Source: Paludibacteraceae bacterium (lineage in GTDB: Bacteria; Bacteroidota; Bacteroidia; Bacteroidales; Paludibacteraceae). Taken from it: a DNA stretch of 46,902 nt. The position numbers and the translations under genes are program-made. Every line of letters starts with the position of its first letter. The first letter of the stretch is position 1. Location of the stretch: the NCBI GenBank assembly GCA_017479885.1, contig JAFVBR010000040.1:1-46902 (forward strand), in the 5' to 3' direction. Under the pieces are notes generated by a model. That model worked only from the letters and a program-made list of their open reading frames with translations. It was not told the origin of the DNA and did no database searches. Below are positions 1-46,902 of the stretch, in pieces.

Positions 1-126
1 ATTAGAAAGTTGGCATTGCAGGTGGTAAGAAACTATAGTGACAAACGAAGCATAAGGAAAAGACTGTTTAAGGCATCACTCAATAGCGATTATATGGCGG
101 ATATGGTCAAAAACTACAAATTTTGA
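1..126 (+). CDS. C-terminal end of an unidentified protein (partial)
   Basis: Frame 1 is open from the first base to a TGA at 124-126, giving 41 residues that end in MVKNYKF. The other two plus frames stop within the first 27 bases. The composition (basic, with NYSDKRS and ADMVKNYKF) looks like a genuine protein tail. The gene would end about 30 bp before the rpsF promoter, which is a normal arrangement. No family can be assigned from so short a piece, and it could be a chance open frame. Confidence 0.45.
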   Translation: MRKLALQVVRNYSDKRSIRKRLFKASLNSDYMADMVKNYKF

Positions 127-155
127 TGCGGTTGCCCTGATTATTTCAGAAGATA

Positions 156-187
156 TTTGCGTATTTCAAATATTTGTAGTACTTTTG
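156..187 (+). promoter_or_regulatory. Bacteroidetes-type promoter of the rpsF operon
   Basis: TTTG at 156-159 and TACTTTTG at 180-187, separated by exactly 20 nt, match the Bacteroidetes housekeeping consensus (-33 TTTG, -7 TAnnTTTG). Transcription should start near 193-196, leaving a leader of about 75 nt before rpsF. Confidence 0.8.
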
Positions 188-269
188 CAGCCCATTTCGC
201 GCTGTGCGGCAAGAACACAGCACTTTATGGATAACTGTAACAAACAAATAACAAAACAACTACAAACTT
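188..269 (+). promoter_or_regulatory. rpsF leader with a hairpin, possible autoregulatory site
   Basis: The leader has a perfect 6-bp hairpin, GCTGTG (201-206) with CACAGC (216-221), enclosing the nine-base loop CGGCAAGAA. It is followed by an unstructured A/C-rich stretch up to the start codon. S6:S18 complexes are known to bind a structured leader of their own mRNA in many bacteria, so this hairpin is a candidate. I cannot confirm that it matches the known motif, whose key part is a bulged CCG. Confidence 0.3.
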
Positions 270-614
270 ATGTTAAACCATTACGAGACCGCTTTCATTT
301 TGACTCCCGTTTTGTCTGAACCTCAGATGAAGGAAGCGGTAGACAAGTTTGAGAAACTGCTCACCGACAACGGTGCCGCTATTCTCAATCGAGAGGAATG
401 GGGCCTGAAAAAGCTCGCATATCCTATCAAGGGCAAAACAACGGGATTCTATGCCCTGCTTCAATTCGATGTTGAACCTGAAGTGGTTGCTACTCTGGAA
501 ACTGCTTATCGCCGCGACGAGCGCGTTATACGTTTCCTCACTTTCCGCCTCGACAAGTACGCTTTCGAGTATGCTGAAAAACGTCGCAACGCTCATAACA
601 AAAAGGAGGATTAA
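270..614 (+). CDS. rpsF: 30S ribosomal protein S6
   Basis: Small-subunit protein S6, which pairs with S18 on the platform of the 30S subunit. The 114-residue product has the family start [14 protein letters not shown], the central segment [15 protein letters not shown], and the tail motif [16 protein letters not shown], covering the whole single domain. The C-terminus is short and charged. It is the first gene of a four-gene ribosomal operon, and its TAA is three bases from the start of rpsR. The start ATG is the only one compatible with the family N-terminus. It is transcribed from the promoter at 156-187. Confidence 0.97.
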
Positions 615-617
615 GCC

Positions 618-878
618 ATGGCAGAAGAACTTCGTTACCTCACTCCTCAACAGAAGGACGTGAAAAAGAAAAAGTATTGCCGTTTCAAGAAAAGCGGTAT
701 ACGTTACATCGACTACAAAGATCCTGAGTTCCTCAAGAAGTTCCTCAACGAGCAGGGTAAAATTCTCCCCCGCCGACTGACCGGCACTTCGCTCAAGTAT
801 CAGCGTAAAGTCGCTCAGGCTGTTAAGCGCGCACGCCATCTGGCTCTGCTGCCATACGTAACCGATATGATGAAATAA
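618..878 (+). CDS. rpsR: 30S ribosomal protein S18
   Basis: S18 binds next to S6 on the 30S platform. The 86-residue product has the family core [20 protein letters not shown], followed by [20 protein letters not shown] and the basic helix [11 protein letters not shown]. An unusually strong Shine-Dalgarno sequence for this phylum (AAGGAGG, 602-608) overlaps the end of rpsF and fixes the start. The gene lies three bases after rpsF, so translation is probably coupled and keeps the two partners balanced. Confidence 0.97.
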
Positions 879-897
879 AAAGTAGGAGGACAAGACA

Positions 898-1341
898 ATG
901 TATGTAATTCTTATTCAAGACGTCGAGAACCTCGGCTACAAAAACGACATCGTAAAAGTACGTGACGGATACGGACGCAACTTCCTTATCCCTAACAAGA
1001 TGGCAATCATCGCCAACGACAGCAACCGCAAGCAGTTGGCTGAAAACCTCAAACAGCAGGCCCGCAAACTGGCTCAGCAGAAAGCTGACGCTGAGGCTCT
1101 CGCTCAGAAGCTTGACACTCTCATGCTCCGCATCGAGCAGAAAGCCAACGAGAACGGCAAGATTTTCGGTGCTGTTACCGCACTCCAGATCGCTGACGCT
1201 CTGCAGGCTCTCGGAATCACGGTGGACCGCAAAGTTATCACCGTTCCCGAAGTAAAGGAAACCGGAGAATACGCCGCTGTCGCACGTCTCCACAAAGAAG
1301 TAAAGGCTGAAATCAAATTCACGGTTGTTGCCGCTGAATAA
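898..1341 (+). CDS. rplI: 50S ribosomal protein L9
   Basis: L9 binds 23S rRNA near the L1 stalk. The 147-residue length is normal for the family. The N-terminal domain is intact (VILIQDVENLGYKNDIVKV, then GYGRNFLIPNKMA), followed by a long charged connecting helix (about residues 40-75) and a C-terminal domain with GKIFGAVTALQIADAL. AGGAGG (883-888) lies ten bases before the ATG. It is the third gene of the operon, 19 bases after rpsR. Confidence 0.97.
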   Translation: MYVILIQDVENLGYKNDIVKVRDGYGRNFLIPNKMAIIANDSNRKQLAENLKQQARKLAQQKADAEALAQKLDTLMLRIEQKANENGKIFGAVTALQIADALQALGITVDRKVITVPEVKETGEYAAVARLHKEVKAEIKFTVVAAE

Positions 1342-1361
1342 TTTAATGAAAGGAAACTGTT

Positions 1362-1616
1362 ATGAAAAAAGGAATTCATCCGGAAAACTACCGCATTGTA
1401 GTATTCAAAGATATGTCTAACGGCGACCAATTCTTCAGCCGTTCAACTGCTGCTACGAAGGACACTATCGAGATTGACGGACAGACCTACCCGCTCATCA
1501 AGCTGGAAATCTCCAACACGTCTCACCCCTTCTACACAGGCAAATCGAAACTTGTGGATACCGCAGGTCGTGTTGACAAATTCATGTCGCGCTACGGCAA
1601 CCGCAACCGCAAGTAA
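1362..1616 (+). CDS. rpmE2: 50S ribosomal protein L31, type B
   Basis: L31 bridges the large and small subunits. The 84-residue product starts [19 protein letters not shown] and ends [12 protein letters not shown]. It contains [20 protein letters not shown] but none of the zinc-binding cysteines of type A L31, so it is the zinc-independent type B form. It lies 20 bases after rplI with AAAGGAAA upstream, and is the last gene before a strong terminator. Placement of an L31 gene directly in the rpsF-rpsR-rplI operon is less usual than the three-gene arrangement. Confidence 0.93.
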
Positions 1617-1669
1617 TACAACACGTCTGCAAAGGATGCTATAAAACCTTTGTTAAGATAAATTCTCTT

Positions 1670-1713
1670 AAGGAGAGGCGTTGCCAGGCAACGCCTCTCC
1701 TTTTCTATTTTTT
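1670..1713 (+). terminator. Rho-independent terminator of the ribosomal operon
   Basis: Arms 1670-1685 and 1687-1702 are exact 16-base reverse complements around a single base. In RNA this gives about a 14-bp stem with a five-base loop. A T-rich tail (TTTTCTATTTTTT) follows at once. It separates the ribosomal operon from the next transcript, whose promoter starts two bases later. Confidence 0.93.
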
Positions 1714-1714
1714 A

Positions 1715-1746
1715 TTTGTGCACTAAATATTTTTTTCATATCTTTG
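1715..1746 (+). promoter_or_regulatory. Bacteroidetes-type promoter of a long non-coding stretch
   Basis: TTTG (1715-1718), 20-nt spacer, TATCTTTG (1739-1746): a perfect match to TTTG/TAnnTTTG with the same spacing as the rpsF promoter. The predicted start near 1752 is about 600 nt before the next gene-sized reading frame, which is far too long for an ordinary leader. Confidence 0.8.
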
Positions 1747-1751
1747 CACTC

Positions 1752-2234
1752 TGAAAACGAACGGACATCGTTTACTGCTGTGATAATAATTGAATTTACA
1801 ATTCATATACCCATGGATTCAGCAAGAAACAGTCTGTTCTGACATCAAATGCCGAACCTGCGCCACTAAGTATCACGTTAGCGAACGGATAGGAAAACAT
1901 TGGCGGAGCGTACTCCGCAATAAAGCAGTTTTCGGTACATTAACATAACTGGCGTCTTTTGAACGCTTTGTATTTGACGCGCAAAAGCTTCGAACACTTT
2001 CAATCCAAGTCAAAAACAGAGTAGCATAAGATGCCTACGGGTATGATTATATACCCTTGTGCAAAAACGCAGCGGGCGAAAGCCTGCGTAGGTCGTTTGT
2101 TTCATGCGGCTTCTGCCGTTCACAACGGGTCATATCATATCGGCGTAGGTTTCGTGTGTTGTTTGTTTGACTTGGTGGACAGTTCGAAGGTCCAAGCGCG
2201 TAGATGAGCAATAGCGGAGTCTACGTTTGTTTTT
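1752..2234 (+). ncRNA. Candidate structured non-coding RNA or long regulatory leader
   Basis: No ORF of gene size is present on either strand. Local hairpins visible by eye include AACGA/TCGTT (1757-1773), TGAAT/ATTCA (1791-1804), GCGGAG/CTCCGC (1904-1918), a bulged GTAG-CAT stem (2021-2038), GGGTAT/ATACCC (2040-2055), a stem with a GAAA loop (2068-2089), GCGGC/GCCGT (2106-2119), a bulged stem with loop AGTTCGAAG (2171-2196), and a terminal stem CGTAGA/TCTACG followed by TTTGTTTTTTT. A consensus promoter sits just upstream. The hallmarks of tmRNA, RNase P RNA, SRP RNA and common riboswitches were looked for and not seen. The 5' end is inferred from the promoter and the 3' end from the terminator-like stem. 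Confidence 0.5.
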
Positions 2235-2237
2235 TTG
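2199..2237 (+). terminator. Terminator-like stem ending the candidate ncRNA
   Basis: CGTAGA (2199-2204) pairs with TCTACG (2220-2225) across a 15-base loop, followed by TTTGTTTTTTT. The stem is only 6 bp, so it may terminate partially and act as an attenuator for the gene at 2355, for which no separate promoter is visible. Confidence 0.45.
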
Positions 2238-2289
2238 TGTCTTTTATAAAACAAAACCGCCTGAATAGCAGACTACGATATATGCAGAT

Positions 2290-2358
2290 ATGACAAACAA
2301 CAATATTAACAATCCTCTAAAAGTTGCTCCCGACACGAATCAAGGGCGAACATCATGA
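2290..2358 (+). CDS. Possible 22-residue leader peptide overlapping the next start codon
   Basis: An ATG at 2290 opens a 22-codon frame rich in Asn (MTNNNINNPLKV, ending NQGRTS). Its TGA overlaps the ATG of the 510-codon gene (ATGA, 2355-2358), the classic geometry for translational coupling. It may be a real leader peptide that feeds ribosomes to the membrane protein. It may also be chance, because short Asn-rich frames are common in A-rich leaders. Confidence 0.25.
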   Translation: MTNNNINNPLKVAPDTNQGRTS

Positions 2359-3887
2359 AAAAACTAAATCTGTCATTTGTTTCCTTTACTACGGCAGGTG
2401 CTGTGTTGCTGTCATTATTACTGGTTTTTATCGGTAAATTCTCGTCAGGTACGGCAAGCAAAATACTCACTATCTGCTCCAATTCGATTCTGTATTTAAG
2501 CGAACTTTTCTTCTTTGTTGTTCTGCTGCTTAAGTCGGAGAAGAAATCACCTATGTATGTGGTGTCAATAGTCGGAATAGCGGCAGCATGTCTTGGTCTC
2601 GCAATTTATATTTGCATGCCCATTATTCTTTTGCTTTCAAACGGTATAGACTTACAGCACATGCAGTTGCTTGAGATGATTCCGATAATAACGTCTTCAC
2701 TAAATACAATTCAGGTCTTCGGGTTCGTATTCGCTCTACTGGCTTTTGTAAAGCCTTTGTCAGATGATAAAGCGGTCAAATATACCGCATGGTCATATCC
2801 TGTTCTGTATCTACTCAGCATATTGTATGCTGTCGTAATTACGGTACTGAAAGTGTCACAAGGTAATGTTGGTCTATCAATTTGGTTGAACAGTATTCCT
2901 GATCTCTTGATTAAGACATTGCTGGCAGCAGTGTTCTGTTTCATAGGGCTGTCATTGAAGAAGGATGAAGAGAGACTGACAGCATGGCAGAGGAACACGG
3001 AGGATAATTCAGCCCGTTTCTCGTATATGAAAAGTTTGTCTTTCATCTGTGCAGCAGGTGCAGTGCTGTCTATTGCTCTCGGCATGTTGGCAGGGCTTGA
3101 TAGTGAGGAACTGACAAACATTCTAATATTAGTGCTGTCAGGTGCTGCTATTCTTCACATGTTGATTGAAATCTTTTCATCAAAAAACATTGCACCACTC
3201 AATGCTGTAGAAAATGCAACCGCCAGACAGGCAAACGGTATGCAACCAATGACTGATGAGGAGGCGGCTGAGTGGATGCAGAAGATGGACGATATCCTCT
3301 CCGAATGGACTCCTTATACCGATGAGAATGGTAATGAAAGTTTTATTATGACAAAATATAGCCAAACTAAGAAAACCCGCACTTTGCTTGAACAAGTGCG
3401 GGCAGCAATGCCTGATAACGAGACCGTGGTTGAGAGGTATAATATGTTTGCAGAAAACTATAACACAGCCATGAAGCGGCACTATAATGGCAGTACTAAA
3501 TATATCATTCTTGCAGCCGTAGTTGCTGTTGCTCTTGGCGCTATAGCAGGTTCATGGTCAACTATACTTACGTTTTTCGGAACACAAATAGTTGTATATA
3601 TAATAGCAAGCATGACACCTACTTATATTCTGAACAAGATAGCACTGAAGCCGGCAAAACCGAAATTCATGTCAGGATTCATAGCAGGCATATTCGGTCT
3701 GACCGCCACTGCCGCCACATATAAGATAACCACACATTGGAGTGACGGAACAACTACCACAAAATACGATGACAGCGAGAAATGGACTTCTGCCATAATC
3801 AGTTTAGTCTTGATTATCTTCATCTGTTTCTTCATGTTTATTCCTGCAATCATGAACTATATAAGAAACTACATACTGCATGTGTGA
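2355..3887 (+). CDS. Polytopic membrane protein of unknown function
   Basis: The 510-residue protein is not recognised as a known family. About eight hydrophobic segments lie in residues 10-265 (for example AVLLSLLLVFIG, VSIVGIAAACLGLAIYI, FICAAGAVLSIALGMLAGL, ILILVLSGAAILHMLIEIF). A soluble, acidic stretch follows (about 275-375, including DEEAAEWMQKMDDILSEW). Three or four more membrane segments come near the C-terminus (YIILAAVVAVALGAIAGSW, FMSGFIAGIFGLTATAA, ISLVLIIFICFFMFIPAI). No catalytic or transporter motif is evident. It starts a same-strand cluster of envelope proteins. Expression probably depends on the unusual 600-nt upstream region, because no closer promoter is visible. Confidence 0.75.
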   Translation: MKKLNLSFVSFTTAGAVLLSLLLVFIGKFSSGTASKILTICSNSILYLSELFFFVVLLLKSEKKSPMYVVSIVGIAAACLGLAIYICMPIILLLSNGIDLQHMQLLEMIPIITSSLNTIQVFGFVFALLAFVKPLSDDKAVKYTAWSYPVLYLLSILYAVVITVLKVSQGNVGLSIWLNSIPDLLIKTLLAAVFCFIGLSLKKDEERLTAWQRNTEDNSARFSYMKSLSFICAAGAVLSIALGMLAGLDSEELTNILILVLSGAAILHMLIEIFSSKNIAPLNAVENATARQANGMQPMTDEEAAEWMQKMDDILSEWTPYTDENGNESFIMTKYSQTKKTRTLLEQVRAAMPDNETVVERYNMFAENYNTAMKRHYNGSTKYIILAAVVAVALGAIAGSWSTILTFFGTQIVVYIIASMTPTYILNKIALKPAKPKFMSGFIAGIFGLTATAATYKITTHWSDGTTTTKYDDSEKWTSAIISLVLIIFICFFMFIPAIMNYIRNYILHV

Positions 3888-3970
3888 GCTTATTATTGCT
3901 ACTCTATATGTAAATCTGTAATAACAGGATATAACAAACTCTTATTATTAATCTTTTAACAACAAAAAAC

Positions 3971-4615
3971 ATGAAAAAGTATTTTTATTTTGCAGCAGCA
4001 CTCATGATGCTGGTTCTGACAGGTTGTGACGCACAGAAGCGGGCAGCCCGAAAGAATGTAACAACTGCGACACCGGGTGTCGAAGAAACTCTTAACGCCA
4101 CCGAACTGTTTACTTTTGACCCTAATGCCAACGGATTGCGTGCTACGGCCAATTACAACGGCTTCGACAATCAGAACCTTCAGTCTTATGCAGCCAACCG
4201 CGCACGTGCTGAATTGGCAAAGCAAGTAGGGGTTTTGGTCACCACTATCACTAAAGAGTATGCTGAATCATACACTCACAACGAAGGAAGTGAGAAGAGT
4301 ATGAGTACCGACAACAAGCTGACAGAGGCTATAGAGTCGGTTTCGGAGGAACTGATAGAAGGCAGTCAAATAGTAAAAATGCAAAAGTTCCGTCAGCAAG
4401 ACGGCACACTTACTGTCTATGTATGTGTAGAGATTTCTGTTGACAAATTAGTGAACAATGTTCGCAACAACAAGAAACTGATAGAGGCCGTTAATGAGAA
4501 TGCCCAAGCAAAAATAGACTTCAAAGAAAAGAAGTTTGAAGAAACAACACAAGAAGAAATTCGTAAATACAATGTAAAGCGTGCTATTGCTAACGGAGTA
4601 GCTATTACGGAATAA
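3971..4615 (+). CDS. LPP20-like lipoprotein
   Basis: The 214-residue product has a lipoprotein signal peptide with lipobox LTGC (Cys19). The central region (SYAANRARAELAKQVGVLV, then a polar stretch and GTLTVYVCVEISVDKLVNN) resembles the LPP20 lipoprotein fold, in which a helix of the ARAELA type packs on a small sheet. The C-terminal 50 residues are strongly charged and helical (DFKEKKFEETTQEEIRKYN). The location is probably the periplasm or outer membrane. It ends four bases before the next gene, so the two are co-transcribed. The family assignment is from pattern only, and its role is not known. Confidence 0.65.
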   Translation: MKKYFYFAAALMMLVLTGCDAQKRAARKNVTTATPGVEETLNATELFTFDPNANGLRATANYNGFDNQNLQSYAANRARAELAKQVGVLVTTITKEYAESYTHNEGSEKSMSTDNKLTEAIESVSEELIEGSQIVKMQKFRQQDGTLTVYVCVEISVDKLVNNVRNNKKLIEAVNENAQAKIDFKEKKFEETTQEEIRKYNVKRAIANGVAITE

Positions 4616-4619
4616 GCAG

Positions 4620-5528
4620 ATGAAACTGAAAACAGTTGTAATACTGATATTTCTACAGACCTGTTGTGCTGCCTGTTTGTCGGCGGCACAACGGGTTGTT
4701 TCACGTTCAGACAAGGTGCGCCCGCAGTGGGTGAGGCATGTGCCTGTATCAGGGATAAAGGGGATGAGTTATAGATGTGTTGAGATATTCACTACCGACC
4801 GGAATTCCATAACCACTTTGGCTCTGGAAGAACTACCCAAACAAATAGACCGTAAGTATCTTGTGACCGACCATAGTGATTTGTCAATAAATGAAAGGAA
4901 CTATACCTCTGAAAACGGACTCCGCTTAGAAAGAAACGATGTGCTTACAACTCAGATTATTGTTGACGGTCAACCTGTTGAGGTGAGATGCCGGCAGATT
5001 GATTCGTATTGGGAATATGTTGATGGCGGTATATCATCAAGAGCAATGTACCATGCATGGGTTCTATTTCAGGTGCTTGATAATCGGTATCAGACGCATT
5101 TTGAAAACGTCACTCTCACCACTTCTTATGGCGCCCATGGTCTGTATTCGGTACTCATGCCGGGAGCAGCACAGATGTATAAAGGTTCATATCTGAAGGG
5201 AGGGCTGATGCTTGGCGGCAGTGCCCTGCTGGCAGGAGGAGTGGTGCTGTCGCATAGTGTAAGTCTGTCATATACCAATCTGGAGAATAGTACCCACAAT
5301 GCACAGCATAAACTGACTTACCACACTAAAGCACAAAACTACATGGTCTCCCGCAATGTGCTGATAGGTGCACTGGCTGCCTTGTATGCCTACAACATGG
5401 TTGATGCATTTGTCGCACCGGGCGCAAGGCGCATCGTAAAGACAGGCGGGCATACCATCCAATATTCCGTCATGCCAGTTGTCAATGAAGATTTATCACC
5501 GGCATTGGCTATGAAAATTACATTTTAA
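4620..5528 (+). CDS. Exported protein with a DUF5683-like C-terminal membrane motif
   Basis: 302 residues with an N-terminal hydrophobic export signal (VVILIFLQTCCAACLSA); the cysteines leave open whether it is a lipoprotein. Residues 175-205 hold PGAAQMYKGSYLKGGLML followed by a hydrophobic helix. This resembles the PG-x-GQ-x-Y-x-G-x-(Y/W)-x-KG motif of DUF5683 and related small membrane domains. A second hydrophobic helix (VLIGALAALYAYNMVDAFVAP) follows. Four bases separate it from the LPP20-like gene and eight from the next, indicating one operon. The function is unknown. Confidence 0.6.
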   Translation: MKLKTVVILIFLQTCCAACLSAAQRVVSRSDKVRPQWVRHVPVSGIKGMSYRCVEIFTTDRNSITTLALEELPKQIDRKYLVTDHSDLSINERNYTSENGLRLERNDVLTTQIIVDGQPVEVRCRQIDSYWEYVDGGISSRAMYHAWVLFQVLDNRYQTHFENVTLTTSYGAHGLYSVLMPGAAQMYKGSYLKGGLMLGGSALLAGGVVLSHSVSLSYTNLENSTHNAQHKLTYHTKAQNYMVSRNVLIGALAALYAYNMVDAFVAPGARRIVKTGGHTIQYSVMPVVNEDLSPALAMKITF

Positions 5529-5536
5529 TTGTTATT

Positions 5537-7231
5537 ATGAGATATAAAATCAGATATAAGATTAGATATAAAATCAGAATATTATTGTTATTGTCAGTCA
5601 TGTTTCTGGTTTCTTGTGTTCAGCACGAATTGAACATGTATGGAGGCATATCAGGAGTGGTGAAAGATGCAGAAAGCAATCAGCCATTGCCCGGTGTAAG
5701 GGTCAGTTTGTCCCCAACGGGCTTGTCACAGGTGACAGAGAAAGACGGCCAGTTTACATTTACAGAACTGGAACCCAACGACTATACCATGACATTTGAA
5801 AAGGCCGGCTATTTAGGTCAGACAACAAAGGTAACGGTGGTTGCCGACATCTCATCGTCTGTGCAAATAGCATTGCAAGAGAACCAACTCGGAATAGATA
5901 TACGGCCATATTCACTCAACTTCGGTGCAACTACACAGACCCTACAACTTAAGCTTACGAGCGACGGGCGCACAATACATTATAAGGCGGAAACCTCTGC
6001 AAACTGGATTTCGCTCATTCGGAATTCAGGAAGTGTGACAACACAAGAAGTACTCACTATCAGTGTTGCTCGCGCAGGGTTAGCAGCCGGTGAATATACT
6101 GGCGATGTGCGTATTTCGGTAGAGGACAAGTACTTGACCATTCCCGTGACAATGCTTGTAGAAGGTGCAGCTCTGCCACAAATCTCCCTTGAAGGAGTAA
6201 CTGCCGTAAATGCCACAGAAGTCCAGCTTACGGGAGTGCTCCAGTCGGTGGGTACTATAGATGGTGTTTCGGAATACGGGGTATGCTATTCTCTGCAATC
6301 AAAACCTACTACTGACAACGATTGTGCCCGCATGGGAAGCAGCAAACAACCGAAGGATTTTACGTGCAACATAGCAGGACTTACAATGGGTAAGACTTAC
6401 TACTTCAGGGCTTATGCTGTTAATTCCCAAGGAGTGGCATACAGTGAGCAACTGACGGTGCAGACCATAGCTCCTCCCGAATTGGGTGAACTAAGCGTTA
6501 AGTCGGTAGGAGTGGATAAGGTAGTGGTGAGCGGTTCTCTGAAGTCGGTGGGAACAACAGGCTTTGTAACTGACTACGGAATATGTTATTCGCTACAGAC
6601 TGCTCCTACACGGAACAGTGAAAAGCTGTCGTTAGGAAGCACCTCAAATGCAACGAATATAGAGGGAGTGGTGGACGGACTGGTAGCTCAGACCGTATAT
6701 TATCTGCGTGCTTATGCTGTCTATGTGAGCAACGGACTTGAGATGGTTGTTTATAGCAATCAAGTGGTAGCTCAGACCACCAAACAGACCACTCAGCAAC
6801 CGACAGAAGATTATAGCAGTGCAAAAATCAGTACGGGTAACGGCAAGTTGGCGATGACGCTGCTCAGTTGTCTTCGTGCAGGCAATCGTGTTACCATAGA
6901 AGCAACACTGCTCAATAAGAGCATCAGCCCGGACAACAGTTTCTCTACTGTTTCGATAGGCAATTCCAATACAGCAGGTTTGACTCACGTGGAAGATAAT
7001 CTGTTTACTGATTATGCGTGGACATCATTGATGGTGTATCTGAACAATGCGTCAGGACACAATCTGCCCAGCACACCTCTTCCGATAGGTTCGACAAAAC
7101 GTCTTACTCTTACTATTGACGGTGTGCCACAATCTGCACAGACAATAAGCGTCTATATAGCGGCAGAATTCTATTACACCACGCCCACAGAATATTGCTA
7201 CCTTACGTTTGAGAACGTACCGATATATTGA
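5537..7231 (+). CDS. Surface lipoprotein with carboxypeptidase-like, BACON-like and Fn3-like domains
   Basis: The 564-residue product has a lipoprotein signal (MFLVSC, Cys27). In order it has a carboxypeptidase regulatory-like beta-sandwich (about 36-115: GGISGVVKDAESNQPLPGV), a BACON-like domain (about 120-210: ANWISLIRNSGSV, then GEYTGDVRISV), and two Fn3-like repeats (about 213-310 and 314-415, each with YG(V/I)CYSLQ and TYYLRAYAV-type strands). The C-terminal domain (about 430-564) is almost identical to that of the next gene. This architecture is typical of outer-membrane surface proteins in Bacteroidales, probably for binding polysaccharide or host ligands. The N-terminus is odd: three copies of RYKI encoded by a 12-bp tandem repeat precede the hydrophobic core. 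Confidence 0.75.
   Translation: MRYKIRYKIRYKIRILLLLSVMFLVSCVQHELNMYGGISGVVKDAESNQPLPGVRVSLSPTGLSQVTEKDGQFTFTELEPNDYTMTFEKAGYLGQTTKVTVVADISSSVQIALQENQLGIDIRPYSLNFGATTQTLQLKLTSDGRTIHYKAETSANWISLIRNSGSVTTQEVLTISVARAGLAAGEYTGDVRISVEDKYLTIPVTMLVEGAALPQISLEGVTAVNATEVQLTGVLQSVGTIDGVSEYGVCYSLQSKPTTDNDCARMGSSKQPKDFTCNIAGLTMGKTYYFRAYAVNSQGVAYSEQLTVQTIAPPELGELSVKSVGVDKVVVSGSLKSVGTTGFVTDYGICYSLQTAPTRNSEKLSLGSTSNATNIEGVVDGLVAQTVYYLRAYAVYVSNGLEMVVYSNQVVAQTTKQTTQQPTEDYSSAKISTGNGKLAMTLLSCLRAGNRVTIEATLLNKSISPDNSFSTVSIGNSNTAGLTHVEDNLFTDYAWTSLMVYLNNASGHNLPSTPLPIGSTKRLTLTIDGVPQSAQTISVYIAAEFYYTTPTEYCYLTFENVPIY
5540..5575 (+). repeat. 12-bp tandem repeat (three copies) encoding RYKI
   Basis: AGATATAAAATC, AGATATAAGATT and AGATATAAAATC follow each other directly after the ATG of the 564-residue lipoprotein. 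Copy-number changes by slippage would keep the frame and only lengthen the positively charged n-region of the signal peptide. Confidence 0.85.
6863..7231 (+). repeat. First copy of a 369-bp direct repeat (C-terminal lipoprotein domain)
   Basis: This segment, which ends exactly at the stop codon, aligns without gaps with 7710-8078 (offset 847). Mismatches are few, and most are silent. It encodes a 122-residue segment from LSCLRAGNRVTIEATLLNKS to YLTFENVPIY. Confidence 0.9.
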
Positions 7232-7271
7232 AGTGTATAATCAATAATGATACTCATAAAATTTTGCAACA

Positions 7272-8078
7272 ATGAAAGGAAAATCACTGATTCCAATTAT
7301 TTGTGTACTTGCTTATGCTTCGTGCAACAATTCCATATTCTCTAACATCGACAGTTATCCTGCATTTAATGAGATAACGTTTGAAACAATATCATCGGAT
7401 TATGCCGACCTGTATTGCAGTTTGTCGAGTCAGGGCAATTACGAGATAGAGGAACTGGGGTTTGTTATGAGTACGGAACCCGATGCGGCGACAACAGGCT
7501 CCGCTTTTCCCGCCACTATAGGAAGAGGCGACTCTTATCTTACACTCGTTGGTTTAACTCCTAACACGACCTATTATGTATGTGCTTACGCCAAGTTAAC
7601 TAACGGAAAATATCGTGTAGGGCAGGAATATCAGTTCACCACTCTCAAGAAAGGCGATTACAGCAGTGCAAAAGTGGAGTGTAGTAACTATAAGCTGGAA
7701 CTGGTACTTCTCAGTTGTCTTCGTGCAGGCAATCGCGTTACCATAGAAGCAACACTGCTCAATAAAAGTATAAGCCCTGACAATAGTTTCTTCACACGTG
7801 AAATAGGCAAATCCAATACAGCAGGTATGACTCATGTGGAAGACAATCTGTTTACTGATTATGCATGGACATCATTGATGGTATATCTGAACAACGCGTC
7901 TGGACACAATCTGCCCAGTACACCTCTTCCGATAGGTTCGACAAAGCGTCTGACTCTTACTATTGACGGCGTGCCACATTCCGCACAGACAATAAGCGTC
8001 TATATAGCGGCAGAATTCTATTACACCACACCTACAGAATATTGCTACCTTACGTTTGAGAACGTGCCGATATATTAA
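7272..8078 (+). CDS. Surface lipoprotein, shorter paralogue sharing the C-terminal domain
   Basis: 268 residues: lipoprotein signal with lipobox YASC (Cys18), one Fn3-like domain (about 30-125: ELGFVMSTEPDAA, then TYYVCAYAKL), and a C-terminal domain (about 135-268) nearly identical to that of the upstream gene. The gap to the previous gene is 40 bp, so it is probably the last gene of the cluster. The shared domain is not recognised. Its strong conservation, while the N-terminal parts differ, suggests recent duplication or gene conversion of a shared functional module with variable presenting stalks. Confidence 0.7.
   Translation: MKGKSLIPIICVLAYASCNNSIFSNIDSYPAFNEITFETISSDYADLYCSLSSQGNYEIEELGFVMSTEPDAATTGSAFPATIGRGDSYLTLVGLTPNTTYYVCAYAKLTNGKYRVGQEYQFTTLKKGDYSSAKVECSNYKLELVLLSCLRAGNRVTIEATLLNKSISPDNSFFTREIGKSNTAGMTHVEDNLFTDYAWTSLMVYLNNASGHNLPSTPLPIGSTKRLTLTIDGVPHSAQTISVYIAAEFYYTTPTEYCYLTFENVPIY
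7710..8078 (+). repeat. Second copy of the 369-bp direct repeat
   Basis: See 6863-7231. The copies diverge mainly in one patch that changes SFSTVSIGNSN to SFFTREIGKSN. The repeat stops at the stop codon in both genes. Confidence 0.9.
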
Positions 8079-8153
8079 TGGGCGGCGGTTTACCCTGACG
8101 CATAATAATAGGATACGTGAGCGCATGCAGCTCACCGTTGCCGGTTTCGCTGC
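8079..8153. other. Convergent spacer with a hairpin
   Basis: This separates the plus-strand lipoprotein cluster from the convergent tcdA. It contains GTGAGC (8117-8122) and GCTCAC (8130-8135) around a seven-base loop, but no T-run on either side, so its value as a terminator is doubtful. Confidence 0.35.
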
Positions 8154-8963
8154 TTATTTCTCTGCAATCTGCTTTCTCACCGCATCTTCCAGCACCAGTC
8201 CTGCAAGCATAAAACCGAAGATAGCAGTGATATGTGCCATTGTGCCGTTGATCTGCGCCTTCGACGTGCACCATTCATGATTGACAAGGTCAGGATTGCC
8301 GGGACCGGTCTGTGCCTTCGGACACAGGCAACGCTCGGTGCCGCACGAGCGATTAACTCCTCTGTTCTGCAGCAACTCGTCGGAATATACACATCGGAAC
8401 TTCCGTCCGGGGAATGTCTTCATACGTTTGAACCTCCGCCTCAAAGCAGCGCCGAGCGGACAACCCTGCACCTTCCAGAACTCTGCCACATGAATTCGTG
8501 TCGGGTCCATTTTCAATGCCGCTCCCATTGACGAATAGAAACGTACAGGCAGTGAGGTTGCATGAAGTATCAGATCCGCTTTGTTCTGCAGACTGTCTAT
8601 TGCGTCAATCACGTAGTCATAGCTCTCTAAATGAAAACTCCCAGCAGTCTCTTTGGAGTATATCTCCTGAAGGGTTATTATGTCAGCATGCGGATTGATC
8701 TCCAGCAGCCGCCTCTTCAAAGCTTCCACTTTGACTTCGCCTACAGTAGCTGATGTCGCCATCAACTGGCGGTTTATGTTCGTAACACATATCCGGTCGG
8801 AGTCCACAAGCGTCAGATGAACAATTCCTGAACGAACCAGACTCTCGGCACACCAACTGCCTACGCCTCCTACTCCGAAAATGATGACACGCTTCTGTGC
8901 CAAAAGCTCCATGGCAGGTTCACCCAGCAGTAACTCCGTTCTACGGTATATCGGACTCGACAT
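8154..8963 (-). CDS. tcdA: tRNA threonylcarbamoyladenosine dehydratase (TcdA, E1-like)
   Basis: This is an ATP-dependent E1-like enzyme that cyclises t6A37 in tRNAs to ct6A. The 269-residue product has the nucleotide-binding glycine-rich loop IIFGVGGVGSWCAESLVRSG (about 27-46), VDSDRICVTNINRQ (53-66), and DYVIDAIDSLQNKADLI downstream. The C-terminal part ends in a hydrophobic helix (AIFGFMLAGLVLEDAV), as in the TcdA/CsdL subfamily. It stands alone and diverges from the Nfn-like gene. Its own promoter overlaps 8989-9020. MoeB/ThiF relatives are less likely, given the length and the tail. Confidence 0.88.
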   Translation of the reverse strand: MSSPIYRRTELLLGEPAMELLAQKRVIIFGVGGVGSWCAESLVRSGIVHLTLVDSDRICVTNINRQLMATSATVGEVKVEALKRRLLEINPHADIITLQEIYSKETAGSFHLESYDYVIDAIDSLQNKADLILHATSLPVRFYSSMGAALKMDPTRIHVAEFWKVQGCPLGAALRRRFKRMKTFPGRKFRCVYSDELLQNRGVNRSCGTERCLCPKAQTGPGNPDLVNHEWCTSKAQINGTMAHITAIFGFMLAGLVLEDAVRKQIAEK

Positions 8964-8988
8964 TTTCCTGTATCCTTACAATTGTTTG

Positions 8989-9020
8989 CAAAGATAGTCG
9001 TTTTTAGTGAGATATGCAAG
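8989..9020 (-). promoter_or_regulatory. Promoter of tcdA
   Basis: On the minus strand, CTTG (9020-9017), a 20-nt spacer, then TATCTTTG (8996-8989). The start of transcription is predicted near 8982, giving a leader of about 20 nt before the ATG at 8963. Confidence 0.7.
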
Positions 9021-9037
9021 GCGGGCATCTCTTTTTA

Positions 9038-9069
9038 TTTGCATAACACAGAAAAACTTCGTAACTTTG
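9038..9069 (+). promoter_or_regulatory. Promoter of the Nfn-like fusion gene
   Basis: TTTG (9038-9041), 20-nt spacer, TAACTTTG (9062-9069). It lies 18 bp from the edge of the divergent tcdA promoter, so the two genes share a compact regulatory region. Confidence 0.8.
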
Positions 9070-9116
9070 CGCACTAATAGCAAACAAGAAAAGACTCCTA
9101 CTCTTAGTGAGGGGAG

Positions 9117-11525
9117 ATGAGTTTTATGAATAAGATTCTTTCCAAGCAGTTCTTCTCGGAGAATGTATGCGAACTTGTAGTTGAAGCCCCCTTGATAGCC
9201 AAAAGCCGCAAGGCAGGGCACTTTGTTATAGTGCGTGTAGATGCGAACGGCGAACGTATGCCTCTCACCATAGCGGACTCTGATACCGACAAGGGCACTA
9301 TCACTCTGGTGGTGCAACGGATTGGTGTCTCGTCCGCCAAACTGTGCGCCCTCAATGCGGGTGACTCAGTGGCAGACGTGGTAGGTCCTCTTGGCAAAGC
9401 TACCGACATACAGCGTTTCGGCACGGTAGTGTGCGCCTGCGGAGGTGTAGGTGCTGCACCTATGCTGCCTATAGCCAAGGCCCTTCATGAGGCAGGCAAC
9501 CGCGTCATCACAGTGCTCGCCGCCCGCACCAAAGAACTGATTATCCTTGAGCCGCAACTCGCCCGCTACTCTGACGAAGTGGTTATTATGACCGACGACG
9601 GCAGTTACGGAACAAAAGGTTTGGTAACCAACGGAATAGAAACCGTCATCCTGCGCGAAACGGTGAACAAAGTAATCACTATCGGACCAGCCATCATGAT
9701 GAAGTTTGTGGCATTGCTCACCAAGAAATACAATATTCCCACAGAAGCCTCGCTCAACACCATCATGGTTGACGGCACAGGTATGTGCGGCGCTTGCCGT
9801 GTGAGTGTGGCAGGCAAGACGCGCTTTGTTTGTGTGGACGGACCCGAGTTTGATGCACACCAGGTGGACTTCGATGAGATGCTCTCGCGTCTCGGAAGCT
9901 ACCGGCAGGAAGAAAGGGAAGCATACGAGGGTTATCAGCAAGAGAGAGGTGAGCAGACAGATTCGCCAATCACCCGCCAATCACCCGCTAATCACCCGCT
10001 AATCACCCGGAACACTCAGCATACAGAGAGCATTGCGGAAGATGCCACTGAGGCGGATTTATGCTCAGACAGAGATGCGGAGTGGCGCAAGCAACTTCGT
10101 CTCTCACTCAAACCGAAGGAGCGAGTGGCTATAGAGCGGGTGCGTATGCCCGAACTTGACCCCGCCTACCGTGCAACCACACTGTATGAGGAAGTCAATC
10201 AAGGATTAACTCCCGAAATGGCTTTCCGCGAATCCAAGCGCTGTCTCGACTGCGCCAATCCCGGTTGCGTACAAGGTTGTCCCGTAGGAATCGATATACC
10301 CGGATTCATCAAGCAGATAGAGGCCGGCAATCCGCTTGCCGCATACGACATAATAAAGCAGTCAAGCAGTCTGCCTGCAGTCTGCGGTCGTGTATGTCCG
10401 CAGGAGAAGCAGTGCGAAGCACAGTGTATCCATCACAAGATGAACTCTCAACCGGTTGCCATAGGTTACCTTGAGCGTTTTGCAGCCGACACGGCATTAG
10501 GAGTTTCAGGTTTCAGGTCTCAGGTTTCAGGAGACAATCGAACAATCGAACCGTCGAACAAGCGGATTGCTGTTGTAGGCAGCGGTCCTGCGGGACTTAC
10601 GTTTGCAGGTGACATGGTGCGTTACGGCTATGATGTCACTGTCTTCGAAGCTCTGCACGAGATTGGCGGCGTATTGAAATACGGCATTCCCGAATATCGT
10701 CTGCCCAACCGGATAGTAGATCAAGAGATAGCCGCATTGGAGAAGGCAGGCGTACATTTCGTGAAAGACACCATTATTGGCAAGACCATAGCCGTGGAGG
10801 AACTGCAGAAAACCTATGCAGGAATCTTCGTAGCCAGCGGAGCGGGTCTGCCCCGATTCATGAATATCCCCGGTGAGAATCTGACAGGCGTCATGTCAAG
10901 CAACGAGTATCTAACCCGCGTGAATCTGATGGGAGCCGCGAGAGAAGAGACCGACACCCCCGTGCTCCATGGCAAGAACGTGGCAGTGATAGGCGGCGGC
11001 AACACGGCAATGGATGCAGTGCGTACTGCCAAACGTCTGGGTGCGGAGCATGCCATCATAGTGTATCGCCGTTCGGAAGAAGAGATGCCCGCACGAGTGG
11101 AGGAGGTGAAACATGCCAAAGAAGAGGGCGTGGAGTTCATGACTCTGCATAATCCTTTGGAATATAAGGCAGATGAAAAGGGCAGGGTCTGCAAGGCAGT
11201 GCTTCAGGTGATGACTCTCGGCGAACCCGATGCCAGCGGCCGTCGCTCGCCTGTTCCTGTGGAGGGTCAGACGGTGGAACTTGACGTAGATATGGTTATC
11301 GTGGCTGTTGGTGTAAGTCCCAACCCGATTATCCCTTCCTCACTCAAAGAGTTGGCTGTAACTAAGAAGGGCACTATAGAAGTCAGCGACAACCTGCAAT
11401 CTTCTATTCCGGTACTCTTTGCCGGAGGAGACATAGTCCGCGGAGGAGCAACCGTCATTCTTGCCATGTCAGACGGCAGAAAAGCGGCTGCTGCAATGAA
11501 CGACTATCTGAACAATGCACAGTAA
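9117..11525 (+). CDS. NfnAB-like fusion: ferredoxin-NADP reductase-like subunit fused to glutamate synthase small-subunit-like subunit
   Basis: 802 residues in two parts. Residues 1-280 form a flavodoxin-reductase-like FAD/NAD domain (PLTIADSDTDKGTITLVVQR, VCACGGVGAAPMLPIAKAL) with a 2Fe-2S cysteine set (GTGMCGACRVSVAGKTRFVC), as in NfnA and DHOD subunit B. Residues 310-802 are GltD/NfnB-like: 4Fe-4S cysteines (CLDCANPGCVQGCPVGI, VCGRVCPQEKQCEAQC), FAD loop VVGSGPAGLTFAGD, NADPH loop VIGGGNTAMDAVRTAKRLG. Separate NfnA and NfnB perform electron-bifurcating NADH/ferredoxin-NADP transhydrogenation; databases often label such fusions dihydroorotate dehydrogenase B/glutamate synthase. Which reaction applies cannot be read here. 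Unusually, tandem-repeat linkers (residues about 284-298 and 463-483) lie at domain boundaries. The ATG at 9126 is an alternative start. Confidence 0.88.
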   Translation: MSFMNKILSKQFFSENVCELVVEAPLIAKSRKAGHFVIVRVDANGERMPLTIADSDTDKGTITLVVQRIGVSSAKLCALNAGDSVADVVGPLGKATDIQRFGTVVCACGGVGAAPMLPIAKALHEAGNRVITVLAARTKELIILEPQLARYSDEVVIMTDDGSYGTKGLVTNGIETVILRETVNKVITIGPAIMMKFVALLTKKYNIPTEASLNTIMVDGTGMCGACRVSVAGKTRFVCVDGPEFDAHQVDFDEMLSRLGSYRQEEREAYEGYQQERGEQTDSPITRQSPANHPLITRNTQHTESIAEDATEADLCSDRDAEWRKQLRLSLKPKERVAIERVRMPELDPAYRATTLYEEVNQGLTPEMAFRESKRCLDCANPGCVQGCPVGIDIPGFIKQIEAGNPLAAYDIIKQSSSLPAVCGRVCPQEKQCEAQCIHHKMNSQPVAIGYLERFAADTALGVSGFRSQVSGDNRTIEPSNKRIAVVGSGPAGLTFAGDMVRYGYDVTVFEALHEIGGVLKYGIPEYRLPNRIVDQEIAALEKAGVHFVKDTIIGKTIAVEELQKTYAGIFVASGAGLPRFMNIPGENLTGVMSSNEYLTRVNLMGAAREETDTPVLHGKNVAVIGGGNTAMDAVRTAKRLGAEHAIIVYRRSEEEMPARVEEVKHAKEEGVEFMTLHNPLEYKADEKGRVCKAVLQVMTLGEPDASGRRSPVPVEGQTVELDVDMVIVAVGVSPNPIIPSSLKELAVTKKGTIEVSDNLQSSIPVLFAGGDIVRGGATVILAMSDGRKAAAAMNDYLNNAQ
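9966..10009 (+). repeat. 11-bp tandem repeat (4 copies) in the coding linker of the Nfn-like fusion
   Basis: Two copies of CCAATCACCCG are followed by two of CTAATCACCCG. Because 11 is not a multiple of 3, the units are read in successive frames, giving a linker with SPITRQSPANHPLITR. It falls between the NfnA-like and NfnB-like halves. Confidence 0.92.
10503..10565 (+). repeat. 7-bp and 8-bp tandem repeats inside the Nfn-like fusion gene
   Basis: Four heptads (GTTTCAG, GTTTCAG, GTCTCAG, GTTTCAG; 10503-10530) are followed by octads ACAATCGA, ACAATCGA, ACCGTCGA, ACAAGCGG (10534-10565). They encode a linker (GFRSQVSGDNRTIEPSNK) just before the FAD-binding IAVVGSGPAGL strand. Confidence 0.9.
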
Positions 11526-11555
11526 CTCTGCATTTTCAAATATTCAACCGGTTTC

Positions 11556-13775
11556 CTATTCTTCCTCCTCCATCTCTGCGATTACCTCATATCTGTCCTG
11601 CCCTTTGTATGCAGTGAGGTTTTCTGCCGAGTCGGTAGTGATGCTGACACGTTTCGCCTTTATGTCTTTCTGCTTGCAGAGGTAGTTGGTCAGTATCCTG
11701 TTGCGCATTTCAGCATATCGGAGCACCTCGGCTTGCAGCGAGTCTTCAGTGTAGTATTCCACGGCTCTGCTTGTCAGACTGCCCCGCTTGCCTGTAAGTT
11801 CTTCAGCATAGTGCTTGAACTGCTGGTCGTTGTTGTTGATTTTCTTTATCTTCTCTATGTCAAGCAGTGTCAAAGAACCTATAGCGTCAGCATTCTGCTG
11901 CTCATAGTAGCTGCGCTTGAGGTTGAACAATGCCCGCTCCTGGATGGCGGTCTTCATGTTGAACTGCTGCACCATACGCAGTGACAGATTCTCCTGCTCG
12001 GTGAGCATCTGTGCTATGAGGTCGAGCTTTTTGTACTGCTCCAGACTCAGGTCGGGTTGCAGAAGGTCAACCGACATCTGGTTCAGGTCGCCTGCCTGTA
12101 TGCCGCTCGCCTGAGCCATTGCCACAAAAGGTGCTGCCGTGGCTTTCAACAACGTGTTGCCTATGGCTCTGCCTATCACCTTGCCGAGCGAGAACTTGGG
12201 CTCGTTCAAGTCTCCCTCCACAGGCACTTCAATGAGAATCTTTCCGCTCATGTCGGTCATTAGCGCAATTGCCGACTTCAGCGGCAGCGACTTGAATTCG
12301 GCATCGTTGTTCTGCTTTCTGCCCAGTTTGAAATCGTATATCTCTATCTTCTGCAAACCGTCTATCACACCTTTCTGCAACGTGTTGTCGCTGGTGAGCG
12401 ACAGTATTCCTTTCTTCACGGGGTAAGCAAACATATACTCCGTCCACGGAGACAGACCTTCCAACTGCACATTCCTCAGCATCGCTACCACACGCGAGTC
12501 TTTCTTCTTATAGTCCAGACTGCCCCGCCAATTCAGCATCATGCTTCCTCCGTCCGGCAACGATGCATTGAGTATTATATGGTTGTTGCCGCTCAGTGTC
12601 ATATTCTGGGCAGATGCACGGAGTCCGCGTATCCTGTAGTTGAACTTAGAGAACAGCGTCTTGTCGGTATAGTTGATTTGTGAGTTCCGCAGTGCGAACT
12701 TCGCAATGGATAGGTCAAGAGGAGAACTCTTCTGAGCGGGTTGCTCAGCTTGTTCTGTTTGTGCGGTATCCGCAACCTCGGGCGAGGCAAGCAACCGGCT
12801 GATAGTGTTGCCGTTTTTGTCACGCGTGATGTTCAGACACATACTGTCAACCAGCAGACTGTCGAACTGCAACTTCATCGTTTTGGGCACAATACTGTTT
12901 ACCGCCACTGCTATCTGCCCTACCTCAGCCACTGTCTTGCGGTTTTCATCACGCAGTTCGAGCGACTCCACATTAACGTTGCCTTGCACCTCCACTCCCA
13001 TCACATCGTCCAGACTGCCGTGTGCCACAATATGCGCTCCCAGCCATCCGTCAAGTCCTCCCGCCGAGATATGCTCTTGCACCACAGGCAGCAGGAAATG
13101 AAGGTCTATGTCCCGGAGGTCGGCTATCAGCGAGTACATGTTGCTCTGCATGTCGTAAGCCCCGCGAAGCATCACCGACCCCGCATCGTCAGGCAGGTCG
13201 AAACGCAGACCCGCATCAGTCTGACCGGCTCCGAACTCCAGACCCGGCACATCCAGACGCAGGTGCTCCAGATTCCAGTTTTGACCGCGGTTCTTGTCGG
13301 TATATGCTATATTGCCGTTGCGCAAACGTATGTCGTTCAAACTCACACGCCATGCGGAAGGGGTGGTATCCTGCACTGCTGTGGAGTCATCCGACCTGAA
13401 GCGTTGAGGGAGGTCGGAGAAGTTGAAGCGCTGACCGTCGTTCCACACATTGATGTTGAAATCCGAAAGGTGTATATGTCTCAGATATACATGCTTACCT
13501 ATCAGACGCAGCAGACTGATATTGACATCCAGTTCCTGCCAGGCTGCAAACGTGGCAGTATCCGCTTCGTCAGTCACACGCAGATCTTTTATTCTTACAT
13601 TGCCTGTCAAGGCACTCACGCTCAGACTGCCTATCTCCACTTGTCTGCCTATCCAGCGCTCGCTGTTCTTTTCTATCACCACCTTGGCTATCGGCGAAGC
13701 GACAAAGCGCACAAGCAGCAGCAATCCTGCTATTACTGCCAGAATGATAATCAGTACTTTCCAACCCTTTTTCAT
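11556..13775 (-). CDS. AsmA-like / DUF748 family envelope protein
   Basis: 739 residues with one N-terminal membrane anchor (VLIIILAVIAGLLLLVRFVA, about 7-26), then a long beta-rich periplasmic part. The opening pattern (SERWIGRQVEIGSLSVSALT, then GNVRIKDLRV and LRHIHLSDFNINVW) is the repeating-groove start typical of AsmA/DUF748 proteins, which are thought to carry or position lipids between the inner and outer membranes. The C-terminal region is helical and charged and ends in an acidic tail. It is the last gene of the rsmF-started operon and converges with the Nfn-like fusion, with only 30 bp between stops and no clear terminator. Confidence 0.75.
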   Translation of the reverse strand: MKKGWKVLIIILAVIAGLLLLVRFVASPIAKVVIEKNSERWIGRQVEIGSLSVSALTGNVRIKDLRVTDEADTATFAAWQELDVNISLLRLIGKHVYLRHIHLSDFNINVWNDGQRFNFSDLPQRFRSDDSTAVQDTTPSAWRVSLNDIRLRNGNIAYTDKNRGQNWNLEHLRLDVPGLEFGAGQTDAGLRFDLPDDAGSVMLRGAYDMQSNMYSLIADLRDIDLHFLLPVVQEHISAGGLDGWLGAHIVAHGSLDDVMGVEVQGNVNVESLELRDENRKTVAEVGQIAVAVNSIVPKTMKLQFDSLLVDSMCLNITRDKNGNTISRLLASPEVADTAQTEQAEQPAQKSSPLDLSIAKFALRNSQINYTDKTLFSKFNYRIRGLRASAQNMTLSGNNHIILNASLPDGGSMMLNWRGSLDYKKKDSRVVAMLRNVQLEGLSPWTEYMFAYPVKKGILSLTSDNTLQKGVIDGLQKIEIYDFKLGRKQNNDAEFKSLPLKSAIALMTDMSGKILIEVPVEGDLNEPKFSLGKVIGRAIGNTLLKATAAPFVAMAQASGIQAGDLNQMSVDLLQPDLSLEQYKKLDLIAQMLTEQENLSLRMVQQFNMKTAIQERALFNLKRSYYEQQNADAIGSLTLLDIEKIKKINNNDQQFKHYAEELTGKRGSLTSRAVEYYTEDSLQAEVLRYAEMRNRILTNYLCKQKDIKAKRVSITTDSAENLTAYKGQDRYEVIAEMEEEE

Positions 13776-13828
13776 AAATACGTGGAATTGTGTCCGTCGG
13801 CTGACGGATGATTGTTTGATTTGGTTTG

Positions 13829-14872
13829 TTATCTTGATAGTTTGTCCTCGTCTTTTCTGCGTTGCTCAAGTTCACGCAGATAGAATGTCATGTTAACCTG
13901 TTGCTGCGCAGCATCGGCGGACTGCATCTTGCCGAAGGCTTCTACAGACAGTTTAGCCCATTTGACTGCAGCACTGAGGTTACCCGTTATCTCGTTAGCA
14001 ACAGCAAGGTCGGCTGCTGCGTATGCGCAGTTCTCCAGCATCTGTTTCTGCTTTCTGCTCCCTTGCTTCGATATGTCATAGCATTGTTGCCAAAGGTCAA
14101 GAGCCCGCTCCCAACGCCGATGAGTGAAGTGGCTCATACCTGCCGCCATAAGCGAGTCCGCATTCTCGTACATATACCTGTCAACAGTTTCCCATTGCGG
14201 AATAAACTGTTTGGCAAACTCCTCCCCTGTGTATTCAGCCACATCAAGCAGTGCCGTCTGACGGTCCGGCAGCTGCTCCAGAGCCAGACTGCTGTCGTAT
14301 GACGAACCATTCCATACCAGAGTATCGGCATGAGTGAAAGTGGTTATCTGTCCGTTATTGCGCATCAGAGTCCATGAACTTACGGCAAAGACCTCAAGAT
14401 AAGCATAGTAATTGTAATCCTCACCGAGGTATATCTCCTTGCGGTCGTAAATCACGAGTCTGTCGAGAGAGAGCGAACCGTCCGCCTGATAAACGCTGCA
14501 CAACGAGTCAGACTGCGGCTTGGTCAGACTGCTGCTTTGAAAGAAGGTACCTGTTGCCTGATTCTTGGCAACCAGACCTACCGACGAGAACAAACCGCTG
14601 ATGTCCAGTTGCTCTGTCGCGGCAAACAATGTGCGGGTGGCGGCCTGAGTGAGGTCTATCCGCTCATTCTCTTTCTGCGAGCCGTACATCACGAGCGCAT
14701 GCCCGAAGTCAGCCGGTTGCTGCACTGCATTGTTGACTATCAAGAGGTCACTCACTCCCTCAGGAAAAGCCTTCACCGCAGACCGGCGCACATCAATAGT
14801 GGTATGCCACTGCTGCGCAGAGACAGCAGTCGCCACCAGACAACAAATCAGTATTTGTACATATCTATTCAT
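13829..14872 (-). CDS. Secreted protein with TPR-like C-terminus, DUF6340-like
   Basis: 347 residues from the ATG at 14872; one more in-frame TTG lies directly upstream and is a less likely start. The signal peptide is IQLICCLVATAVSAQ-like (cleavage near AQ). The N-terminal domain has the pattern VKAFPEGVSDLLIVNNAVQQ, seen in Bacteroidales proteins labelled DUF6340. The C-terminal part (about 225-330) is helical and TPR-like (AGMSHFTHRRWERALDLWQQ, then ENCAYAAADLAVANEITGN). It lies in the middle of the minus-strand operon, about 52 bp from each neighbour. The function is unknown, and the family label rests on recall of pattern. Confidence 0.6.
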   Translation of the reverse strand: MNRYVQILICCLVATAVSAQQWHTTIDVRRSAVKAFPEGVSDLLIVNNAVQQPADFGHALVMYGSQKENERIDLTQAATRTLFAATEQLDISGLFSSVGLVAKNQATGTFFQSSSLTKPQSDSLCSVYQADGSLSLDRLVIYDRKEIYLGEDYNYYAYLEVFAVSSWTLMRNNGQITTFTHADTLVWNGSSYDSSLALEQLPDRQTALLDVAEYTGEEFAKQFIPQWETVDRYMYENADSLMAAGMSHFTHRRWERALDLWQQCYDISKQGSRKQKQMLENCAYAAADLAVANEITGNLSAAVKWAKLSVEAFGKMQSADAAQQQVNMTFYLRELEQRRKDEDKLSR

Positions 14873-14927
14873 CAATTACCACCATTGACTTACATGCATT
14901 CTTGTTTCGCACTAATGTTTATAGTGT

Positions 14928-16256
14928 TTATAGCACCCTGATTCTCCATTCTTTCGGATAGAGGTTGTTGCAGTGGTTGCCTATGTTCTTGGCAAAACCG
15001 AGAGGTATGCCCTCGTATGTAAGCAGCAGCACTCCGAACGGCTGCTCGGGCAAGGCTATGGCTTCGCAACGCAGATACGACAGAGCATCGTCTTTATCCA
15101 ACTCCACCGCACGGAAAGGCTCTGCATTGAAGTCCTTTGCCATAGCAAGTGCGTGTTGCGGAGACGGAGTCCTTCCACGCATCTCGCCTACACCGAAACC
15201 GGTTGATATACAGGTAAGACGGGTACTCATAAAGTCGATTATCTCCTTGTACTTAACCTGATAGGCAAGCGAGAAACGGTCCTCCTGGCGCAAAGCCCAC
15301 TGCTCGGGATGAAGCAGCCATGTGCGCAACTCCTCCTCACACTCCACAGCCACTGCGGTTTTCTTCTTCTCTCCGCGTATCTTCAGAGGCTGATAATGCT
15401 CCTCATGCTTGCGGAACACAGCCACATAGAAACCCTCGCCTCGCACTTTGTGGGGATAGAAATGGTAACCCGTTGTCTCGGTTATGCCCCACTCTTTCTC
15501 TATGGGCACACGCAGCAAATCTGCACCGAGACGCTGCTGGATAAAGCGGGCATTATCCTCATCCTCCTTTTGGTTGAAGGTGCAGGTGCTGTATATAAGC
15601 AGTCCTCCGGGTTTGAGTGCATCCCAAACATCCATAAGTATCTCCTGCTGTCGGGCGGCACACATGTCAACATTCCTCAGACTCCACCCGTCTATCGCCT
15701 TCTCGTCCTTGCGGAACATTCCCTCGCCCGAACAAGGTGCATCCACCAGCACGCAGTCGAAAGCGTTGGGCATACGCTCACCGAAGTCACGGGCACGGTT
15801 GTGAGTGACTACCGTATTGCCGTTGCCCCATTTCTGTATGTTCTCCGAAAGGATAAAAACGCGCTGGCGCACTACCTCGTTGCTCACCAGCAGACCGTCC
15901 TCACCTAACCACTGGCTGATGAGAGTGCTCTTGCCTCCGGGAGCGGCACACAGGTCAAGAACAATGCTGTCAGGCAGCAGGAAAGTGTTGAGTATATGCT
16001 CAATAAACATTGACGATGCCTCCTGCACGTAGTAACAGCCTGCATGCAGAAGAGGGTCGAGAGTGAACTGCGGACGCTCGCTCAAGTACCAGCCGTCTTG
16101 CGCCCAGGGCACACGCCCTGCCCACGGCATACTCAGGTCCGCCTTGTCGTTGAGGCGGACAGAAACGACAGGTTGCTGCTGCAGAGAGCGGCAGAAACTG
16201 TCAAGTTCAAGCCCCATCTGAGGCTCCATTATATCTATAAAATCAAGCGGTAACAT
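14928..16256 (-). CDS. rRNA (cytosine-C5-)-methyltransferase, RsmF/NOL1-NOP2-Sun family
   Basis: SAM-dependent m5C methyltransferase acting on rRNA (RsmF-type; the exact cytosine is not predictable here). The 442 residues contain motif I IVLDLCAAPGGKS (98-110), the VDAPCSGEGMFRKD motif (171-184, Cys175), and IYSTCTFNQKEDE (Cys225 the likely nucleophile). The C-terminal third (about 310-442) fits the PUA-like RNA-binding extension of RsmF proteins. It is the first gene of a three-gene operon with a perfect promoter 90 bp upstream. Confidence 0.88.
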   Translation of the reverse strand: MLPLDFIDIMEPQMGLELDSFCRSLQQQPVVSVRLNDKADLSMPWAGRVPWAQDGWYLSERPQFTLDPLLHAGCYYVQEASSMFIEHILNTFLLPDSIVLDLCAAPGGKSTLISQWLGEDGLLVSNEVVRQRVFILSENIQKWGNGNTVVTHNRARDFGERMPNAFDCVLVDAPCSGEGMFRKDEKAIDGWSLRNVDMCAARQQEILMDVWDALKPGGLLIYSTCTFNQKEDEDNARFIQQRLGADLLRVPIEKEWGITETTGYHFYPHKVRGEGFYVAVFRKHEEHYQPLKIRGEKKKTAVAVECEEELRTWLLHPEQWALRQEDRFSLAYQVKYKEIIDFMSTRLTCISTGFGVGEMRGRTPSPQHALAMAKDFNAEPFRAVELDKDDALSYLRCEAIALPEQPFGVLLLTYEGIPLGFAKNIGNHCNNLYPKEWRIRVL

Positions 16257-16347
16257 CTATTCCGGCAGCAACTTGCATCCATCTGTCCCCATCGGTAACA
16301 CTCATCCTAAAACCCAAACCTTCTACCCCAAGTTACTATTTCGACTG

Positions 16348-16379
16348 CAAAGATACGAAATTGTTTTGAACAAAACAAA
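16348..16379 (-). promoter_or_regulatory. Promoter of the rsmF-like operon
   Basis: On the minus strand TTTG (16379-16376), 20-nt spacer, TATCTTTG (16355-16348): a perfect match. The predicted start is near 16341, with an 85-nt leader. Confidence 0.85.
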
Positions 16380-16451
16380 CAATTGTTTACGGAACTCTAT
16401 GAATAATTGGCAAATGTTTTCCGAACTGAAGTTACATTGCTCCAGCATATA

Positions 16452-16483
16452 TGGACAAAGAGACCTGCAGGTCTCTTTGTCCA
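16452..16483. repeat. 32-bp perfect palindrome without a loop
   Basis: TGGACAAAGAGACCTG (16452-16467) is followed directly by its exact reverse complement (16468-16483), centred on CTGCAG. As DNA it could extrude a cruciform or bind a dimer. As RNA it is a 14-bp hairpin without a T-run. It sits between the tRNA terminator and the rsmF promoter. Confidence 0.9.
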
Positions 16484-16488
16484 CTTTG

Positions 16489-16505
16489 TAGCGCGAGTGG
16501 GACTT
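16489..16505 (-). repeat. Partial copy of the tRNA-Leu 3' end
   Basis: These 17 bases match the plus-strand image of the tRNA 3' end at 16597-16613 with one mismatch (TAGCGCG versus TACCGCG, then AGTGGGACTT). The surrounding 16490-16532 folds into a hairpin with an inner GGACTT/AAGTCC stem. It could be a decayed second tRNA or an attachment-site scar. Confidence 0.5.
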
Positions 16506-16545
16506 CCTTCGTAAGTCCTGTCGTACCACTTGCAAAAGTTTACAA

Positions 16546-16583
16546 AAAAGCCGACTCGCAAGTGAAACTTGTAGTCGGCTTTT
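16546..16583 (-). terminator. Terminator of tRNA-Leu
   Basis: AAAAGCCGACT (16546-16556) and AGTCGGCTTTT (16573-16583) are perfect arms. Inside is a further CAAGT/ACTTG stem with a three-base loop. On the minus strand the stem ends in TTTTTT. It lies 13 bases after the mature tRNA end. Confidence 0.9.
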
Positions 16584-16596
16584 CCTAATCTTTCAG

Positions 16597-16682
16597 TACC
16601 GCGAGTGGGACTTGAACCCACACAGCCGTTTCGGGCCAAAGGATTTTAAGTCCTTCGTGTCTACCGATTCCACCATCGCGGC
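16597..16682 (-). tRNA. tRNA-Leu (anticodon TAA)
   Basis: An 86-nt class II tRNA. The 5' acceptor strand GCCGCGA pairs with TCGCGGT, and the discriminator is A. The anticodon arm is AGGACTTAAAATCCT with anticodon TAA. The variable arm is long (GGCCCGAAACGGC region), and the T arm is GTGGGTTCAAGTCCCAC. The D arm contains GGTGGAATCGGTAGACAC. CCA is not encoded. The first acceptor pair is a G-T wobble. Confidence 0.95.
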
Positions 16683-16698
16683 ATTTCGTTAGCGCCGA

Positions 16699-16730
16699 CA
16701 AAGGTAGTGCAAGTTTTTGGAATACACAAC
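16699..16730 (-). promoter_or_regulatory. Promoter of tRNA-Leu
   Basis: On the minus strand GTTG (16730-16727), 20-nt spacer, TACCTTTG (16706-16699). The start is predicted near 16692, about 10 nt before the mature 5' end. Confidence 0.7.
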
Positions 16731-16743
16731 TTTTTTGTGTATT
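16721..16743. terminator. Inverted repeat between the HMA gene and tRNA-Leu
   Basis: AATACACAA (16721-16729) and TTGTGTATT (16735-16743) form a 9-bp stem. It follows the HMA gene stop by about 20 bp and overlaps the weak -33 box of the tRNA promoter. The T-run is poor in the minus direction, so termination is uncertain. Confidence 0.35.
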
Positions 16744-16764
16744 TTAATAAAACACAGCCTGCTA

Positions 16765-17073
16765 TTATTGCTTCTTTTCGTCACTCACCTTCTCTATCTT
16801 CGACACCGGTTTCCTTATCTTCTGAAAGGCGGTCTTCAGTTGTAGAGTGTCTGTCTTCTCCGGGTCCCAGGTGAGTGTCACGGTCTGCTGCTCCTTGTCA
16901 ATACGCATGTCTTTCAGCCCTTTCTCAAAGGCGATATTGTCCTGAATACGCTTGACACAGTTGTCGCAACTTATCTCCACATGAAACACTGCCGTCTCAC
17001 GCTTCTTTTCTTTGGCACTCAGTGTCATTGCCGACATCAGTACCACACTGACTATTATGAGTTTTATACGCAT
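16765..17073 (-). CDS. Exported heavy-metal-associated (HMA) domain protein
   Basis: 102 residues. The signal peptide IIVSVVLMSAMTLSA is followed by an HMA ferredoxin-like domain: VFHVEISCDNCVKRIQDNI with the metal-binding pair Cys36/Cys39 (CxxC), then KGLKDMRIDKEQQTVTLTWD. Family members bind Cu+ or similar soft metals. Export to the periplasm and a position 99 bp after the TonB receptor, with no promoter in between, suggest a periplasmic metal carrier working with that receptor. The metal is not predictable. Confidence 0.85.
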   Translation of the reverse strand: MRIKLIIVSVVLMSAMTLSAKEKKRETAVFHVEISCDNCVKRIQDNIAFEKGLKDMRIDKEQQTVTLTWDPEKTDTLQLKTAFQKIRKPVSKIEKVSDEKKQ

Positions 17074-17172
17074 ATACTTTAATGTTTAATCTGAATATCA
17101 ATCTTCAAATAGGACAAAGTCCGCTCAAACAGGTCGCAGACCGATCAAATTTTCCAATATGAGCATCGCCCC

Positions 17173-19254
17173 TTATTCCTCTGCTTTCTTCAGCGCCCAG
17201 CGGAAACCGATATACACTTTCCAACCGTTTATGGGCGCATACACCATAGAAGCATCAAAGTCCGTACCAAAAGGCTCGGCCGATGCAATCACGGGCTCCT
17301 TCTGGCGATAGTTGGTCATGTTCTCTGCCCCCAAGTAAAGCGAGCAGGTACGCCAGTACTTGGTTATCTGCGCCATCAATTGCGGATACCACCCGAAACG
17401 TTCCTCCCACAACGGATTCAGTTTGTCGGGGTCAGGCAGTCTGCCTCCGCCGTTGAACTGCGCCGTCACGTCAAACTGCCAGCGTCTGAGCGGGGTGATA
17501 TACGATGTGGTTATCAGACCCTTGAACTGCGGAGTGAGCGGACGGATGCGCAGTCTGCCGTCTATAGTCTGCCTTGCATCTGTCTGGCGGAAAGCGGCTG
17601 TGAGAGTCCACCCGCGCAGCACCTCCATGCTTGCCTCCACCTGCCAGCTCAAGGCATAGTTTCGGCTGCCGTTGGAGTTGATAAACCTTGCGGCATGAAC
17701 ATCGCTGTCAAGGTCTGTCACAGCCCCGTTGATGAAATGCGTGTAATAGCATTCGCCTGACAACTGCAACTCCTTCTTTCCTATCGGTATGTAAAATGTG
17801 GTGCTTATGCCGGTGTTGAATGCACGCTCCTGCTTCACTCCCTCTTCAGGCAGAACAAGTTGGCGCGAAGAAGCCAGCACTGCAGCATTGTCGGCTATCA
17901 GGTTGGGCGAGCGGTATCCCATACCTGCACTCGCCCTCACTGTCCACCACTCCCACGGCGAGTATCTTACATTGAGTCTCGGTGTGAAAAACATTCCGTA
18001 CTTGCTCGACCAGTCTGCCCTCGCTCCTGCTACAAGCGACAACTTCTCCTCGTAATTGAAGTTGTATTCCGCAAACACACCCGGAGTAAGTTCCCAACGG
18101 CTGAGGTCTGCCTCTGTCATTCCGCTTTTGCTTAGCAACTCTGCGTATTTGTCGAAGTTCACCGACAAACCCGTCGTTATCTTGTGTCCCTCGGCAGGTG
18201 TCATCTGAAACATTGCATTCAGGTATGCATTCGTTTGTGCCGCCTGCCACAAGCGGTTGCCGTACATATTGTTCTGGTTGTGATGACTAAGTGCGGTGAT
18301 AATGCCTATCGACATCTCTCTCTCATGCTCTATCACGTAGCCGTTCTTCATAAAACCCTCCACACGCCACGTGCCGAGGTCGATATCGTATATCGGCTGG
18401 TCATACACAGTCTTGCTCCTGCGGAACAGGTTGCCTGTCTCTTGTCCGCCGAAACGTCTGTCGTATATGCCTCTCACTAATATTCTGCCCGTATAGCGGC
18501 CTTTGAATATGTCCCAACGGTTAAGCACGTTCACGTTGCCGCCTGTCGGCATGTCCAGAAAACCGTCTTTGTTCATGTCCATACTCATAGGCATCAACTG
18601 CGCATGTGCCAGCACACCTGTCGTCACGTCGGCTTTGCCGCTCTCAGGCGAACTCACCTCCCAGCCTCCTGTCATATTGACCTCTGTGTGCAACTCCGTA
18701 TTGAGCATCACGTTCACAGCCACAGGGTCCTGTGTCTTGGGTTTCAGGTACTCTACATTGATCTGGCCTGTGGTTGATTCGTAACCGTTGATTACGGAGG
18801 CTGTGCCTTTCGAAACCTGTATCGACTCCATCCACGGACCGGGAATATACTCCATTCCGAACTGCTGAGCCAGTCCGCGGATGCCGGGCGTGTTCTCCGT
18901 CAGCAGTTGCACGTATGTTCCGCTCAACCCCAGCAGACGTATCTGCTTGGCACCTGTCACCGCATCACTGTATGCCACATCTACCGATGCATTGGTCTCG
19001 AAACTCTCCGAGAGATTGCAGCAGGCGGCCTTGCATAGTTCGTCAGAATTTATCTTTTGGGTGTCGAATGCCGAACTGCGGCTCCTGACGGTGGACGCAC
19101 GGCGGGCACTTACCGATACCTCCTCGAGCCTGAAGTCGCTTGCCGACACACTCACTGAGTCGGCATCAGCCTTCACATCAGCTTCCTGAGCAGGCATCAA
19201 CGCCGTACTCATTGCAGCTGCCGCCAATATCATGTATATTCTAATGCCTTTCAT
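17173..19254 (-). CDS. TonB-dependent outer-membrane receptor, probably metal-related
   Basis: 693 residues: signal peptide (ILAAAAMSTALMPAQ), a TonB-box-like EEVSVSARRAS (about 44-54), plug domain (about 55-180: QIRLLGLSGTYVQLLTENT, QVSKGTASVINGYESTTGQI), and a beta-barrel ending in the aromatic strand NGWKVYIGFRWAL. It lacks the long carboxypeptidase-like domain of SusC proteins, so it is a small-ligand receptor. The downstream HMA gene suggests a metal or metallophore ligand, perhaps copper; that is inference. It has its own promoter with an overlapping operator-like palindrome. Heptad repeats lie just before the start codon. Confidence 0.85.
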   Translation of the reverse strand: MKGIRIYMILAAAAMSTALMPAQEADVKADADSVSVSASDFRLEEVSVSARRASTVRSRSSAFDTQKINSDELCKAACCNLSESFETNASVDVAYSDAVTGAKQIRLLGLSGTYVQLLTENTPGIRGLAQQFGMEYIPGPWMESIQVSKGTASVINGYESTTGQINVEYLKPKTQDPVAVNVMLNTELHTEVNMTGGWEVSSPESGKADVTTGVLAHAQLMPMSMDMNKDGFLDMPTGGNVNVLNRWDIFKGRYTGRILVRGIYDRRFGGQETGNLFRRSKTVYDQPIYDIDLGTWRVEGFMKNGYVIEHEREMSIGIITALSHHNQNNMYGNRLWQAAQTNAYLNAMFQMTPAEGHKITTGLSVNFDKYAELLSKSGMTEADLSRWELTPGVFAEYNFNYEEKLSLVAGARADWSSKYGMFFTPRLNVRYSPWEWWTVRASAGMGYRSPNLIADNAAVLASSRQLVLPEEGVKQERAFNTGISTTFYIPIGKKELQLSGECYYTHFINGAVTDLDSDVHAARFINSNGSRNYALSWQVEASMEVLRGWTLTAAFRQTDARQTIDGRLRIRPLTPQFKGLITTSYITPLRRWQFDVTAQFNGGGRLPDPDKLNPLWEERFGWYPQLMAQITKYWRTCSLYLGAENMTNYRQKEPVIASAEPFGTDFDASMVYAPINGWKVYIGFRWALKKAEE

Positions 19255-19260
19255 TCTCCG

Positions 19261-19288
19261 CTATTAACTATTAACTATTAACTATTCA
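19261..19288. repeat. Heptad tandem repeat upstream of the TonB receptor start
   Basis: Three copies of CTATTAA and one of CTATTCA, in exact 7-bp phase, end seven bases from the start codon of the receptor. Confidence 0.9.
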
Positions 19289-19301
19289 CTTTCTAAACGC
19301 T

Positions 19302-19330
19302 GTCTCCCGCTCTGTCGCAGAGCAGGAGAC
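19302..19330 (-). promoter_or_regulatory. Leader hairpin of the TonB receptor transcript
   Basis: GTCTCC/GGAGAC plus GCTCT/AGAGC arms, with one mismatch, enclose a five-base loop (19314-19318). It lies inside the predicted leader of about 125 nt. No T-run follows in the minus direction, so it is a leader structure and not a terminator of pcrA. Confidence 0.5.
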
Positions 19331-19367
19331 AACTGTGAAAATATACTATAAAAACAGGTTATTGGTC

Positions 19368-19418
19368 TGATGTGATTTTTCAGGTGCAAAATTACATCAC
19401 ATTACTAATGTCCGCAAT
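19368..19418 (-). promoter_or_regulatory. TonB receptor promoter with overlapping operator-like palindrome
   Basis: On the minus strand TAATTTTG (19394-19387) is a -7 box with ATTG (19418-19415) 20 nt upstream. An inverted repeat overlaps the -7 box and start site: TGATGTGATTTT (19368-19379) and AAAATTACATCA (19388-19399), 11 of 12 paired, eight-base centre. This is the size and position expected for a repressor dimer, so the receptor-HMA pair is probably regulated. Confidence 0.6.
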
Positions 19419-19472
19419 ACCCATTTATAGTGATTTTCTTCATCACTTCAAATACCTGATGATAGTTGTCGC

Positions 19473-21746
19473 TCAGAGCCTCTCCAACTTGGCGAACTTC
19501 AGCAGCAGCGTCTTTTCGCCTTTGGTGTCGAAACGTACCACTATCTTCTCATTGCCGTTCTCTTCGAATGTTTCACGCACTGTTCCATCCCCAAATGTGG
19601 CATGTCTCACTCTCGACCCTGCTGCAAAAGCGGTCTCTATCGGTTTCTTGTCTGCAGAGGGCTGCATACCCGTCGTCTTGCTCAACTTGCGTGTGGCGGC
19701 TGGCATGGGTCTCTCCTCCGGTTCCCTTCTCCATTCGCTCTGCAGCCACGACGGTTGCCACTGTGGCTGCACTATCGTGCGTTTCTCTCCCGAGCGGTCG
19801 AGATACTGCTCGTCAATGTCTTTCAGAAAGCGGCTCGGAGAGGAGAATACTATCTGCCCGTTGCGGAAACGCTGGCGGGCGTATGTTATATAGCACTCCC
19901 GCTCAGCTCGCGTTATCGCCACATAGAACAGCCGTCGCTCCTCTTCTATCTCGCGCACCGACTCGGCGAATGCCGAAGGAAACAGTTGCTCCTCCAGACC
20001 GGCTATTATCACCACCGGAAACTCCAGACCCTTTGCCGCATGAATAGTCATCAGTGACACGCGGGGGGTCTCGTCGTCAAGATGCTCGTCCTGGTCGGTT
20101 AGCAGCGACACTTCGGCAAGAAAATCCGTTATCTTCGTCTCCTCGCCCTGCTGTCTGCGGGCGTCAGAAAACTCGTGTATACTGCCTAATAACTCCTGCA
20201 AGTTGTCATACCGGTCTTGACCCTCCGCACTCTTGTCTGCCAAAGCGGCACTCATGACCGCCGTCTGCTTCAGTACATTCTGGGCGAACACGTATGCATC
20301 CTCTGTCTGCGCCTGCTCGCGGAATGAGTTTATCAGCGCCGCAAAGCCTGTCAGTTTCTTCTGAGCAGCCGCAGCTGACTCAAGCGCATACCGCTGAGGG
20401 TCGCTCACCACAGCAAAGGCAGGCACGTCTGCCCTGTGGGCAGTGTCAAGCACGCGGCGCATGGTGGTCTCGCCTATGCCCCGGGCAGGGAAATTTATCA
20501 CTCGCAGCAATGCCTCGTCATCGCTCGGATTGACTACCAAACGGAAATAGGCAATGGCATCTTTTATCTCCTTTCTTTGATAAAACGACACACTGCCGTA
20601 TATGCGGTAGGGAATACCGAGTTTCCGCAACTCGTCCTCTATCACTCGCGATTGTGCATTCGTCCTGTACAGCACTGCAAACCCGTCATACTGCGCCTTC
20701 CCCGAGCGCTTGCCCTGCTGTATAGTCTTGGCTATGAACTCGCCTTCGTGACGGTCGTTCTCATGTGCCGACACATGCAGACGCTCACCCGCCTCCTTCT
20801 CCGAATAGACGTTCTTCCGTATCTGACCCTCGTTCTTCTTTATCAGACTGTTGGCGGCGTCCACTATGTTCTGTGTCGAGCGGTAGTTGCGCTCTAACTT
20901 GAACAGTTGTGCACCGCCGAACATATTCCTGAAGCCGAGTATGTTGTCTATGTTCGCTCCGCGGAAAGAGTATATCGACTGGGCGTCATCGCCTACCACG
21001 CAGATGTTGTTCAGCGGCTCTGCCAGCTGCTTCACTATACGCGACTGGCAGTAGTTCGTGTCCTGATACTCGTCAACCAGTATATACCTGAATATGCTGC
21101 TGTATTTCTCCCTCAGGTCCTCATTCTGCTCTAATAGCAGATTCATGTTGAACAGCAGGTCGTCAAAATCCATTGCATTGGCCTGCTTCAGACGTTTGTT
21201 GTATGCAAAATATATGTCTTGCATTCTGTACAGACGTGCTCTCTTGTCATCCTCAATCAGCGCCCTGTTGCCGGCATAGTCCACAGGTGAAAGCAGATTG
21301 TTCTTTGCCATCGATATTCGGGAGGCTATCATGCCCGGCTTGTACTGCTTCTCGTCAAGCCCCATCTCTTTCACTATCTGTTTTATCACGCTCTTCGAGT
21401 CCGTACTGTCATATATCGTATAGTCGTGACCGTAGTCTATACGTGCACTCTCCTGACGCAGTATTTTCGAAAAAACACTGTGGAAAGTGCCCATCCAAAG
21501 ATATCGCGCATACTTGTCCCCCACTAAGCGTGCTATACGCTCTTTCATCTCGCGCGCCGCTTTGTTGGTGAAGGTCAGGGCAAGAATGTTGCTCGGCGAC
21601 ACACCCTGACTCAAGAGCCACGCTATTCTGTATGTCAGCACGCGCGTCTTGCCGGAGCCTGCACCTGCTATCACAAGCGAAGGACCCTCCGTGTTAACCA
21701 CAGCCGCACGCTGCGCTTCATTCAGTTCATTCAGAAATTCACTCAT
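19473..21746 (-). CDS. pcrA: ATP-dependent DNA helicase, UvrD/PcrA family
   Basis: Superfamily 1A 3'-5' helicase for repair and removal of proteins from DNA. The 757 residues carry the Q motif LNEAQRAAVV, Walker A AGAGSGKTRVLTYR (27-40), VDEYQDTN (motif II), DDAQSIYSFRGA (motif III), VSLMTIHAAKGLEFPVVII (motif V), and VAITRAERECYI (motif VI). The C-terminal tail (FDTKGEKTLLLKFAKLERL) is the Tudor-like RNAP-binding module of PcrA/UvrD. It lies 46 bp after the rlmI-like gene, with heptad repeats filling the gap up to the start codon. Confidence 0.95.
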   Translation of the reverse strand: MSEFLNELNEAQRAAVVNTEGPSLVIAGAGSGKTRVLTYRIAWLLSQGVSPSNILALTFTNKAAREMKERIARLVGDKYARYLWMGTFHSVFSKILRQESARIDYGHDYTIYDSTDSKSVIKQIVKEMGLDEKQYKPGMIASRISMAKNNLLSPVDYAGNRALIEDDKRARLYRMQDIYFAYNKRLKQANAMDFDDLLFNMNLLLEQNEDLREKYSSIFRYILVDEYQDTNYCQSRIVKQLAEPLNNICVVGDDAQSIYSFRGANIDNILGFRNMFGGAQLFKLERNYRSTQNIVDAANSLIKKNEGQIRKNVYSEKEAGERLHVSAHENDRHEGEFIAKTIQQGKRSGKAQYDGFAVLYRTNAQSRVIEDELRKLGIPYRIYGSVSFYQRKEIKDAIAYFRLVVNPSDDEALLRVINFPARGIGETTMRRVLDTAHRADVPAFAVVSDPQRYALESAAAAQKKLTGFAALINSFREQAQTEDAYVFAQNVLKQTAVMSAALADKSAEGQDRYDNLQELLGSIHEFSDARRQQGEETKITDFLAEVSLLTDQDEHLDDETPRVSLMTIHAAKGLEFPVVIIAGLEEQLFPSAFAESVREIEEERRLFYVAITRAERECYITYARQRFRNGQIVFSSPSRFLKDIDEQYLDRSGEKRTIVQPQWQPSWLQSEWRREPEERPMPAATRKLSKTTGMQPSADKKPIETAFAAGSRVRHATFGDGTVRETFEENGNEKIVVRFDTKGEKTLLLKFAKLERL

Positions 21747-21771
21747 AACCTGTAACTCGTAACTTGTAACC
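21744..21771. repeat. Heptad tandem repeat running into the pcrA start codon
   Basis: Four 7-bp units, CATAACC, TGTAACT, CGTAACT, TGTAACC. The first contains the complement of the pcrA ATG (21744-21746). On the mRNA the array reads GTTACAA, GTTACGA, GTTACAG, then GTTATG. Confidence 0.85.
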
Positions 21772-21792
21772 GCACACTACCTGCCGCATCTC

Positions 21793-23019
21793 CTATTCCA
21801 CATACAGCACCAAACCTTTCAGATATTCGCCCTCCGGATGGTAGATGTTCACCGGATGGTCTTGAGGTTGCGTCAGCTGGTGCAGTATCCTTACTTTTCT
21901 CCCTGACATCGCTGCAGCGGAAAACACTGCCAGACGAAACATCTCTTTGTCCACTGCCTGTGAGCAGCTGAACGTAAACAGAATCCCGCCCTTCTCTATC
22001 ATCTCGAATGCCTTGGCGTTCAGCCTCTTATAGCCTTGCAGCGCGTTTCTTATCGCTCCCCGGTGCTTGGCAAAGGCGGGAGGGTCCAATATAATAAGGT
22101 TATAACTCTCCTTGCCCTCGCGTTGAATCTTGCCTAAATAGTCGAACGCATCCGCGCATACCGCCTCATGCCGTGTGCAGTCGGGGAAATTCCTCTCCAC
22201 ATTCTGCCTGACCAGTTCCACTGCCTTCTCCGAACTGTCAACCGAGCACACCCGCTCGGCTCCGCCTCTCAGGGCATATACCGAAAAGCCGCCCGTATAG
22301 CAGAACATATTCAGCACTCTTCTTCCCGACGAGTATCTCTCCACAAGACAGCGGTTCTCCCTCTGATCGACAAAGAAACCTGTCTTCTGACCTCGCAGCC
22401 AGTCTATCTTGAACTCCAGACCGTTCTCCTTCGCTACATCACTCTGTAGAGAATGAACATGTTCAGTCTCCATAACGTGCTCATTTCCCGTACGCACTAA
22501 ATAGCCGTCCTCTATATCTGCAAAGTTCTTGCGGAAAGGCAGCGTTGACTCCGACTTGTAGTACACGTTCTCCACCTCTTCCACACACTCCGTTATCGCC
22601 TTCGCTATCTCTATGCGCGCTCTGTGCATACCTGCCGAATGTGCCTGCACCACCGCCGTATTGCCATACACATCCACTATCAGACCGGGTAGAAAATCAC
22701 CTTCGCCGTGCACTAAACGGTAAGTGTTGTTGTCTGCACGTATCAAACCGAGGTCGCACCTCATCGTGTATGCTGCACGTATTCTCTCCTGCCAGAAGTT
22801 CTTGCTCAGACTCTCCACTCCGAACTCTAATATTCTCACTGCTATGCTGCCCTCCTGCCAGTGACCTGTGCCAAGGGTGTCACCTTCGGCAGAACGTACT
22901 GCCACCACATCGCCCTCCTCAGGCTGACCTTTAACGTGACCTATCGCACCCGAGAACACCCACGGGTGAAACCTCATGAGCGACTCCTCCTTATGTTTCT
23001 TCAGATATATAATTGTCAT
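21793..23019 (-). CDS. Class I SAM-dependent rRNA methyltransferase, RlmI-like
   Basis: RlmI-type enzymes make 23S rRNA m5C. From the ATG at 23019 the product has 408 residues; an upstream in-frame TTG at 23031 would add four. The family start IIYLKKHKEESLMRFHPWVF, a PUA domain (to about residue 80), an EEHD-like middle domain, and a Rossmann methyltransferase (VLNMFCYTGGFSVYALRGGA, SVDSSEKAVEL, LIILDPPAFAKHRGA) are visible, with a late FSCSQAVDKEMF motif supplying the cysteine. It lies about 18 bp after the exonuclease gene. Confidence 0.85.
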   Translation of the reverse strand: MTIIYLKKHKEESLMRFHPWVFSGAIGHVKGQPEEGDVVAVRSAEGDTLGTGHWQEGSIAVRILEFGVESLSKNFWQERIRAAYTMRCDLGLIRADNNTYRLVHGEGDFLPGLIVDVYGNTAVVQAHSAGMHRARIEIAKAITECVEEVENVYYKSESTLPFRKNFADIEDGYLVRTGNEHVMETEHVHSLQSDVAKENGLEFKIDWLRGQKTGFFVDQRENRCLVERYSSGRRVLNMFCYTGGFSVYALRGGAERVCSVDSSEKAVELVRQNVERNFPDCTRHEAVCADAFDYLGKIQREGKESYNLIILDPPAFAKHRGAIRNALQGYKRLNAKAFEMIEKGGILFTFSCSQAVDKEMFRLAVFSAAAMSGRKVRILHQLTQPQDHPVNIYHPEGEYLKGLVLYVE

Positions 23020-23037
23020 AACTTGAAACAATAAACC

Positions 23038-23733
23038 CTAAACTTCAGAACTACTCCCAGCTTTCAACTTCATACTCTCCTCCTGCTTCTTCAGTTGCAG
23101 CAGATGGTCTTCTTCCTTCAGGCGCATATACACGCGTTTCGGCAGTGGCTTGGTTCGCTGCAACTCGTTGTATATGAGCAGTGTCGCCCATGCATCGGTC
23201 GAGGCGTATCTTGCCTGCTCGTCTGTCAGCACCGCGTTCTCCCAATTGGTCAGCTGCTGGCTCTTCGAGATTTTCTTTCCGAACACTATCGCGAATATCT
23301 TCTGCAGTCCGAGGTCCAGTATTCCGTATTGCAGCACTATCTGTTGTATGTCCACACAGCCCGCCGGTTCAAAATCCCTCAAATGTTGCAAACCCCGCAA
23401 GTCGTCTCTGAAGGCGAGCCCCACTTTGCATATCTCCGCGTTGGCGAAAAAGTCCGCCAACTCCTGAGGGAAACCTATATGCTTCAGCTGGAACAGATAG
23501 CAGCGTTGCTCGGTCGCTATCTGCACCAGTGCGGTAGGATAATGCTGACCGTGCTGAAAACTCGGGCGGGTCTCCGTATCAACACCTACCACGCGCTGCA
23601 TATTCAGATACTCCATCGCAGCAGGCAGAGCCGACAGTGTCCTTACCACTATCACTTCACCCGGGAAAGCAACCACCTGCATCCGGTTGACCTCTTCCTT
23701 TTCTATCCTGTGTCTGAACTTGTTAGTTTTCAT
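23038..23733 (-). CDS. 3'-5' exonuclease domain protein (DEDDy, RNase D-like)
   Basis: 231 residues. The exonuclease motifs are present: VVGVDTETRPSF (Exo I, Asp and Glu), VGLAFRDDLRGLQ (Exo II), and YASTDAWATLLIY (Exo III, Tyr and Asp). It has only the nuclease domain and no HRDC domains, so it is not classical RNase D. The substrate, DNA or RNA, is not clear. The start overlaps the end of the DUF5063 gene by 11 bp; a second Met (MQVVAFPGE, residue 18) is also a plausible start. Coupling to DUF5063 is a frequent Bacteroidales arrangement. Confidence 0.85.
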   Translation of the reverse strand: MKTNKFRHRIEKEEVNRMQVVAFPGEVIVVRTLSALPAAMEYLNMQRVVGVDTETRPSFQHGQHYPTALVQIATEQRCYLFQLKHIGFPQELADFFANAEICKVGLAFRDDLRGLQHLRDFEPAGCVDIQQIVLQYGILDLGLQKIFAIVFGKKISKSQQLTNWENAVLTDEQARYASTDAWATLLIYNELQRTKPLPKRVYMRLKEEDHLLQLKKQEESMKLKAGSSSEV

Positions 23734-24268
23734 TTGCCCGTTCTTTCCATTCCTCCGACTCTGTCAACGAGTGCAATGCACGCAGCGTATTCAGCAGTTT
23801 CTGCCCCCAATGCTCGTGAAAACCCTCTATACAGGCCAGCACTCCGTCGCTCATCACCTGCTCGTCCTCAGTCTGATAGTTGCCTGCCATGTCTTTCAGT
23901 TCCTGATATATATCTGCCAGATTCTCACTGATAAACGCCGATATCGGCTCCTGCGAATAGCGCATGTCTTCCACAAACACTTCCAAATACACGTCGTCAC
24001 TGCCCAACATCTGTTTCACGCTCTCCGACACGTAGTTATAATCCTCCTCTGTCACGAAATGCTGCGGGTAACCGTCAAGTTCAGGCTCGGGTATTTCGAG
24101 CGACCGTGTCTTTACGTACAGCATAGGCAGCATCTGCAGCAGACGCTCCGCAAAATCTTGCTTTTCCTGCTCCTCCACATGCTCCAGCAGCAGACAGGTC
24201 TGCACAGCAACCGTCACAAAGTCAATCACTTCCTGACTATACACATAATGATTTGTCAATTCAGCCAT
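23723..24268 (-). CDS. DUF5063 family protein
   Basis: From the ATG at 24268 the product is 181 residues (MAELTNHYVYSQEVIDFVTV). The open frame extends to 24352, but those codons lie upstream of and across the promoter -7 box (24288-24295), so the shorter start is right. The protein is acidic and helical with no export signal. Features include EEQEKQDFAERLLQMLP and FVTEEDYNYVSESVKQML, fitting DUF5063, whose role is unknown. It is the first gene of the DUF5063-exonuclease-rlmI-pcrA run. Confidence 0.75.
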   Translation of the reverse strand: MAELTNHYVYSQEVIDFVTVAVQTCLLLEHVEEQEKQDFAERLLQMLPMLYVKTRSLEIPEPELDGYPQHFVTEEDYNYVSESVKQMLGSDDVYLEVFVEDMRYSQEPISAFISENLADIYQELKDMAGNYQTEDEQVMSDGVLACIEGFHEHWGQKLLNTLRALHSLTESEEWKERANEN

Positions 24269-24287
24269 ATTTATGCAATTTAGTTTG

Positions 24288-24319
24288 CAAAGATACTCAT
24301 TTCTCCCGACATGTACAAC
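24288..24319 (-). promoter_or_regulatory. Promoter of the DUF5063 operon
   Basis: On the minus strand GTTG (24319-24316), 20-nt spacer, TATCTTTG (24295-24288), with a predicted start near 24281 and a 13-nt leader. It fixes the start of the DUF5063 gene at 24268. Confidence 0.7.
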
Positions 24320-24419
24320 AGCCCCCTCACCCGCACCCGTAATCTGCATCAATGCGGCATCATCTCCCCCTCTTTCTGCTATTTCTCTCGCTTCTCCCTC
24401 TCCTTGTTTTTCGCTATGT

Positions 24420-24507
24420 TTATTGGTCTGTTATTGGTTGATTATTGGACGATTATTGGTAGATTATTGGATGATTATTGGTAGATTATTGGTAGATTAC
24501 CGGTCTG
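24420..24507. repeat. 11-bp tandem repeat, eight copies, between divergent promoters
   Basis: Eight uninterrupted 11-bp units, mostly TTATTGG followed by four variable bases (TCTG, TTGA, ACGA, TAGA, ATGA, TAGA, TAGA), the last degenerate (TTACCGGTCTG). The period is close to one helical turn, so all units face the same side of the DNA. It lies between the DUF5063 promoter and the galactanase promoter. Confidence 0.93.
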
Positions 24508-24529
24508 TTTGCCGATTTCCCCCCTCTCT

Positions 24530-24561
24530 CTTGCATAAAAGCAAAAAATATCTTACCTTTG
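24530..24561 (+). promoter_or_regulatory. Promoter of the GH53 galactanase gene
   Basis: CTTG (24530-24533), 20-nt spacer, TACCTTTG (24554-24561), with a predicted start near 24568 and a leader of about 43 nt. Confidence 0.75.
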
Positions 24562-24610
24562 CCCCTCGAAACAGACAACCGGATATACGCACTCAAACTG
24601 ATATCAACCT

Positions 24611-25858
24611 ATGAAACGCAACATCATTCTTACCTTTGTCCTCTTTTTCTCCATCCTCACTATTGCGCAAACCAAGTATGTCGGCGGCGACATCTCCATG
24701 CTCCCCTCCTATGAGGCTGCCAACGTTGCATACAAAGATGCCGAAGGCAAGAAAATCACCAATCTTATAGAGTTCTTCCGCGACAAGGCAGGCTACAACA
24801 TTGCTCGTGTGCGCCTCTTCGTCAATCCCGACAAAACCGATGTCGGCGTCGTGCAGGATCTCCAATATGCCGTCGCTCTCTCCAAGCGTATCAAAGACGC
24901 AGGACTCGCACTCATGTTCGATTTCCATTACTCCGACACTTGGGCGGACCCGAGCAACCAATGGACTCCCGCTGCATGGACAAGCATTCCTCAGACTGCT
25001 CTCCCCGACACCGTCTATCAATACACCAAACGGGTGCTCGAAACACTGGTCGCTGAAGGTGCTGCACCCGACTTTATACAGACCGGCAATGAGATTTCGT
25101 ATGGTATGCTCTGGGGACCAAAGGGCACCAAGACATATTACTGCCACTACGACAAAGATGCCAACTGGGCACGCTTCGTCCAACTGCTGCAGAGCGCAGG
25201 CAAGGCTTGCCGCGAGATATGCCCTGATGCAAAGATTATTATCCACACCGAGCGAACCAACAACTGGGGAGGTACACAGAAAATCTACAACCGGCTCGCC
25301 TCTGTTGACTACGATGTCATCGGTCTCAGCTACTACCCCGAGTGGCATGGCGACCTCAGCAGCCTCAAAAGCATCCTCAACAACATACATGCAAATTTCA
25401 GCGATAAAGAGATAATGATTGTCGAAACAGGCTACTACAACAACTGGTATCCCGAAAACGCCACCTACAAACTCACCTCCACATGGCCTGCTTCGCCTGA
25501 CGGACAGAAGAAGTTCCTCGACGACTTGGTGGCTGCTGTCAAAGACATGGACTTTATGAAAAGCATCCTCTATTGGTTCCCTGAGGAGAACCCTTATCAG
25601 AATCGCGTTTACGAACCTTGGTACAACCACGGACTTTTCAACCCCAATACAGGTCAGGTGTCCGATGCACTCTTCTCTCTGCAGACGCTTAGAGGACTGC
25701 CCACCGCTGTCGAAACAGTCGGCATCGATGCTGCCTCCCGTTTCCCCTCGCCTCAGGATGCCCCCTTCGTCTATACCGTTGACGGTCGCTCTGTCTCCAA
25801 CAACGGCAACCTCCCGCAGGGAATCTACATACACAACGGCAAAAAATACATTCGCTGA
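24611..25858 (+). CDS. Arabinogalactan endo-beta-1,4-galactanase, GH53
   Basis: GH53 enzymes cut beta-1,4-galactan side chains of pectin. 415 residues: signal peptide (IILTFVLFFSILTIAQ), TIM-barrel start YVGGDISMLPSYEA, RVRLFVNP, MFDFHYSDTWADPSNQ, acid/base Glu161 in TGNEISYGMLWGP, and nucleophile Glu272 in IMIVETGYYNNW. The last 30 residues (VDGRSVSNNGNLPQGIYIHNGKK) look like a type IX secretion C-terminal tail. No SusC/SusD genes flank it, so it is not part of a standard polysaccharide utilisation locus. It may be co-transcribed with the BtuB-like gene 65 bp downstream. Confidence 0.92.
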   Translation: MKRNIILTFVLFFSILTIAQTKYVGGDISMLPSYEAANVAYKDAEGKKITNLIEFFRDKAGYNIARVRLFVNPDKTDVGVVQDLQYAVALSKRIKDAGLALMFDFHYSDTWADPSNQWTPAAWTSIPQTALPDTVYQYTKRVLETLVAEGAAPDFIQTGNEISYGMLWGPKGTKTYYCHYDKDANWARFVQLLQSAGKACREICPDAKIIIHTERTNNWGGTQKIYNRLASVDYDVIGLSYYPEWHGDLSSLKSILNNIHANFSDKEIMIVETGYYNNWYPENATYKLTSTWPASPDGQKKFLDDLVAAVKDMDFMKSILYWFPEENPYQNRVYEPWYNHGLFNPNTGQVSDALFSLQTLRGLPTAVETVGIDAASRFPSPQDAPFVYTVDGRSVSNNGNLPQGIYIHNGKKYIR

Positions 25859-25913
25859 CACTTTTCATCTATTGTCATGCATTACTGACCATACTGAAAA
25901 ATAAACACTGTTT

Positions 25914-25929
25914 TTGCATTGTAATGCAA
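25914..25929. promoter_or_regulatory. Inverted repeat over the start codon of the BtuB-like gene
   Basis: TTGCATT (25914-25920) and AATGCAA (25923-25929) are perfect arms around GT. The repeat includes the ATG at 25924 and overlaps a weak promoter-like TGTTTTTG (25909-25916). It could be an operator or a start-masking hairpin; no riboswitch is visible upstream. Confidence 0.4.
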
Positions 25930-28023
25930 TGCATACTCTTGAACAAGTATATACTATATATTGCCTCTTTATTATTGCCGCTGACACTACTGGCACAAAC
26001 AGACTGCACTGCAGACTCCCTGGCGCAGCAGTTGCGCATTGACGAAGTCACTGTCACTGCCAAACGACGCGCTGAACCTGTCGTACCTGCACAGATACTG
26101 GAGGGGGACCGGCTGCAAGCACTTTCCACCTACTCGGTTGCCGATGCAGTGCGCTATTTCTCAGGTGTACAACTCAAAGACTATGGCGGAGTCGGAGGAC
26201 TCAAAACCGTTGATCTCCGCAGTATGGGCACCCACCACCTCGGAGTCTTCTACGACGGCATAGAGATAGGTAATGCGCAAAACGGTGTGGTGGACCTTTG
26301 CAAGTTCTCCATGGATAACATCGAACGCGTATCGCTTTACAACGGGCAGAAAGCTGAGATATTCCAGTCCGCCAAAGACTTCGGCAGTGCGGGCACTCTC
26401 TATTTGCGCACCCGCAGACCGCGCTTCGAACCCGGCAAGAACTTCAATCTCATGCTCACCATGAAAGCAGGTACTTTCGGACTTGCCAACCCCTCGGTTC
26501 TCTACGAACAACGAATCACCGACAACATACATTTCTCCGCCAATGCCGAGTACCAGTATGCACACGGACGATACCATTTCCGCTACCGCCGCGTAATGCC
26601 TGACCGCACCGTTGCTTGGGACACTACCGCTGTCCGGCAGAACGGCGATGTCAATGCATGGCGCGCAGAAGCAGGTTTCTTCGGATATATGCCGCAAGGC
26701 AAATGGCACGTGAAAGGCTATTTCTATCAGTCGGAGAAAGGTATCCCGGGAGCCATAGTGAACAATGTCTGGACCAACGCACAACGGCAGTGGGACAGAA
26801 ACGCCTTTGTGCAGGCTTCTTACATGCAGACTCTTGCACCGGGTTACGACATCAAGGCTGCTGCCAAATACTCCAATGACAGACTGCGGTATCTCAACCC
26901 CGACACTACTCTGCTCTATATCGACAACACCTTTCTGCAGCAGGAGATATACATCACTCTTGCCAACCGTCTCCATCTGGCAGGACGCAATGCCATCTTA
27001 TCCGGGATGCGCAACTCGCAGGCGGCATGGGATTTCAATCTGTCTGTTGATTGGCAATGGAATACTCTCGATGCCGACCTCAAGAACTTTGTTTTCCCCA
27101 CCCGTAATACACTTATGTTTGCAGCCGCCACTGCCGTTGACTGGAAATGGCTGAGGGCACAGGCAAGCATACTCGGCACCTATGTGCACGACCGCCTCCG
27201 ATACCCGAGTGCCACTACCAAAGCAGGCACTGAAAACAGACTCGAATGGTCGCCCGCTGTCTTTCTCAGCTACCAGCCCTATCTGCCGGAAGAACTATAC
27301 CTGCGCGCCTTCTGGAAGCGAAACCTTCGTATGCCCACCTTCAACGACCTCTACTATACCGATGTCGGCAATATCGCTCTGCAGCCGGAACAATGCACAC
27401 AATACGACGGCGGAGCTGAATACACCAGAACATGGCAGAAGGGAGTCATGAGACAGGTCAGACTACGTGCTGACGGATATTTCAACCAAATACACAACAA
27501 GATTGTGGCTATACCCAAGGGCAACGGGCAATACCGATGGATGATGATGAACCTCGGATACGTGGAAATCAGAGGTGTTGACGTGAATGCCGGTTTAACC
27601 CTCTGCCCTATCAACGAGTGGTTGATATCTGCCAATCTGACTTACACCTACCAGCGCGCACAAGATTTCACCAATCCCGACGAGATAACCTACGGAGGAC
27701 AGATTGCCTACATACCGTGGCACAGCGGCTCGGTGGCTGCAAGCACTTCATGGCGCGGACTGACGCTCAATTACTCGTTCATATACGTAGGCGAACGCTA
27801 TCACAACTCTGCCAATATCCCGCAAAACTACGAGCAACCATGGTACACCCACGACCTCTCCGTTTCCTACGACTGGCAACTGCCCGCAACTAAAAACAAC
27901 CTGTCGCCCCGTCTGCATTTCGCTGTGGAAATCAACAACATGCTCAACCAGCAATATGAAGTGATTCTCAACTACCCCATGCCCGGCATCAACGGCAAAG
28001 GAATAGTCAAACTTATGTTATAA
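25924..28023 (+). CDS. TonB-dependent receptor, BtuB-like
   Basis: 699 residues: signal peptide (YIASLLLPLTLLAQ), TonB-box-like DEVTVTAKRRAEP (about 39-51), and plug domain (VADAVRYFSGVQLKDYGGVG, GVFYDGIEIGNAQNGVVDL, GSAGTLYLRTRRP). The barrel ends INNMLNQQYEVILNYPMPG before the last strand. There is no SusC-type N-terminal extension. Pairing with a downstream propeller lipoprotein matches the BtuB-BtuG cobalamin uptake pairs of Bacteroides. The ligand is inferred from that pairing only; no cobalamin riboswitch is seen. The ATG at 25924 is the only Met in the signal region. Confidence 0.8.
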   Translation: MQCILLNKYILYIASLLLPLTLLAQTDCTADSLAQQLRIDEVTVTAKRRAEPVVPAQILEGDRLQALSTYSVADAVRYFSGVQLKDYGGVGGLKTVDLRSMGTHHLGVFYDGIEIGNAQNGVVDLCKFSMDNIERVSLYNGQKAEIFQSAKDFGSAGTLYLRTRRPRFEPGKNFNLMLTMKAGTFGLANPSVLYEQRITDNIHFSANAEYQYAHGRYHFRYRRVMPDRTVAWDTTAVRQNGDVNAWRAEAGFFGYMPQGKWHVKGYFYQSEKGIPGAIVNNVWTNAQRQWDRNAFVQASYMQTLAPGYDIKAAAKYSNDRLRYLNPDTTLLYIDNTFLQQEIYITLANRLHLAGRNAILSGMRNSQAAWDFNLSVDWQWNTLDADLKNFVFPTRNTLMFAAATAVDWKWLRAQASILGTYVHDRLRYPSATTKAGTENRLEWSPAVFLSYQPYLPEELYLRAFWKRNLRMPTFNDLYYTDVGNIALQPEQCTQYDGGAEYTRTWQKGVMRQVRLRADGYFNQIHNKIVAIPKGNGQYRWMMMNLGYVEIRGVDVNAGLTLCPINEWLISANLTYTYQRAQDFTNPDEITYGGQIAYIPWHSGSVAASTSWRGLTLNYSFIYVGERYHNSANIPQNYEQPWYTHDLSVSYDWQLPATKNNLSPRLHFAVEINNMLNQQYEVILNYPMPGINGKGIVKLML

Positions 28024-28041
28024 CACCTGTCAGCAACAATC

Positions 28042-29178
28042 ATGAAACCGCACAAAGTCATCATACCAAGCATCCTGCTTTGCATTCTCCTCTACGGCTG
28101 CAGAGGCGACATTGTTGTCTATCCCTCCGAAAACGAACAACACGGCGACTCGCTCACATCCTCCTACGCCGGATTCTACCTGCTCAACGAAGGCAATATG
28201 GGGAGCAACAAAGCCACTCTTGACTATTACGACCTCTCCACCGCCACCTATACCCGCAATCTCTATTCCGAGCGTAACCCTTCTGTGCCGCTCTCGCTCG
28301 GTGATGTGGGCAACGACCTTCGTATCTATGGCAACCGGCTGTACGCAGTCATCAATGTTTCCAACAAAATAGAAGTAATGACAGCCGACTCTGCCATCAG
28401 AATCGGACAAATCGACATACCCAACTGCCGTTATCTGGCCTTCCACGGGCAATACGGCTACATAACCTCGTATGCCGGACCTGTGCAGATAGGCAAACAG
28501 CATGCACAGATTGGCTACGTGGCACGCTTCGACACCGCCACTCTGCTCATTACCGACACCTGCCTTGTAGGCTACCAGCCTGACGGACTATGCATATCGG
28601 GTGATAAACTGTATGTTGCCAACTCAGGCGGATATATGTCGCCTGACTATGAATCCACACTCTCTGTCATCAACCTCACTTCTTTCAAGGAAGAACAACG
28701 TATAGAAGTGGCACCCAATCTGCATTATGTTCATGCCGACCAATACGGCAAACTGTGGGTAAGCAGCCGCGGTAATTACGCCGACCGTCCCTCACGCCTT
28801 TATTGCGTTGACCCCGACCTGCAACAGGTTGTTGACTCGGTGGATGCACCGGTAAGCAACTTATGCATCTCAGGCGACTCGCTCTATTTCTTCGGAGAGC
28901 AGTTCAATTGGGAAACACTGCAGGAAGAAACATTCTACGGCATTGTGGACATCACCACTCGCCAACTACTCACCGGCAATTTCATTACCGACGACACCCG
29001 TCTGCAGAAACCTTACGGTATCGCCGTCAACCCCGCAACATCAGATATACTCCTCACCGATGCCAAAGACTACGTCACACCCGGTACTCTCTACTGCCTT
29101 GGTATCGACGGCAAACAGAAATGGCAGGTCCGCACAGGCGATATACCCGCACACGTTGCCTTCCTGAAAAAACAATAG
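28042..29178 (+). CDS. Surface beta-propeller lipoprotein, BtuG-like
   Basis: 378 residues: lipoprotein signal with lipobox LLYGC (Cys20), then YncE-like propeller blades (FYLLNEGNMGSNKATLDYYD, NDLRIYGNRLYAVINVSNKI, PDGLCISGDKLYVANSGGY, KPYGIAVNPATSDILLTDAK). In Bacteroides, surface proteins of this build (BtuG) hold cobalamin and cap the BtuB barrel. The gene follows the BtuB-like gene by 18 bp. The domain and location are well supported; cobalamin as the ligand is inference from family and context. Confidence 0.7.
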   Translation: MKPHKVIIPSILLCILLYGCRGDIVVYPSENEQHGDSLTSSYAGFYLLNEGNMGSNKATLDYYDLSTATYTRNLYSERNPSVPLSLGDVGNDLRIYGNRLYAVINVSNKIEVMTADSAIRIGQIDIPNCRYLAFHGQYGYITSYAGPVQIGKQHAQIGYVARFDTATLLITDTCLVGYQPDGLCISGDKLYVANSGGYMSPDYESTLSVINLTSFKEEQRIEVAPNLHYVHADQYGKLWVSSRGNYADRPSRLYCVDPDLQQVVDSVDAPVSNLCISGDSLYFFGEQFNWETLQEETFYGIVDITTRQLLTGNFITDDTRLQKPYGIAVNPATSDILLTDAKDYVTPGTLYCLGIDGKQKWQVRTGDIPAHVAFLKKQ

Positions 29179-29198
29179 AAAAACACTGACACACCCGC

Positions 29199-29270
29199 AA
29201 TTGTCAATAGTAAATCGTCAATTGTCAATAGTAAATAGTCAATAGTAAAATAGTCAAATAGTAAATATAC
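29199..29270. repeat. Irregular AT-rich tandem repeat upstream of aroB
   Basis: Units built from TCAATAGTAAAT and TCAATTG recur with small length changes up to four bases before the aroB ATG. No TTTG/TAnnTTTG promoter is visible within it. Confidence 0.8.
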
Positions 29271-29273
29271 ATT

Positions 29274-30338
29274 ATGGTTACTGACCTCGACCTCGCTCTT
29301 CGCAATGCAGTCGGACTCAGAAAGAGCAACGACATATACGTGCTTACCGACGACAATTCACAAAAGTATTGTCTGCCTTTGGTTCGTCAGACACTGGAAC
29401 TGGCAGACTCGCATATCCTCTGCCTGCCGCATGGAGAAGAACAGAAGACTCTTGCTTCTGTTGAGACTATATGGCAGTTTCTTATCAATCAGCACGCCAC
29501 CCGCCGCTCTCTCCTTCTTATTGTCGGCGGAGGAGTTCTGACCGATATGGGAGGTTTTGCCGCCTCCACATTCAAGCGAGGCATTCCTTATGTAAACATA
29601 CCAACAACCTTGCTCGCTATGGTTGATGCGGCACAAGGAGGCAAAACAGGATTCGACTATTGCGGACTCAAAAACGAGATTGGCATGTTTGCTTCACCCA
29701 AAGACACCATCGTCTATCCGCCATTCCTCAAAACCTTGCCTCATGAGCAACTCCTCTCAGGATATGCAGAGATGCTCAAGCATGCACTCATCGCCTCTCC
29801 TCTCGAACTCATTCACGTACTCGCATTCAACCTCGACGATATCGATTGGGAGATATTTGCCGAACTGATACAGCGCTCTATCGACATCAAGCAGTACATT
29901 GTGGAGCAAGACACCGAAGAAACAGGACTGCGCAAGTCGCTCAATTTCGGGCATACCGTCGGACATGCACTCGAAGAGTACTATCTGAGCCACAGACCTG
30001 AACCAGGCAACGACAGGCCTGCAGCATCTCCTCTCACTCACGGATACGCCGTGATGTATGGCATTGTGGCAGAGTTGTATCTCTCAGTCAGCAAACTTTC
30101 TCTGCCGCAGCAGACACTGACGCAGGTGGCACATTTCATGACCGAGCACTACGGCAAACCGGTATGCCCCTGCAAGGACTACTCCGTTCTCATCGACCTT
30201 ATGCGCCACGACAAGAAGAACAACTCCGACTCGGAAATCAACTTCTCACTTCTCCGTCAGGTGGGCAACTGCCGTATTGACCAGCATTGCAGCGAACAGG
30301 AGATAACCGAAGCCCTGGATTTCCTGTTCAACCTATAA
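29274..30338 (+). CDS. aroB: 3-dehydroquinate synthase
   Basis: The second step of the shikimate pathway (DAHP to 3-dehydroquinate; NAD and Zn or Co dependent). 354 residues with LLLIVGGGVLTDMGGFAAST (NAD loop), YVNIPTTLLAMVDAAQGGKT, GYAEMLKHALI (metal Glu), LNFGHTVGHALEEYY (metal His) and HGYAVMYGI. Length and motifs are complete. It is functionally unrelated to the upstream uptake genes, and the repeat-filled 95-bp gap shows no promoter. Confidence 0.95.
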   Translation: MVTDLDLALRNAVGLRKSNDIYVLTDDNSQKYCLPLVRQTLELADSHILCLPHGEEQKTLASVETIWQFLINQHATRRSLLLIVGGGVLTDMGGFAASTFKRGIPYVNIPTTLLAMVDAAQGGKTGFDYCGLKNEIGMFASPKDTIVYPPFLKTLPHEQLLSGYAEMLKHALIASPLELIHVLAFNLDDIDWEIFAELIQRSIDIKQYIVEQDTEETGLRKSLNFGHTVGHALEEYYLSHRPEPGNDRPAASPLTHGYAVMYGIVAELYLSVSKLSLPQQTLTQVAHFMTEHYGKPVCPCKDYSVLIDLMRHDKKNNSDSEINFSLLRQVGNCRIDQHCSEQEITEALDFLFNL

Positions 30339-30383
30339 CTCTCAGGCAGCCTCAACAGACAATAATTGTCAATATTCATCCAT

Positions 30384-30416
30384 AACAAAGGAGCCGCAAA
30401 TTGCAGCTCCTTTGTT
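30384..30416. terminator. Bidirectional terminator between aroB and the giant gene
   Basis: AACAAAGGAGC (30384-30394) and GCTCCTTTGTT (30406-30416) are perfect 11-base arms. The stem ends in T-rich sequence on both strands (TTTGTTTCTG plus, TTTGTTATGG minus). It is placed midway between two convergent genes. Confidence 0.85.
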
Positions 30417-30437
30417 TCTGTATTCTTGACAATACCA

Positions 30438-33400
30438 TTAAGGTATCATCACTCTTACTGTCCAGTTGCCGTTGCTCAACAGGAATACTCCCTTCTGCAG
30501 ACGGTTGAAATCAACGTCACCCGTTGTGTAACCTACCAACTGGCCCGATGCTCCGTAGATGTAGATCGTCTTGCCGCTCAAGTTGCGGATCATTCCGTTC
30601 TCATATACTGCATCATTGTCGTTGATATCCTCCAGACGAGTGCCTGTATCCTTCACGAAGTTGGCAGTCAGGGTCATATTCTCAGTGATGGTGATAGTGC
30701 GCTCTGCAGCGGCAGTATCGTCATCACTCCAGCCTGTAAACTTATAGCCGGTGTTGGCAGTAGCCGTGATGGTCAACTCTGTGCCATACTCATACTCGCC
30801 TGTCTCTGCACCAAGGATCTTACCCATATCCTCATCGTTGACCTCAAGAGTCAATGTGTACTTGTTCTTGACCTCAGAGAACGTTGCATTGTAGGTAGCG
30901 TTGCCTGCTACGGTTGCCACTACGGCAGGAGTCCAGCCGGTGAACGTGTAAGTATATTCTGCCGTTGCAGGTTTGGTCGGGTCAGCAGGTACTACAACAC
31001 TCTCGCCATAATGATACTTCTCACTCGAGATTACCGTCTCATCTTCATTGACGAAGGTGACAGTGTACTCAATGTAAGTTGCATCATAGGTGGCTGTGTA
31101 AGTAGTTGCTTCCGTTACCTCTACTACTGCAGGTGTCCAAGCCTTGAACGTGTAAGTGTAGGTATTGTCGGCATCCTTCTGAGGTGTCGCACCTGTGTAT
31201 TCGGGCATTACACCGTACTCTACGTCAGTCTTCTGGAGCTCTGTACCGTCTTCGTTCCGGAAGATGACTGTGTACTTGTTGGTCGTTTCGGTATAAGTGG
31301 CAGTGTAAGTCACATCGCCTGTTACTGCACTTATCTCCGGAGTCCAAGCCTTGAACGTGTAAGTGTACTGAGCGGTAGCTGCCTTCTGAGGAGTCTCACC
31401 ATTGTACTCAGGTGTGGCACCGTACTCTACGTTCTCGTCTTTCTCCAGTTCTGCACCGCCTTCGTTTACCCAGGTTACGGTGTACTTGTTGATGGTGAAT
31501 GTACCCGTGATGGTCACATCGTTTGCAGGCATTGTGGTCGGCACTTCGCTCCAGCCGCTGAAAGTGTAACCTGTCTTCACAGGCTCTGCCTCGGCGGTAA
31601 TAGCGGCGTTGTACTCTACCTCGTACTTCTTGTACTCTTCACCGTCAACCGTGTAAACCAAGTTGTACTTGTTGATGGTGAATGTACCCGTGATGGTCAC
31701 ATCGTTTGCAGGCATTGTGGTCGGCACTTCGCTCCAGCCGCTGAACGTGTAACCTGTCTTCTCAGGTGCTGCCTCGGCGGTAATAGCGGCGTTGTACTCT
31801 ACCTCGTACTTCTTGTACTCCTCACCGTCAACCATGTAAACCAAGTTATACTTGTTGATAGTGAACGTACCCGTGATGGTCACATCGTTTGCAGGCATTG
31901 TGGTCGGCACTTCGCTCCAGCCGCTGAAAGTGTAACCTGTCTTCACAGGCTCTGCCTCGGCGGTAATAGCGGCGTTGTACTCTACCTCGTACTTCTTGTA
32001 CTCCTCACCGTCAACCATGTAAACCAGGTTGTACTTGTTGATGGTGAACGTACCCGTGATGGTCACATCATTTGCAGGCATCGTGGTCGGCACTTCGCTC
32101 CAGCCGCTGAACGTGTAACCCGTCTTCTCAGGTGCTGCCTCGGCGGTGATGGCGGCGTTGTACTCTACCTCGTACTTCTTGTACTCCTCACCGTCAACCG
32201 TGTAAACCAAGTTGTACTTGTTGATAGTAAACTTAGCATTGACATCAAGATTGTCGGTAATCTCGTTGAATGTCTTGTCCCAACCGGTGAACGTATAACC
32301 CGTCTTCTCAGGTGCAACAGGTGTAGTGGCGGCACTGCCGTACTCTACGCTCTGTACGTCGCCGTACTGTACGTCGTCAACATAGAACGTGACATTGTAC
32401 TTGTTGATGGTCTGGTCGTATGTCGCTATGTATTCAGCATCGGCTGTTGCATTGACCACTGCAGGAGCCCATGCCTTGAACGTGTAGCTGTACTGCTTGT
32501 CGCCCTGGCGGGTCGGGTCGGCTGGTATGGTCGGCATGGTGCCGCACTCTACTGCACTCTCGCCTGTCAGTGTGGAGATAACGCGGCCGTCATAATCCTT
32601 GAAGATGACAGTGTATTTCTTAACTGCAAACTCAGCGGTTATTGTCACATCGCCTACAGGCATCGTGAACTTGCCGTCGGTTACTGCCACGGTGTTCTCA
32701 CCCTGTTTAACCACGAGTGAGGTCAGTTCCAGACAGTCGTCGGCCGGAGTGACGGTAACTGCTACCTCTTCGCCCCATGCCACGTTCTCTTCGGCTACAG
32801 ACACTGTGCCGTTGCCGCTGTTGGATATCTCAATATTGTACTTAACCTTGGCAGCCTTATCGAAGGTGGCGGTGTAAGTCTTATCCTTTGTTACGGTGCT
32901 TATGCCGGGTGACCATGCGCTGAAGGTGTAAGTGTACTGAGCATCCTGAGCCTTTTCAGGTGTTGCACCCTTGTATTCGGGTGTTGCACCATACTCAAGC
33001 GTTTCACGTTGCAGTTCTGTGCCATCCTCGTTAACGAAGAGTATCACATACTTGTTTACAACCTTATTGTATGTTGCATGATATGTTGCCTCGCCTGTTA
33101 CGGCTTCCAGTTCAGGAGTCCAGCCTGCGAACTCATACGAGTACTGTGCATTGCCCTCTTTGGTCGGAACCTTGGTGGTTGACGGCATCTCGCCATATTC
33201 TACCAATACCTCGTCTATCAGAGTCTCATCTTCGTCCCTGAAGGTGATCGTGTATGCATTGGTTACGCCTTTGAACGTTGCCTTATAGGTGGCAGGTCCG
33301 TCAACAGCAACTATTTCAGGTTCCCAACCTTGGAAGGTATAACTGTACTCGCCGTTCTTCTCGCGCTGCGGAGTAGCACCCTGATAGTTAGGCGTAGCGC

Positions 33401-36400
33401 CATACTCTACCTCATACGAAGCCAGCGGAGTGTTGTCATAGTTGACGAAGTTGATGGTGTATTTGTTTACAACCCGCTCGAACTGAGCCTTGTAGGTTGC
33501 AGGACCACTGACAGCGACAACGTCATTGTCCCAACCGGTGAAGTTGTAGCTGTACTGGTCATCGCCCGTGCGTGTTGCCGCAGGCTCAACAGGAGTAGCA
33601 CCATATTCGTATTCCTCACTGGAGAGAACAGCATCGTTGTAGTTGAGGAAGGTGATGGTGTACTTGCGAACGGTAGAAGTGTAGGTTGCAGTGTAAGTTG
33701 CCTCACCTGTTACCTCTGCCAACTCAGGAGTCCACTTGTCGAACTCATAAGTGTATTGTGCATCCTGCTCTTTGGTAGGTGTTGCGCCTGTGTATGCAGG
33801 CATTGTGCCGTACTCTACCTCAGTCTTCTGCAACTCCGTACCGTTATCGTTCAAGAAACGTACAGCATACTTGTTCACTGTCTCGGTGTAAGTGGCAGTG
33901 TATGTCACATCACCCGTTACAGCGCTCACCTCAGGTGTCCAAGCCTTGAACGTGTAAGTGTATTGAGCGGTTGCTGCCTTGGTCGGGGTCTCACCCGTGT
34001 ATGCAGGCATTGCACCATACTCTACGTTCTCGTCCTTCTTCAGTTCTGCACCGCCTTCATTTACCCAGGTTACAGTGTAAGTGTTCTTGGTTGAAGTGAA
34101 GGTTGCCTTGTAGGTAGCTTCGCCTGTTACGGCAACTACCTCAGGAGTCCAACCTGCGAAGGTGTAAGTGTACTCGGCGGTTGCAGCCTTCACTGCATCA
34201 GCATGCGTCGGAACAACGCCGTACTCTACCGTGCTCTGGTCTATCTGACTGTCATCGTCGTTAAGCCAGGTGATGGTGTAGCTGTTCTTCTCTGCGGTTA
34301 CCACTGCCTGATAAGTAGCATTGCCACTGACGGCCACTACCTCAGGTGTCCAACCGGTGAACGTGTAAGTGTACTCGGCTGTGTTCTCTGGAACGATGGC
34401 GGCATGTGCAGGAGTCTCACCCCATGCTACCTGAGTCGTCTCTACGAAGTTGCCGTCCTTGTCGTTCCAAGTGATGTCGTACATGTGAGGTGTCTCATCG
34501 TACAAGGCGGTGTAGGTGACATTGGCTTGTGCTGTTGCCACTACATCCTTGTCCCAGATTCCCTTCCATGTGTATATCTTGGCATCGGTGGTTACGGTCT
34601 GCACCTCGGTCGGAACAGTGACTGCGGCATCCTTCTCAAGTTTCTGTACTTCGATGATGTTGTTGCCGTCTCTGTCAACGAAACTGATGGTGTACCACTC
34701 TACCTTATTGAACAATGCCACAAGGGTTACATCTGCTCTTAGTTTCAGGTTCTCGTCGAAGGTCACTGCCTCGTCGGTGCCTTCAACTGCCCAACCTGCA
34801 AAGTAGTAGTTGTAGGTCTCGTCAGATGCCTTGGTCGGGTCGGTTGCGGGCTTGGTGATTACAGTGCCGTAGTCGGCTGTCTGTGCCTCACCGTATGCCT
34901 CATCGTCAACCTTGAACGATGCGGTATATTGGTTAACCGTGCTGCTATACTGAGCCGTGTAGGTCACGTCGTCTGTTACCTTGGTCTCGGCAGTGATAGC
35001 AGGCTCCCATCCGGTGAAAGTGTAAGTATATTCAGCCGTTGCTGCCTTCTCCGGGTCGGCAGGCTTGATGTCGTTTACAAGAGTACCGTAGGGTTGCTCG
35101 GCCTTAACCACATTCTCGGCACCATTGTCAAGCACGAAGGTTACAGTGTACTTGTTGATGGTGAATGTACCCGTAATCACAAGATTCTCGGCCGGCATCG
35201 TTGCAGGTATGGTCTCTACCCAGCCGCTGAACGTGTAACCCTCTTTCTCAGGAGTTGTGCGAGCCGTTACGGATGCACCATAGTTGTAGGTCTCCACCTC
35301 ACCATACTGCTCGCCGTCAACCTTATAGGTGATGGTGTAGGAGTTAACGGTGTACGTACCGGTGAAGGTCAGGTTCTCGGCGGGCATCGTTGCAGGCTCT
35401 TCTGCATCCCAACCGCTGAAGGTGTAACCCGTCTTCTCCGCAGGTGTGTACTTCGTTACTTCTGCATTGTAGTTGTATGTCTTCACTACATCTTCCTCAC
35501 CGGCTACCTTGTAAGTAATGGTGTAGGAGTTGATGGTGTACTGAGCTGTATAGGTTGCAGCAGCAACAACTTCGGTAGCCTCATCGATATCAGGACTCCA
35601 ACCGGTGAAGGTATAACCTGTCTTCTCGGGGTCAGCAGGTTTGATGTCGCTAACCTTGGTGCCGTAGTCTGCGTTCTCAACCACATCTGCTTCGCCATTG
35701 TCAAGAACGAAGGTGATGTCGTACTTGTTGACGGTCGAACTGTAGGTGGCAGTATAAGTTGCGTCAGCATTGATGATAGTCTCAGCGGTGAGTGTTTCGC
35801 TGCCGTTCTTCCAACCGTCGAAGGTGTAAGTGTATTGAGCGGTGGCAGCCTTGGCAGGTCCGTCAGGAACGGTGATGGTAGTGCCGCACTCAACATTGGT
35901 GAGCTTCAAGCCTTCCACTTCTTCTCCGCCTTCATTCAGGAATGTTACGATATAGAAACGTTTCTCAAACTCGGCACTTACGCTCACGTTGCCGCGAGGC
36001 ATCATGAACTTGCCGTCGGTAACGGTCACATCGTTCTCGCCGTTCTTCACGCTCAGGGTCTTCAGCTGATAGCAGTCGTCAGCAGGAGTGATGGTGAGGG
36101 TAACCTCGTCACCTTCGCCTGCTGTCTGAGGTTCTGCACTTACAGCGCCGTTCAGTATGCCGTCAGCCACGGTTATAGTGTACTGCTTCTGAGTGAATTC
36201 ACCAAATGGGAAGAGTTCAAATGAAGTGTTATCAACATCCAAAATAGCACGGAAGCTATACTCTACTTGCTTGAGAGAATTGAGCTCAGCCAAGGTATTA
36301 TATAGTTGCAAGTCGCCAAATACATAGTACTTGCCACCATTGATAGTAACCGCTTGCTCTGTCAGTTGTACATATTGTGCTTCTGTTACTGTTTCAGGTT

Positions 36401-39400
36401 TCTCTGTTAGCATAGTGGCTGCAGGAAGAGCAGATGCTTCTCCGGCAACAGGTATTGCTGTTGGAACAAGTTCTATGCGATTGCGATGTGTCTTATAAGT
36501 ACCAATAATACCGGTCAGTTTTGTGCCTTCTGCATATGCAGAGCTTATATAAGTATTCCCATTATCGTAAAGCATTATAATAGCAGTACCATCGGTAACG
36601 TATGTTGTCTGATAGTTAGATGATTGAGCTATTACTTGAACCTCAGTACCTATTGCAGTTGCAGTCTCTGGTTTACCATTAACAAAGTCGCGCAAGGTGT
36701 AAATGCGGAAGGTAGCGTTGACGGTCACTGCCTCGGCTGGCATTGTGAAGGTATTGTCAGCTACCTCTACAGCCTCACCGCCTGCGGTCTTGGTGACGGT
36801 CAGTGTGTTGAGTATGTAGCCTTCAGCAGGAGTTACGGTGAGAGTTACCTCCGAACCTGCACCTGCTTTCTGTTTGTTAGCTGTAACAGTACCATGTTCA
36901 ATACCGGTGGTGATTGTGATGTCATACTTCGGAACATTTACGAATACTGCTGTCACGGTGATTGCCGAAGCAGGCATCGTGAAGTTGTATTCTGCATCGT
37001 AGGTTATCTCGTTGCCGGCAGCATCGGTGATAGCGAGCGACTGCAGGTCGTAGTCATCACTTGCGTATGCGACAGCGAGCTGTGCATCCTGACAAGCGGT
37101 CAACTCTGTTGCACCACCTGCTACGCTTACAGTATTGCCGTCAGCACCTGCATTGGTGATGTCGAAGGTGACAGCGTACTTCTTCTCCTTCACTGCATAT
37201 TCTGCACCATTAAATTCTATAGTAGAAGCATTATACTTGTAGATTTCACCTATAGCTTCAACGTATGCACCTACAACCACATCTTCAGTTACAGTAACAC
37301 CATAAACCTCAAATGTCTTTATTGCTTCGCAATCATCGCTGAGCCAGAACAAGTTAGAACTAATATTGTTCACATAACCTCCTACTACATATTTTCCATC
37401 CGCAACAGTTGCTTTATTTGCGAGATCTGTTGTGAGAGCTACTGCCTCGGAAGGTTTCAGAACGGTTGTCCTGACTATAACGTTTCGTGTCGCAAATGCT
37501 GTTTCGTTTGCACGAGCGGTAATGGTTGTCGTGCCTTCTTTCAGCACTTCAGTGATAACACCTGTTTGAGCATTAATCTTGACAATAGTTTCATCCTGAC
37601 TGCTCCATGTGATTTCATCGGTTGCAGTAGTAGGGTCAAGAGTTGCAGAAAGTGTCGGATAAGTGTTCTTGTACATTTCAAGCACAAGGTCACTTGTTTC
37701 CATCACAACACCTGTTGCAGGAGTCAGTTCCTTCACCTCAAGCGAGAGAGCCACAGTGGTCGTCACAGTGAGGTTCTTCTTGTCCTTGGCTGTGAGGGTA
37801 AGGGTTGCATTGTAAGTACCGGCAACCGAAGCGTTATAACTTACGGTGAGTTTACCTCCGGCGACTTCGGTATTGGAGAATACGGAAGCGCCTTCACCTG
37901 TAATCTCTGCGGTGATGGCAGTGCGCAGGTTCTCGGCGGTGATGGTCAGTTCCTCGCTGCCGGTGAGTGCAGTACCGGTGTAGAGTTGAGTACCGAAATC
38001 AACCGATGCGGGTTCTGCGGTAAGGCCGCCTGCATTCGGATCAGATGCTTTTGCGTAGAATCCAAGAACCTGATCTTTAATATTTGTAGCATTCGTAGCA
38101 GTATAGCAACGGAAATCTTGTGCATTATATACACCCAAATAGCGAGCCATGGTAGCCGCTTTCAGATACGGATTGCCGTTGGCATCATCCTCAAATGTAA
38201 AGTACTTGGTGTCCCCGGTATTGATGCGTACTCCGTTGTTTGTATCTGTCATTACCAACCATTTGGTTGCATCACCATTAGGAGTGAACATGTAACCATT
38301 AGTTGCATCTTTGACAACATTCCACAACAGGTTAGCAGCTACAGGTGCTGCGATTGTATTATCAACAACCGTAACAGCCGTTGCAGCAGGAGCGGCAGAA
38401 GCATCATTCGGCATTGCATAAGTTCCGGCATTGGTACCACCTCTTGTTATTGCTATAACAAACTCCTGACCTTCTGCAATATCGTCAATGTCGGTCAGTA
38501 CATAGCCATCTGCTACAGGAGCACCTACTACGATTGTCACTTGTGCTGTCTTGCCGTTGGCAGTGGTAGCAGTAGCCGTGATTTCGCCTGTCTTGAGTGC
38601 GGTGATATTGCCTTCCGCATCAATGCTAACGACCTCATCCAAGCCACTCCATGTGACAGTCTTGTCAGTGGCATCCGAAGGAGTATAAATCACTTCTATT
38701 GTGGTGGTGCCATTAACATCAAGATAGATATAATCCTTATCAAGTATGATAGTCTCTACTGCTATTGCCGTTGACGAAACGGTAACCGTGCACTCGGCTT
38801 TGAGTTCGCTGTTCTCCTGCGAGGCGACTGTGATGACGGTTTGTCCTTCGCCCACAATGGTCATGAGACCGGTCTGGTCGATGGTAGCCACAGCAGGAAC
38901 AGATGATGTCCATTCTACAGCAGGATTCAATGCATCTGCGGGTGCAACCACCACTTCGAACTGATAAGTAGCGTCATCTGTTGATAGCGAGAGAGCAGTG
39001 CCTACGCCGGTGAGCGATACGCTCTGTACGGCTATAGCCTCAAACTCAGCACTTACCGTCACTGCACTTGCAGGCATCAGGAATGTGTATTGGTTGGTCT
39101 GTCCTTCCACAGTCTCGCATGTAACGGTATTCTCCGAAGCATCTTTGACAGCAAGTGTGTTAGCCTTCAACTGATAGTGAGTGGCAGGTGAGACGGTAAG
39201 TGTAACCGTTGTGCCCTCCGCAACATCTGTCATCGGGTCAGCCGTAACAGCACCATTGGTCATTTCTGCAATCGAAACAGCATACTTGGGCAGTTCCTCA
39301 AACTCTGCAGTAATAGTAACTGCGCCCTCCGGCATAGTGAACTTACCATCGGTTACCTCAATTGCTGCACCGGTAGTAGTGCGTTTCACTGCAAGTGTGC

Positions 39401-42400
39401 CGGCTTTCAACTGATAACCTGTAGCAGGAGTAACAGAAACTTCTACTCGGTATCCTGCAGGAGCAGCATCCTCAACATTGATAGTACCATTCTCTGCCAC
39501 ATGAGTAATAGCATAGCAAGCAGCCTTGGTGTAGAAACTCAGAGCTTGACCTGTGATGTTGGAATTGATACTTGTGTAGCAACGTACATCCTGTGAGTTG
39601 TAGATTCCAAGATAACGACTTGTAGCAGTATTGTATAGGTAATCATCTTTTATTTCAAATGCCTTATTAGCATTTGTGCCTACACGTACACCATTGTTAG
39701 TATTTGTGCAATAGAGCCAACTTTCAGTTGTTCCATTCGGATAGATAGTGTAACTACCTTCATCACTTGCTATATTCCAAAGGATATTTGCGTTGTCTGT
39801 ATTAATATAGCCGTTAGTAACGGTTAAAGCAATAGCTGCAGGAGCAGAGCCTGTACCGTTATTAGTAGTTATACCATAATATGCACTTCCTTTCTCCCAT
39901 ACGATAATCACCTCATCTGTTGCTGCAATATTCGCAAGGGTTGTTGATTTATAGAAGTCGCAATCAACGGTGGTTTCTGCCGGTGCAGTTGCCTTGAAGG
40001 TAACGGTAACGGTTACATTCTCGGCGGGCATGAGGAAGGTGTAAGCGTCTTCGCCTTCAACAGCAGTCAGAGTGAGACCTGCAACATTGGTGGTTATCTC
40101 GTCCAACTCATAACCTGTCTCGGCAACATACTCAACCTTGACAGTCTTGCCTTCAACAGCTGATTCAGGAGTTGCTATAACAAGACCCTGCTCCGAGTTG
40201 TAGGTCGTGGTGACTGTGAAGAGCTGGTTGAATACAGCACTTATAGTCACGTTCTCGGCGGGCATGAGGAACTCGGCACTGCCGTTCTCGTCGTCGATAA
40301 GGGTAACATCGTTGCTGATATCATTATTATCTGCATCCAGAACTTTCAGACCACCGAACTCATAACCTGTGGCCGCCTCGTAGAGAACTTCCACTTCTGC
40401 ATCCGTTTGTGCATAAGTGTTGACCATGAGTTCACCCTCACCGGTCTGTTGTGTTTCGATGAAATAGTAAGCAAGGCGGGTATTGGAAGAACCAACCTCG
40501 TATGCTACTGCTATATCCTTGGATCCTTCTGCATAGGCAAGCAGGATATTCATATTTACGGTAGCACCCTCGGTAAACGTTTCTGTCGTGGTATATGTTG
40601 CACTACGCAATGCCACTACATCCGTCATACGAATGAAGTCTCCGTCCGCAAATTTAATCTGTGGAGCTCCATTGCAGAGGTCACCACTTGCCTCTACCGC
40701 GATTGTCAGAGTCTTGTCAGCATTGCGTGTGATTGAATACAGAGCAATCAGCTCGTTGCCGCCGCATACACCACCGGTGGTTGTAAACTCTGCTGCACCA
40801 TAGAATGTGACAGGTGTGAGAACAACGGGTTCGGTTACTGTCACTGCGCAGGTGGCGGTGTAGTCGGTTCCTTCTACCGTTATCTTGGCAGTGATGTTGG
40901 CAGTACCTGCTGCAACGGCTGTCACGAGACCTGCATCACTTACGGTAGCCACTGCAGGAGCATCGCTCGACCAATCAATGGTGTAAGAGTCAACATTCTT
41001 GACTGTAGCCGTCAGCGTCTCTGTCTCACCCTCCTCAAGTGTAAGGGTGATCTTGCCCAGTTCAATAGTAGGAGTGGTCGGACAAGCAAGTGTCACAGGA
41101 ATAGAGATGTTAGAAACCATTCTGTTTCCTGCCATATCTACCTTGTGCCACAAGAGATTATTTATAGTAAATGTGGTATTAGCACCATATTCATAAGTAA
41201 TCTTTGCTTCTGCAAGTGCATCGCCATTGCCATCACCAACTGATTTATTTCCAAGTGGCGACTCTACCTGTATCCAGTTTATGCCCTTGGGATTTTCACT
41301 TGCATCGGCGACAATGACATCAATGCCGTCAGCACCGTTATTTGTTATAGTAAGATATATTTCAGAACCTGTCTCTGCACTGTTAAATGCATGATATACC
41401 AGTTCCTCGCAGTATTTCTTCACAGCTTTGAATACTGCACTTACGGTGATACCGTCTGCCGTCATGGTAGTGGTATTGCCGTCTATCTTTGCTCCGTCAA
41501 CTGTGAAGTAGTCAAGTTCATAGTCGTCTGCGGGAGTAGCGGTAAGGGTGACGGTGGTACCTATAATGCCGCTCATCGGGTCTGCTGCTACAGTACCATG
41601 CTCGGGTTGGGTGATTGTCACGTCATATACCGTAAGGTCGGCAGCAGTCTTGAAGGTTGCTGTCACTGTGGCAGCACCTTCGGGCATTACAAATGTGTAG
41701 GTAGTGCCGGCTGTAACGGTAGTGAGTTCAACAGCACCATCGTTAACCATGATTGTCTCAAGTTCCTTGCCGGCAGCAGGAGTCACGGTAAGAGTGACGG
41801 TGGTGCCTGCCTGGGCAGTCAGCTTGTCGGCAGTAACCGTACCATCCTCCGTGTCAACACCTGTGATTGCAAACCAAGTATGTGCAGGAACTGTTGCACA
41901 GAGTTCTGTTTCAGCGATTGAGATATTGCCGGTATCCCATCTGCCATTAGGATCCGTAGCCATACTTGTCGTATGCCAGTTTACAGTCAGTGTCAGGTTG
42001 TCAAGGCTTGCAAGTCCTGTATAATCAACAATACCCTCTATCTCACCTGCGCCGACAGTGCCTTGGTCTTTGCCTACTCCATTCAGAATGACTGTCATGA
42101 AGTCAATAACCGTACCGGTATTGTTCGGAGCGACTTTTACGCGGATACTGCTGTCATCCACCTTGGCAACAGTAAGCAGTATGCGTCCGTTGGCATCACC
42201 AAACTCAGCATTGCCCTGATGACCTGTAGCGAAGTCACAGTAGGTAATCCCGCATTTCTTCACCTCATAATAGGTCTTGCCGTCATACTCATTGTATGCG
42301 CCTGCATACTGATAGCAGTTGCCGTCAACAAGAGCGTAGTTTTCATCGGCGTTGCCGACTGTGATATTGCCGGTTTGACCTGTAGAGCCATTGTTGAAGA

Positions 42401-45400
42401 GGATTCCTGTTCCTGAATAGCAGGTTGTAAGAGTAACAAGATATTCACCATCGGTTGCTGTCAGTTGCTTGCCGGGCCAAGCCTCTTCAAGTATATTGCC
42501 TTGCGAGTTCCATGCCCATAGATATACATTCTCCCATGCATCTGGTTTTCGGAATGTGATATTGTATGTCCCGCAATCAGTTTTTTCAACAAACGATTCA
42601 GTGAAAGTAGATGCAAGCCAGTATCTGAAAGTAATGTTGTAGGTGCCTGCCTCGGGAAGAATGACTGAGTAGTTGTTGTCGCTATCATCAGGATTGCCTT
42701 TCCAAGCAGCTGCCGAGCCATATTCCTCTACAACAGTTTTGAACTCAATGGTTGTTGCATCAGTTATTACGATACCTGCCAAAGTGACCGAAGCACTGAG
42801 ACCATCGTCAGCCAGAGTCATTGTTTGGGCAGCAAGATTCTCGGAATAAGTCCAAGTGGGAGCATTGGCGGTTACATTAGCCGCTGTTGCCTCGGTAGGT
42901 GCACCTGCTATTATATATATGGGTGCCACATAGTCACCAGTCTTGGTAGGAGTAGCGGTAGTAGTAATAGTTTTGTCAGTGGTATTGATTTTTGTCGGAT
43001 CAGCAGTGATGACAACGGTGTAGAGACCATCTTCATCGACAGACATAGTGAAGTTATTACCAATGTTCTCGGGGTCACTATACCACTCATCGTCAAGCAC
43101 TATCTTGTATTGCAGTCCTGATGCTTGAGCGATATTCAAACCTTCGATAGTAGCGGTATATTTGCCGTCCTCGCCGAGAGTCATAGCATTGGTGGGTTGC
43201 CAATTGCTACCCGACTGATATGCACTGAGAGCTACAAAGTAGTCTTGAGCAAAGAGTGCCTTCACGGTTACAGGGTATGCCGGCATCGTGAATGTATTGC
43301 CTGCGGCTATAGTTACTACCTTTTCTTCATTCTTTTCATTGAGGTATGTAACCTTTAGCGTTTGCAGGTGATAGTCAGACGATTCAGGAGTAGCTGTCAG
43401 TGTGATAGTTTCACCTTTAGCAGCCTTTTGTATGTCAGCAACAACTGTTCCGCCTGTAGTCTCAGCAATTGTCACTACATAGGGGCGAACCACAGCAATC
43501 GGCTCGTCTATCATCAACTGCTTGAAGACAAGAGTACTCTTGTCAGGACAAGCCAGACGTATTACAACATCTTCTGTTGCTGTATATGTATATAATGAAT
43601 CGGTATGCTTGACAACGTCGGCAGAACCAATCTTAACATTCACACCACTTGGTATGTTACCAAACTTGGCATTCAGTGTGCTACCATTCTTAAGAAGCAA
43701 CTCAATATAAGCCGTAGCCATTTTTGTCTTAAGTCCTAAGAAAGCCTCATTCTGGAAGACTTTTTCGGCAGCAAGAGAGTCAAGTTCATTCAAATCAGCA
43801 TACTCATAACCTTTGGTTGTAAGGACTTCCTTGAATGCAGCAGTTTGCTCAAACACCTTTTTCTCCTTTGTTCCGCTACCATTATCCAATATCCATTGCT
43901 CTATGTTGATGGATTCTGCATATTTGGCAGTCCACTTGCCGTAAAGCGGAGTGTTGGCAGTGATGATGAGAGCCGTCATGTCAGCCACCTTGTTTGCCTC
44001 GGCAAGGTCGCTGTCGGTGTACCAACCGTCGAAAGTGCAGTGAGCACGGGTCTGGTAGTTAGCATAGTTTTGCGGAGCAGTGCCTGCTGCCACGGTCTCT
44101 GTACCCAACTCAGTTGCACCGTCATAGTAGGTAACCGTCCACGATGAGAGTTTGTCGGCAGTGATGGTGTAGGTCACGCCGTCAATCTCAGCCTGTGCCT
44201 GCCATTTGCCACTCACTTCTTCAGCGGTGACTTTGATGTTCTTGTCGGTTGACTTGGTGGTGTTGTCCTCATAAGTGATGAGGGTATTCTGTGTGAACAC
44301 TACCTCAGGAGCCGTTGCCGATGCTGCCACTGCAAGGGTCTTGTCTGCCTGCAGTGTCGCCAAGTCTTCAGCACTCAAGACAGTGCCGTCAACACTCACA
44401 CCCTTCAAGGTCACCACGGTGGAGAGAATGTCCTTCTCGGCTGGACGGACTACCTTAATGGCACCTATTGTATATGAACTACTTGTACCTCTACGAACAT
44501 ATAATTTATTTACACTAATGTTAGCAGGTACTATAGCATATCCTATATTGGCACTTCCCTTAGCTGTGGCATTGGTATTCAAGTCGGAAATTATATCTTC
44601 TGTACCTTGAGTTGTACCAAAATCCCATGTGCCATAACCACTGACATAAATGGTATCACCTTCTTCTATCGTTACATCAGTAGATATCTCAAGATACAAG
44701 GCATTTCCTCCTGACTTTATACCACTACCTTTCATATCATCTGGCACAGTGGTTACATAAGTCAACCCTTCAGTTGACCAAGATTTACTTGTATCTGTTG
44801 TTTTAAGTGCAACCGTACCACCAGTTGCATTGATAACAGCATCCGTAGTCTTTGTCCCATCTGATTTCCAATAGAATATCGTCTGTGCGGCGGCATTGAC
44901 TTTGAGGGTGAAGGCTTCGGAGGGTACCCATGTTGGGGTGTCGCCTTCTTTGTTGAAGTCGTTGCGTGCTTTCACTACATACTCATAAGTGCCTTTAATG
45001 GAAGCCGTGAACGTATAGGTGTCTTCGTCTGCACCTTCTATCTTCACGCCGTCAACATACCACTCATACTCCGTAGCATTGGCAGCTGTAGCAGTAAGTG
45101 TCACCGATGTACCCTGACTAACAGGCGAGGTCACGTTTGCACTGATAGTTGCAGCAGTAACAGGTGTTGCCTCGCTGACGATGATAGTGATTGTCTTCTC
45201 CACGGCGCAGATGCCGTTGGTCTCATCGGCGGCCTGCGTGGCCGTGACGGTATAAGTGCCGGCTGCAGTAGCAGTGAACTTGCCGGCATCAATGCTTGCG
45301 TCGGTAGTAACAGCATCACCTTTCTTTATAGTGTAGGTAACGGCATTCTCATTAGTAGAAGTGAAAGAGAGTGCGACCTCATCACCTACGTATGCTGTTT

Positions 45401-46022
45401 CTGCGGCTGAGAAGGTGACAGTAGGTTCAGAACACTCAGGTTCAAGGGTGATAGTCACTTCGTCAATACGTAAGGTTGTATTTCCTCCATAATTACTTCC
45501 GCTATTTAACGTGTTTGTTGATGTATCAAATTTAACACGTTTATATATGGCAAATGCTTTAGTCCCTTCTGTTGGAGTTATCTCATAATAGTGTGCATCA
45601 CAAACATTAGTTTGTACATACCCATTAAAAGAAACATCACTGTAACCAATGGCCGAAGTTGGAAACGAAATATCATCCCAAAAAATTACAGGTTGTGAAG
45701 ATGTTCCACTGGAAGAATTTGTTGAGCCATGAATTACTATCTTACTTATTACTCCTTCCCCTGAAGCAACAGTAAATGCTATTCTTTTAGTATTTTCAGT
45801 CCACGTCGCATCTGCAGCATTGCTAATCTGAATTAGTGGAACGTTAGATGAAGTACAAATTTTAGAATTACTTGTACTTGTAGGGCCCAAAGGTGTGACT
45901 TTACTTTTTGCTGTGCCTGCAGCTATTTCCGCAGCACTAAAAGTAACATCTGTTGATGCCCACGCAGTGGCAAAGCCGACAAGCAGCATCAGCCAGAGCG
46001 CAAAGAGTTTTTGTTTTTTCAT
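30438..46022 (-). CDS. Giant secreted modular repeat protein (5194 residues), putative adhesin
   Basis: A signal peptide (FALWLMLLVGFATAWAS) is followed by a beta-sandwich and Ig-like domains (to residue about 360). Then come InlB-like and divergent InlB repeats, a CBM26-like module (about 1155-1250; LWAWNSQGNILEEAWPGKQL), beta-sandwich repeats, Big2-type domains (WSSDAPAVATVSDAGLVTAV), and a paired module with RYLGIYNSQDVRCYT and RYLGVYNAQDFRCYT. OB-fold-like domains (VVGGYVNNIS; TYVTDGTAIIMLYDN) precede about 24 InlB-type B repeats of 61-75 residues (from about residue 3360; YTFKAWTPEVSAV type). The tail (IYIYGASGQLVGYTTGD, then LQKGVFLLSNGNW) resembles a type IX sorting domain. The frame is uninterrupted over 15.6 kb. 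A role in surface adhesion or glycan binding is inferred. No consensus promoter is evident in the 95 bp upstream. Confidence 0.9.
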   Translation of the reverse strand: MKKQKLFALWLMLLVGFATAWASTDVTFSAAEIAAGTAKSKVTPLGPTSTSNSKICTSSNVPLIQISNAADATWTENTKRIAFTVASGEGVISKIVIHGSTNSSSGTSSQPVIFWDDISFPTSAIGYSDVSFNGYVQTNVCDAHYYEITPTEGTKAFAIYKRVKFDTSTNTLNSGSNYGGNTTLRIDEVTITLEPECSEPTVTFSAAETAYVGDEVALSFTSTNENAVTYTIKKGDAVTTDASIDAGKFTATAAGTYTVTATQAADETNGICAVEKTITIIVSEATPVTAATISANVTSPVSQGTSVTLTATAANATEYEWYVDGVKIEGADEDTYTFTASIKGTYEYVVKARNDFNKEGDTPTWVPSEAFTLKVNAAAQTIFYWKSDGTKTTDAVINATGGTVALKTTDTSKSWSTEGLTYVTTVPDDMKGSGIKSGGNALYLEISTDVTIEEGDTIYVSGYGTWDFGTTQGTEDIISDLNTNATAKGSANIGYAIVPANISVNKLYVRRGTSSSYTIGAIKVVRPAEKDILSTVVTLKGVSVDGTVLSAEDLATLQADKTLAVAASATAPEVVFTQNTLITYEDNTTKSTDKNIKVTAEEVSGKWQAQAEIDGVTYTITADKLSSWTVTYYDGATELGTETVAAGTAPQNYANYQTRAHCTFDGWYTDSDLAEANKVADMTALIITANTPLYGKWTAKYAESINIEQWILDNGSGTKEKKVFEQTAAFKEVLTTKGYEYADLNELDSLAAEKVFQNEAFLGLKTKMATAYIELLLKNGSTLNAKFGNIPSGVNVKIGSADVVKHTDSLYTYTATEDVVIRLACPDKSTLVFKQLMIDEPIAVVRPYVVTIAETTGGTVVADIQKAAKGETITLTATPESSDYHLQTLKVTYLNEKNEEKVVTIAAGNTFTMPAYPVTVKALFAQDYFVALSAYQSGSNWQPTNAMTLGEDGKYTATIEGLNIAQASGLQYKIVLDDEWYSDPENIGNNFTMSVDEDGLYTVVITADPTKINTTDKTITTTATPTKTGDYVAPIYIIAGAPTEATAANVTANAPTWTYSENLAAQTMTLADDGLSASVTLAGIVITDATTIEFKTVVEEYGSAAAWKGNPDDSDNNYSVILPEAGTYNITFRYWLASTFTESFVEKTDCGTYNITFRKPDAWENVYLWAWNSQGNILEEAWPGKQLTATDGEYLVTLTTCYSGTGILFNNGSTGQTGNITVGNADENYALVDGNCYQYAGAYNEYDGKTYYEVKKCGITYCDFATGHQGNAEFGDANGRILLTVAKVDDSSIRVKVAPNNTGTVIDFMTVILNGVGKDQGTVGAGEIEGIVDYTGLASLDNLTLTVNWHTTSMATDPNGRWDTGNISIAETELCATVPAHTWFAITGVDTEDGTVTADKLTAQAGTTVTLTVTPAAGKELETIMVNDGAVELTTVTAGTTYTFVMPEGAATVTATFKTAADLTVYDVTITQPEHGTVAADPMSGIIGTTVTLTATPADDYELDYFTVDGAKIDGNTTTMTADGITVSAVFKAVKKYCEELVYHAFNSAETGSEIYLTITNNGADGIDVIVADASENPKGINWIQVESPLGNKSVGDGNGDALAEAKITYEYGANTTFTINNLLWHKVDMAGNRMVSNISIPVTLACPTTPTIELGKITLTLEEGETETLTATVKNVDSYTIDWSSDAPAVATVSDAGLVTAVAAGTANITAKITVEGTDYTATCAVTVTEPVVLTPVTFYGAAEFTTTGGVCGGNELIALYSITRNADKTLTIAVEASGDLCNGAPQIKFADGDFIRMTDVVALRSATYTTTETFTEGATVNMNILLAYAEGSKDIAVAYEVGSSNTRLAYYFIETQQTGEGELMVNTYAQTDAEVEVLYEAATGYEFGGLKVLDADNNDISNDVTLIDDENGSAEFLMPAENVTISAVFNQLFTVTTTYNSEQGLVIATPESAVEGKTVKVEYVAETGYELDEITTNVAGLTLTAVEGEDAYTFLMPAENVTVTVTFKATAPAETTVDCDFYKSTTLANIAATDEVIIVWEKGSAYYGITTNNGTGSAPAAIALTVTNGYINTDNANILWNIASDEGSYTIYPNGTTESWLYCTNTNNGVRVGTNANKAFEIKDDYLYNTATSRYLGIYNSQDVRCYTSINSNITGQALSFYTKAACYAITHVAENGTINVEDAAPAGYRVEVSVTPATGYQLKAGTLAVKRTTTGAAIEVTDGKFTMPEGAVTITAEFEELPKYAVSIAEMTNGAVTADPMTDVAEGTTVTLTVSPATHYQLKANTLAVKDASENTVTCETVEGQTNQYTFLMPASAVTVSAEFEAIAVQSVSLTGVGTALSLSTDDATYQFEVVVAPADALNPAVEWTSSVPAVATIDQTGLMTIVGEGQTVITVASQENSELKAECTVTVSSTAIAVETIILDKDYIYLDVNGTTTIEVIYTPSDATDKTVTWSGLDEVVSIDAEGNITALKTGEITATATTANGKTAQVTIVVGAPVADGYVLTDIDDIAEGQEFVIAITRGGTNAGTYAMPNDASAAPAATAVTVVDNTIAAPVAANLLWNVVKDATNGYMFTPNGDATKWLVMTDTNNGVRINTGDTKYFTFEDDANGNPYLKAATMARYLGVYNAQDFRCYTATNATNIKDQVLGFYAKASDPNAGGLTAEPASVDFGTQLYTGTALTGSEELTITAENLRTAITAEITGEGASVFSNTEVAGGKLTVSYNASVAGTYNATLTLTAKDKKNLTVTTTVALSLEVKELTPATGVVMETSDLVLEMYKNTYPTLSATLDPTTATDEITWSSQDETIVKINAQTGVITEVLKEGTTTITARANETAFATRNVIVRTTVLKPSEAVALTTDLANKATVADGKYVVGGYVNNISSNLFWLSDDCEAIKTFEVYGVTVTEDVVVGAYVEAIGEIYKYNASTIEFNGAEYAVKEKKYAVTFDITNAGADGNTVSVAGGATELTACQDAQLAVAYASDDYDLQSLAITDAAGNEITYDAEYNFTMPASAITVTAVFVNVPKYDITITTGIEHGTVTANKQKAGAGSEVTLTVTPAEGYILNTLTVTKTAGGEAVEVADNTFTMPAEAVTVNATFRIYTLRDFVNGKPETATAIGTEVQVIAQSSNYQTTYVTDGTAIIMLYDNGNTYISSAYAEGTKLTGIIGTYKTHRNRIELVPTAIPVAGEASALPAATMLTEKPETVTEAQYVQLTEQAVTINGGKYYVFGDLQLYNTLAELNSLKQVEYSFRAILDVDNTSFELFPFGEFTQKQYTITVADGILNGAVSAEPQTAGEGDEVTLTITPADDCYQLKTLSVKNGENDVTVTDGKFMMPRGNVSVSAEFEKRFYIVTFLNEGGEEVEGLKLTNVECGTTITVPDGPAKAATAQYTYTFDGWKNGSETLTAETIINADATYTATYSSTVNKYDITFVLDNGEADVVENADYGTKVSDIKPADPEKTGYTFTGWSPDIDEATEVVAAATYTAQYTINSYTITYKVAGEEDVVKTYNYNAEVTKYTPAEKTGYTFSGWDAEEPATMPAENLTFTGTYTVNSYTITYKVDGEQYGEVETYNYGASVTARTTPEKEGYTFSGWVETIPATMPAENLVITGTFTINKYTVTFVLDNGAENVVKAEQPYGTLVNDIKPADPEKAATAEYTYTFTGWEPAITAETKVTDDVTYTAQYSSTVNQYTASFKVDDEAYGEAQTADYGTVITKPATDPTKASDETYNYYFAGWAVEGTDEAVTFDENLKLRADVTLVALFNKVEWYTISFVDRDGNNIIEVQKLEKDAAVTVPTEVQTVTTDAKIYTWKGIWDKDVVATAQANVTYTALYDETPHMYDITWNDKDGNFVETTQVAWGETPAHAAIVPENTAEYTYTFTGWTPEVVAVSGNATYQAVVTAEKNSYTITWLNDDDSQIDQSTVEYGVVPTHADAVKAATAEYTYTFAGWTPEVVAVTGEATYKATFTSTKNTYTVTWVNEGGAELKKDENVEYGAMPAYTGETPTKAATAQYTYTFKAWTPEVSAVTGDVTYTATYTETVNKYAVRFLNDNGTELQKTEVEYGTMPAYTGATPTKEQDAQYTYEFDKWTPELAEVTGEATYTATYTSTVRKYTITFLNYNDAVLSSEEYEYGATPVEPAATRTGDDQYSYNFTGWDNDVVAVSGPATYKAQFERVVNKYTINFVNYDNTPLASYEVEYGATPNYQGATPQREKNGEYSYTFQGWEPEIVAVDGPATYKATFKGVTNAYTITFRDEDETLIDEVLVEYGEMPSTTKVPTKEGNAQYSYEFAGWTPELEAVTGEATYHATYNKVVNKYVILFVNEDGTELQRETLEYGATPEYKGATPEKAQDAQYTYTFSAWSPGISTVTKDKTYTATFDKAAKVKYNIEISNSGNGTVSVAEENVAWGEEVAVTVTPADDCLELTSLVVKQGENTVAVTDGKFTMPVGDVTITAEFAVKKYTVIFKDYDGRVISTLTGESAVECGTMPTIPADPTRQGDKQYSYTFKAWAPAVVNATADAEYIATYDQTINKYNVTFYVDDVQYGDVQSVEYGSAATTPVAPEKTGYTFTGWDKTFNEITDNLDVNAKFTINKYNLVYTVDGEEYKKYEVEYNAAITAEAAPEKTGYTFSGWSEVPTTMPANDVTITGTFTINKYNLVYMVDGEEYKKYEVEYNAAITAEAEPVKTGYTFSGWSEVPTTMPANDVTITGTFTINKYNLVYMVDGEEYKKYEVEYNAAITAEAAPEKTGYTFSGWSEVPTTMPANDVTITGTFTINKYNLVYTVDGEEYKKYEVEYNAAITAEAEPVKTGYTFSGWSEVPTTMPANDVTITGTFTINKYTVTWVNEGGAELEKDENVEYGATPEYNGETPQKAATAQYTYTFKAWTPEISAVTGDVTYTATYTETTNKYTVIFRNEDGTELQKTDVEYGVMPEYTGATPQKDADNTYTYTFKAWTPAVVEVTEATTYTATYDATYIEYTVTFVNEDETVISSEKYHYGESVVVPADPTKPATAEYTYTFTGWTPAVVATVAGNATYNATFSEVKNKYTLTLEVNDEDMGKILGAETGEYEYGTELTITATANTGYKFTGWSDDDTAAAERTITITENMTLTANFVKDTGTRLEDINDNDAVYENGMIRNLSGKTIYIYGASGQLVGYTTGDVDFNRLQKGVFLLSNGNWTVRVMIP
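31493..32227 (-). repeat. Four near-identical 183-bp tandem repeats in the giant gene
   Basis: The period is exactly 183 bp (61 codons), measured by the recurring ACCGTCAACC at 31641, 31824, 32007 and 32190. Each unit encodes INKYNLVY(T/M)VDGEEYKK onward to VPTTMPANDVTITGTFT. Codons near the middle alternate between AAPEKTG and AEPVKTG in copies 1-4, a two-unit higher-order pattern. Confidence 0.95.
42280..42560 (-). other. CBM26-like starch-binding module within the giant protein
   Basis: The segment VYLWAWNSQGNILEEAWPGK, then GTGILFNNGSTGQTGNITV, matches the W-N-x-G, AWPG, (I/L)FNNG and Q-T signature positions of CBM25/26 starch-binding modules. Such modules bind alpha-glucans. The assignment is by motif only. 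Confidence 0.55.
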
Positions 46023-46117
46023 GTTGTTTGTTGTTTTAAGTTTATATTATGTTAGTTATTATTCCTATTTTTCCGTGTGCTGTGCACATTGAGGCAATCG
46101 GGACCATTGGTTATATA
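46023..46117. other. Upstream region of the giant gene
   Basis: 95 bp of A/T-rich leader (minus strand: A-rich with AACAACAAACAAC before the ATG). No TAnnTTTG box was found on the minus strand. TGTGCACA (46086-46093 region) is a small palindrome. The source of transcription is unclear. Confidence 0.3.
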
Positions 46118-46504
46118 TCATTCGTCACCATTCAATTCAGGGTCTATCATCTGGTCTATACGCTGACTGCCTACTTCTGCCAGCCATTGTTTTAACGGCT
46201 CCGCCTTCTTCGAAGGGACTGTCTGAATGATACGGAGAATGCCCTCAAGGTCAGCGGCTTGCGCCTTCCTTCGCTTCCCATCGGGAGCTATCATTTCAAC
46301 AGGGGTACAAATTGTACCCCACTTGAGATACAACTCCGGATCTCGCGAGCGCATACGCTTGATATATTACTTAGCATCCACACTATCAGTCAATACTTGT
46401 ACAACATCCACAACGGAGAAGTAGTACTTTTCTTCTTCAGCATTCCATGCAACACGTACTCGTCTGCCTTCAAAAAGTTGTATCGCTAAATTATCGTTCA
46501 TCAT
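46118..46504 (-). pseudogene. BRO-N (phage antirepressor-like) gene broken by an in-frame TAA
   Basis: The minus frame from ATG 46504 reads MMNDNLAIQLFEGRRVRVAW, then YYFSVVDVVQVLTDSVDAK, a TAA at 46369-46367, then YIKRMRSRDPELYLKWGTIC and ILRIIQTVPSKKAEPLKQWL, LAEVGSQRIDQMIDPELN, stop at 46118. The two halves join in the same frame into a normal BRO-N domain (SVxxxxYIKRMRSRDPEL). One base change, for example CAA to TAA, explains the break. The C-terminal region that usually follows DPEL in this family is also missing, so the gene seems truncated too. A 78-residue product from ATG 46354 is possible but would lack the start of the domain. Confidence 0.75.
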
Positions 46505-46683
46505 ATCAACTCTACAAAACACAAAGGGCAAAAACCGAAGTCTCGGTCTTTGTCCTTATTATACACGCGTGCGCACGTAAAGATTGCAGTGACATAAAGC
46601 CACTCACAGGTCCATGTGGGTTGCATGTGTTTCATTTCCGGTATATTTTCAGGTTCAGTTGCGCGCGTTACCCAAATATCCAC
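46501..46683 (-). CDS. Small ORF overlapping the BRO-N start
   Basis: 60 codons from a GTG at 46683 (first internal ATG at 46635). The C-terminal part has CARVYNKDKDRDFGFCPLCF, with a CxxC pair. Its TGA overlaps the first ATG of the BRO-N frame (ATGATG), suggesting coupling, and a TATCTTTG box lies about 40 bp upstream. It is not a recognised family. It may be a remnant of the same mobile element, or chance. Confidence 0.3.
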   Translation of the reverse strand: MDIWVTRATEPENIPEMKHMQPTWTCEWLYVTAIFTCARVYNKDKDRDFGFCPLCFVELI

Positions 46684-46719
46684 TCCAGTATTGATGAGTG
46701 CAACACTCTATTACGAGTG

Positions 46720-46727
46720 CAAAGATA
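46720..46727 (-). promoter_or_regulatory. Promoter -7 box upstream of the small ORF and BRO-N pseudogene
   Basis: TATCTTTG on the minus strand (46727-46720). A good -33 TTTG is not present at 20 nt spacing. Predicted start near 46713. Confidence 0.5.
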
Positions 46728-46765
46728 CTGCGAAAACCGGAAATCAATAAGTATAAAATGAGGCG

Positions 46766-46787
46766 TAAGTATCATTTTGCAGGCTGA
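46766..46787. repeat. 22-bp direct repeat, copy 1
   Basis: TAAGTATCATTTTGCAGGCT plus GA, repeated at 46870-46891 with one mismatch. The first copy is preceded by AAAATGA, making an AAAATGA/TCATTTT inverted repeat. Confidence 0.75.
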
Positions 46788-46869
46788 GATATAGTCTCAA
46801 GCCCGATAAATGCAGGGGTTAGCGAGGTTTCAAACGTTTTAGGCATAAAATTTACTTTCAAAAGTGCTC

Positions 46870-46891
46870 TAAGTAGCATTTTGCAGGCTGA
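46870..46891. repeat. 22-bp direct repeat, copy 2
   Basis: See 46766-46787: 21 of 22 bases are identical, 104 bp apart. The sequence between the copies and to the window end holds no recognisable gene. Confidence 0.75.
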
Positions 46892-46902
46892 TTTTTCATC
46901 GG

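What the first reader, a model, noticed from the sequence alone, without database searches (positions are those of the whole stretch)
1715..2358. Unrecognised ~480-nt structured RNA or leader with its own promoter and terminator
A perfect promoter (TTTG-N20-TATCTTTG) fires into about 480 nt with no gene but at least nine local hairpins, ending in a stem with a T-run. The next gene, an unknown polytopic membrane protein, has no nearer promoter. Either an independent ncRNA or a long attenuating leader controls an envelope gene cluster. The hallmarks of tmRNA, RNase P RNA, SRP RNA and common riboswitches were not seen.
Basis: partly seen in the sequence, partly recalled or inferred. Interest (0 to 1): 0.8.

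Follow-up and report, generated by a model that had tools for sequence, protein, structure and literature searches.

The report
Large attenuating leader RNA in Bacteroidales
A roughly 300-nucleotide folded RNA with no match in the Rfam library precedes about ten unrelated genes in this bacterium and appears able to refold between stopping transcription and letting it run into the gene, so it looks like a new class of gene-control switch.

Summary
Confirmed, and larger than stated. Window 1715-2358 holds one of at least ten copies in this genome of a conserved structured RNA without an Rfam match. It recurs in 57 of 120 genomes of the same family and 28 of 295 of the order, and in none of 295 others drawn across the phylum. 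Covariation is decisive: in 92 copies 27 of 35 pairs change on both sides, and 97% of cells pair against 29-41% when slid. It is a 5' leader: 151 of 156 copies with a called downstream ORF have it on the same strand; a promoter box lies upstream in 159 of 179 (15 expected), without excess between T-run and start codon (10 of 107; 7.5 expected). In 158 of 164 copies the terminator's 5' strand overlaps helices of the fold; forcing the terminator costs a median 3.7 kcal/mol. Best reading: a two-state transcription attenuator, riboswitch-like, signal unknown, before varied genes. DUF805b, a known element, lies before the AUG on some leaders. Ligand, expression and switching are untested; Y-X2 covariation is only partial.

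The parts
1715..1746 (+). Bacteroidetes-type promoter: TTTG, N20, TATCTTTG
   Evidence: Sequence. TANNTTTG occurs in the 160 nt from -210 to -50 before the core in 159 of 179 copies, 15.3 expected by shuffling.
1750..1850 (+). 5' extension, not shared by the other copies aligned
   Evidence: Sequence and 5-copy alignment.
1852..1935 (+). P1 domain: CCGAA 1852-1856 with TTCGG 1931-1935; carries the element CCTGCGCC 1857-1864, complementary (one G-U) to GGCGTAGG 2142-2149
   Evidence: Coordinates. In other copies the 5' element covaries with the H6 3' strand: of 136 candidates 121 C-G or U-A, 14 U-G, 1 mismatch at the variable position. The pattern of that call did not match the window's own element, which I assigned by eye; the closing stem of P1 is weakly supported (34 of 123).
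1951..1967 (+). P2 hairpin GGCGT/ACGCT
   Evidence: 97.7% of cells paired in 27 copies.
1977..1982 (+). H3 5' strand (A) ACGCGC, pairs with GCGCGT 2196-2201
   Evidence: Own partner beats at least 90% of foreign partners in 156 of 163 copies; 7 of 7 pairs with double changes in 27 copies.
1988..1994 (+). H4 5' strand CTTCGAA, pairs with TTCGAAG 2183-2189
   Evidence: 98.9% of cells paired in 92 copies, 5 of 7 pairs with double changes.
2005..2013 (+). H5 5' strand CCAAGTCAA, pairs with TTGACTTGG 2167-2175
   Evidence: 9 of 9 pairs with double changes in 92 copies.
2033..2149 (+). H6: GCCTACGGGTATGAT 2033-2047 with ATCATATCGGCGTAGG 2134-2149; variable tip, enlarged in this copy
   Evidence: 98.0% of cells paired, 10 of 14 pairs with double changes in 92 copies.
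2151..2170 (+). Y strand TTCGTGTGTTGTTTGTTTGA, complementary to the terminator loop (X2)
   Evidence: Duplex with X2 -14.8 kcal/mol; covariation partial.
2183..2189 (+). H4 3' strand TTCGAAG
   Evidence: As for the H4 5' strand.
2196..2201 (+). H3 3' strand (B) GCGCGT, overlaps the terminator 5' strand by CGT
2199..2236 (+). Intrinsic terminator: CGTAGA 2199-2204 / TCTACG 2220-2225, T-run 2226-2236; X2 is 2201-2218
   Evidence: T-run in 150 of 163 copies, in most 35-39 nt after the H4 3' strand; 5' strand overlaps H3 and/or H4 in 158 of 164.
2329..2346 (+). Pre-AUG word CCCGACACGAATCAAGGG, possibly a short cis-element
   Evidence: The only other exact site of its core in the genome is C9:37009; function inferred from position.
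2355..3887 (+). Downstream gene: 510-aa polytopic membrane protein of unknown function
   Evidence: No Pfam match over cut-off. A homologue (36% over residues 254-509) in G110 also lies behind this RNA.

Best explanation
A Bacteroidales class of about 300-nt transcription-attenuating 5' leader RNA. Transcription starts at a Bacteroidetes promoter. The RNA folds into a long hairpin (H3-H4-H5-H6) with a 5' domain (P1) that can pair at long range with the H6 3' strand, and a strand Y able to pair with the loop of the following hairpin. In this folded state H3, H4 and Y-X2 hold the 5' part of an intrinsic terminator, so RNA polymerase runs on into the gene. If the fold is not held, the terminator forms and transcription stops, in the window about 120 nt before the gene. 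Shown by computation: family, structure, leader position, overlap of terminator and fold, near balance of the two states. Inferred: that the states really switch, which state is ON, and that a ligand, a protein or another RNA chooses between them. I think a small molecule or ion slightly the likelier chooser, from the size and conservation of the fold and the many unlinked copies; this step is a guess.
For: Covariation: 23 of 51 pairs with double changes in 27 copies, 27 of 35 in 92 copies. H3 own-partner test 156 of 163, 143 of 147 with a relatedness filter; H4 145 of 147. Same-strand ORF downstream in 151 of 156, median 129 nt after the model end, while the upstream ORF is co-directional in only 107 of 151; 10 of 10 copies in this genome. 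Promoter box upstream in 159 of 179 (15.3 expected); no excess between T-run and start codon in the 107 leaders with a T-run and a gap of 40-350 nt, 10 of 107 (7.5 expected). T-run in 150 of 163. Terminator 5' strand overlaps H3 and/or H4 in 158 of 164 although its sequence and place differ between lineages. Without constraint the fold keeps H4 in 141 of 159 and forms the terminator in 37; forcing it costs a median 3.7 kcal/mol. GAGTAGG, the core of the cis-element DUF805b, occurs within 140 nt after the T-run in 28 of 164 (0.8 expected); in two own-genome copies DUF805b itself lies between T-run and AUG.
Against: No expression data. Downstream genes share no pathway, unusual for a metabolite switch. 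Pairing of B with C in the terminator tip is not supported (18 of 147), and terminator halves beat at least 90% of foreign halves in only 61 of 147. Y-X2 does so in only 60 of 163, and its position table chose the best-scoring anchor and rests partly on G-U pairs. 13 of 163 copies lack the T-run searched for, and the window's own terminator is weak (-10.2). The overlap count has no null model: B lies next to the terminator in every copy. The energies leave out pseudoknots and the 5' domain.
Confidence: 0.72

Rival explanations
1. An independent, trans-acting small RNA gene with its own promoter and terminator, present in several copies per genome, that lies before genes without controlling them.
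For: Own promoter box and terminator; large conserved fold; strands with several possible partners.
Against: 151 of 156 copies precede a same-strand ORF; no excess of promoter boxes before those genes; DUF805b, a cis-element by its Rfam type, follows the RNA in a share of copies; the terminator conflicts with the fold, which a free sRNA would not need.
Confidence: 0.15
2. The same leader, but switched by a protein (antitermination factor) or by another RNA, not by a small molecule. This is a variant of the best explanation, so the two figures overlap.
For: Downstream genes share no evident metabolite; the invariant strands could be protein or RNA binding sites.
Against: No partner gene or RNA is known; none was searched for here.
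Confidence: 0.35
3. Leader-peptide attenuation, in which translation of a short ORF in the leader decides the fold.
For: An ATG occurs in the H6 region searched in 180 of 182 copies, and a 58-aa ORF runs from 2031 to 2207, into the terminator, in the window.
Against: ORF length varies (10-90%: 12 to 56 aa), as does its end, the frame is not kept (82/48/46 over the three frames), and the ATGs of this region lie in or beside paired, conserved positions. ATGs close behind the promoter box were counted (101 of 163) but their frames were not analysed.
Confidence: 0.03
4. A mobile or repeated DNA element that carries a promoter and terminator and has been scattered in front of genes.
For: Many copies with unrelated neighbours.
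Against: Compensatory changes rather than near-identity; a regular place before genes; the window's core has no blastn match in the phage or plasmid collections, and none of the 3 viral contigs with the core word holds the RNA. Target-site duplications were not looked for.
Confidence: 0.03

Closest known systems
Transcription-terminating riboswitches in which a loop pairs with the expression platform (cobalamin class; recalled, from no call)
   Same: 5' leader of some hundred nt, conserved fold, exclusive terminator, pairing with the platform loop (here Y-X2).
   Different: No Rfam model matches; ligand unknown; downstream genes do not form a metabolic pathway.
DUF805b RNA (Rfam RF02914)
   Same: Bacteroidales cis-element near the AUG; found on some of these leaders.
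   Different: 35 nt, a separate element: among the 59 DUF805b loci fetched (best matches), 4 hold a match to the large RNA at E below 1e-4; no match in window 1500-2700.
Bacteroidales-1, Bacteroides-1, Bacteroid-trp and 6S-flavo RNAs
   Same: Structured RNAs of Bacteroidetes listed with Rfam numbers in PMC2864571 (passages seen).
   Different: No Rfam family reaches its threshold on this RNA; I take it that these four are in the library.
trp-type leader-peptide attenuators (recalled)
   Same: Exclusive antiterminator and terminator.
   Different: No conserved leader ORF in the H6 region.

Membership tests
Transcription-attenuating leader RNA (general kind) | Lies in the 5' leader of a gene, same strand, transcribed from an upstream promoter | tested here: met
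   151 of 156; promoter-box counts. By sequence only; no transcript data.
Transcription-attenuating leader RNA (general kind) | Intrinsic terminator before the coding region | tested here: met
   T-run in 150 of 163 at a nearly fixed distance; median fold of the stretch before it -18.9 kcal/mol.
Transcription-attenuating leader RNA (general kind) | An alternative fold that excludes the terminator | tested here: met
   Overlap in 158 of 164; cost of forcing the terminator median 3.7 kcal/mol in 159; prediction only.
Transcription-attenuating leader RNA (general kind) | Read-through changes with a signal | not testable with these tools
   Needs in vitro transcription or reporters.
Riboswitch | Conserved structure with covariation | tested here: met
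Riboswitch | Binds a ligand without protein | not testable with these tools
   None.
Riboswitch | Controls genes tied to one ligand | tested here: inconclusive
   131 downstream proteins: LRR_5 in 15, otherwise at most 4 members per family apart from the overlapping LRR_8; no shared pathway seen.
Any RNA family of Rfam 15 | Score over the gathering threshold | tested here: not met
   Window: only a tRNA at 16597. 18 and 20 further loci (three in both): only DUF805b, outside this RNA.
Independent sRNA gene | Neighbouring gene has its own promoter | tested here: not met
   TANNTTTG in 10 of 107 gaps, 7.5 expected; other promoter types not tested.
DUF805b RNA | Match to RF02914 | tested here: not met
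   No match in window 1500-2700 at E up to 10.
Leader-peptide attenuator | Conserved short ORF in the leader | tested here: not met
   Frame and length not kept for the ORF of the H6 region; ORFs nearer the promoter were not analysed.

The most novel reading that the evidence does not exclude
A new, large, multi-state riboswitch class of Bacteroidales. One highly conserved strand (GGCGTAGG and variants) can pair with a 5' element, with its hairpin partner, or with the terminator's 3' strand. A single unknown ligand would set a whole regulon of unrelated, often secreted-protein genes, with a second small cis-element (DUF805b or another) before the AUG as an additional control on some of them.
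Probability: 0.35. Interest if true: 0.88.

Novelty: new variant of a known kind. Interest (0 to 1): 0.72.

Why it matters
It would add a large structured leader RNA, with up to 11 matches in one genome, to a bacterial order important in rumen and gut, and tie scattered, often secreted-protein genes into one testable regulon. If a ligand exists it would be a new riboswitch class and would say what these bacteria sense before they change what they put on or outside the cell. It also shows that the orphan Rfam element DUF805b can be part of a composite leader.

Tried and rejected
Rfam: the weak sub-threshold matches near window 1643-1805 centre on the perfect terminator hairpin of the upstream ribosomal operon at 1671-1702, not on this RNA. 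A further part of the switch (segment B pairing with C in the terminator tip) looked convincing by eye but failed the own-versus-foreign test (18 of 147); I dropped it. Leader peptide in the H6 region: rejected. DUF805b as the 3' piece of this RNA: the three DUF805b sites over cut-off in the genome all lie downstream of a strong or weak model match, but among 59 DUF805b loci fetched from order and family 4 hold a match at E below 1e-4, so it is a separate module. Phages and plasmids: no blastn match for the window's 311-base core.

Rows dropped and limits: antisense CM matches (17, 4) and repeats (186 listed hits to 165 copies; 182 copies after 17 were added). L095, L104, L116, L122 and L161 hold the 19-base word but no CM match (95 of 100 did). 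The Pfam scan took 131 of the 151 same-strand neighbours (at least 90 aa, start within 420 nt, repeats removed), each cut at 360 residues. Up to three copies near a locus edge were read wrongly; one search repeats the count without them. The closing stem of P1 was weakly supported (34 of 123). The P values ignore relatedness and I do not rely on them. A6 was fitted to the model, so leans to its structure; A1 was not, but the structure was drawn from it. Papers: of PMC2864571 and PMC8040213 I saw found passages; all others only as search listings. That this RNA is not in print rests in an open-licence library and on Rfam; Weinberg 2017 is not held.

Full report
What is there. The window is contig C7 of a 2.8 Mb genome in 50 contigs. 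Between a ribosomal protein gene ending at 1616, with a strong terminator hairpin at 1671-1702, and a membrane-protein gene at 2355 lie a promoter of Bacteroidetes type (1715-1746), about 480 nt without a gene, a stem with a T-run (2199-2236) and a further 118 nt. 1750-2240 folds better than each of 100 shuffles, z -5.3. Rfam finds nothing in it over threshold, nor a relevant weak match.

A family. A search of the own genome with the DNA found partial matches elsewhere; four could be read as full copies, each with a TANNTTTG box upstream. In the genus 22 of 41 genomes, the own one included, had a match. From 27 copies I drew a structure by hand on a MAFFT alignment: P2 hairpin, then nested H3, H4, H5 and H6, and a terminator stem. 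On it 94.5% of cells form standard pairs, against 33.5-42.5% when partners are slid, and 23 of 51 pairs have changes on both sides against a shuffled mean of 15.2. A covariance model of the core (R1, 154 positions) finds 10 places in the own genome, matches in 57 of 120 genomes and 19 of 33 genera of the family, up to 11 in one genome, in 28 of 295 genomes of the order, in 15 families, and in none of 295 other genomes drawn across the phylum. On 92 copies aligned to the model 97.0% of cells pair (slid: 29.4-40.9%) and 27 of 35 pairs have double changes. Of the 80 named stretches listed with the core word nearly all are Paludibacteraceae or uncultured Bacteroidales, mostly from rumen and gut; contigs G110:C9 (same genus) and G072:C1 (same family) have the lengths of named Paludibacteraceae contigs, which is why I place the window in that family.

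A leader. Of 165 distinct copies the next ORF downstream is on the same strand in 151, opposite in 5, not seen in 9; the upstream ORF is co-directional in 107, opposite in 44, not seen in 14 (ORFs called mechanically). All ten copies of the own genome have a same-strand ORF downstream, though one lies 1156 nt away. TANNTTTG occurs in the 160 nt before the core in 159 of 179 copies (15.3 expected), but between T-run and start codon in only 10 of the 107 leaders with a T-run and a gap of 40-350 nt (7.5 expected). So the gene is most simply transcribed through the RNA. A distant homologue of the window's membrane protein in G110 (36% over the C-terminal half) also follows this RNA, with 130 nt between model end and gene; homologues in two genomes of another genus have no clear match (best 11 bits).

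The switch. A T-run follows in 150 of 163 copies, in most 35-39 nt after the H4 3' strand. H3 pairs strand A, just 5' of H4, with strand B, just 3' of it; the own partner beats at least 90% of foreign partners in 156 of 163 copies. The terminator is not the same in all lineages. In one group its base is GCGAAGGCCTC with GAGGTCTRCGC, which uses the H4 3' strand and encloses B; in others, the window's among them, it is CGTAGA/TCTACG or GCGTGGGA/TCCCACGC and the like, which shares a few bases with B (listing). In 158 of 164 copies its 5' strand overlaps H3 and/or H4; 5 have no stem reaching the T-run, 1 no overlap. Minimum-energy folds (no pseudoknots, no 5' domain) keep H4 in 141 of 159 and form the terminator in 37; forcing it costs a median 3.7 kcal/mol, 2.1 for the window. 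The two states are thus close in energy and compete.

Long-range pairings. Strand Y, on the 3' side between H6 and H5, is complementary to the terminator loop over some 10-13 pairs in sequences as different as TGTTGTTTATT/AATAAGCAACA and CGTTGCTCGTTC/GACGAGCAAC. In the 151 of 163 copies with the anchor used, three positions show double changes in 31-32 copies each. The own partner is better than at least 90% of foreign ones in only 60 of 163, and better than half in 142; many copies share both strands. The 5' element CTACGCYG pairs with the H6 3' strand CRGCGTAG: of 171 copies tested 136 have a candidate, and at the variable position 121 are C-G or U-A, 14 U-G and 1 mismatched; 35 copies, the window among those, have no match to the pattern. 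The H6 3' strand is therefore a possible hub with three partners: the 5' element, its hairpin partner, and the terminator's 3' end. This is inference from complementarity; which partner holds when is unknown.

What it serves. 131 downstream proteins scanned with Pfam gave BspA-type leucine-rich repeats in 15 and no unrelated family in more than 4. Many begin with a signal peptide or lipoprotein signal by eye; among the rest are a HEPN protein, an AAA and an FRG protein. No pathway stands out.

Composite leaders. In two own-genome copies the known element DUF805b lies between T-run and AUG. Its core GAGTAGG follows the T-run within 140 nt in 28 of 164 copies (0.8 expected). DUF805b by itself is commoner (over cut-off in 71 of 149 genomes of the order), so it is a separate module. 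The window has another short word, CCCGACACGAATCAAGGG, nine nt before the AUG, with one other exact site of its core in the genome, at C9:37009, where a weak match to the RNA (21.5 bits) lies some 400 nt upstream.

Judgement. New to Rfam, strongly supported as a structured RNA and a leader, supported as an attenuator by anatomy, not tested for function. Nothing here names the signal.

Noticed in passing
window 2329-2346; G000:C9:37009-37024 (L246): A word CCCGACACGAATNAAGGG lies shortly before the AUG of two different genes, perhaps a short cis-element like DUF805b.
   Followed up: partly
L010 (G000:C47:64571), L073 (G000:C33:56688), L214 (G000:C6:4821): DUF805b (RF02914) lies between the large RNA's T-run and the AUG in the first two, and downstream of a weak RNA match (26 bits) in the third.
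   Followed up: yes
window 5537-7231 and 7272-8078: Two neighbouring genes share a nearly identical C-terminal stretch of about 100 residues, as after a local duplication.
   Followed up: no
window 1671-1702: Perfect 14-bp inverted repeat with T-run, the ordinary terminator of the ribosomal protein operon; the weak miRNA-like Rfam matches centre on it.
   Followed up: yes
L088, L055, L056, L066, L223, L225, downstream of the T-run: Some leaders of divergent type show a small hairpin with GGGARTY in or near its loop before the gene (strict word in 8 of 164, 1.6 expected).
   Followed up: partly
L306 (G055:C8), 1331-1426, upstream of DUF805b: A shortened form of the large RNA (33 bits) with the long hairpin trimmed, possibly a minimal version.
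   Followed up: no
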